From a virus, in IMG/VR virus record IMGVR_UViG_3300027754_000293, positions 1-31,539 of that record: a DNA stretch of 31,539 bases; one strand, 5' to 3'. Below the pieces are notes generated by a model. It had not been told where the DNA came from. It was given only the letters and a program-made list of their open reading frames with translations, and searched no databases. This document shows positions 1-31,539 of this stretch, piece by piece; within the stretch, counting starts at the first letter, position 1, and the number at the start of each line of letters is the position of its first letter. Both the position numbers and the translations under genes were made by a program.

Positions 1-127
1 TACGCGGCAACGCAAAAAGTGAAACGGATGAATTGCGAAAAATGAACGCGTTGATCCGTTTTTATTTTAAAGTCGATCCGGCGGAATTGTCGGACGAACA
101 ATTCGCGATTTGTTGGAATGATTTGAA
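1..127. repeat. Terminal direct repeat, left copy (circular overlap)
   Basis: These 127 bases are identical to 31413-31539. The reading frame of the tail chaperone extension runs through the joint without interruption, so the ends belong together. A length of exactly 127 equals a common maximum assembler k-mer, so the repeat is more likely an assembly overlap of a circular or permuted molecule than a biological terminal repeat. Confidence 0.95.
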
Positions 128-176
128 ATTTGTTTTGGATTTTGAAAGCGAAAGAAACGGACAAAAAGCACTTTAA
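1..176 (+). CDS. Tail assembly chaperone, C-terminal (-1 frame) part, 5'-truncated by contig end
   Basis: An open frame enters from the left edge (first whole codon at position 3) and stops at TAA 174-176, four bases before the tape measure start. Joined to the right end of the window it forms a 69-residue segment that can only be reached from the chaperone gene at 31116 by a -1 frameshift on the A-run at 31373-31380. It contains an acidic, helix-rich stretch with the residues ELSDEQFAICWNDLKF. Its position between tail tube and tape measure is where contractile and lambda-like phages keep the G/GT or E/E' chaperone pair that coats the tape measure before tail assembly. There is no credible independent start: the frame is closed by a TGA at 31367-31369 and the first ATG lies deep inside at about position 42. 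Confidence 0.8.
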   Translation, partial: RGNAKSETDELRKMNALIRFYFKVDPAELSDEQFAICWNDLKFVLDFESERNGQKAL

Positions 177-179
177 ACA

Positions 180-1781
180 ATGGCAACGGTTGAAGAACAT
201 ATTTTACTATTAACCGATCGTTTCACGAAAGGAATGAAAGACGCGAAAGACGCGACGGAATCAACATCGTCCGCGTTTTCCGGTTTAACGTCAATGATCG
301 GAACGATCGGCGCGGCCATTGGAATTGGATCCGCGGTGAAAGCGGTTTTTGAATTGGGGATTGAGGCCGAACAGACACAAACGTCATTCGAGGTCATGAC
401 CGGAGGGATCGGAAACGCGAAAAAACTTTTGGGCGAATTGGCCCAATTTGCCAACGTCACGCCGTTCGATAATAAGGCCGTCGAAGATTCGGCCAAAATA
501 CTTTTGCAATTTGGAATTGCCGGTGACGATATTATTCCAACGTTGCGAATGTTGGGCGACACGTCCGGCGGCAACGCGGAAAAATTAGCCGGAATGACAA
601 TGGCCTTTGGAAAAATGTCGTCAACCGGAAAGTTGACCGGTGAAACGTTGGACACAATGATCACGAACGGATTCAATCCGTTGACTGTTATTTCTGAAAA
701 AACCGGAAAATCAATGGCAACGTTGCGAAAGGAAATGGAAAACGGAAAAATATCCGTTGACCAGGTGAACGGAGCGTTCCAATCGGCAACGTCGGAGGGC
801 GGAATGTTTTTCGGAATGATGGACAAACAATCGGCAACGGTTGGCGGTCGAATATCTACTTTGCAGGGAACCATGCAAGAATTAGGAAAATCAATTGGCG
901 GCGCGTTGAATCCGGCGTTGGGCGGATTGGTTGATTTGTTGCAATCCGGCGTTCAATTTTTGTCGGACCATAAAACGGCAATGTTGGCGGTGATCGGCGC
1001 GGTTGCCGGCGGCGCGTTGGCGTTCGGCGTTTTGGCGTTGGCAACGAACGCGTCCGCGATCGCTTTTGGCGCGTTGAATCTAATCATGTCGATCAATCCG
1101 GTTGGCGCGATTGTCGTGGCAATTGGCGCGTTGATTGCGGCGTTTGTGGTATTATGGAAAACGTCCGATCAATTCCGCGCGTTTTTCTTTGGAATATTTT
1201 CCGGATTCAAACAGTTTTTCGCCAACGTGGTCACAACGTTCAAATCCTTTCCAACGTTGATCATTGACGCGTTCAAAGGAATTCCGGCGGCAATTTACGG
1301 CGTTTTGAAAGGTGTTGGCGGATTGTTGACAGCAATAGTGACCGGTGATTTCAAATCGGTTCCGGCGTTGTTGAAAAACATTGGCGGTGATTTGCTCAAA
1401 TCGAATCCAATGACAGCCGTGGCCGGAAAAATTGGTGAAAGTTTGGCGAACGGAGTTGGTGACGCGTTCGGAAAGGGCAAAAACAAAGAATTGGCCGCGT
1501 CAATCAAACCGGCGGACGTTGTGACGTCAATGGCAAAGAAAACAGCCGGAACCGAAACAAACGCGGACGGAACGCCAAAGACAAAGACGGCCGGCGTTGG
1601 ATCCGGAATGTCCGGAATCACCGCGTCCGCGCCAAAGAATTTCACGATCAACATTGAAAAGTTGGTTGAAAAAATGATTTTCGAAACTTCAAATTTGACC
1701 GAAACGAAATCGATAATAAAGGACGAAATCACAAAGGTTTTGTTGGCCGCGGTTAATGATTCGCAAATAATATCCGAATAA
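180..1781 (+). CDS. Tail tape measure protein
   Basis: This 533-residue protein sets tail length and is thought to pass into or through the host envelope during DNA ejection. The N-terminal part carries the typical tape measure signature: alanine/glycine-rich amphipathic start, then a segment around residues 70-230 with FEVMTGG, AQFANVTPFD, MLGDTSGG and the GETLDTMITNGFNPL motif. Two strongly hydrophobic stretches lie near residues 264-290 and 306-326, as expected for membrane-interacting tape measures. The C-terminal third is Lys/Ala-rich and low in recognisable domains. It follows the chaperone gene and precedes baseplate genes, the standard order. A protein this short predicts a tail of roughly 80 nm if it is extended as helix. 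Confidence 0.92.
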   Translation: MATVEEHILLLTDRFTKGMKDAKDATESTSSAFSGLTSMIGTIGAAIGIGSAVKAVFELGIEAEQTQTSFEVMTGGIGNAKKLLGELAQFANVTPFDNKAVEDSAKILLQFGIAGDDIIPTLRMLGDTSGGNAEKLAGMTMAFGKMSSTGKLTGETLDTMITNGFNPLTVISEKTGKSMATLRKEMENGKISVDQVNGAFQSATSEGGMFFGMMDKQSATVGGRISTLQGTMQELGKSIGGALNPALGGLVDLLQSGVQFLSDHKTAMLAVIGAVAGGALAFGVLALATNASAIAFGALNLIMSINPVGAIVVAIGALIAAFVVLWKTSDQFRAFFFGIFSGFKQFFANVVTTFKSFPTLIIDAFKGIPAAIYGVLKGVGGLLTAIVTGDFKSVPALLKNIGGDLLKSNPMTAVAGKIGESLANGVGDAFGKGKNKELAASIKPADVVTSMAKKTAGTETNADGTPKTKTAGVGSGMSGITASAPKNFTINIEKLVEKMIFETSNLTETKSIIKDEITKVLLAAVNDSQIISE

Positions 1782-1782
1782 A

Positions 1783-2367
1783 ATGACAGATTTCAAAAAG
1801 AATTATCCGAACCTATTGTTCCGGCCGCCGGTTTTTCGCGCGCCGGTTGACGCGGTTTCCGAAAATCAAACGGAACGGAAATCCTATTTGGGAACGCCGG
1901 TGATTTCAAACATTGAAATCCAATCCGGAAAATATACAACCATTGACGGAAAAACAATTGAATTCGACGGAATTCGGATCGATTCGGTTTTGATCCAGGT
2001 TTCGCAATCAAAAAACATTATCACAACGCCAATCCAGGGGCAAAACGGAACAGTCAAAGAATACATTTCGGACGGTGATTTTTTCATTTCGGCGTCCGGC
2101 GTGATCATTGGCGAATCGTCACAATCCGGAAAGAATTTCACGGTCAAAAATGTTGACGGTTATCCGGAAAACGAGGTTCGGAAATTTATTGAAATTTGCA
2201 AAATACCAACCGCGATCGAAGTGATTTCGGATTTCTTAGATTATTTTGAAATCCGGAACATCGTCATTGATTCGTTCAGTTTAGGACAACAATCCGGTGA
2301 CCGGTCCGGACAACCTTTTGAATTGCGAATGATTTCCGACACGCCGATCGAACTAATCGAAATATGA
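1783..2367 (+). CDS. Baseplate/tail protein, DUF6046-like
   Basis: This 194-residue protein follows the tape measure after one base and precedes the hub, the position of Mu gp43 or other tail-tube-initiator/DNA-circulation proteins. The sequence is beta-rich with KTIEFDGIRIDSVLIQV near residues 57-72, and ends in a compact C-terminal part (VIDSFSLGQQSGDRSGQPFEL). It resembles proteins called DUF6046 in Bacteroidota phages, recalled from family knowledge and not checked by search. Its role is inferred from synteny only. The stop overlaps the ATG of the next small gene (ATGA at 2364-2367), implying coupled translation. Confidence 0.6.
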   Translation: MTDFKKNYPNLLFRPPVFRAPVDAVSENQTERKSYLGTPVISNIEIQSGKYTTIDGKTIEFDGIRIDSVLIQVSQSKNIITTPIQGQNGTVKEYISDGDFFISASGVIIGESSQSGKNFTVKNVDGYPENEVRKFIEICKIPTAIEVISDFLDYFEIRNIVIDSFSLGQQSGDRSGQPFELRMISDTPIELIEI

Positions 2368-2486
2368 AAAATCAATCCAACGGATTCAATCCGAAACAAA
2401 AAAAGAAGATCGACCGACACGCGAAAAGCGATTCGGCGAACAAAACGTCAAAGGTATATTCAAAGAAAAAAAGAGGGCAAGGATAA
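2364..2486 (+). CDS. Small highly basic protein, 40 aa
   Basis: A 40-residue reading frame starts at the ATGA overlap with the upstream gene and stops one base before the hub start. It is very rich in Lys, Arg, Gln and Ser (KQKKKIDRHAKSD, YSKKKRGQG), with no hydrophobic segment. The tight packing between two tail genes and the perfect overlap argue that it is translated. I do not recognise a family. The charge suggests binding to nucleic acid or to an acidic protein, but that is a guess. Confidence 0.55.
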   Translation: MKNQSNGFNPKQKKKIDRHAKSDSANKTSKVYSKKKRGQG

Positions 2487-2487
2487 A

Positions 2488-3426
2488 ATGTTGCGGTTGA
2501 TTTCAAAAATTACGATCGGAAACAAGTCGTTCAAATATGTGAACGATTTGACGATTTCGTCAACGTGGAAAACGTTCACGGACACGGCAACAATCAAAAT
2601 TCCGAATCGATTTTTGAAAGGAAAGGAAACAATTGTTGCCGGATCGAACAATGTTTTCAAACGCGGTGACCAGGTGAAAATCGAAATCGGATATTTTGAC
2701 GAAATGGTCACGGAGTTTTCCGGATATGTTTCGAAAATCAAATCCGGTTCGCCGTTTGAAATCGATTGTGAGGACGCCGCGTTTTTGCTGAAACAAAAAA
2801 CAATTTCGAAAAGTTGGAAATCCGTTTCACTAAAACAGTTGATCGGCGACATCGTTGACATTCCGTTTGAAACGGTTTCCGCGGAATTGGGCGCGTTCAA
2901 AGTCACGCGCGTCAACGCGGTTCAAATATTGGCGGAATTAAAAAAAACCTATGGATTGACGTCGTTTATTCGCGACGGAAAACTGTTCGTTGGCGTTCCA
3001 TACACCGGCGGCGGAAAGGATCATGAATTCGATTTCAACAAAAACATTATTTCGTCCAATCTTGAATTCGTTCGATCGGACGACGTGAAAATAAAAGTCA
3101 ACGCGATTTCAATGAATCCGGACAATACAAAAACGGAGGTTGAAACCGGTGACGCGGACGGTGATTCGCGGACGTTGACGTTTTACAATTTGACACAATC
3201 GGAATTGAAATCCGCGGCGGACCGTGAAATCGATCGGTTGAAATATTCCGGTTGGCGTGGTTCGTTCATGGCCTTTGGCAAACCGTCCGTCCAACACGGC
3301 GACACGGTGACATTGAATGACGATCGTTTTCCGGAACGGAACGGAAAATATTTCATTGAGGGCGTCGAAAAATCGTTTGGCGTGAACGGTTTCCGGCAAA
3401 ATATAAAATTGGGCGCGATAGCATGA
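2488..3426 (+). CDS. Baseplate hub protein (T4 gp27 / P2 gpD / Mu gp44-like)
   Basis: A 312-residue protein that would form the trimeric hub at the base of the tail tube, carrying the spike below it. The N-terminal half is beta-barrel-like with RGDQVKIEIGYFDEMVTEFSG near residues 59-79, a typical hub motif where a pseudo-sixfold barrel begins. The C-terminal half has GWRGSFMAFGKPSVQHGDTV and a final YFIEGVEKSFGVNGFRQNI, the usual end of late control D family proteins. The 3' end overlaps the spike gene by four bases (ATGA at 3423-3426). Function follows from motif pattern and position directly before an OB-fold spike gene. Confidence 0.8.
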   Translation: MLRLISKITIGNKSFKYVNDLTISSTWKTFTDTATIKIPNRFLKGKETIVAGSNNVFKRGDQVKIEIGYFDEMVTEFSGYVSKIKSGSPFEIDCEDAAFLLKQKTISKSWKSVSLKQLIGDIVDIPFETVSAELGAFKVTRVNAVQILAELKKTYGLTSFIRDGKLFVGVPYTGGGKDHEFDFNKNIISSNLEFVRSDDVKIKVNAISMNPDNTKTEVETGDADGDSRTLTFYNLTQSELKSAADREIDRLKYSGWRGSFMAFGKPSVQHGDTVTLNDDRFPERNGKYFIEGVEKSFGVNGFRQNIKLGAIA

Positions 3427-3989
3427 CAATTGAGGACGCAATAAAAAAAATGTCGAACGATCCGTCGGTTGAAATTTATTCGGCCGTTGCGAAAGTGAAA
3501 TCCGTTGACGAATCGAAACGCGTTTGTGACGTCGAATTGGTTGAATCCGGAAATGAAATTTTCGATTGCCGTTTACAATCTGTTATTTCGGGCGCGGACG
3601 GAATCGTTGTGATTCCGGAAAAGGATTCTTTCGTGATCGTGACGTTCATTTCTAAAATTCACGCGTTCGTTTCATTGACATCGAAGATCAAAAAAATCGT
3701 TGTTGATTTTCCGGAGTTGTCCGGAACAGTTGACGACATAAAAATAAAGGACACCAAAATCGTATTGAATGACGGAAACAATTTCGGTTTGGTGAAAGTC
3801 AAAGAATTGACTGAAAAAATCAACGCAATTGAAAAGGATTTGAACACGATAAAAGGCGTTTTTTCCGGTTGGACACCTGCACCAATGGACGGAGGCGGCG
3901 CGCTAAAAGGGGCGGCGTCAACGTGGGCGTCGCAAATAATGACAACGACAACACAATCGGACATTGAAAATCCGGACATAAAACACTAA
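3423..3989 (+). CDS. Baseplate spike protein (gpV / Mu gp45-like)
   Basis: This 188-residue protein begins with a region (residues 15-90) of alternating beta segments that fits the OB-fold of central spike proteins. A short helical linker (KELTEKINAIEKDLNTIK) follows, then a Gly/Thr-rich tail. The C-terminus ends IENPDIKH; many phage spikes end in beta-helix tips with conserved histidines and the phrase 'ENP.IKH'. Placement straight after the hub and before the gp25-like wedge supports this. The spike would pierce the outer membrane after sheath contraction. There is no lysozyme domain, so cell-wall cutting is not visible here. Confidence 0.8.
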   Translation: MTIEDAIKKMSNDPSVEIYSAVAKVKSVDESKRVCDVELVESGNEIFDCRLQSVISGADGIVVIPEKDSFVIVTFISKIHAFVSLTSKIKKIVVDFPELSGTVDDIKIKDTKIVLNDGNNFGLVKVKELTEKINAIEKDLNTIKGVFSGWTPAPMDGGGALKGAASTWASQIMTTTTQSDIENPDIKH

Positions 3990-3998
3990 ATTCGCAAA

Positions 3999-4301
3999 AT
4001 GGATCCGGTCAAAGACATTATCTTTATTGAAAACGACATCGAAATCCGCGACGGTGATTTGTTTGTTGCGGAATCCGATCAACAACATATTCAACACATT
4101 TTGACCGCGGATTTAGGACAGTTTCGTCAATGGCCATTGATCGGCGTTGGAATCGCGCGTCAAATCAACGGACCGGCCAACCGGACGGATTTAAAGCAAA
4201 ATATTCGTGTTCAATTGCGATCCGACAATTTCACCGTGAAAAACGTTGACGTTTCGCCAAATTTTGAAATCACAATCAACGCGAACAGAAATGAAATATA
4301 A
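3999..4301 (+). CDS. Baseplate wedge protein (gp25 / gpW / Mu gp46-like)
   Basis: A 100-residue protein with the family layout: an N-terminal beta hairpin (DIIFIENDIEIRDGDL), then a helix with QQHIQHILTADLGQFRQWP followed by GVGI, and a C-terminal beta strand region ending ITINANRNEI. This matches small wedge or sheath-initiator proteins in contractile systems, which start sheath polymerisation on the baseplate. Its 3' end overlaps the next gene by 11 bases. Confidence 0.75.
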   Translation: MDPVKDIIFIENDIEIRDGDLFVAESDQQHIQHILTADLGQFRQWPLIGVGIARQINGPANRTDLKQNIRVQLRSDNFTVKNVDVSPNFEITINANRNEI

Positions 4302-4620
4302 AATCCAGGACGGACAGGATATTTTCGACATCACGATTCAATCGTTTGGTGAAATTTCGGCGACGTTTACGGCGTTGGAACTATTCAGTCAAACGCGGAA
4401 ATTGAATGTCTTTGACGAAATGATTGAACGTCCATATCCGGTCATGGAATCAGGTGAGCTGTTCGGCGTTGTAAAGACGGAACAAATAATTGATCCGATC
4501 GTCGTTTCCAGGTTCAAAAATACGAACTTTGTTGTCGTGAACGACGGATCGACAAACGACGAACCGTTGTTGATCGGAATTGGTGAAATGATAATTGGAT
4601 CAACAAATATAATCGGATAA
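4291..4620 (+). CDS. LysM-like small tail/baseplate protein
   Basis: A 109-residue protein read from the ATG inside the end of the wedge gene (an in-frame ATG-less extension upstream is possible but would overlap far more). Residues 1-45 (YKIQDGQDIFDITIQSFG and LELFSQ following) follow the LysM pattern: a Y-x-V/I-x-x-G-D/Q start, D-I, and a G about 17 residues on. LysM-like tail proteins such as P2 gpX and Mu-type homologues clip the tube or baseplate together rather than bind cell wall. The rest of the protein is beta-rich and unfamiliar. Confidence 0.65.
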   Translation: MKYKIQDGQDIFDITIQSFGEISATFTALELFSQTRKLNVFDEMIERPYPVMESGELFGVVKTEQIIDPIVVSRFKNTNFVVVNDGSTNDEPLLIGIGEMIIGSTNIIG

Positions 4621-4621
4621 A

Positions 4622-6022
4622 ATGCCAATCGAAAGCAAAACACAGCTAAAAACATATTTTCAAACCGGTGACGTTCCAACGGAAAATCAATATTCAACGT
4701 TGATTGATTCGTTGGTCCACGTTTGGGATCAACAAACCGTTGTTTCAATGGTTTGTGATCCGGCAATTGCCATTTCCGGAAATTTGGGAAAATTAGTGAC
4801 AAAGGATTCGGACGGATTGTGTCGGATTGCCGAAAAGGAGGTTTTCGGCGCGGCGTCCGGCGGTGAAATAGTTTTCGAAATATTGACGACGCCGTCGATT
4901 CCGGCCGGCGCAATTTGGAATCTTTCATTCAATTCAACGCTATCCGCCGGTGACCAAATAAGATTTTTTAATACAGTTTTCACAATGTCCAATTCGGGCA
5001 AAAAATACGATATACCAACCGCCGGAATATTGGCGACACAGTTGACCAATATCGCGGCGGCTTTACAAAATTGGTCCGATACGATCGGAATTCCTTTTTC
5101 CGTGAACTATTCGTCCGGCGAACTTGTTTTTAATTGGACGGACGCGGTTGGAATATTTGGTCCGCGCGTGACGGACAAAGGCGGAAACGAAATAAATATT
5201 GGAGGGGTTGAATATGGCGTTGACGTTGAATTCAACACGGTTGATCCTTTAAATGGTGTATTGGTTACATCGGCCGGACAACAAATCACCAATTGGACAC
5301 AAAAAGAATTGACCGATCCATTTTTATCATTGTTCGGCGTGACGATTTCGTTGGCCGATATTTTACAAAATATAGTTGCGGTTTCGTCCATTTTCAAAGG
5401 GTATAATTGGACCAACAACGAAACCGATTTCGCGGACGCAATCGAAACAACGTTGACCGGATTGTCCGCCGATCTATCTTTTTCGCGAACAGGAAACGAA
5501 TTCACGGTTTCGGCCGTGACGTACGGAACGTTGGTGAACTATTTGGATTGGGATTTCAATTCCGAATCCGTGAACAGGACAAACGCGACGTGTTCGATTT
5601 CGAACAACATCGCTCCGAATCCGGACAATTCCGCGTTCACGGCCGTACGTGGCGCGATAGTTGGTCCATTGATTTCATTCCGCGACGCGAACACGGCCAA
5701 TGTATTGGCGGCGAACATTGTTCCGTTGAAATACGTTGGAACGGCCGGAACAACAACGGAATCGGTTATAAAAGACAACGTGATTGAATCAATCGGTGAT
5801 TTTTTGGATCTTTATTGCCTTGCCGGTGATAGTGGCGGCGTTGTGACATTGCGCGAACATTTCACGTCGTTATCCGGAATTATTCCGTGTAACGAAACCG
5901 CAATGTTGGATTTAAATTATCAACTATTTTGTCCGTTGGCCATTTTATCAACGGATCAAATTGGTTTGTTTCGGAGGGTTGACGGATTTCCAAAGGCTTT
6001 GTTTGCCGTTTTACCAGGTTAA
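4622..6022 (+). CDS. Phage structural protein of baseplate/fiber region, 466 aa
   Basis: The N-terminus carries KTQLKTYFQTGDVPTENQ followed by LIDSLVH, a short module that recurs at the start of tail proteins in Bacteroidota phages and probably attaches them to the virion (family knowledge, not searched). The remainder is rich in Thr, Asn, Ser and Ile with a beta-strand rhythm and no enzyme motif. It sits between the LysM protein and the J-like baseplate protein. It could be a second adhesin or a baseplate arm protein. Four pairs of Asn-Trp-Thr repeats (NWTQK, NWTNN, NWTDA, NWSDT) are notable but irregularly spaced. Confidence 0.55.
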   Translation: MPIESKTQLKTYFQTGDVPTENQYSTLIDSLVHVWDQQTVVSMVCDPAIAISGNLGKLVTKDSDGLCRIAEKEVFGAASGGEIVFEILTTPSIPAGAIWNLSFNSTLSAGDQIRFFNTVFTMSNSGKKYDIPTAGILATQLTNIAAALQNWSDTIGIPFSVNYSSGELVFNWTDAVGIFGPRVTDKGGNEINIGGVEYGVDVEFNTVDPLNGVLVTSAGQQITNWTQKELTDPFLSLFGVTISLADILQNIVAVSSIFKGYNWTNNETDFADAIETTLTGLSADLSFSRTGNEFTVSAVTYGTLVNYLDWDFNSESVNRTNATCSISNNIAPNPDNSAFTAVRGAIVGPLISFRDANTANVLAANIVPLKYVGTAGTTTESVIKDNVIESIGDFLDLYCLAGDSGGVVTLREHFTSLSGIIPCNETAMLDLNYQLFCPLAILSTDQIGLFRRVDGFPKALFAVLPG

Positions 6023-6024
6023 TC

Positions 6025-6894
6025 ATGAGAACAATCAACGAAATATACAATTCAATTATTGCCGAAAAGGAATCGAATGTCGCGTTGACAACATTGGATC
6101 CGTCGGCCGGCGAAAACGCAACCGCGTTATTGTCCGAACTTTCGTCCGGATCGAAAGTCGCAATTTGGCGTTTGATTTTTTGGATCACCGCGGTCGCGAT
6201 TTGGTTTTTGGAAAACATATTCGATTTACACGTCAAAGAATTGACGGCGTTGTCCGAAACATTCGTCACCGGAACGCCGCGTTGGTATTATGCCAAATGT
6301 TTGGAATTTCAATTTGGTGACGTGCTGATATACGATTCAATAAATTATCGGTTCAATTATTCGCCAATCAACACAGCCAATCAAATCGTCAAACGTTGCG
6401 CGATTTTAGATTTGGGCGGATTGGTTTCAATAAAGGTCGCGAAATTGTCGTCCGGAAATCCTGTTCCGTTGACTGTTCCGGAATTGGCGTCGTTTTCTTA
6501 CTATGTGAATTTGATAAAATTCGCCGGAACCAACGTGAATATCATTTCGATTCCGGCCGATTTAATGAAAATTTATTTGTCGGTTGTGATTGATCCGTTG
6601 GTCCTATTGCCGAACGGCGAATCGATCGCAAACGCCGGAACCTTTCCGGTTGCGGACGCGGTCGATAATTACATAAAAAATTTGCCTTTCAACGGAATAT
6701 TGAATTTGACGTTTTTGGTTGATAGTTTGCAAACGGTTTCCGGCGTGACAAATCCGGTTGTCGTGTCCGCGGACGCGAAAACATATTTGTCAACATACAC
6801 GACGATCGATCGCGTTGTTGGATACACGCCGGCGTCCGGATATATCAACATTGATCCAGGGTTTCCATTGTCAACAACAATCACCTATTTGTGA
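6025..6894 (+). CDS. Baseplate J-like protein (Mu gp47 type)
   Basis: A 289-residue protein beginning RTINEIYNSIIAEKES, with a hydrophobic helix at IWRLIFWITAVAIWFLENIF (residues 47-66) and then LHVKELTAL. This arrangement is typical of the short J-like baseplate wedge proteins of Bacteroidota phages, where the hydrophobic helix is a packing element rather than a membrane anchor. The C-terminal half (LPNGESIANAG, AVDNYIKNLPFNG) fits the alpha-beta domains of gp47. Position before an I-like gene and fiber supports it. It overlaps the next gene by four bases (GTGA). Confidence 0.62.
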   Translation: MRTINEIYNSIIAEKESNVALTTLDPSAGENATALLSELSSGSKVAIWRLIFWITAVAIWFLENIFDLHVKELTALSETFVTGTPRWYYAKCLEFQFGDVLIYDSINYRFNYSPINTANQIVKRCAILDLGGLVSIKVAKLSSGNPVPLTVPELASFSYYVNLIKFAGTNVNIISIPADLMKIYLSVVIDPLVLLPNGESIANAGTFPVADAVDNYIKNLPFNGILNLTFLVDSLQTVSGVTNPVVVSADAKTYLSTYTTIDRVVGYTPASGYINIDPGFPLSTTITYL

Positions 6895-7400
6895 CACCAA
6901 TAAAAGACATTGCGCGCGGATTGATTCCGTGGTTTTTAAGAGTGACAAAAATGATCGCGTTGATCGATTCGATTTCCGCCGGTTTGCAATATGTGAATGT
7001 TGCGTTCGGCGTGTTCCGTTTCAACTTGAAATTCAAATTGGAACACAACGCGCAAATCATTTATTTAGAACACTATTTGAACAGTTTGTTTTCGATCATT
7101 TACGATCCGGCAACACGCGATTCGGACATTTCAGCCGGTTCTATTATTTGGATTGAATCGTTGAATGTAATTCCCGACTTTGTCTATAATATTATCGAAG
7201 GGCGGACAACGCCGTTCATTTTTAACACAGCGGAAACGGCAACAAAGGAATTCTATTTGGACAACGTTTCGGAACAACATTTATATTCAACTTATATAAT
7301 TTGGATTCCAACGGCAATTCCTTTTTCCAATCCGGCGGTTCGCGCAATCGTCGATTTTTTTAATTTAGCCGGACGAACCTATTCAATTCAAACCTATTAA
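6891..7400 (+). CDS. Baseplate protein, gpI / Mu gp48-like by position
   Basis: A 169-residue protein starting at GTG that overlaps the upstream stop (GTGA). It has a helical N-terminal part (IPWFLRVTKMIALIDSI) and a beta-rich C-terminal part. There is no strong motif. Between the J-like gene and the fiber gene, contractile phages encode the gpI or gp48 protein that links fibers to the wedge, so this is an inference from gene order. Translational coupling suggests a fixed ratio with the J-like protein. Confidence 0.45.
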   Translation: MTPIKDIARGLIPWFLRVTKMIALIDSISAGLQYVNVAFGVFRFNLKFKLEHNAQIIYLEHYLNSLFSIIYDPATRDSDISAGSIIWIESLNVIPDFVYNIIEGRTTPFIFNTAETATKEFYLDNVSEQHLYSTYIIWIPTAIPFSNPAVRAIVDFFNLAGRTYSIQTY

Positions 7401-7403
7401 GAC

Positions 7404-8603
7404 ATGAACAAACTTATCACAACTGACACCGGCGGATTTCCTTTCAAATTGGACGATTTGCGTCAAATTGCGTCCGGCGTTGAAACGTCATTGAAAACAG
7501 CCGGAAACATTATTGGAAACAATTTCATTGTGTCCGGTTGCGTTGTAACAACAACGCCGATCACCGGCGGCAACGAATACACGTGGACGGCCGGATTCAT
7601 GTTCATTGACAACGAATTTTGTGTCGTTCCGGCGTCAACCGCGCCGGTGACTGTTATGGACGTTGACGGTTTCGCGGTTTGGTGGGAAAAATTGGAGGTG
7701 ATCGACGCGGCCGGCGACAAAGTTTTCGAATCCGGATCACCCTATTCAACCTATAAAAACTATGTTGGAAACCTTGTTTCCGGATCGGTTTCCGTTCCGG
7801 CCGGATTGGTTTCGATTGCGACAATGGCCGCGTTGACGAATTCGATCGGCGCAAAAATGGTTTTGAAGATTCGCGATAATGAAATCGAAATGAAAAACAA
7901 TTTTGGATTTTCGATTTCCTATTCCGCGTTTGGAATTACAGCGGAGGCGTTAGGCGGAACGTTTGATTTTTCGGACACGGCAAATATTCAACAAGTTGAA
8001 TTTACACCGGCCGATCCGGATTTGGTATATTTGGATTCCGATTCGTCAACAAAGGCCGGACATTTTAAAATTGTTCGTTTTTACGCGTCCGGAGGCGCGA
8101 CATCGTTCACGTTGAAACATTTGATTGCAGGTTCGGCCGGAACCAGGTTCAAAATCAGAACCACGGACGGCAAAAACAGAACATTCCGAAACGGAGATAT
8201 TGCCGTTTTTTATAACGATAACGTTTATTGGAATCTAATTTCCGGCGGATCTGAATTGTTTGATGAATGGCATATTGTAAAAGCGGACGGATTGTTTGCC
8301 GCGGCCGGTAATGGTTGGGATTCTACATATCCGGATTTACGGTTTAAAAAAATAGGATCAACCGTTCATATTGACGGCCTTTTTCATCAACCTACATACA
8401 CGACCGGATCCGGTTCGCTAATGTTTACTTTGCCGGTTGGTTATCGTCCAACGCAATATCAGTTTTGGAACCAAACAGATTCAAACGACAATGTTTGTTA
8501 TTTTGAAATTGACACGAACGGAAAGGTTTATTTTAACGCTGTGTCATCTTATTCGGCCGTTTATCTTTCAAGTTATATAAATTGCTCTTTTTTAGTTGAC
8601 TAA
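7404..8603 (+). CDS. Tail fiber / receptor-binding protein
   Basis: A 399-residue protein, the last tail gene before lysis. Residues 1-150 form a virion-anchoring part (TTDTGGFPFKLDDLRQIASG start, also common in Bacteroidota phage fibers). Near residues 195-275 there is a beta-rich stretch with FTLKHLIAGSAGTRFKIRTTDG. The C-terminal 110 residues have the form of a trimeric fiber head: LRFKKIGSTVHIDGLF, FTLPVGYRPTQ, then alternating strands to the end. That pattern (KIG.xVhi.G, LP.GYRP) is widespread in receptor-binding heads. This is the likeliest host-range determinant. Confidence 0.75.
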   Translation: MNKLITTDTGGFPFKLDDLRQIASGVETSLKTAGNIIGNNFIVSGCVVTTTPITGGNEYTWTAGFMFIDNEFCVVPASTAPVTVMDVDGFAVWWEKLEVIDAAGDKVFESGSPYSTYKNYVGNLVSGSVSVPAGLVSIATMAALTNSIGAKMVLKIRDNEIEMKNNFGFSISYSAFGITAEALGGTFDFSDTANIQQVEFTPADPDLVYLDSDSSTKAGHFKIVRFYASGGATSFTLKHLIAGSAGTRFKIRTTDGKNRTFRNGDIAVFYNDNVYWNLISGGSELFDEWHIVKADGLFAAAGNGWDSTYPDLRFKKIGSTVHIDGLFHQPTYTTGSGSLMFTLPVGYRPTQYQFWNQTDSNDNVCYFEIDTNGKVYFNAVSSYSAVYLSSYINCSFLVD

Positions 8604-8604
8604 T

Positions 8605-8832
8605 ATGACGAACCGTGACGTTTTCATGTATGTTTTGGGCGCGTTTGTTGTGTTGTGCAACGTTGCGATCCTTTGTGTTTTACTGTTCATTCCTATTCCG
8701 GAAAAGAATCACGACGTGATCAACACGTCGGTCGGTTCAATGCTTATGAATTCCGGATTGGTTGTCGGATATTTTTTCGGATCTTCAAAGTCATCAGCGG
8801 ACAAAAACATTTTGTTAAATCAAAAAAATTGA
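8605..8832 (+). CDS. Small membrane protein, holin candidate
   Basis: A 75-residue protein from ATG 8605, preferred over an upstream TTG inside the fiber gene. It has one strong membrane segment (YVLGAFVVLCNVAILCVLLF, residues 8-27), a polar link, and a second weaker segment (SMLMNSGLVVGYFFGSS, about 47-63), then a charged tail SSADKN. Two-segment small proteins next to an endolysin gene usually act as holins that open the inner membrane. The assignment rests on topology and position. Confidence 0.6.
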   Translation: MTNRDVFMYVLGAFVVLCNVAILCVLLFIPIPEKNHDVINTSVGSMLMNSGLVVGYFFGSSKSSADKNILLNQKN

Positions 8833-8837
8833 TTGCT

Positions 8838-9110
8838 GTGGAGCATTTCGAATTGATAATGGAAAAGTTGGAAAAAATGGACGCGAAAGTGACGTCGATT
8901 GATTTGTCGATCACCGGTGATCCGTTGCGTGGAATGTTGGGAATGAAACAACACGTCGAAACCTTGAAAACGGATTTTCATGATCACGTTAGAACGGACG
9001 CGGATCAATTTAAAAAAATGGACGGCGTTCGTAGTTGGATTGCGGGCGCGGTTTTCGTTGCGGCCGGCGTTGTTTCCGTTGTTGTCTTTGTTGTCAATAA
9101 AATACTATAA
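8838..9110 (+). CDS. XhlA-like membrane-anchored lysis protein
   Basis: A 90-residue protein if the GTG at 8838 is used; an ATG at 8859 would give 83 residues and a TTG at 8829 would overlap the upstream stop. It has a predicted coiled coil (MEKLEKMDAKV, KQHVETLKTDFHDHV) and a single C-terminal membrane segment (WIAGAVFVAAGVVSVVVFVV). That layout, an amphipathic helix then one C-terminal anchor, is that of XhlA-type proteins which act with holins. It sits between holin candidate and endolysin. Confidence 0.5.
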   Translation: MEHFELIMEKLEKMDAKVTSIDLSITGDPLRGMLGMKQHVETLKTDFHDHVRTDADQFKKMDGVRSWIAGAVFVAAGVVSVVVFVVNKIL

Positions 9111-9114
9111 AAAA

Positions 9115-9558
9115 ATGAACCTTTCAGAAAACTTTACCTTACAGGAAATGACGGAATCGGACGCCGCGGCGCGATTAGCAATCGACAACACGCCGTCCGT
9201 CACGCAAATTTCGAATCTTCAAAAACTTTGTGTCAACACATTGGAACCAATCCGGTCAATGACCGGCGGCAAATCGATTTTAATTTCGTCCGGTTTTCGT
9301 TCGTCAAAACTCAATAAAGCGATCGGCGGATCAGAAACGTCGGATCATTGCAATGGACGCGCGGCGGATTTCCGCGTTGCCGGAATGACAGTCACGGAGG
9401 TGGTCGAATCGATCGCACAATCGAACATTCAGTTCGATCAGTTGATTCATGAATTCGACCGTTGGGTTCACGTTTCATTCCGCGAAACAGACAATCGTCG
9501 CGAAGTTTTGAGGGCAACGAAACAAGGCAAAAAAACCGTTTATGAAAAATATATTTGA
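9115..9558 (+). CDS. Endolysin, M15-family peptidase
   Basis: A 147-residue single-domain enzyme expected to cut peptide cross-links of peptidoglycan at lysis. The zinc-binding residues are visible: His78 and Asp85 in the motif SDHCNGRAADF and His119 in WVHVSF, matching the SxHxxGxAxD ... HxS pattern of M15 D-Ala-D-Ala peptidases (M15_3 type). SSGFRSSKLN at 58-67 is the usual preceding loop. There is no signal peptide, so it depends on a holin for release. The ATG at 9115 follows an A-run. Its 3' end overlaps the next gene by 17 bases. Confidence 0.88.
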   Translation: MNLSENFTLQEMTESDAAARLAIDNTPSVTQISNLQKLCVNTLEPIRSMTGGKSILISSGFRSSKLNKAIGGSETSDHCNGRAADFRVAGMTVTEVVESIAQSNIQFDQLIHEFDRWVHVSFRETDNRREVLRATKQGKKTVYEKYI

Positions 9559-9946
9559 CCGGATCAAATCGATCACAACGTCGGACGTTTTGTTGTTGCT
9601 TATGGTTTCAATGGTTGTCGGATTCATTTGGATCGGCGTTCGTTGGACCGGATCGGATATTCAAACGCGCGACATAAAAATCCAAAATCAGTTGTTGCGT
9701 GATTCCTGTTCTGATTTGTTGGAACGGATCGCGGAACGTGATGAACGGATCGTCAAACGAACGGAAATAATTGATTCGTTGGGCGCAAAGGTGACCAGGG
9801 CGGAACAAAAGGCCGGATCAATGGAATCGAAATATAGAAAACAAAAACAGCAAAATGAACAAACTATTCGCGACCGTGGCCGTCTTACTATTGACGAACG
9901 TGTCAATTTTTTCGCAAACCAAATTTCCGGCAAAGATACAATTTGA
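9542..9946 (+). CDS. Inner-membrane spanin-like protein (Rz-like)
   Basis: A 134-residue protein with one N-terminal membrane segment (VLLLLMVSMVVGFIWIGVRW, residues 15-34) followed by a long charged coiled coil (residues 40-120) such as DLLERIAERDERIVKRTEI. This is the layout of an Rz-type inner-membrane spanin that bridges to the outer membrane at the last step of lysis. It starts inside the endolysin gene and its 3' end overlaps the following gene by 92 bases in another frame, which is reminiscent of nested Rz/Rz1 pairs. No direct homology is claimed. Confidence 0.55.
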   Translation: MKNIFDRIKSITTSDVLLLLMVSMVVGFIWIGVRWTGSDIQTRDIKIQNQLLRDSCSDLLERIAERDERIVKRTEIIDSLGAKVTRAEQKAGSMESKYRKQKQQNEQTIRDRGRLTIDERVNFFANQISGKDTI

Positions 9947-10298
9947 GGGTGACACGGTTGTCGCGATCACGATTCCGCAAATGGACGCGATTTCGGAACG
10001 TTTAATTGATTGCCAACGTTTGTCATTGGCGGATTCGCTAATCGACGCCAAATCAACGGAAAGCAAGGAATTGACGGAGTTGACGAAAACCCAACGCGAA
10101 CAGATCGCGGAATTGAATTCGAACGTGACGGATTTGACCGATTTGTCCGACATTCAAACGCAAATTTCCAACAACAAAGATTTGTTGTTTGCCGAACAGA
10201 AAAGAAAAAACCGGCGAAACCTTTTAATCGGTTTGCCGGTTGGAATTTCGTTTTCGGTCGTTGCCGGTTTATTTATCGGAATCTTTGCCGTCCGTTGA
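9855..10298 (+). CDS. Signal-peptide protein with C-terminal membrane segment, spanin partner candidate
   Basis: A 147-residue protein whose start lies inside the Rz-like gene in a different frame (92-base overlap). The N-terminus is a clear signal peptide (KLFATVAVLLLTNVSIFSQ) without a lipobox cysteine. The middle is a helical, acidic coiled-coil region (about 45-110). A basic patch KRKNRR precedes a C-terminal membrane segment (LIGLPVGISFSVVAGLFIGI). Such two-ended proteins occur in Bacteroidota phage lysis cassettes; it could be a unimolecular spanin-like protein lacking the lipid anchor, or a partner of the Rz-like protein. Its last 30 bases overlap the end of the convergent ATPase gene. 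Confidence 0.5.
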   Translation: MNKLFATVAVLLLTNVSIFSQTKFPAKIQFEGDTVVAITIPQMDAISERLIDCQRLSLADSLIDAKSTESKELTELTKTQREQIAELNSNVTDLTDLSDIQTQISNNKDLLFAEQKRKNRRNLLIGLPVGISFSVVAGLFIGIFAVR

Positions 10299-11510
10299 TT
10301 CGTTGATTCTAATTTCCAATTTTCCGCCGGAACGATCAACCTGTTCGACGAACAATTGAACGTCGTTTTCCGCGGACCAATCGTTGATCAATTTCATGTT
10401 GTCGTTGTCAATCAATGATCCGTCAAACTTTAAAATCCGAACACCTTTCAACAATTTCAATCCGATTCGCAATCCGGCAATCAATTGATTGGCCGTGTTG
10501 ATTTGCGTATTTTCGAACGGCAATCCTTTGAACAGAAATTTTTCACCGTCAAACGAAAGGTCCGGAATGTCAATCGATTCGGACAATTGATCGCGTTTTG
10601 ATTTCTTCTTTTCGTCCATTTTGCGTTCCGTTTCCGCGATTTCGTTTTCAACCTTTTTCAACTTCTCTGAATTGATCTTTGCTGATTTGTTGGTTGCGAT
10701 CAATTGGTTTTCCGATTCGGCCGTGTCAATTTGCGATTGGATCGTTTTGTATTCCATTTCTGAAATTGGTTGGTTGTCCGTGTTATTCAACCAAACCTTT
10801 CCGTCCGTCACTTCTTTTTCCAATTTTTCGATTTGTGAACGGAGGTCGATCAACTTGTTTTCACGGTCCGCAACACCGGTCAACACCTTTTCAAATGTTT
10901 GACGTTTTTTGTCGTGTTCGATTTTCATTTCGAACAGTTGTTTCACGTTCACCGGTTCGCGATCGGCAATTGTAGGATCGAACCAAACGTTCGAATCGTC
11001 TTTTAGTCGTTTCAATTCTTTGTTCATAAATGAACGTTGTTCGAATAGTTCGGCAACGTCACGATCGATCGTTCCGAAATCCAATCCGATCAACGAACAA
11101 AAATATTCAACTTGTTTGTTGGCGGACAATTCAAAAAAGTGATTCGGGTTGAAATCGATCACGCCGATCAACTGATTCAAAACGGTTCGCGGTTGTTCGA
11201 TTGATTCGCCGTCCTCTTTCGAAATTAGTTTGAATGACGTTTTGATTTTTGTTTGATCGCGTTGGCGTTTGAAATCCAGGATCGCAACGTGTTTTTCCAA
11301 TTCGATTTCGATTGTCGATTCGTTTTCACCTTGTTTGATCGGTTCGGTCGGAACGTTTTTTCCGGTCAACGCGCACCAAACCGCGTCAATAAAAGAAGTT
11401 TTTCCTTTGCCGTTGCCGCCAACGACATAAACGTTTGATGAATGTAAATCGGATTCGATCCGGTCGATTCCTTTGAAATTTTTGATTTTGATTGTTTCGA
11501 TTTTTGACAT
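10269..11510 (-). CDS. SMC/RecF-like P-loop ATPase (AAA_23 type)
   Basis: A 413-residue protein, last gene of the leftward early block. It starts IKIKNFKGIDRIE, the usual first strand of RecF/SbcC heads, with Walker A GGNGKGKTS at residues 31-39. A coiled-coil region runs about 190-315. The C-terminal part has NTAN near the signature position and ILKFDGSLIDNDN as a Walker-B-like stretch, with Gly where a catalytic Glu is usual. Phages often carry this ATPase next to an SSB-like gene; a role in recombination or DNA-end handling during replication is likely but unproven. Its 3' end overlaps the convergent lysis gene by 30 bases. The leader reads ATCAAAACCAATG. Confidence 0.75.
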   Translation of the reverse strand: MSKIETIKIKNFKGIDRIESDLHSSNVYVVGGNGKGKTSFIDAVWCALTGKNVPTEPIKQGENESTIEIELEKHVAILDFKRQRDQTKIKTSFKLISKEDGESIEQPRTVLNQLIGVIDFNPNHFFELSANKQVEYFCSLIGLDFGTIDRDVAELFEQRSFMNKELKRLKDDSNVWFDPTIADREPVNVKQLFEMKIEHDKKRQTFEKVLTGVADRENKLIDLRSQIEKLEKEVTDGKVWLNNTDNQPISEMEYKTIQSQIDTAESENQLIATNKSAKINSEKLKKVENEIAETERKMDEKKKSKRDQLSESIDIPDLSFDGEKFLFKGLPFENTQINTANQLIAGLRIGLKLLKGVRILKFDGSLIDNDNMKLINDWSAENDVQLFVEQVDRSGGKLEIRINESTDGKDSDK

Positions 11511-11520
11511 TGGTTTTGAT

Positions 11521-11751
11521 TTAAGAGGTTCGCGGCAAAAGGTGATCTATTTTTTTTTCGATTGTGTGATTGAATTTTTTGTCCGTTGACAAATGTGACC
11601 AGGTGATTGAATCGTTCAGTCGTCCGGTTTCAATTATCGATTCGAATTTGATTTCGATAATGTCGCCGGCGCGATCCGTTTCAACTGTTCCGGTTGCCCT
11701 TAGTTCGACACCTTCGAAAAGGACAATTTCATTTTTAAATTCTTTTTTCAT
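11521..11751 (-). CDS. Hypothetical protein, 76 aa
   Basis: A small protein between the SSB-like gene and the ATPase gene, 10 bases from the latter. The sequence starts KKEFKNEIVLFEGVELRATG and is mostly beta-strand-like with acidic and basic residues alternating and a basic C-terminal tail. I do not recognise a family. The leader AATCAACCAATG is shared with other early genes, which supports translation. By neighbourhood it may serve recombination or replication. Confidence 0.6.
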   Translation of the reverse strand: MKKEFKNEIVLFEGVELRATGTVETDRAGDIIEIKFESIIETGRLNDSITWSHLSTDKKFNHTIEKKIDHLLPRTS

Positions 11752-11803
11752 TGGTTGATTTTGAAACAGACGCCGGCGGATTTCCGACGTCCGTTGTTGG
11801 TTT

Positions 11804-12505
11804 TTAAAATGGTAGATCTTTATTGATGATCGGTTTCGTTGGTTCCGTGATCGTGTCCGCGGCCGGCGTTGCCGTGGTTCCGGTTGCCGATTTTGAAGCG
11901 AATTTAGATTCCGCCGCGTTCAATAAACGTGTCCGCGTTGGCGTGTCGATCGCGTTCCATTCTTTCGAACGGACAACCTTTTCACGAATGAATTTCGGAA
12001 CGTCCGGAAAGTTTTCCGTTTTGTCGTCATAATTGAATTCGAAAATTTTGTTCGTCAATTCCGGAACAATCATTCCGCTGATTGGCATTGACACGGAGGA
12101 AATTTCCGTGTAAACATTTCCCTTTGACGACGTTTTATGAATAACAGAAACCAAACACGGAACGTTTAAAAGTTTCGTTACGTCAAAAATTTTGGCCTGT
12201 TCGTCCGTGAACTTTTGCCCCCTCCAGGATTCCAAAAATTTCCGCAAAGTTGCCTTTTCGTTCATAGATAACGTGAATTCCTTTCCGATCACACGACATT
12301 CCGGTCCTTTCGATTCGTCAAAAACCATTTTTTCGGTTGGTAGTTCAAAAGTAAAATGAACTTTGTTGATCCATTGGATCGGTTTGTTTTGAATCTGTTC
12401 GTCAATTGTTCCTATATGTACCATTGCGTAACACCGCGCGGCGTATGTTCCGGCGTTGATTGGTTCGTGTTGTTTGCCTCCGTTGTTTGTTGCGTTAATT
12501 GCCAT
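11804..12505 (-). CDS. SSB-like DNA-binding protein
   Basis: A 233-residue protein with a beta-rich N-terminal domain (INAGTYAARCYAMVHIGTID, then NKVHFTFELP, EFTLSM) like phage single-strand-binding or DUF669-type proteins, a middle helical part, and a Thr/Ala-rich disordered tail ending INKDLPF. An acidic-hydrophobic tip of this kind (DDIPF or DDLPF) is the hallmark by which bacterial SSB recruits partners. The neighbourhood (ATPase downstream, helicase and primase across the control region) supports a replication role. It could instead be a recombination mediator. It is the third gene of the leftward block. Confidence 0.6.
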   Translation of the reverse strand: MAINATNNGGKQHEPINAGTYAARCYAMVHIGTIDEQIQNKPIQWINKVHFTFELPTEKMVFDESKGPECRVIGKEFTLSMNEKATLRKFLESWRGQKFTDEQAKIFDVTKLLNVPCLVSVIHKTSSKGNVYTEISSVSMPISGMIVPELTNKIFEFNYDDKTENFPDVPKFIREKVVRSKEWNAIDTPTRTRLLNAAESKFASKSATGTTATPAADTITEPTKPIINKDLPF

Positions 12506-12533
12506 TGTTTTTTATTTTGATTTGTTGGTTGAA

Positions 12534-12773
12534 TTAAATGTTGATTGTTGACGAAATTTTTTCTAACAATTCAATGATCGTTTCGTCGGTCGATCTGAAT
12601 TGTAAAACGGCCGTGATTTTCTTTCGCTTTGCCGGTTGTTTGTATTCGGGAAACATGGAAACGAACAAAGACGTCACACCCGACGACGGCAATTGTTTTT
12701 TTACGTCAATGACGCGTTGGATCAATTCCGATTTTAGTTCGGATTGATTTGGTTTTGGTTTTTTTGTTGACAT
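12534..12773 (-). CDS. Small protein, possible DNA-binding regulator
   Basis: A 79-residue basic protein, second in the leftward block. After a Lys/Ser-rich start it has VIDVKKQLPSSGVTSLFV and a C-terminal RKKITAVLQFRSTDETIIELLEK. The spacing of a KxLP start, a basic turn with a V-L helix and a final acidic helix resembles the helix-turn-helix regulators of Bacteroidota phages (x-x-V-L-x-G-x-x-x-D-x-x-I-I-E). The match is loose, with the recognition helix not clear. It is a reasonable candidate for control of the adjacent divergent promoters. Confidence 0.45.
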   Translation of the reverse strand: MSTKKPKPNQSELKSELIQRVIDVKKQLPSSGVTSLFVSMFPEYKQPAKRKKITAVLQFRSTDETIIELLEKISSTINI

Positions 12774-12836
12774 TGTTTTTGGTTTATTGAATGAACGCGA
12801 ATCCGGTTGTCGTCCGGATCCGCGTGTGAAATATTT

Positions 12837-13100
12837 TTAAAATAATCGTTGAACAGTTGCAATGTGTTTTCCGTCTTTGTCGGACATGATCATTGTTGGT
12901 TTGTTTTTAAAAAATAGTTCGGCCGGTTCGATCGTATCAAATCCGATAAAAACGCGTCCGCCAATATTGCATATAAAATATGCAAGGTCCGCGGAAAGTC
13001 TTATTCGCGTTTGTTGTTGCAATCCTTTTCCCTTTGCAATTGCTAGTTGTAATAATTCCGCGTTGTTGCCGGCCGGTTGTGTTGTTGACGTTGTTGTCAT
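12837..13100 (-). CDS. Hypothetical protein, 87 aa
   Basis: First gene of the leftward block. The N-terminal 30 residues are Thr/Gln/Asn-rich and probably flexible; the remainder (SADLAYFICNIGGRVFIGFD onward) looks like a compact alpha-beta domain ending HIATVQRLF. I do not recognise it. The start at 13100 lies about 37 bases downstream of the predicted start point of the leftward promoter, so it should be among the earliest products. Confidence 0.55.
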   Translation of the reverse strand: MTTTSTTQPAGNNAELLQLAIAKGKGLQQQTRIRLSADLAYFICNIGGRVFIGFDTIEPAELFFKNKPTMIMSDKDGKHIATVQRLF

Positions 13101-13143
13101 TTTGCTTTTGTTTTTGTGTCATTGGTGAATTCCTTTGACCGTG

Positions 13144-13174
13144 CAAATATCGGAATCAAAACGGAATTGACAAA
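13144..13174 (-). promoter_or_regulatory. Leftward early promoter candidate (Bacteroidota type)
   Basis: On the minus strand TTTG (complement of 13171-13174) is followed after 19 bases by GATATTTG (complement of 13144-13151), close to the Bacteroidota pattern TTTG-N19/20-TAnnTTTG with one mismatch in the -7 box. It would start transcription about 37 bases before the gene at 13100. The -33 box lies inside the TTGACAA/TTGTCAA dyad. Confidence 0.5.
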
Positions 13175-13223
13175 AATAGTTGTCAACATTTTTCGATTTG
13201 CTATGTTGACAAATAAAGTTGAC
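13167..13223. promoter_or_regulatory. Operator-like repeats in the divergent control region
   Basis: TTGACAA at 13167-13173 faces TTGTCAA at 13180-13186. A perfect 10-base inverted repeat, TTGTCAACAT (13180-13189) and ATGTTGACAA (13203-13212), is separated by 13 bases. A further TTGAC lies at 13219-13223. Sites are spaced 13 bases apart in two pairs (13167/13180 and 13206/13219). The first pair covers the leftward -33 box; the second covers the area where a rightward promoter would be. Confidence 0.6.
13191..13221 (+). promoter_or_regulatory. Weak rightward early promoter candidate
   Basis: TTTC at 13191-13194, a 19-base spacer and TAAAGTTG at 13214-13221 give an imperfect Bacteroidota-type promoter for the rightward early genes, with a leader of about 75 bases. 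Two mismatches make this tentative. The rest of 13224-13302 shows nothing I can name. Confidence 0.3.
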
Positions 13224-13302
13224 GCGTTTTGTTGTTGGTTCGGATTTCTTTTCCGTTTATTGCGCCGCGGTCGGAGTTACCGGACGCAATGAAAAACCAA
13301 TC

Positions 13303-13482
13303 ATGAAATTCAAAATCAAACAATCAACGGACGGTCAATTTTATTCCGTCCTTGTCGCCGGTAACGGTCAAACATTATTGACGTCCGAAACCTACAAAGC
13401 GAAATTCAAATGTATGGCAACGGTCAAAAATATCGCGAAACGTTTTGCTTTGCCGGTTCCAATTATTGACGAAACCAAATAA
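13303..13482 (+). CDS. DUF1508 (YegP-like) small protein
   Basis: A 59-residue protein from ATG 13303 (leader AAAACCAATCATG; an upstream in-frame TTG would add 28 atypical residues). The pattern FKIKQSTDGQFYSVLVAGNG followed by TLLTSETYKAKF and a final AxVKNIAKRF matches one copy of the DUF1508/UPF0339 fold, where the consensus is F.l.a.NG.v...SE.Y.s......I.svk. Function of the family is unknown. It is the first rightward early gene. Bacterial homologues often have two copies; this has one. Confidence 0.7.
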   Translation: MKFKIKQSTDGQFYSVLVAGNGQTLLTSETYKAKFKCMATVKNIAKRFALPVPIIDETK

Positions 13483-13494
13483 ATCAACCAACCA

Positions 13495-13713
13495 ATGAAA
13501 ACAATATTTCCCGACGGACCGGTTCCGGCCGATTTCCAATCCTGGATCAACCACGTTGCAAAACAGCGGATCGAAATTCAATTGAAACTACTAAAGGGCG
13601 AATTCGATTGGATCAACGAACGGAATCCGATCAACCGTCACATTTTATCGCAACCGGTCGTTTGGGTTGAATCATTTCACGTTCGCAAAACACCAACAAA
13701 ATGTTTGAACTAA
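13495..13713 (+). CDS. Hypothetical early protein, 72 aa
   Basis: A small protein with a FPDGPVPADFQSWINHVAKQ start and a helical middle (RIEIQLKLLKGEFDWINE). Unrecognised. The leader TCAACCAACCAATG is the strongest example of the early-gene start motif in this genome. Its last 13 bases overlap the start of the helicase gene, so translation of the two is probably coupled. Confidence 0.6.
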   Translation: MKTIFPDGPVPADFQSWINHVAKQRIEIQLKLLKGEFDWINERNPINRHILSQPVVWVESFHVRKTPTKCLN

Positions 13714-15149
13714 GAGAATACCAACAAAAGGCCAAACACGAAATCCGTTCAAAGTTTTCGGAGGGTATAAAGGCCGTGATACTTTGCGCGCCAACCGGAT
13801 CCGGAAAAACGGTCACATTCGCGTCCATTGCCGCGGACGCGTCGCGAACCGGAACCACGTCCGTCATTGTAGTTGATCGGAAAGAATTGTTGGCGCAATC
13901 AATTGAAAAGTTGGTTCATTATGGTTTGTCGCCGTCACTTATAACAGCCGGAAAACGAACCTTTCAATCGTCCGTTTATGTCGCAACCGTGGAAACATTG
14001 GTTCGCCGTCCGCAAACGATCAATCGATTGGCGGAATCAAAAAGGTTGTTGTTCATTATAGACGAATGTCACAAACAATCGTTCGACAAAGTTTTAGAAA
14101 ACAAATCGTTTGGTCACGCGTTTTTTATTGGCGCGTCCGCAACGCCGAAACGATCCGGCAAAATGACGCAATTGTCGAAATATTATTCGGACATCGTACA
14201 GCCGACAACGATTTCATATTTGATCGAAAACGGACATTTGGTTCCGGCCATTACTTTCGGCGCGCCGGTTGACGTTTCAAAGATAGCCGTCAAACGCGGT
14301 GAATTCGATTCCAATTCAATGTTCAATGAATTCAACAAAACGGTTCTTTATTCAGGCGTTGTTGAAAAATATCGGAAACACGCCAACGGAACACGCGCGA
14401 TCTGTTTTTGTATCAATGTCCAACATTCAATCAACACGCGTGACGCGTTCCGGAACGCCGGAATCCGCGCCGAACACATTGACGGATCAACACCAAACAA
14501 CGAAAGGAATTCGATCGTTTCGGCCTACAAAAACGGATTCGTTGACGTCCTTTGTAATTGCGAAATTTTGACAACCGGATTCGACGATCCGGCAACCGAA
14601 ACGGTGATCGTCAACCGCGCGACGAAATCCTTGACGTTGTGGTTGCAAATGTGCGGACGCGGATCACGTCCAAACGGTGAATCCAAAACACATTTCAACG
14701 TCCTGGATTTGGGCGGAAATGTTTTCCGGTTGGGATTTTGGGAAACCGAACGGGAGTTTTCATTGGATCACAAAACAAAGAAAACAGAGGACGCCGCGCC
14801 GTTGAAAGAATGTCCGAATTGCGCCGCGTTGCTACATTTGAGCGCAATGAAATGCAAGAATTGCGGACACGTTTTCGAAAAGATTGAAAAACCGTTGGTC
14901 GAATCGGAATTCGTTCCGTTGGTCAATCAATCGGAATCGTTGCCGGAAAATTTGCGCGGAAAAAACCTTTCGGAAATGACGGTCGTCGAATTGGAACAAT
15001 ATCGCGAATTCAAAAAATATAAAATTGGTTGGATTGTTCGTCAAATCACGGAACGGAATGACATCACATTGCAACAATTCGCGGATTTGAAAGGATATAA
15101 ACAATCCTGGATCATGGTTCAAAATTCTATTTACTCAAAAAACGGTTGA
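13701..15149 (+). CDS. DEAD/DEAH-type SF2 helicase with C-terminal zinc ribbon
   Basis: A 482-residue DNA helicase. Motifs: REYQQKA at 5-11, Walker A APTGSGKT at 30-37, DECH at 121-124 (motif II), SAT at 146-148 (motif III), a second RecA-like domain with EILTTGFDDP and motif VI QMCGRGSRP near 316-324. A four-cysteine zinc ribbon CPNC ... CKNC lies near 370-390, and the last 70 residues are helical (MTVVELEQYREFKKYKIGWI). Phages of this type use such enzymes in replication initiation or fork restart. It lies between the control region and the primase. Confidence 0.9.
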   Translation: MFELREYQQKAKHEIRSKFSEGIKAVILCAPTGSGKTVTFASIAADASRTGTTSVIVVDRKELLAQSIEKLVHYGLSPSLITAGKRTFQSSVYVATVETLVRRPQTINRLAESKRLLFIIDECHKQSFDKVLENKSFGHAFFIGASATPKRSGKMTQLSKYYSDIVQPTTISYLIENGHLVPAITFGAPVDVSKIAVKRGEFDSNSMFNEFNKTVLYSGVVEKYRKHANGTRAICFCINVQHSINTRDAFRNAGIRAEHIDGSTPNNERNSIVSAYKNGFVDVLCNCEILTTGFDDPATETVIVNRATKSLTLWLQMCGRGSRPNGESKTHFNVLDLGGNVFRLGFWETEREFSLDHKTKKTEDAAPLKECPNCAALLHLSAMKCKNCGHVFEKIEKPLVESEFVPLVNQSESLPENLRGKNLSEMTVVELEQYREFKKYKIGWIVRQITERNDITLQQFADLKGYKQSWIMVQNSIYSKNG

Positions 15150-15151
15150 TC

Positions 15152-15286
15152 ATGAAAAAGGCAAAGGCAAAACAAGCAACCGCGCGCCGGACCGGATCGT
15201 CCGGAGTTTACAAATTTTTCCGACAACCGAAACAACAAACACACGTTTCGATCCAACCGGTGATTCTCAAAATAATGCCAATATGA
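15152..15286 (+). CDS. Small basic protein, 44 aa
   Basis: A 44-residue reading frame starting two bases after the helicase stop and ending in an ATGA overlap with the next small ORF. Strongly basic N-terminus (KKAKAKQATARRTGSSG), then VYKFFRQPKQQ and a hydrophobic end. Not recognised. Gap-filling position and coupled overlap at both sides argue that it is real. Confidence 0.5.
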   Translation: MKKAKAKQATARRTGSSGVYKFFRQPKQQTHVSIQPVILKIMPI

Positions 15287-15408
15287 AAATCAAACACAAA
15301 TTCGCGCCGATCGTTTACAAATATCCGTTTTGGTATTGGTTGCAAAAAAACAATAAATATTTCTTTCGCCTATTTCATAACAGCCGGACACAATATTCCG
15401 CGAATTGA
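15283..15408 (+). CDS. Small aromatic-rich basic protein, 41 aa
   Basis: Begins in the ATGA overlap with the 44-residue ORF. The sequence is Lys/Tyr/Phe/Trp-rich (KIKHKFAPIVYKYPFWYWL, then KYFFRLFHNSRTQY). The central aromatic run could associate with membrane but is short. Not recognised; probably translated because of coupling. Confidence 0.5.
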   Translation: MKIKHKFAPIVYKYPFWYWLQKNNKYFFRLFHNSRTQYSAN

Positions 15409-15447
15409 TCACCAAAATTTTATTTTCGCAATCCAACCAATCAACCA

Positions 15448-17655
15448 ATGATTTCAACCAATCAACCAAAAGTCACGATCTTTAAAAACATTTTACAAAC
15501 GTCCGGCGGTGACGATTTCTATTTGTCCGACATCGTCAAAGCTATTCACGACGGCCATTGGCGCGACAAAATTGAAACGTTGCGTCAACTTGAATCCAAA
15601 TCGGATCGTTCAGATTATAAGAAAAACAATTTACCCTACTTCACCGGATCCGGAACATTCGAAAAACGAAACGACAAATCGTTGACCGAACACAACGGTC
15701 GGATCGTGTTGGATTTCGACAACCTTGAAAACGTTGATCACGCCAAATCGTTGATTTGTTGTGACGAATTCGTCGAACATTGTTTCGTGTCCGCGTCCGG
15801 AAATGGTTTGGCGGCAATCGTCAAAATAGATCCTACAAAACACGCGGAATCGTTCGAATCCGCAAAGAAATATTTCGAACAGAAATATCAATTAACGATC
15901 GATCCGTTGCGTGACGTGTCGCGCGCGCGGTTCATTTCATACGATCCAAACCTTTATTCCAATCCGTCGTCACGCGTTTTCCTAGTCAACCGGTCCGCGG
16001 AACAAAAGATCCGCGACGTGATCGCAAACATGATCAACCGCGCGGCGGACGGTGAACGTCACAATACTGTTTTGAAAAGTTCACGTTTGGCCGGCGGATT
16101 TGTGGCCGGCGGAATCATTGACGAATCCGAAATCGAAAATTTTATTATCGACACAATCACGGCGGCCGGATTCCGAACCGATCAACACGTCCAAACAATA
16201 AAAGACGGAATCAACAACGGCAAAATGTCGCCGTTGCAAATGTCGGACGCCGAACGAATGACGGTCCAATCAAAACAGGATTCGGAAAGTTGGTCGGAAA
16301 TTTATTCGTTCATTCATTCAGTAAATCGCGCCGGACGTCAATTCAACGAAACCGACATCATTCACCTTTGCGAAAAGTATTTGATAAGTCGTGAAAAAGT
16401 CGCGGCCGCGTTCACAAAAATATTCACGGAACATTCCGACGAATTCGATTTGGACAACAAACCGGAAATCGTCCGCGTCGAACTGTTCATTCGTCAACGT
16501 TGGGAAATCGTCCGGAATGACGTGACCGGAATATCCGAATTCCGCGAATGGAATCAACCGGAGTTCGAACGGTTAAACGTCAACACAATTTATCGCGCAA
16601 TCCAACACGCCGGTTTTAAATTTTCGGCCGAAAAACTAAAGTCACTATTGAAATCCGATTTTATTGTTCCGTTCAATCCGTTCGACGATTATTTCGAATC
16701 GTTGCCAACCTGGATCGATGACGAAAATCATGTCGATCACATTTCCAAACTTGCAAATTTCGTAAAAGTCAAAGGATCAGCGGACGATCAAACTTTTTTC
16801 GTCAACCAATTCAAAAAACATTTGGTTCGATCGATACATTGCACTCTACACGGAAAGGAAAATCGATTCGTGTTCGTGTTGATAGGCGAACAGCAAAACA
16901 CCGGCAAATCAACATTCATTCGTTTTTTGAATCCGTTCGGTTCGCGGTATTACACGGAAAGCCCAATCCGCGACAACAAGGACACGGAAATATCGTTCGC
17001 GGAAAACTTTATTCACAACCTTGAGGAATTGTCGTCATTGGGAAAATTAGAGGTCAATCACTTGAAATCCGTGATCAGCCGGTCGATAATAAAAGAGCGC
17101 AAACCATACGGCGAAACGTCGGACGATTATCCGCGCCGCGTCAACTTTTTCGGATCAACAAACAAGGACGAATTTTTAACGGACACGCAAAACACGCGTT
17201 GGTTGTGTTTCGAAGTGACCGAAATCGATTGGAAATATTCAAAGGAAATAAACATAGCGGACGTGTGGGCGCAATCGTTCGCGTTGTCGAAAAATGGTTT
17301 CGATTGCCAATTGACGAAAGAAGAAAGCGAACGCCGTGACCAAGCAAACAAGGCGTTCGAAATAACAGATTTAGAAAAGGACGTTGTTTGTCGTTTCTTT
17401 AAACCAGCACCGGCCAACGAAAATCAATATTTCAAACCAACATCGGAAATCCTTGAATCGATCATCAAATCAACCGACAACCGATTGAAATTCAATTCGT
17501 GGAATCTAAACAAGGCATTGAAACAATTGGGATTCGTTCCGGACCGAAAGGAAATGAACGGTCACCGCGTCCGCGGTTTTTACGTTTGGGCGAATCCAAC
17601 CGACAACGTTTCCGACATCAAAGATCCGATCAGTCCGGACGATTTGCCATTTTAG
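15448..17655 (+). CDS. Primase-helicase (BT4734-like N-domain plus VirE-type helicase)
   Basis: A 735-residue replication protein. Residues 60-170 have archaeo-eukaryotic primase features as found in BT4734-like domains: RIVLDFD at 85-91 (metal-binding Asp pair), ASGNGLAAIV at 116-125 and DVSRARFISYD at 156-166. A linker with a PriCT-like helical segment follows. Residues 420-640 form the VirE-family P-loop helicase, Walker A GEQQNTGKST near 480-489, and FFGSTNKDEFL near the motif C position. The last residues are SPDDLPF, an SSB-like tip. It is followed at once by one small gene and then the iteron-like array, consistent with origin recognition or opening. Confidence 0.88.
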   Translation: MISTNQPKVTIFKNILQTSGGDDFYLSDIVKAIHDGHWRDKIETLRQLESKSDRSDYKKNNLPYFTGSGTFEKRNDKSLTEHNGRIVLDFDNLENVDHAKSLICCDEFVEHCFVSASGNGLAAIVKIDPTKHAESFESAKKYFEQKYQLTIDPLRDVSRARFISYDPNLYSNPSSRVFLVNRSAEQKIRDVIANMINRAADGERHNTVLKSSRLAGGFVAGGIIDESEIENFIIDTITAAGFRTDQHVQTIKDGINNGKMSPLQMSDAERMTVQSKQDSESWSEIYSFIHSVNRAGRQFNETDIIHLCEKYLISREKVAAAFTKIFTEHSDEFDLDNKPEIVRVELFIRQRWEIVRNDVTGISEFREWNQPEFERLNVNTIYRAIQHAGFKFSAEKLKSLLKSDFIVPFNPFDDYFESLPTWIDDENHVDHISKLANFVKVKGSADDQTFFVNQFKKHLVRSIHCTLHGKENRFVFVLIGEQQNTGKSTFIRFLNPFGSRYYTESPIRDNKDTEISFAENFIHNLEELSSLGKLEVNHLKSVISRSIIKERKPYGETSDDYPRRVNFFGSTNKDEFLTDTQNTRWLCFEVTEIDWKYSKEINIADVWAQSFALSKNGFDCQLTKEESERRDQANKAFEITDLEKDVVCRFFKPAPANENQYFKPTSEILESIIKSTDNRLKFNSWNLNKALKQLGFVPDRKEMNGHRVRGFYVWANPTDNVSDIKDPISPDDLPF

Positions 17656-17690
17656 TCAATTTTTAATCAAACCAATAAATCAAACCAATC

Positions 17691-17933
17691 ATGAAAACAA
17701 AACAATTCAAACAACAAAACAGATCAATCACACGAAAAACCGTCACACGTGGCAAGGAATCGACGGAACCGGTTCATTTTTACACGAACGGCGCGTCGTC
17801 GGTATGTTGTATCAAAATGACGTTCACTGACCGAATTCGAATCCTATTCGGCGAAAACCTTTGGTTGATCGTAAAAGGAGGGATTCCGATTTTTGATTTG
17901 CAAACCGAAAATCCGTTCGCGGCCAAAAAGTGA
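17691..17933 (+). CDS. Small conserved-looking phage protein, 80 aa
   Basis: A basic N-terminal half (KTKQFKQQNRSITRKTVTRG) and a C-terminal part with MTFTDRIRILFGENLWLIV, a short phrase I associate with small proteins of Bacteroidota phages and elements but cannot name. It ends at the first TGACC repeat, whose TGA is the stop codon. It could be an origin-adjacent accessory factor. Confidence 0.5.
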   Translation: MKTKQFKQQNRSITRKTVTRGKESTEPVHFYTNGASSVCCIKMTFTDRIRILFGENLWLIVKGGIPIFDLQTENPFAAKK

Positions 17934-18170
17934 CCAAAGGTGACCGGAGTTTGGAAAAGTGCAATCAGTTGAAAATCAAACCGTTGTATTGTTTTTGACC
18001 AAAGTGACCAGGCCGCCCACGTGTTTTCCTTAGAGAATATTACGAACACAATATATAAAAAGTAAAAAGGTATAGGAATAGATTGGTCAGATTGGTCAGA
18101 TTGGTCAACGTATTGAAAACCAACGTTTTGCAAAATCAAAAAGTGACCGGATCGACCAAAGTGACCGGAG
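17931..18170. other. Iteron-like repeat array, candidate replication origin
   Basis: About ten copies of a TGACC-centred 9-base unit (TGACCAAAG or TGACCGGAG) occur in a non-coding stretch: 17931, 17941, 17996, 18005 on the plus strand; three inverted copies (GGTCA) at 18085, 18094 and 18103, exactly nine apart; then 18144, 18153 (one mismatch) and 18162. An AT-rich segment (about 18030-18080) sits between the plus-strand and inverted groups, as a duplex-unwinding element would. Similar 30-base blocks flank the region at both ends. It follows the primase-helicase. Alternatives are a late-promoter regulator array. Confidence 0.6.
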
Positions 18171-18209
18171 TTTTCGAAGTTTTTTGATAATCGTATAAAA
18201 AAATAGACA

Positions 18210-18608
18210 ATGAAAGAAAAAGAAGATTCGGAACAATCGGAATCAAAAATTCAACAGGATTGTTTCGTTTGGTTTTGGAACGAATTTCCATTATTGCGAC
18301 GAACGTTGTTTCACATTCCGAACGGAGGTCCGCGCGGACGCGTTGCCGGAAATCGAATGAAATCGATCGGCGTTGTTGCCGGCGTTCCGGATTTCGTGTT
18401 CGTTCATGACGGTCACGTTCATTTTTTTGAACTGAAAAAACCAGGTGAAACCGTTTCCGGAAAACAAAAGGAAATTCATTTTATATTTGCAAAACAAAAT
18501 TGTCCGGTGACGGTGATCCGTTCGTTGGACGAATTCAAAATAGCAATAACTGATATAATAATCATGTCACAATCAATCCGTCGAATCAATGAACGAATCA
18601 CAAAATAA
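18210..18608 (+). CDS. VRR-NUC domain nuclease
   Basis: A 132-residue PD-(D/E)xK nuclease. Active-site elements in order: Glu11 (SESKIQ), HIPNGG 35-40, GVPDFVFV with Asp61, FELKKP with Glu74 and Lys76, and Gln86. This is the full VRR-NUC pattern, found in phage enzymes that cut branched or flap DNA. It probably clears replication or recombination junctions before packaging, and lies just before the terminase genes. Its 3' end overlaps the next gene by 20 bases. Confidence 0.85.
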   Translation: MKEKEDSEQSESKIQQDCFVWFWNEFPLLRRTLFHIPNGGPRGRVAGNRMKSIGVVAGVPDFVFVHDGHVHFFELKKPGETVSGKQKEIHFIFAKQNCPVTVIRSLDEFKIAITDIIIMSQSIRRINERITK

Positions 18609-18915
18609 AACCGGCGCAATTCATTTCAATGATTCCGTCATTCCGGATCATTTGATCGAACAAATCGTCCATTGGTCACAATGGATCAACAAAAAGGAAA
18701 CACGCGTGTTTTTGATCGTTGATTCCGTGTCGTGTGAACAGAACGTTGACGCAAATGATCAACTTTGGATTTTGGAACAAGGCGTCCGAAATCCGGACGG
18801 ATCACGAAAATTTTTCAAAGTAGCATTGGAAAAATGGATCGAATTGATCGTTTCCGGTTCGCTTGAATATTTCGATCCGGCCATGTTTCTAAAAACTCAA
18901 ATCGACAAAATATGA
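18589..18915 (+). CDS. Hypothetical protein, 108 aa
   Basis: A protein between the nuclease and small terminase genes, overlapping both (20 and 4 bases). It contains LIEQIVHWSQWINKKETR and a central VFLIVDSVS strand. No family recognised. The two overlaps show that it belongs to the same polycistron as the packaging genes. Confidence 0.6.
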   Translation: MNESQNKTGAIHFNDSVIPDHLIEQIVHWSQWINKKETRVFLIVDSVSCEQNVDANDQLWILEQGVRNPDGSRKFFKVALEKWIELIVSGSLEYFDPAMFLKTQIDKI

Positions 18916-19319
18916 ATGAACCATTTGAAACAGAAACACCGGATCCGGAACCTAAAAAGGACGCGCGCGGACGGCCGTCAAAATACGATCCGGCAAAATT
19001 GCCGGATGTGACGAACCTTTGTTTGTTGGGTTTGACGGACGACGAATTGTCGGAATTTTTAGGAATTGACCGGTCAACGTTTTACGATTGGAAAAACAAA
19101 TATCCGGAATTCGCCGACGCGATTTGGTCGGGGAAACAAGGCGCGGACGCGTTGGTTGCTGAATCTTTATATAAAAACGCGCGCACCGGTGACACCGGCG
19201 CGGCGAAACATTGGTTGAATAATCGACGCCGGTCAAATTGGTCGGAAAAAATGGAAACGAAAGTCGTGATTGAACGTGAACAAGTTTTCAAAATTGGCGA
19301 CATCGAAATCAAATTTTAA
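18912..19319 (+). CDS. terS: Terminase small subunit
   Basis: A 135-residue protein with an N-terminal disordered part (DPEPKKDARGRPSKYDP), a helix-turn-helix (GLTDDELSEFLGIDRSTFYDW, residues 40-60) followed by KNKYPEFADAI, an oligomerisation helix, then HWLNNRRRSNWSEK. This is a standard phage TerS layout; it recognises the packaging site and hands DNA to the large subunit. It overlaps TerL by one base (TAATG). Confidence 0.85.
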   Translation: MNEPFETETPDPEPKKDARGRPSKYDPAKLPDVTNLCLLGLTDDELSEFLGIDRSTFYDWKNKYPEFADAIWSGKQGADALVAESLYKNARTGDTGAAKHWLNNRRRSNWSEKMETKVVIEREQVFKIGDIEIKF

Positions 19320-20821
19320 TGAACGAACCGGAACAGCCAAAAAAGGAAATTTTATTCGATCCTTTTCCGAATCAAATGACGTTTTTGGAAAAGGTTTTTT
19401 CATTCAAATATTCCGTCCTTTTGTTTGGCGGCGCGATCCGCGGCGGAAAAACGTTTTGCGTGTTGGGCGCGTTGTTGATCCTTTGCAAAATGTTTCCGCG
19501 GTCACGTTGGGCGGTTGTACGCGATACATTGGCAACGTTGAAACGGAACACGATTCCGTCGTTCCGAAAAATTTGTCCGGATTCTTTTTGCGTTGGCGGA
19601 TCTTTGGACAATGCATACAACCAGGACACGCAAACCGTCACTTTCAAAAACGGATCACAGATCTTTTTTTTTGCTGAAAATTACGACGCGGACAAAGAAT
19701 TGTTCCGTTGGCGTGGTTTGGAGGTCAACGGATTCGTGTTAGAAGAAATCAACGAACTACAAAAAAAGTCATTCAACAAAGCGATCGAACGCGCCGGAAC
19801 ACACGTGATCCGTGACGGCAAACAACCGCCGCCGTTGATTTTGGCGACAATGAATCCGGCGCAAAATTGGACGAAAGAAACGTTCTATTTGCCACACACG
19901 ACCGGAACATTGCCGGAAAAATGGTTCTATTTAACGTCCAAAATATTCGACAACGTTTTCATGTCCGCCGAATATATCGAATCGCTCAAAACGTTGCCGA
20001 AACATGAATATAAAATTTTCGTTGACGGTGATTGGAATGTTGTCGCGCAAACCGGCGGCGAATTTTATCGTTCATTCAACGTCCAACAACACACGATCGG
20101 CAATGAAATAAAACAGGACACCGGCCGTCCGGAATTATACGATCCAACGCGTCCGATTCACCTTTCATTCGACGAAAACGTCAATCCATACATAACCGCG
20201 ACGGTTTGGCAAATATTCGAAAACGATCCGCGGTTCGGATTGCCGGACCAGGTCGTCCGCGTTTTTGTGCAAATCGACGAATTTTGTTTGACGCAACCGG
20301 ACAACAAAATTGACAAACTTTGCGAACGGATTTCCGAAAAATATCGCGGACACGAAACCGGCCTTTTCATTTACGGTGACGCGACATCGAAAAAAGACGA
20401 CGTGAAATTGGAGGTTGGCGCGAACTTATACACGATAATTCATGACCGTTTGCGCGTGTTCAATCCGATCAACCGCGTTCCGAACGCCAATCCGTCGGTC
20501 GTGTCGCGTGGAAATTTTCAAAATTCCGTCTTTGAAGTTTATTTTAGGTCAAACGCGATTTTGATTGGTTCCAATTGCCGAAATTCGTGTTCCGATTATT
20601 TAAACGTTAAACAGGACGCGGACGGAACAAAGAAGAAATCAACGGAGGTCAACGCGGAAACGAAAGTCACTTTTCAACCGTTCGGTCACACGTCGGACGC
20701 CAATGATTACTTTTTGATTGTTGCGTTGCGTGACGATTACGAATTTTATTTGAAAGGACCAACGGCAATGAATCAAAAAGTTGTTTCCAGGGGCGAACTA
20801 AACAGATCTAAAAGATATTAA
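19319..20821 (+). CDS. terL: Terminase large subunit
   Basis: A 500-residue packaging motor. Walker A GGAIRGGKT at 37-45, Walker B NGFVLEEIN around 137-145 with catalytic Glu pair, coupling motif ATMNP at 176-180. The C-terminal RNase H-like nuclease shows HLSFDENVNP near 281-290, IYGDATSKK near 350 and DANDYF near 459, the three acidic clusters expected. It pumps DNA into the prohead and cuts it. There is no sign of truncation. Followed after two bases by the connector gene. Confidence 0.93.
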   Translation: MNEPEQPKKEILFDPFPNQMTFLEKVFSFKYSVLLFGGAIRGGKTFCVLGALLILCKMFPRSRWAVVRDTLATLKRNTIPSFRKICPDSFCVGGSLDNAYNQDTQTVTFKNGSQIFFFAENYDADKELFRWRGLEVNGFVLEEINELQKKSFNKAIERAGTHVIRDGKQPPPLILATMNPAQNWTKETFYLPHTTGTLPEKWFYLTSKIFDNVFMSAEYIESLKTLPKHEYKIFVDGDWNVVAQTGGEFYRSFNVQQHTIGNEIKQDTGRPELYDPTRPIHLSFDENVNPYITATVWQIFENDPRFGLPDQVVRVFVQIDEFCLTQPDNKIDKLCERISEKYRGHETGLFIYGDATSKKDDVKLEVGANLYTIIHDRLRVFNPINRVPNANPSVVSRGNFQNSVFEVYFRSNAILIGSNCRNSCSDYLNVKQDADGTKKKSTEVNAETKVTFQPFGHTSDANDYFLIVALRDDYEFYLKGPTAMNQKVVSRGELNRSKRY

Positions 20822-20823
20822 AA

Positions 20824-21534
20824 ATGGCGCGTTTTCTTCTTTCAACCGATTACATCACCCAAATTCGTTCGGAGGTTTTGGACGTTGTCATTGAAGATAA
20901 TGACGACATATTGGTCCGCGCCGAAAACGCGGCAATTGACGAACTGAAATCCTATTTATCGCAAAGATACGACACGGACAAAATATTCGCGCCGGTTTTG
21001 GATTGGGAATATTCCGCGGCCTATTCGATCAATGATCGCGTCCGGTTGACGGTTGCCGGCGTTGGATCTGTTTTGTGGAACGGAACGGACACGTTCGCGG
21101 ACGGAACGTTTGTTCACTTTGGAACGAAAATTTTCTTTGTTCAAAATTCACCGGCCGCGGCAACGGCAACCACGGACGACACATATTTCGTCGAAATCGG
21201 AACAATCAACGATCTGTTTTATTGCGTTGCGGACGTCACCGCGTCAACTACATTATTGAACGACGACGATTTTTGGACGGCCGGTGATTCGCGATCGGCG
21301 TTGATTTTACGATTTTTGATTGACGTGGTTTTATACGAAATACATTGCCGGATCAATCCGCGAAACATTCCGGAACACCGGATCAACCGTCGTGACGACG
21401 CGATCAAATGGTTGAAAGGTTGCGCCGATCCGCGCGGAAACATGAATCCAAATTTGCCATTGGCGGACCAGGACGACAAACACGGCGTTGATATTAGTTG
21501 GAACAGCAACGAAAAACAATCACACTATTATTAA
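20824..21534 (+). CDS. Head-tail connector, DUF1320 (Mu gp36)-like with insertion
   Basis: A 236-residue protein. The N-terminal 55 residues (FLLSTDYITQIRSEV, then NAAIDELKSYLSQRYD) and the C-terminal region (IDVVLYEIHCRINPRNIPEH, RRDDAIKWLKGCADPRG) together match DUF1320 head-completion proteins. Between them (about 60-142) lies a beta-rich insertion with WEYSAAYSINDRVRLTV, WNGTDTFADGTFV and FVQNSPAA. It would form the ring that joins portal and tail. Inserted beta modules of this kind occur in Bacteroidota relatives and may face outward. Confidence 0.75.
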   Translation: MARFLLSTDYITQIRSEVLDVVIEDNDDILVRAENAAIDELKSYLSQRYDTDKIFAPVLDWEYSAAYSINDRVRLTVAGVGSVLWNGTDTFADGTFVHFGTKIFFVQNSPAAATATTDDTYFVEIGTINDLFYCVADVTASTTLLNDDDFWTAGDSRSALILRFLIDVVLYEIHCRINPRNIPEHRINRRDDAIKWLKGCADPRGNMNPNLPLADQDDKHGVDISWNSNEKQSHYY

Positions 21535-21536
21535 AC

Positions 21537-21698
21537 ATGAAAAAGAAACTATTCGTTTTGGCCTTGTTTTTTGCCGTGGTTGCTTTTGGGTTGTATTCAT
21601 GTAAGGAAACCGACGTCGTGACGATAACGGACGACTGTTGGCGGATTCATTCAATCGTTCCGCGCGATACTGATTGGAACACAAAAAACAAACAATGA
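21537..21698 (+). CDS. Small lipoprotein, superinfection-exclusion or o-spanin candidate
   Basis: A 53-residue protein from ATG 21537. A Lys-rich start and hydrophobic core (KKKLFVLALFFAVVAFGLY) lead to the lipobox LYSC, so the mature protein would be lipid-modified at Cys22 and only 32 residues long. The residues after the cysteine are KETD, similar to the Lys/acidic export signal that sends lipoproteins to the cell surface in Bacteroidota. It lies between connector and portal, an unusual place for a lysis gene, and overlaps the portal start (ATGA). A short surface lipoprotein that blocks reinfection, or an outer-membrane spanin, are both possible. Confidence 0.65.
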   Translation: MKKKLFVLALFFAVVAFGLYSCKETDVVTITDDCWRIHSIVPRDTDWNTKNKQ

Positions 21699-22957
21699 AA
21701 ATCGGAAATTTTGAATTCAACTTTGGACGCGTTGTGAATGTCGATAAAAAAATCGAACAGGATTCACGCGTGTTGACCAAATTGGTTCGGACGCAATTGG
21801 TCCGGTCACGCTCCCAGGTCAAAGATCTAACAACCGCGACAACGTCGGCGGAATCGTTGTTGTTGCCGAATCGCAAAGAACTGATTCGAATATACAACAA
21901 CATCGTGACCGATCCGCATTTGTCCGCCGTCATGTTGACGTTGAAATTGAAAGTTTTGAACGCGCCGTTGAAAGTTTATTCCGGCGAAAAGGTTGACGAA
22001 AAGGCCACGGATTTGATTCGCGCGAATTGGTTCCGTGAAATATTGGAATCATTCATTGATTCGGAATTTTACGGATATTCATTGCTACAAATGGACGAAA
22101 TCGTTTCGGATCGCGTGTTGGTCACGCCGATTCCGCGCGAATATGTGATTCCGGAACGCCGGATCGTCAAAAAACAAGTTGAAAACATAAAAGACGTTAT
22201 TTCGATTGACGATCCGGTCTATTCGGATTGGTTGATTTTTAGCAATTCAAAACATTTGGGATTACTACACAAGGCCGCGCCAATGGTGATCATGAAACGC
22301 GCGGTCGTTTCTGCTTGGTCCGAATATGCGGAGGTTTTCGGATCACCAATCCGGATCGGCAAAACGGACATTCGCGATCCTAAAAAATACGCGAACATGG
22401 ACGCAATGTTGGCGAACATGGGATCAATGGCCTATGGAATTTTTGATCCGTCCGACATGATCGAATTCGTGGAAACGTCCAAAGGTGACGCGTTCAATGT
22501 TTACAATGAATTTGCAAAAATGGCCGACGCGCAAATATCAAAGTTGTTTTTAGGGCAAACCGGAACCACGGACGAAAAATCGTTTTCCGGATCCGCCAAC
22601 GTTCATTCCGGAATTTTGGATTCAATCGTTGATTCATACGTTGATAAAATGATCGGTTTCGTCAACGAAATCGTCATTCCGTTGTTGGCAAAACAAAAAA
22701 TATTTGCACCAACCAACGTCATGAAATTGCAAGGTGAAAACAATGTCGCGAAAGCATTGTCAACGATTTCGCCGTTGGTTGCAAACAAAATATTGGAATC
22801 AATGAAACCGAACGAAATTCGCGATCTAATTGGATTGCCGCCGGACGATTCAATCGTTGCGCCAATCAAAACAGCGCAACAAACGCCGTCCGTCATGAAT
22901 AAGGTTGCCGAATTATACGCCGAACTTTTACACGATCACGACAATCACAATCACTAA
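21695..22957 (+). CDS. Portal protein (DUF935 / Mu gp29-like)
   Basis: A 420-residue protein from the ATGA overlap start. Motifs of the family: RKELIRIYNNIVTDPHLSAV near 65-85, EFYGYSLLQM, PREYVIPE, MKRAVVSAWSEYAEVFGSPI, and QISKLFLGQTGTTDEKSFSG. It forms the dodecameric ring through which DNA enters and exits the head. The C-terminus ends in HDHDNHNH, a metal-binding-like histidine run whose role is unknown. It is adjacent to the MuF protein, as in Mu. Confidence 0.88.
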   Translation: MKIGNFEFNFGRVVNVDKKIEQDSRVLTKLVRTQLVRSRSQVKDLTTATTSAESLLLPNRKELIRIYNNIVTDPHLSAVMLTLKLKVLNAPLKVYSGEKVDEKATDLIRANWFREILESFIDSEFYGYSLLQMDEIVSDRVLVTPIPREYVIPERRIVKKQVENIKDVISIDDPVYSDWLIFSNSKHLGLLHKAAPMVIMKRAVVSAWSEYAEVFGSPIRIGKTDIRDPKKYANMDAMLANMGSMAYGIFDPSDMIEFVETSKGDAFNVYNEFAKMADAQISKLFLGQTGTTDEKSFSGSANVHSGILDSIVDSYVDKMIGFVNEIVIPLLAKQKIFAPTNVMKLQGENNVAKALSTISPLVANKILESMKPNEIRDLIGLPPDDSIVAPIKTAQQTPSVMNKVAELYAELLHDHDNHNH

Positions 22958-22965
22958 ATTCCGAA

Positions 22966-24531
22966 ATGAACGAATCCGAAATCACAAATTGGTCGGACGC
23001 GGAAATTGAGGATCTGATAAATTCCGTTTACGGCGGATCAATTTCACCGTCGAAATTGCCGGTGAACATTTACAAAGAAATTACACGTCGATTGACGGCC
23101 GGAGTTGCGGCCGGATTCGGCGGTGACGTCACGCAATTCGACACCGGATCGCGCAATTTGGATTTGTTGGAACATTTCAATCACAACGTCGCGATCTTTT
23201 CCGGCGCGAAAACGCATCAACAAGTCGTTGACATGACGAAAGAAGTTTTCAAAGACGGAACAAAGGTTCCATTTGGTGAATTCAAAGATTCGGCGCGGAA
23301 AATATTTGACACGTACAACAAAGATTGGTTGTTAACTGAATATAACATGGCCAACAATTCCGCGTTGTCGGGGCGTCAATGGTTGGACATTACACGCAAC
23401 GCGGACATTTTTCCAGGGTTGAAATATTCGACGGTCGGTGACGGTCGCGTTCGTCATGATCACGCCGTGTTGGACGGAACGATCAAACCGGTCAACGATC
23501 CGTTTTGGTCGCGATACTATCCGCCAAATGATTGGGGTTGTCGTTGCACCGTGGAACAGATCACGGAAAGCGAATTGAAACAACACGAAACGCCGGACGC
23601 GGACGTTGAACGTTTGACGAAAGAATATAAACCGTCCAAACTGTTCGACGGCAATGTCGGAATCGACAAAATTATTTGGCAACCGGAACACCCTTATTTT
23701 TTAGTTGCGGACCGGTTCAAACTATTGAAACAAAACAATTTCAATTTGCCAACGCCGCCGTTGCCGAAACCATTTGTTCCGGAAAAACCGGTTGTTGTTC
23801 CGGAGGTTCCGAAAACGAATCCAACAATTGATCGAATTCACGCGTCAATGAAATCCGTGACAAAGTTGTCGCCGGATTTCGCCAATCCGCGGATTTGGAA
23901 TTCGGTTTCCGAAACATTGGAGTTTCGCGGCGGAAAAGACATTTCGGCCTACTTAAAAGCGCGCGAAAGTCATTGGTTTTACGATCCAACCGTCAAAAAA
24001 ATATACATAAACACAGGTCCGGAACGTTGGAAACAATCCGCGCGTTGGCGGCCAATGGTAACAACACACGAAATCGGCCACGACATTCATTTAAATTTGG
24101 GGCAAATCACAAATCAATTCATGTCGGATCGCGCAACGAAATTCATTGACGATCTGAAATTGGCGTTCCAAAAACGATTTCCAACGGCGGTCGAAAAATC
24201 GTTTTTTGAATATAGTTATTCGTCAACGTCCGGAGTGACAAAGGTTGGCGCGTTTGTTGCCGAAAAGGGTGAACAATCCATGTCGTTTCAAGGCGAAATG
24301 TTTTCGACGTTTTCGGACGTTGTTGGCGGATTGACGTCCGGTGATTGGGGCGGCGGACATAGTGTTGAATATTATCGAAAACATGACGGACGACAAGGAT
24401 TCAAGGAGGTTTTCGCAAACCTTTTCCAGGTGACACAACAAACCGATCAAATTCACCGTGAAACGTGGAACGAATTTTTTCCGGAGGCCGTAAACATAGC
24501 GGACGAATATTTCAATGACATTTTAAAATAA
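22966..24531 (+). CDS. MuF-family head protein fused to HExxH metallopeptidase-like domain
   Basis: A 521-residue protein. Residues 80-200 are the MuF (Mu gp30) domain: STVGDGRVRHDHAVLDGTI, DPFWSRYYPPNDWGCRC. A proline-rich linker runs 261-286 (LPTPPLPKPFVPEKP). Residues 287-521 form a separate domain with HEIGH at 368-372 inside MVTTHEIGHDIHLNLG and a possible third ligand Glu481 in GFKEVFANLF, the layout of gluzincin-like zinc peptidases. MuF proteins bind the portal and are packaged in the head; those with C-terminal toxin or enzyme domains are a known class of polymorphic phage effectors. The extension may therefore be delivered with the DNA or serve in head maturation; the sequence does not decide. 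Confidence 0.8.
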   Translation: MNESEITNWSDAEIEDLINSVYGGSISPSKLPVNIYKEITRRLTAGVAAGFGGDVTQFDTGSRNLDLLEHFNHNVAIFSGAKTHQQVVDMTKEVFKDGTKVPFGEFKDSARKIFDTYNKDWLLTEYNMANNSALSGRQWLDITRNADIFPGLKYSTVGDGRVRHDHAVLDGTIKPVNDPFWSRYYPPNDWGCRCTVEQITESELKQHETPDADVERLTKEYKPSKLFDGNVGIDKIIWQPEHPYFLVADRFKLLKQNNFNLPTPPLPKPFVPEKPVVVPEVPKTNPTIDRIHASMKSVTKLSPDFANPRIWNSVSETLEFRGGKDISAYLKARESHWFYDPTVKKIYINTGPERWKQSARWRPMVTTHEIGHDIHLNLGQITNQFMSDRATKFIDDLKLAFQKRFPTAVEKSFFEYSYSSTSGVTKVGAFVAEKGEQSMSFQGEMFSTFSDVVGGLTSGDWGGGHSVEYYRKHDGRQGFKEVFANLFQVTQQTDQIHRETWNEFFPEAVNIADEYFNDILK

Positions 24532-24535
24532 ACCG

Positions 24536-24739
24536 ATGGACGAATTAGAAAAACTTTGGAACAAATATTTGGAGGTTTTCCCAAACAACAAAAAAACGTT
24601 GTCAATCCTAATAACAGCAACCGGACAAAAAAGAGCGATCGAAATTTTGTCTTTGGCGGTTGATCGTGGAAAGGAAATTGAATTCGCAAACAACGACACG
24701 GATTCAACGGAGGTTTTTATAGAAGGTGAAAACATATAA
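24536..24739 (+). CDS. Hypothetical protein, 67 aa
   Basis: A small acidic protein (DELEKLWNKYLEVFPNNKKT, then TGQKRAIEILSLAVDRGKEI). Predominantly helical. Not recognised. It lies four bases after the MuF gene. The next gene is in the same frame beyond the single stop at 24737-24739, so a readthrough product is possible but I see no motif for it. Confidence 0.55.
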   Translation: MDELEKLWNKYLEVFPNNKKTLSILITATGQKRAIEILSLAVDRGKEIEFANNDTDSTEVFIEGENI

Positions 24740-24748
24740 TTTCGCACC

Positions 24749-25174
24749 GTGGCAAAGACATTCAATTTCGCGGCCAAAATAAAGGCATTATCTAACGCCA
24801 AATCACGGATTCCGGATTTGTTGGCCGGAATATCTTTGCGACATTTCCAACGTTCATTTAAAAACCAAGGATTCACGGACCAATCGTTCAATCCGTGGGT
24901 TGAACGAAAAACGCGCAATCGATCCGATCGAAACAATCCGAAAAAACGGCGCGCGATTTTGGTTGATTCCGGAACGTTGCGGAAATCCGGAAAAATTAAA
25001 ATTGCAACGTGGAAACGCGTTGTCGTTGGTTTTTATGGTACCAATTACGGAACATTCCACAATCGCGGATTGGGAAACAATCCGAAACGTCAATTCATTG
25101 GCAATTCGAAAGAATTGACCAGGTTGATCGAAAAGGAAATCAACAATCATTTGTCAAACATTTTAAGATCATGA
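24749..25174 (+). CDS. Phage virion morphogenesis protein (Mu gpG-like)
   Basis: A 141-residue basic protein starting at GTG 24749; a stop lies in frame only nine bases upstream so no earlier start exists. Motifs typical of the gpG/gp31 family: SLRHFQRSFKNQGF, then PWVERK, ILVDSGTLRKSGKI, YGTNYGTFHNRGLG and RQFIGNSKEL. The family helps head assembly or tail joining. It sits between MuF and the tail completion protein. ATGA overlap with the next gene at 25171. Confidence 0.82.
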   Translation: MAKTFNFAAKIKALSNAKSRIPDLLAGISLRHFQRSFKNQGFTDQSFNPWVERKTRNRSDRNNPKKRRAILVDSGTLRKSGKIKIATWKRVVVGFYGTNYGTFHNRGLGNNPKRQFIGNSKELTRLIEKEINNHLSNILRS

Positions 25175-26007
25175 AAAAAGAATTATTCGAAGCAATAAAG
25201 GCGCGATTGGTTGCGCGCGTTCCGGCAATCAAAACGATCGCGTTGTTCAATGATCAATTCAACAACGAACAGAAAAACAATCCGTTCAAATATCCGGTTT
25301 GTTTGATTGAATTCGATTCGTTCGATTGGAAATCGCAATCACGCGGAATCCAGGTCGGAACATTGAATGTCCGGTTCCATTTGGGCGTTGAAACCTACAA
25401 AACGAACCTTTCGTCCGGACGAACCGATCAACCGAATGATTTAGAATTTTTCGATTTGATCGCGGCGGTTCATGTCGCGGTGAATATGTTTGACGCGTAT
25501 TTTTTCACGCCGTTGTTGCGTGTTTCCGAAACACAGGACACCAATCACGACAATATTTTGGTTTGGGTTGCCGAATATAAAACACAGATCACCGACGACA
25601 ACGCGGAAAAGATCCAGGCCAAACAATTGGTCAATTTTATTCCGGACGAAACGAACGCGTTGACATTGAATATCAACTTTCCGAACGTATTGGTTGACGA
25701 CGTTGAATTGGTTGGTTGTTGGTGGTGGTTCGCCGGATCCAATCCGACCGTTGTTCATTTATATTGGCGTTTCAATTTGTTGGACGTTGATCCGGACGTG
25801 TTGGTTTCTGTTCAATACAACAACGGAAACGGTTGGATCACCGTTGCGTCCGCGTTGCGGTCAACGTTTACGGACGGCGACGGAATAAACAATCAATCCA
25901 TTTCACACGCGACAACAATGACACAAATCGATCCGCCAACGGTCAACGCGCGCGTTGTGTTGAATGGAATAGGACATTCCAACGAATTGATTATCTTACA
26001 AGACTAA
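25171..26007 (+). CDS. Tail completion/terminator-like protein with C-terminal beta domain
   Basis: A 278-residue protein from the ATGA start. Residues 1-155 (FEAIKARLVARVPAIKTIAL, NPFKYPVCLIEF, FHLGVETYKT) have the mixed alpha-beta layout of tail terminator or Mu gp37-like proteins. Residues 165-278 are a separate beta-sandwich-like part (NINFPNVLVDDVELVGCWWW, LYWRFNLLDVDPDVLVSVQY), Ig-like in strand rhythm. Function inferred from position between head genes and a minus-strand gene. Its 3' end overlaps the convergent gene by four bases. Confidence 0.5.
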   Translation: MKKELFEAIKARLVARVPAIKTIALFNDQFNNEQKNNPFKYPVCLIEFDSFDWKSQSRGIQVGTLNVRFHLGVETYKTNLSSGRTDQPNDLEFFDLIAAVHVAVNMFDAYFFTPLLRVSETQDTNHDNILVWVAEYKTQITDDNAEKIQAKQLVNFIPDETNALTLNINFPNVLVDDVELVGCWWWFAGSNPTVVHLYWRFNLLDVDPDVLVSVQYNNGNGWITVASALRSTFTDGDGINNQSISHATTMTQIDPPTVNARVVLNGIGHSNELIILQD

Positions 26008-26201
26008 TATTTATTCCGTCCGGCGGTTTTTGGTTCCGGAATTTCTTTGGAATAATCTTTCCAAATGGTGAAAGGTGAAAGAAACAAATGGTCCGCGATT
26101 TCTAAAACAGCGGATTCAACTTTCGTTCCGGCCGGTCGCGAATTGATTGTTTTTTGAATGTAGGCCGCGCGTTTGATTGACGTTGATTCGTTTTTTTTCA
26201 T
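26004..26201 (-). CDS. Small helix-turn-helix protein, antisense within head operon
   Basis: A 65-residue protein from ATG at 26199-26201 (a longer 91-residue form would use an upstream ATG with unlike composition). It is basic at both ends, with KVESAVLEIADHLFLSPFTIW at 33-53 fitting helix-turn-helix spacing (VLEIADHLFLSPFTIWKDYS). It is the only minus-strand gene in the structural region. The leader AAAACCAATG and a good promoter upstream suggest early, independent expression. It may be a repressor or a late-gene timer. The recognition motif in its own promoter region resembles the divergent control region. Confidence 0.6.
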   Translation of the reverse strand: MKKNESTSIKRAAYIQKTINSRPAGTKVESAVLEIADHLFLSPFTIWKDYSKEIPEPKTAGRNKY

Positions 26202-26220
26202 TGGTTTTCGGTTGTAAAGA

Positions 26221-26252
26221 CGAAAATAAATCATTGAAATGACATTCACAAA
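26221..26252 (-). promoter_or_regulatory. Promoter of the antisense HTH gene (Bacteroidota type)
   Basis: On the minus strand TTTG (complement of 26249-26252), a 20-base spacer, then TATTTTCG (complement of 26221-26228) match TTTG-N20-TAnnTTTG with a single mismatch. Transcription would begin about 13 bases before the HTH ATG. This is the best promoter match in the window. Confidence 0.6.
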
Positions 26253-26254
26253 CA

Positions 26255-26268
26255 ATTTATCAACATAG
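26255..26268 (-). promoter_or_regulatory. Operator-like motif shared with the early control region
   Basis: The minus-strand sequence CTATGTTGATAAAT matches CTATGTTGACAAAT at 13201-13214 in 13 of 14 positions. Both copies lie in non-coding DNA beside promoter candidates; this one sits just upstream of the -33 box of the HTH gene. Confidence 0.5.
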
Positions 26269-26277
26269 ATTCGCAAC

Positions 26278-26544
26278 ATGAAAAAGATGAAAGTTTATAT
26301 CAACGCAATGTCACCGGTTGACATCGTCACCGTTCAACACGAAACGGAGGGCGAACAGCAATTCTTGAACACGACAAACATTTCCGAATTGGCAACGGAC
26401 GCGGATCCGGTGACATACGACACCGGCGGCCGCGAATTTAAAGTTCAAAGATTTTCGTTTAAATACGACGTGACGTTTTTGGTTTCTTTGGACGCCGATC
26501 CGTTGTTGTGTTCAAACGGTGACGTCTATCAAAAAATTGCATAA
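26278..26544 (+). CDS. Hypothetical head-region protein, 88 aa
   Basis: A small protein with a beta-rich look (KVYINAMSPVDIVTVQHETE, FKVQRFSFKYDVTFLVSL). Not recognised. It starts at ATG 26278, or at 26287 if the second Met is used. It is the first plus-strand gene after the antisense HTH gene and shares one base with the protease gene (TAATG). Probably a minor structural or assembly protein. Confidence 0.55.
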   Translation: MKKMKVYINAMSPVDIVTVQHETEGEQQFLNTTNISELATDADPVTYDTGGREFKVQRFSFKYDVTFLVSLDADPLLCSNGDVYQKIA

Positions 26545-27731
26545 TGAAAACGGAATTATATTCGGCAAAGAATATTTCAAACGGAGTGTTGGAATATTTC
26601 ATTTTCGATCAAATCGGAATTGATCCAAACACCGGTTCCGGATTGTCCGGACGCCGTGTGGCGGACGATTTCGATTTCATTCAATCGGCAATGAAAAACG
26701 AAGTTCGTCAAATCAACGTTCGGATCAATTCCGGCGGCGGATCAATCATTGACGGCCTTTCGATCGTTCACGCGATCCGCAATTCAACGATTCCGGTTGA
26801 CACCTATGTTGACGGAATCGCGGCGTCAATTGCCGGAGTAATTGCAATGTCCGGACGAAAAAGATTCATGAACGATTATGGTCGTTTAATGATTCACGAT
26901 CCGTCTATTGACACCGCGGACGATTTAACGGACCAGGATCGTGAAACGTTGACACAATTCAAAGACGTGATTTCGACAATTCTGTCAAACAATTCAACGT
27001 TCACCAAAGACGAAATCAACACGTTCATGTCCGCGGAAACGTGGTTCAATGCGGAACAGTCATTGGACGCCGGATTGATCGATTCAATTGTAAAGACGGA
27101 ACGGAACATTGGATTGATGCAAAACAATTCCAAATCAATCTATTTATTTGCAAACGCAATCCGGAATCAATCCGATAAAAACAAAAACAGCGAAAGCATG
27201 AAAAAAATATTTTTGACATTGACGAACTTGAAAAAGTTCAAAAACAACGAAACGGAAAACGATTCTGAAAAGATCGAAACCGCGGCCGTTGAAACATTGG
27301 AAAGCCAAAACGCGAAAATCGCGGAATTGGAATTGGCGGTTTCTGAAAAGGACGCGAAGATTGCGGAATTGGAGTCGATCCAAAAAACTGAAACGGACGC
27401 GAAAGTGGAATCGGCGGTTGACCAGGCAATCAATGACGGAAAAATCGACGTTGCGAAACGCGCGGAAATGTTAGTCGTTGCGAAAAAAGACATCACCGTT
27501 TTCAACACAATTGTTTCGAGTGTTTCAAAGAAACCGAAAAATGTTTTGAAAGTTATTTTAGACGCGGCCGGAAAAGAAATTGACGGCGCGGACGGAAAGG
27601 TGAACGGAAAAACATTGCGTCAACTTGAAAAGACGGACGCGAAATTGGTTGACCAAATCCGCAACGAAAATCCGGATCTATTCGAAAAATTATATGTTGC
27701 ACAATACGGAAAGAAACCGGCAACCGTTTAA
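26544..27731 (+). CDS. ClpP-type prohead protease with scaffold-like C-terminus
   Basis: A 395-residue protein. The N-terminal 200 residues are an S14 (ClpP-like) protease: INSGGGSIIDGLSI at 61-74, nucleophile Ser95 in GIAASIAGVIAMSG, and His118 in MIHDP. A low-complexity link with an in-frame ATG at 27198 (Met219) leads to an acidic coiled coil (ETLESQNAKIAELELAVSEK, residues 250-295) and a helical end. This corresponds to protease-scaffold fusions as in Mu I/Z or lambda C/Nu3. The internal ATG could give a separate 177-residue scaffold. It lies directly before the capsid gene. Confidence 0.85.
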   Translation: MKTELYSAKNISNGVLEYFIFDQIGIDPNTGSGLSGRRVADDFDFIQSAMKNEVRQINVRINSGGGSIIDGLSIVHAIRNSTIPVDTYVDGIAASIAGVIAMSGRKRFMNDYGRLMIHDPSIDTADDLTDQDRETLTQFKDVISTILSNNSTFTKDEINTFMSAETWFNAEQSLDAGLIDSIVKTERNIGLMQNNSKSIYLFANAIRNQSDKNKNSESMKKIFLTLTNLKKFKNNETENDSEKIETAAVETLESQNAKIAELELAVSEKDAKIAELESIQKTETDAKVESAVDQAINDGKIDVAKRAEMLVVAKKDITVFNTIVSSVSKKPKNVLKVILDAAGKEIDGADGKVNGKTLRQLEKTDAKLVDQIRNENPDLFEKLYVAQYGKKPATV

Positions 27732-27766
27732 ATAAAAATTTACACACACAATCAAAAAAAAGGGAA

Positions 27767-28840
27767 ATGAAAAAGTCACTATCAAAATTTAGAATTTTAT
27801 TAAACGTCGCGTTGGCGTTTGCGTTCGGATCCGTTGTCAATTTTACGATCGGCGTTCCGACAATTGTCGCGGCCGTTGCAATTTTCGCAACCGGAACAAT
27901 TCCGCAATTCTTTTTTCAATCCGCAACAAACGGTTTGACGTTTATGGCCTTGCAAACTGAAATTTGGACACAAGACATCGCGGAGGCACTTTTTACCGGA
28001 AACGATTTTTTCAACTTTGCGGTTGATCATTCACAATATGTCAATAACAAAACGGTTCACGTTCCACAATCCGGATCATTGGTTGCGGTGACAAAGGATC
28101 GTTCGTCTTTACCGGCAACAATCGCGCAAAGAACCGACACGGATTTGACATATAATTTGGCGGAATTCACAACCGATCCGTTGTTGATCACAAACATCGA
28201 AGAATTGCAAAACAGTTATGATAAACGTCAATCCGTTACCGGACAACAATTCGCACTATTGGCGGACCGTGTAGCAAAAGAAATTTTATATAATTGGACA
28301 CCGGCATCAACAAAGGTGATTTCAACAACCGGCGCAACAACCGGATTGTTGCCAAATTCAACCGCAACCGGTACACGAAAGAAATTGACAAAAGATGATT
28401 TGGCTTTATTGGCGACACGTTTCGACCAGGACAATGTACCGGCGGACGGACGTTATATAATGTTGGATTCGATCATGTTTGGTGATCTGTTTACGATTGC
28501 CGAAATCATGTCATTTGATTACATGAACCAAAACCAAACGGCGGACGGAACGATTGCGAAATTGTTCGGTTTCAATATCATGAAAAGATCAAACGTTGTG
28601 ACGTTTAATGGTTCGGGCGCGAAAGTGGCCGTTGGAACCGCGGCGGCAACAACGGATTGCGCCGGATCGATTGCATGGTCCAAATATTCGGTTGCGAAAG
28701 CAATTGGCGAAACAAAGGTTTTCGCGGATATGGACAAACCGGAATATTACGGATCAGTATTTTCTGCTTTAGTTATGGCCGGCGGTAAAATAATAAGAAC
28801 CGACAACGCCGGAGTTTGGGCAATCGAACAAAAGTCGTAA
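27767..28840 (+). CDS. Major capsid protein with hydrophobic N-terminal extension
   Basis: A 357-residue protein. From about residue 60 it follows the Bacteroidota phage capsid pattern (ALQTEIWTQDIAEALFTGND, KTVHVPQSGS, ADRVAKEILYNW, GDLFTIAEIMSFDYMNQN, then IIRTDNAGVW near the end), consistent with an HK97-type fold. The first 45 residues are strongly hydrophobic in two blocks (ILLNVALAFAFGSVVNFTIG, VPTIVAAVAIFATGTI), like a double membrane segment. This part is probably removed by the upstream protease or acts as scaffold. The start has a purine-rich AAAGGGAA before ATG. Confidence 0.85.
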   Translation: MKKSLSKFRILLNVALAFAFGSVVNFTIGVPTIVAAVAIFATGTIPQFFFQSATNGLTFMALQTEIWTQDIAEALFTGNDFFNFAVDHSQYVNNKTVHVPQSGSLVAVTKDRSSLPATIAQRTDTDLTYNLAEFTTDPLLITNIEELQNSYDKRQSVTGQQFALLADRVAKEILYNWTPASTKVISTTGATTGLLPNSTATGTRKKLTKDDLALLATRFDQDNVPADGRYIMLDSIMFGDLFTIAEIMSFDYMNQNQTADGTIAKLFGFNIMKRSNVVTFNGSGAKVAVGTAAATTDCAGSIAWSKYSVAKAIGETKVFADMDKPEYYGSVFSALVMAGGKIIRTDNAGVWAIEQKS

Positions 28841-28877
28841 ATTGAAAATTGATTCATTGGTTGAATTATAAAAGATA

Positions 28878-28910
28878 AACGGCCGGCCAAACGGTTGGCC
28901 GTTTTCTTTT
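28878..28910 (+). terminator. Rho-independent terminator after capsid gene
   Basis: An 11-base-pair stem (AACGGCCGGCC with GGTTGGCCGTT, two G-T pairs) with a four-base loop is followed by TTCTTTTC. It lies 37 bases after the capsid stop and before the next structural gene, and would reduce read-through from capsid into tail genes or set capsid mRNA stability. Confidence 0.8.
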
Positions 28911-28934
28911 CAAAAAACCACAAAACATAAAAAA

Positions 28935-29495
28935 ATGTCACAAACTATCAAACAACCATTTGGAACAGAATCCGGAAACGATACAAACGTTGGAACCGTT
29001 GGTTCGTCAACTTATTGTTCCGTTAAAGAATACGGCGACGGAGTTTTTCACATGACGCGGATCGCGTTGGCGGATTTGCCTTTAGTATCACCAACATCGG
29101 CGGCAAACAAGGCCGGAGGCGCGAAAATTTATACATTGCCGGCCGGCGCGGTTGTCGTTTCGGCGACACACATGGAGGTTTCATGTAAATCAACCGTTGG
29201 TTCATTTCTTTGCCAGGCGGACACGCCGGATCTTGGAGTTGGAACAACCGTGGCAACCGGAACCGTTGCGGTTTTGGGCGGAACGGCCGCGTTCGAAAAT
29301 ATGTTGACCGGTCAAACGGTTGCGGATTGCAACCAAACCGCGAAAAAGGCAACATTGGGAACGCAATTGGTTGTTTTGGCGGCCGATTCTCATGACGTAT
29401 TTTTGAACATTGCGGACGGTTGGGCAGGGGCGGACACGATCACGGCAACCGGTCACGTTTTGATTCAATGGACATTATTTTCAAACGTATTGTAA
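28935..29495 (+). CDS. Beta-rich structural protein, capsid decoration candidate
   Basis: A 186-residue protein with small, Gly/Ala/Thr/Val-rich composition and regular strand-like segments (AKIYTLPAGAVVVSATHMEV, GQTVADCNQTAKKATL, HVLIQWTLF). No enzyme motif. Found between the major capsid and sheath genes, where decoration or head-fiber proteins are common. Six cysteines are more than in neighbours. Assignment is from position and composition only. Confidence 0.5.
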   Translation: MSQTIKQPFGTESGNDTNVGTVGSSTYCSVKEYGDGVFHMTRIALADLPLVSPTSAANKAGGAKIYTLPAGAVVVSATHMEVSCKSTVGSFLCQADTPDLGVGTTVATGTVAVLGGTAAFENMLTGQTVADCNQTAKKATLGTQLVVLAADSHDVFLNIADGWAGADTITATGHVLIQWTLFSNVL

Positions 29496-29505
29496 TTTTT
29501 AAGAA

Positions 29506-30675
29506 ATGAACGGAATCACATTTACAATCCAATCCGGCGGCCTCGGTCGTCCGATTGCCGGAGAAGATCACATTTCCGGATTGATCACATACATCGCAAA
29601 CGCGGATTTACCGGCCGGATTCACAACCACGGATCGAATAAAAATAATATATTCTTTGCAAGACGCAAAGGATTTGGGAATTGTTTCGACGTCCGCGGTT
29701 GATGAGGTAAAAATTTTGGAATATCAAATTTCCGAATTGTTCAAAATGAACAAAAAGGCCGTTGTTTATGTTGGAATTTACGACAACACCGCGCCAACAT
29801 ACGACGAAATAGATTCGGTTCGCCTATTTGCGGACGGAAAAATTCGTCAATTCGGCGTTGTTGACGTTTTCAACGTTTTCGACGCGGACGTTGTCGCGCA
29901 ATTACAAATAAATTGTGCGACATTTTTGGCGGAAAATCAACCGGCGGTCGCGATCTTAGGAATGGACACGTCCGGAACGGCGTTGGCGTCATTGGCCGAT
30001 TTGCGCGCGTTGGCGTGTCCGTTGGTTTCTGTTATGATTGGCCAGGACGGAACGCAAAAGGGGAATGATTTATTCGTTGACCTTGAAATTTCGATTCCGA
30101 ATGTTGGCGCGGCGTTGGGCGCGTTGTCTTTGGCAAAGGTCCATGAAAATATTGGTTGGGTTGAAAAATTCAACTATTCGAACGGAATTGAAAACGACGT
30201 TCCGGCCTTTGGAAACGGCGCGTTGGTGAAATTACAAAGTGAATCACTTAAAACAGCGATCAACGCGAAAGGTTGGTTGTTTTTCACAAAGGAAACCGGA
30301 GTTGCCGGAACGTTCATGAACGATTCGCACACGGCGACACCTTTGACCGGTGATTTTGCATATTTAGAAAACAACCGAACGATCCAAAAGGCCGTTCGGA
30401 ATGTTCGAACCTTAATGGTTCCGGCAATATCCGCGCCGTTGTATTTGAACGCGGACGGAACGTTGCAGGAATCAACGATCAGTTATTTCAAAAACAATGC
30501 GGACCGCGCATTGGAACAAATGAAAGTTTCCGGTGAGATTTCGCAATATGAAACAACGATTTCGCCAACACAAAACGTCGCGGCAACGTCCGAATTGAAC
30601 ATTGGATTATCGATTGTTCCGGTTGGCGTTGCGCGTCAAATAAATATCAACATTGGATTTATAACAGAATTATAA
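29506..30675 (+). CDS. Contractile tail sheath protein (DUF2586 type)
   Basis: A 389-residue protein. Motifs of the DUF2586 sheath family: the N-terminal Gly-rich TIQSGGLGRPIAGEDHISGL, an alpha-beta core with DAKDLGI and the C-terminal strand sequence VGVARQININIGF that makes the inter-subunit mesh. It identifies the phage as a myovirus. It is followed by the tube gene. The sheath would wrap the tube and contract on adsorption. Confidence 0.85.
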   Translation: MNGITFTIQSGGLGRPIAGEDHISGLITYIANADLPAGFTTTDRIKIIYSLQDAKDLGIVSTSAVDEVKILEYQISELFKMNKKAVVYVGIYDNTAPTYDEIDSVRLFADGKIRQFGVVDVFNVFDADVVAQLQINCATFLAENQPAVAILGMDTSGTALASLADLRALACPLVSVMIGQDGTQKGNDLFVDLEISIPNVGAALGALSLAKVHENIGWVEKFNYSNGIENDVPAFGNGALVKLQSESLKTAINAKGWLFFTKETGVAGTFMNDSHTATPLTGDFAYLENNRTIQKAVRNVRTLMVPAISAPLYLNADGTLQESTISYFKNNADRALEQMKVSGEISQYETTISPTQNVAATSELNIGLSIVPVGVARQININIGFITEL

Positions 30676-30694
30676 AAGTAAAAAACCAAAGAAA

Positions 30695-31114
30695 ATGAAT
30701 CCATTGATCAACGGCCGCGCGTACGATTTCGCGCAAATTGAAACATTGATTTCCGGCGTTCCGGTTGCGTCAATCAGTTCGGTCGAATATTCTGAAGAAC
30801 AGAAAAAGGAAAACAATTTTGGAGCCGGTGACCGTCCGGTTTCACGTGGACACGGAGCGATTGACGCAAAGGCGAAAATCACAATGTCAATGAATGACGT
30901 CGAGGCGTTGCGAAAAACGGTTCCAACCGGTTCGTTGCTTAAAATTCCGGCGTTCGACATCGTTATTGTTTACTTACACCCTACGTCCGCGAATGTTGTC
31001 ACACACACGTTGAAAAATTGTGAATTTCTTTCGGACGGCGTTTCCGGTTCCCAGGGCGACACGGATTTGAAACGTGATTTTGATTTGGTTTGTTCACATA
31101 TAACCTATCAATAA
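30695..31114 (+). CDS. Tail tube protein
   Basis: A 139-residue protein with the barrel-like strand order of tube proteins (FAQIETLISGVPVASISSVE, then VSRGHGAIDAKAKITM, and GSQGDTDLKRDFDLVCSHI). RGHG and the final strand are typical of contractile tube subunits in this phage type. It follows the sheath and precedes the chaperone, as in P2 and Mu. Stacked rings would form the DNA channel. Confidence 0.78.
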   Translation: MNPLINGRAYDFAQIETLISGVPVASISSVEYSEEQKKENNFGAGDRPVSRGHGAIDAKAKITMSMNDVEALRKTVPTGSLLKIPAFDIVIVYLHPTSANVVTHTLKNCEFLSDGVSGSQGDTDLKRDFDLVCSHITYQ

Positions 31115-31115
31115 A

Positions 31116-31400
31116 ATGAAGGTTGCGAAATACGAAATCACGGTCACGGACGACGACGGCGTTGATCACACGTGTCAATTGACGGCAATTCCGCGAACTG
31201 TTTTGGAAATCGTGATCGGTTTGATCATGCCGTCCGGAGGTGAAAAACCGCAATATTTAAAGGCCGGCGAATTGATTTTGAATTCGTGTTGGATTTCCGG
31301 TGACGAACTAATTAGAACGGACGAACAAATGTTGATTTCAGCGGCAATGTCCGCTTACAAACTTTTTGAACTAAAAAAAACGAACTTGAAGAAACTTTAA
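31116..31400 (+). CDS. Tail assembly chaperone, 0-frame product (G-like)
   Basis: A 94-residue protein between tube and tape measure genes, where the first tail chaperone is encoded. It contains DDDGVDHTCQLTAIPRTV and EQMLISAAMSAYKLF. Translation in frame ends at 31400 with TAA. If ribosomes slip by -1 on the eight-A run at 31373-31380 the product continues into the -1 frame and, after circular joining, stops at window position 176, giving a 157-residue long form (88 + 69). Confidence 0.75.
   Translation: MKVAKYEITVTDDDGVDHTCQLTAIPRTVLEIVIGLIMPSGGEKPQYLKAGELILNSCWISGDELIRTDEQMLISAAMSAYKLFELKKTNLKKL
31373..31380 (+). promoter_or_regulatory. Programmed -1 frameshift site
   Basis: In-frame codons are CTA AAA AAA ACG, giving the heptamer A-AAA-AAA at 31373-31379. 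A shift of -1 reads AAC GAA CTT onward into a frame that was closed at TGA 31367-31369 just upstream. I could not identify a clear downstream pseudoknot. Confidence 0.75.
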
Positions 31401-31539
31401 GTCGTTATAAAATACGCGGCAACGCAAAAAGTGAAACGGATGAATTGCGAAAAATGAACGCGTTGATCCGTTTTTATTTTAAAGTCGATCCGGCGGAATT
31501 GTCGGACGAACAATTCGCGATTTGTTGGAATGATTTGAA
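31379..31539 (+). CDS. Tail chaperone -1 frame extension, 3'-truncated by contig end
   Basis: This frame has no usable start after the TGA at 31367-31369, is open to the edge of the window and continues at position 128 after circular closure, where it stops at 174-176. It begins NELEETLSRYKIRGNAKSET. Its continuity across the joint is independent support for a circular molecule and for the frameshift. Confidence 0.78.
31413..31539. repeat. Terminal direct repeat, right copy (circular overlap)
   Basis: Identical to positions 1-127, as described for the left copy. Removing one copy gives a unit of 31,412 bp. Confidence 0.95.

What the first reader, a model, noticed from the sequence alone, without database searches (positions are those of the whole stretch)
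17931..18170. Iteron-like array of 9-base TGACC units after the primase-helicase
About ten units with 9-10-base spacing occur in groups of two or three, some on the plus strand and three inverted, around an AT-rich core. Flanking blocks of about 30 bases are nearly repeated at both ends. Its position after the primase-helicase suggests a theta-type origin. The first unit also forms the stop codon of the 80-residue gene.
Basis: partly seen in the sequence, partly recalled or inferred. Interest (0 to 1): 0.6.

Follow-up and report, generated by a model that had tools for sequence, protein, structure and literature searches.

The report
Phage replication origin beside VapE helicase
The repeats look like the place where this bacterial virus starts copying its DNA, read by the helicase encoded just before them; the same layout recurs in very different phages and in phage satellites with the short repeat word changed each time, seemingly in step with a few amino acids at the helicase's tail.

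Summary
The array is real: nine exact TGACC units (plus one CGACC) in 236 bp against 0.41 expected, the strongest 5-mer cluster in the record. It is best read as a replication origin of the SaPI/PICI type, bound by the VapE-like primase-helicase encoded just upstream. Evidence: (1) VapE relatives carry an array in the same place with a different unit; 23 of 37 clusters have a strong array against 1 of 222 control regions. (2) Spacing is kept while the unit changes: two arms of 8-10-bp-spaced units face each other across about 80-106 bp of AT-rich DNA, a third follows about 42 bp further; SaPI origins show the same plan. (3) The window's VapE matches SaPI PriRep1 best by sequence and fold. (4) In staphylococcal phages, near-identical helicases differing in the C-terminal wing have different units; 2 of 815 columns separate four unit classes. 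In SaPIs two wing residues match two unit bases in 42 of 42 cases. Binding and origin activity were not measured. Relatives show no GC-skew switch at the array; 11 of 37 clusters lack a strong array.

The parts
15448..17655 (+). VapE-like primase-helicase, proposed origin-binding initiator
   Evidence: Pfam VapE-like_dom E 2.6e-29, BT4734-like_N E 4.5e-18; PDB 7pds by phmmer E 2.5e-8, by profile 1.6e-25; fold Z 24.3
17428..17592 (+). codons of the C-terminal winged helix (residues 661-715), proposed iteron reader
   Evidence: AlphaFold2 elements E661-664 H665-675 H684-693 E697-703 E706-715; covariation of this domain with the unit in relatives
17691..17933 (+). 80-codon ORF whose stop codon is the first TGA of the array; no relative found
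17931..17945 (+). outer pair of iterons (TGACC at 17931, 17941)
17996..18009 (+). arm A: two iterons (17996, 18005), pointing into the AT-rich spacer
18011..18084 (.). AT-rich spacer between arms A and B, proposed melting region
   Evidence: 66% AT; the equivalent spacer is AT-richer than its flanks in 20 of 20 clusters tested
18085..18107 (-). arm B: three inverted iterons (18085, 18094, 18103)
18144..18166 (+). arm C: iterons 18144, 18153 (CGACC), 18162, 41 bp beyond arm B
18210..18608 (+). VRR-NUC nuclease gene that follows the origin
   Evidence: Pfam VRR_NUC E 2.4e-4, just under its cut-off; phrog_824 E 4.9e-30

Best explanation
The array is a replication origin of the SaPI/PICI type in an ordinary tailed phage. 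The VapE-like primase-helicase is the initiator. Its C-terminal winged helix binds the short units one by one; arms A and B, which face each other, seat two helicase assemblies on either side of the AT-rich spacer, which is then melted and entered by the AAA+ ring, while the primase part of the same protein primes synthesis. Shown here: the array, its conserved layout, its place beside VapE in many lineages, homology of VapE to SaPI PriRep1, and covariation of wing and unit in relatives. Inferred: binding, melting, double assembly, priming and that replication starts here.
For: Array beside VapE in 23 of 37 clusters against 1 of 222 control regions, and the full two-arm layout in 12 of 37 against 1 of 222. 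Layout kept with different units: window >9> 80 <9<9< 41 >9>9>; L051 group >9> 93 <10<9< 41 > 24 <10<; L043 102 and 53; Marinobacter PS3 >9>9> 81 <9<9<. SaPI origins: <8< 70-84 >8> then 42-54 in most of the rows printed. 7pds (PriRep1 with dsDNA) is the top PDB match by sequence, by Foldseek (E 1.9e-14) and by Z (24.3). Near-identical helicases with swapped wing and swapped units, AT-rich core unchanged; a second clade, L072 and L069, 99% alike up to the C-terminal 110 residues and 87% within them, units GGTTACC and GTAATATT. Wing-to-base match in 42 of 42 SaPI cases. SaPI Rep uses its C-terminal domain on iterons directly downstream (PMC7581432, passages).
Against: No binding, coverage or plasmid-maintenance data. 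11 of 37 clusters lack a strong array, and several VapE phages have it elsewhere or not at all. GC skew shows no switch at the array in 5 of 5 related genomes. In the window an 80-codon ORF separates VapE from the array. The wing and the origin are neighbours on the DNA, so recombination can move them together. On strictly supported branches the tree-based pair tests are small: 5 of 5 and 3 of 3 in the expected direction, p 0.0625 and 0.25.
Confidence: 0.88

Rival explanations
1. The units are operators for a transcription regulator controlling the nuclease-terminase operon downstream.
For: The array lies upstream of VRR-NUC and the terminase genes; direct and inverted short repeats are common in operators. 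In two proteobacterial VapE phages a GGTGAC array lies upstream of a late activator gene instead.
Against: Downstream genes differ while the array stays behind VapE (staphylococcal phage 47; Marinobacter PS3; SaPIs). Promoter-like matches are at chance (2 against 1.5). The unit changes with the VapE wing. The two-arm layout around AT-rich DNA equals that of SaPI origins.
Confidence: 0.05
2. The array is a packaging start (pac or cos) site near the terminase genes.
For: In the window the terminase small subunit begins 0.75 kb beyond the array; in lotta8-1 and mumin9-1 it is under 1 kb away.
Against: In phi17:1 terS is about 2 kb off; no terminase is annotated in the fetched stretch after VapE (4.7 kb in Paenibacillus phage Bob, 4.9 kb in Marinobacter PS3); SaPI arrays follow rep.
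Confidence: 0.03
3. It is an origin, but another protein reads the units, and the wing-unit association is only linkage of neighbouring DNA exchanged together.
For: In staphylococcal phages the wing codons lie within about 100 bp of the first units, so one pair of crossovers moves both.
Against: Only 2 of 815 columns separate all four classes and both are in the wing; the same residue classes recur with the same bases in separate backbones and in SaPIs; SaPI Rep and Cch2 C-terminal domains recognise their origins (PMC7581432, passages).
Confidence: 0.04

Closest known systems
SaPI/PICI replication origin with Rep (PriRep1, PDB 7pds)
   Same: Iterons directly 3' of the initiator gene, two sets flanking an AT-rich region, homologous helicase with C-terminal domain, same arm spacing and similar arm-to-arm distance (PMC6092414 and PMC7581432 passages).
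   Different: Here the element is a 31.5-kb record with its own terminase genes, the primase part (BT4734-like_N) is fused to the helicase, the unit is TGACC, and a small ORF lies between gene and array. [quoted passage not shown]
SCCmec Cch2 origin (AAGTG iterons)
   Same: Helicase whose C-terminal domain binds short iterons just downstream of its gene (PMC7581432 passages).
   Different: Three iterons only, a D5-type helicase nearer SaPI5 Rep, separate polymerase-primase.
Phage lambda / SPP1 / 80alpha type origins inside the initiator gene
   Same: Phage-encoded initiator with its own sites.
   Different: There the sites lie within the initiator gene and a helicase loader is used (PMC5499656 passages); here the sites follow the gene and the initiator is itself the helicase.

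Membership tests
SaPI/PICI-type iteron origin | Iteron array immediately 3' of the initiator gene | tested here: met
   Array begins 275 bp after the VapE stop; an 80-codon ORF lies between
[quoted passage not shown]
   Arms A and B, 80 bp apart start to start, spacer 66% AT
SaPI/PICI-type iteron origin | Initiator homologous to a SaPI Rep helicase | tested here: met
   7pds PriRep1: phmmer E 2.5e-8, profile 1.6e-25, Z 24.3 over 363 residues
SaPI/PICI-type iteron origin | C-terminal domain of the initiator recognises the iterons | tested here: inconclusive
   Winged helix predicted; covariation shown in relatives; binding not testable here
SaPI/PICI-type iteron origin | rep plus ori drive autonomous replication | not testable with these tools
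   Needs a plasmid-maintenance test
PICI (satellite element) | Small satellite (about 10-20 kb, recalled) without a full packaging set of its own | tested here: not met
   31,539-base record with small and large terminase genes; the remaining structural genes were not annotated here. It works like a PICI origin but the element is not filed as a PICI
Iteron plasmid origin (RepA/Rep_3 type) | Non-helicase winged-helix Rep initiator gene beside the iterons | tested here: not met
   The neighbour is a VapE-domain helicase
Lambda-type phage origin | Repeats inside the initiator gene | tested here: not met
   All TGACC units of the cluster lie after the VapE stop

The most novel reading that the evidence does not exclude
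VapE/VirE-family initiators share one origin plan across tailed phages of Bacteroidota, Firmicutes and some Proteobacteria and across SaPIs, and read their iterons through a short, chemically sensible wing code: in SaPIs the wing residue two before R[FY]G sets the first base (Gln for A, Arg or Lys for G) and the residue before the conserved Gln sets the second (Arg or Lys for G, Leu or Pro for A) of NNAC; staphylococcal phages use the second rule in the same way (Lys or Arg for G, Val or Leu for A). Phages and satellites thus change origin identity by changing a few wing residues together with the iterons, keeping the melting core, which would make their replicons orthogonal to competitors.
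Probability: 0.6. Interest if true: 0.78.

Novelty: new variant of a known kind. Interest (0 to 1): 0.66.

Why it matters
It gives a working origin prediction for a large group of phages and names the likely initiator. It extends an origin plan described as unique to PICIs to ordinary phages. It offers a two-residue, two-base recognition rule that can be tested with purified protein and oligonucleotides. It also bears on annotation: recent papers list phage VirE as a virulence factor (PMC11946311 and PMC9430571, passages), whereas here it looks like the replication initiator, which matters when phages are screened for therapy.

Tried and rejected
No DNA match of the array in phage records. Rfam: no hit. 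Promoter scan at chance; terminator-like matches 4 against 1.1 expected, not pursued. GC skew as an origin signal: uninformative.

The first motif pass mis-seeded the window on an A-rich pattern; replaced, which rewards 7-12-bp phasing. That reward favours phased arrays, so one search ran the same pipeline on 222 control regions; one control passed at 8 or more and was not inspected.

A simple NNAC caller ignored unit orientation and misread some phage units (for example TTAC for TAAC); an orientation-aware caller left 49 of 104 rows uncalled, all of them phage rows. For phages I therefore rely on the de novo calls and DNA alignments; the caller result is used for SaPIs only. Of the 11 phage rows called, 3 do not fit the simple rule (Leu with C twice, Thr with T once). 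In one search, 40 of 51 distinct proteins were used: the others are under about 70% identical or outside the four unit classes. The streptococcal satellite VapE loci gave weak arrays (comb 2.4-4.5).

Literature: absence of a report of iterons behind phage VapE/VirE rests on the search listings in an open-licence library only. The two Ubeda papers on SaPI origins (2007, 2012) are not held; what I know of them beyond the passages is recall.

Full report
Observation. The window holds nine exact TGACC units on both strands between 17931 and 18166, and a tenth with one change, in groups at 9-10 bp steps. Expected in 236 bp: 0.41. It is the strongest 5-mer cluster in the record and stronger than any in 60 shuffles, although by a 5-7-mer score the margin over a CGCCAA cluster near the start of the record is small. 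Layout, start to start: >10> 55 >9> 80 <9<9< 41 >9>9> (the middle unit of the last group is the CGACC).

Surroundings. Upstream lies a 735-residue protein with a BT4734-like N-terminal (primase-type) domain and a VapE-like helicase domain. Downstream lie a VRR-NUC protein, a small ORF and the two terminase subunits. The record is a 31,539-base virus contig that equals the window. Named relatives with the same gene order infect Flavobacterium and Cellulophaga.

Same place, other unit. In those relatives the gap behind VapE also holds an array, each with its own unit: GGAAC in lotta8-1, TGTAACC in FPSV-S1, GTGACCAG in phi17:1, GGTAACC in mumin9-1; in P12024S no clear array was found. Over the whole genomes the array is the top short-repeat cluster in 4 of 6 (window, lotta8-1, FPSV-S1, mumin9-1), third in phi17:1, and absent from the top six in P12024S. 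An alignment query gave 80 IMG/VR loci. With five phage records and the window, 82 of 86 loci could be scored; they collapse to 37 clusters at 80% VapE identity. A strong array (score 8 or more) follows VapE in 23 of 37 clusters and in 1 of 222 control regions of the same loci; at score 5 or more the numbers are 26 of 37 and 9 of 222. The strict two-arm layout is found in 12 of 37 and 1 of 222. Eleven clusters (L007, L017, L018, L029, L030, L031, L032, L034, L038, L044, L045) fall short of score 5, though L044 has the layout.

Layout. The units differ (GTTACATTA, GGAACA, TGACCA, GTAGTCAC, GGTGGTAA, ACAGAT, GTAATATT, GGTAAGG and more), but arms of units at 8-10 bp face each other over about 80-106 bp in most cases, and a further arm follows after about 40-50 bp. 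The spacer is AT-richer than its flanks in 20 of 20 clusters tested, median 0.76 against 0.61 (the flanks include the less AT-rich units). Of 14 more distant VapE phages and satellites fetched from the annotated collection, 4 have a clear array right behind VapE (Corynebacterium Troy, staphylococcal phage 47, Paenibacillus Bob, Marinobacter PS3); in Burkholderia Mica, Escherichia ep3 and Vibrio 1.009.O an array lies elsewhere; the other 7 are weak, in coding sequence or without one. So the plan is widespread, not universal.

Link to SaPIs. By sequence the only PDB match of the window's VapE is 7pds, 'Similar to D. nodosus vapE' (E 2.5e-8), titled the structure of PriRep1 with dsDNA; it is also the best fold match (Foldseek 1.9e-14; Z 24.3, next 15.9). 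The staphylococcal phage VapE profile matches it over positions 370-803 at E 8.6e-118, the C-terminal domain included. Loci found with the 7pds sequence (46) lie on contigs mostly of 6-30 kb and I take them as SaPI-like; that 7pds is a SaPI protein is recall, supported by the name PriRep1 and by the SaPI5 primase-helicase entries 7ola and 7om0 released on the same day. Their arrays read <8< 70-84 >8> with the third arm after 42-54 bp in most of the rows printed. This is the plan of the window. [quoted passage not shown]

Who reads the units. AlphaFold2 places a winged helix at the C-terminus of the window's VapE (residues 661-715). Among staphylococcal prophages (75 loci; 65 intact proteins, 51 distinct) helicases that are at least 95% identical up to residue 680 are on average 98.9% identical in the last 71 residues if they share a unit (285 pairs) and 80.5% if they do not (15 pairs). 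Of 815 columns, only 790 and 801 separate the four unit classes fully among 40 proteins: Ser/Thr and Val with TGCAAC, Gln and Leu with GTAAC, Glu and Lys with GGGAC, Asp and Arg with TGGAC. Both columns fall in the predicted wing (a model of mean pLDDT 73.8). DNA alignments of L138 with L139, and of L134, L135 and L148, show the wing codons and the iterons changed, and the AT-rich core and the downstream gene nearly unchanged. A Flavobacterium phage clade repeats the pattern (L072 and L069). In the SaPI set, the residue two before R[FY]G and the residue before the conserved Gln match the two bases before AC in 42 of 42 distinct cases, with 14 wing types; an orientation-aware recount gives 44 of 44 rows. 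Tree-based independent pairs all go the expected way (5 of 5 and 3 of 3) but are few (p 0.0625 and 0.25). In staphylococcal phages the second rule holds for the four classes; among the rows called by the orientation-aware caller some do not fit (3 of 11).

For the window itself the reading residues are not known. A lead only: L022, whose unit contains GACCA, shares the wing pattern H[RK]VRGFY with the window.

Mechanism proposed. VapE subunits bind units through the wing; facing arms A and B hold two assemblies across the AT-rich spacer; ATP-driven strain opens the spacer and each ring loads on a strand; the fused primase part primes. Steps after binding are inferred from what is written of SaPI Rep and related helicases and from general knowledge.

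Against and open. Skew does not mark the array in relatives. The 80-codon ORF between VapE and the array has no known relative. Wing and origin are adjacent, so linkage inflates association; recurrence of the same residue-base matches in separate backbones and in SaPIs argues for function but does not prove it. No experiment was available.

Verdict. A new variant of a known kind: a SaPI/PICI-type origin in an ordinary phage, with a testable wing code.

Noticed in passing
L006:7122-8028 (Flavobacterium phage mumin9-1): A nuclease gene (annotated PF10544) sits between the VapE stop and most of the iterons, with units on both sides, as if a mobile nuclease gene had entered the origin.
   Followed up: no
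L092 and L093, about 8650-9000: In Burkholderia Mica and Escherichia ep3 a GGTGAC array lies 2.7 kb after VapE, in the gap before a gene annotated late transcriptional activator: displaced origin or operator.
   Followed up: no
L097:800-1150: In Vibrio phage 1.009.O a GGGGCAC array lies upstream of the primase gene, between divergent genes.
   Followed up: no
L030 at +3645 and L029 at -2876 from the VapE stop: Arrays with GTTACA and ATGTAA units away from VapE; possibly moved origins.
   Followed up: no
window 17691-17933: 80-codon ORF without relatives in PHROGs, Pfam or phage records; may not be a gene.
   Followed up: partly
L071 against L049: L071 is 94% identical to L049 up to the C-terminal 110 residues but 50% within them: another helicase tail swap.
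   Followed up: no
literature on phage VirE: Two papers list phage VirE as a virulence factor (PMC11946311, PMC9430571, passages), which fits poorly with an initiator role.
   Followed up: partly

Follow-up and report, generated by a model that had tools for sequence, protein, structure and literature searches.

A candidate operator word shared by the promoter of a small antisense helix-turn-helix gene and the early control region of a phage genome

The DNA analyzed here, referred to as the window, is the entire 31,539-bp IMG/VR record IMGVR_UViG_3300027754_000293. Since its first 127 bases recur exactly at its end as a direct terminal repeat (1-127 = 31413-31539), we consider the record to be probably complete, the genome measuring about 31.4 kb and being either circularly permuted or terminally redundant. 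After rotation, its gene order is largely collinear with that of the Flavobacterium phages lotta8-1 and FPSV-S1 (Winoviridae). Of the relatives identified, the 13.5-kb contig L001/L022 is the nearest, with a DNA identity of about 68-73% over the aligned late genes. Searches of viral contigs with the helicase, VapE, AAA ATPase, and HTH proteins, and of genome contigs with the helicase and HTH proteins, recovered no close relative other than L001.

A 65-aa protein is encoded at 26004-26201 (minus strand), antisense to the late structural genes that surround it and next to the gene for the head maturation protease. Its homologs occur in L001 (56% identity), in FPSV-S1, in lotta8-1 (gp33), and in several viral contigs; those of lotta8-1 and FPSV-S1 are 38-47% identical and sit in the same antisense place by the head protease gene, a position that is conserved in most relatives and that, together with the homology, assigns the protein to a Winoviridae-type HTH family. 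Some helicase-bearing relatives gave no match to it, and the lotta8-1 and FPSV-S1 records carry no transcriptional regulator annotation. In the isolates, a second gene of the antisense operon (gp32 in lotta8-1) follows the HTH gene co-directionally, unlike in the window, where no such gene was found. Instead, a longer late-strand gene (25009-26007; compare L017:18856-19365), the start of which is homologous to gp31, lies tail to tail with the HTH gene, as it does in L001.

The helix-turn-helix nature of this small protein, announced by the first-pass annotation, is supported by its predicted fold, and the gene is a conserved phage gene. The AlphaFold2 model (pLDDT 83.7) contains three confidently modeled helices at residues 3-20, 28-39, and 43-50, the last two forming the putative HTH, and its structural neighbors, although weak, are mostly HTH DNA-binding domains, the closest (Z about 5) including those of DeoR and KorB in complex with their operators. 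At the sequence level, no Pfam or PHROG family was detected at E values up to 1, membership in HTH_3/XRE was not found, and a search of the PDB with the HTH family gave at best an E value of 0.25 (SpoIIID). We describe the DNA-binding fold of the 65-aa protein as predicted.

Upstream of this gene, in the 76-bp gap that separates it from an 88-aa gene at 26278, lies a first copy of the motif, CTATGTTGATAAAT (minus strand, 26255-26268). An in-frame ATG at 26279 would place the motif inside a 91-codon ORF; because the close homologs of the HTH protein all start with MKKN or MRKN, and because the spacing between motif and ATG, which is 65 bp in the window, is 1 bp longer in L001 (66 bp), we discount this extension as not being a conserved frame. 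The start of the HTH gene is most likely at 26201 (MKKN...).

Flavobacterium promoters carry a TTG element at -33. Promoters were predicted by combining such an upstream TTG with the Flavobacterium -7 consensus TAnnTTTG (PMC9723704). By this approach, a putative promoter of the HTH gene extends over 26252-26221 on the minus strand, with TTTG at 26252-26249, a 20-nt spacer, and TATTTTCG at 26228-26221, and the motif lies upstream of it, its end separated by 2 bp from this TTTG, the predicted -33 box. The TTATTTTCGTCTTTAC block of this promoter is kept in L001 and is present as ATTTGTCTTTA in most relatives.

Comparison with L001 delineates a footprint at this site. The 12-mer TATGTTGATAAA is identical at 12/12 positions upstream of the orthologous HTH gene (L001 4934-4945), whereas its flanks retain only 11 of 33 identical columns before it and 8 of 26 after it (∼30%), conservation picking up again at the -7 region TTATTTTCGTCTTTAC. 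Such a 12-mer is expected by chance in shuffled L001 upstream DNA with a probability of about 1e-4. Moreover, the 13.5-kb L001 contig contains a single exact copy of the core ATGTTGAYAA, located exactly upstream of the HTH gene; the same word is thus conserved at the predicted promoter of the putative regulator gene in both genomes. The L001 copy has an inverted partner at another spacing (TCAACA-N6-TGTTGA), and no clear inverted partner was found for the HTH-side copy of the window, unlike in L001 and in the early region.

The second copy of the motif, CTATGTTGACAAAT (plus strand, 13201-13214), lies in the early control region, a 202-bp gap (13101-13302) between two divergent operons. The leftward operon comprises the p87 gene (12837-13100), a gp04-like gene, and an AAA ATPase gene (10269-11510), and the rightward operon encodes a DUF1508 protein (from 13303), a helicase (from 13701), and a VapE-like protein (from 15448). 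The core of this copy (13203, plus strand) and another exact core (13180, minus strand) form a perfect 10-bp inverted repeat, TTGTCAACAT-N13-ATGTTGACAA (13180-13212), with arms about two helical turns apart. An arm of this length arose in 27 of 1,000 shuffles of the region and, given the core, the probability of a second exact copy in the 100 bp upstream is 0.003. A second inverted pair, TTGACAA-N6-TTGTCAA (13167-13186), shares a half-site with the first.

These operator-like repeats lie over both predicted early promoters. The rightward one would span 13179-13209 (plus strand, GTTG-N19-TATGTTGA), TATGTTGA occupying the -7 position, and the 10-bp inverted repeat covers its predicted -33 and -7 boxes, an occluding position of the kind that a repressor would take if the promoter is correctly predicted. 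We propose this inverted repeat as a candidate operator. The second pair covers the -33 box of the predicted leftward promoter (13144-13174, minus strand), which consists of TTTG, a 19-nt spacer, and GATATTTG at 13151-13144. An RNA-level explanation was also considered and rejected: the window yielded neither an Rfam match nor a tRNA, and the predicted folding of the early 5' leader is not stronger than that of shuffled sequences (z -0.8).

The first-pass annotation had linked the two copies as a 13/14 motif, non-coding and beside promoter candidates at both places, and had proposed that one regulator controls both. Both 14-mers are indeed present exactly as described, on the strands given above, each in an intergenic gap and each adjoined by predicted Bacteroidetes-type promoter boxes. 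On its own, however, the 13/14 pair is weak evidence because the search space for shared intergenic 14-mers is large: when all intergenic 14-mers are considered, 77% of dinucleotide-shuffled intergenic sets contain at least one pair with ≤1 mismatch, and when only these two regions are shuffled, 5 of 300 shuffles match the observed pair. When the window was scanned for the 14-mer at ≤1 mismatch, three sites were found against 0.08 to 0.13 expected under Markov models, the third being within a coding sequence (6785-6798, minus strand); at ≤3 mismatches, there were 19 sites against an expectation of 7 (dinucleotide shuffle) to 10-13 (Markov).

The exact core ATGTTGAYAA has four occurrences in the 31.5-kb window (13203+, 13180-, 26257-, and 6787-), three of which fall within the two short control regions. 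Words of the TTGWCAAC type are over-represented in the window genome generally, mostly in coding DNA. The fourth core belongs to a group of three copies or near-copies, GTATGTTGACAAAT, CAATGTTGATATAT, and TTGTTGACAA, within 93 bp of a gp47-like coding sequence (6785-6877, minus strand), which we regard as probably incidental. The word was also compared with the DnaA box TTATCCACA; its reverse complement contains TTATCAACA/TTGTCAACA, which deviates at an essential position of that box, and this reading was rejected.

Based on the 12/12 footprint in L001, the core counts, and the early inverted repeat, we suggest that ATGTTGAYAA is likely a real regulatory word common to the HTH promoter and to the early control region. 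The claim of a shared regulatory element therefore stands on the conserved HTH-side copy and on the perfect inverted repeat around the early copy, and not on the bare 13/14 pair.

Our current working hypothesis treats ATGTTGAYAA as an operator half-site of the phage. Two inverted half-sites in the early region would straddle the -33 and -7 boxes of the rightward promoter while the neighboring pair would overlap the -33 box of the leftward one, and because half-sites sit on these boxes of both early promoters, binding would block early transcription. Autoregulation would then come from the lone copy that immediately precedes the -33 box of the HTH promoter. The binder would most likely be the 65-aa HTH protein, a plausible candidate that would be expressed antisense, inside the late region, from a promoter of its own and would turn the early genes down as a small Cro-like repressor. 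An autoregulated small phage repressor that also acts on the early promoter is, in our opinion, the best explanation of the data, and we hold it tentatively, at somewhat less than even confidence. Against it count the absence of a clear inverted partner at the HTH-side copy of the window, the general frequency of TTGWCAAC words in the genome, the chance expectation for a bare 13/14 pair, and the failure to find a shared word in the more distant relatives.

The reading that comes next keeps the operator and changes the binder, which could be either an unrecognized small protein expressed early by the phage, such as the 87-aa product of 12837-13100, or a transcription factor of the host; the HTH gene would then simply count among its targets. 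The evidence for the site, namely, the L001 footprint, the cores, and the inverted repeat, does not single out a binder, no family was matched for many of the early proteins encoded in the window, and the pairing was not seen in distant relatives that nonetheless retain the HTH protein. On the other hand, the 65-aa protein is the only orphan HTH protein recognized in the window, the other HTH-like match being the protein at the small-terminase position, and autoregulation is the usual arrangement among small phage regulators. We consider another binder possible but clearly less probable than the HTH protein.

It is also conceivable, albeit rather unlikely, that the shared word is mainly a promoter element, that is, a -7 box of the TAnnTTG type (TATGTTG), either SM5-like or a degenerate TAnnTTTG. 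As in the sigma-A and SM5 promoters of Flavobacterium, TAnnTTTG or TAnnTTG boxes and a TTG at -33 are recognizable at both loci, and the SM5 consensus is TAnnTTGY (PMC9723704). In the window, TATGTTGA at 13202 has a GTTG 19 bp upstream and sits where relatives have TACTATGTTTGCA, and the L001 motif likewise has an ATTG 19 bp upstream. Since relatives carry TACTATGTTTGCA or a similar word at this place of their rightward promoter, CTATGTT at 13201 may partly reflect a -7 box. Yet TAnnTTG is followed by A in place of the SM5 pyrimidine at both sites, no TTG lies 17-23 bp upstream of the HTH-side copy of the window (TAnnTTG at 26267), which is therefore not in -7 position to any TTG, and the motif sits upstream of the HTH promoter that is shared across the family. 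Furthermore, the identity runs on over AYAAA(T), past any -7 box, and the inverted arm (13180-13190) does not read as a TAnnTTG box. A -7 box thus can account neither for the AYAAAT portion nor for the inverted arm, nor for the HTH-side copy of the window.

Finally, although pairs this good are common in shuffled intergenic sets and the inverted repeat, taken by itself, would arise by chance in ∼3% of cases in its region, the simple encounter of an AT-rich word at two places, with a coincidental L001 match and a coincidental inverted repeat, appears improbable given three partly independent low-probability agreements on one core.

The first-pass annotation had also pointed to related phages as a place to look for the same pairing, and the answer was mixed: L001 keeps the HTH-side site, but across seven more distant relatives that have both loci, the top word common to the two regions is no better than in shuffles. 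Neither lotta8-1 nor FPSV-S1 contains the exact core, the shared site was not recovered when the motif was searched in lotta8-1, lotta8-2, FPSV-S1, FPSV-S27, and FPSV-D3 as other family members, and no locus with at least two exact cores in the upstream stretch was found in helicase-bearing viral contigs. Because the distant relatives share no word above chance and because the 13.5-kb L001 contig does not include the early region, the pairing of both sites is known from one genome only, that of the window.

The window and L001, both of which carry the site, have the same sequence, LFLSPFTIWKDY, in the region of the predicted recognition helix, which reads SEDTIWKDF or SEPTIWNDY in relatives without it. 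Since the proteins of the relatives differ at the predicted start of the recognition helix (SEDTIW or SEPTIW versus SPFTIW in the window and L001), it is possible that the operator changed along with this helix between lineages, a comparison of two sequences with the rest that must be taken as anecdotal. The wider proposal, that the whole phage family possesses an autoregulated HTH repressor, encoded antisense to the late structural operon and acting from afar to silence the promoter of early replication, with operator and recognition helix co-evolving between lineages, appears unlikely to us in this full form.

The arrangement proposed for the autoregulated repressor resembles that of the Cro/CI-type repressors in combining a small, predicted HTH protein, half-sites placed in inverted orientation over early promoters that diverge, and a copy at the regulator's own promoter. 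It differs in that the HTH gene of the window lies ∼13 kb off, antisense in the late structural genes, and does not adjoin the early control region, in that the 65-aa protein has no HTH_3/Cro family match, and in that the relatives lotta8-1 and pippi8-1 were isolated as virulent phages (PMC7077304). If true, the mechanism would be conventional, of an ordinary kind in phage gene control. Should the HTH protein prove to bind at both places, it would nevertheless offer a first handle on the control of the early-to-late switch in Winoviridae, as well as a small repressor-operator pair usable in Flavobacterium genetics.

The word TTGTCAACAT/ATGTTGACAA is also found as an inverted repeat in six unrelated viral contigs (L011-L016). 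These palindromes have longer arms (11-17 bp), and the contigs show no match to the helicase, HTH, or p87 proteins of the window and no detected homology to its phage, so that the likeness is one of analogy only. In L012 (2449-2493), a palindrome with 17-bp arms lies between an HTH_3 repressor gene and an antirepressor-like Bro-N/ORF6C gene, an arrangement that by analogy would be that of a typical phage switch.

A separate feature is the non-coding gap that follows the VapE-like gene and precedes the VRR-NUC gene, in which short words are repeated in direct and inverted orientation in the window (17924-18173), lotta8-1, and FPSV-S1 (L017:10807-11106 and L018:22060-22321). The words differ in each phage, being TGACCAAAG/GATTGGTCA in the window, ATTGGAACA/TGTTCCAAT in lotta8-1, and GGTTACACAA/TTGTGTAACC in FPSV-S1. 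We suggest that this gap, conserved in position and not in sequence, is likely an iteron-type replication origin or a packaging site.
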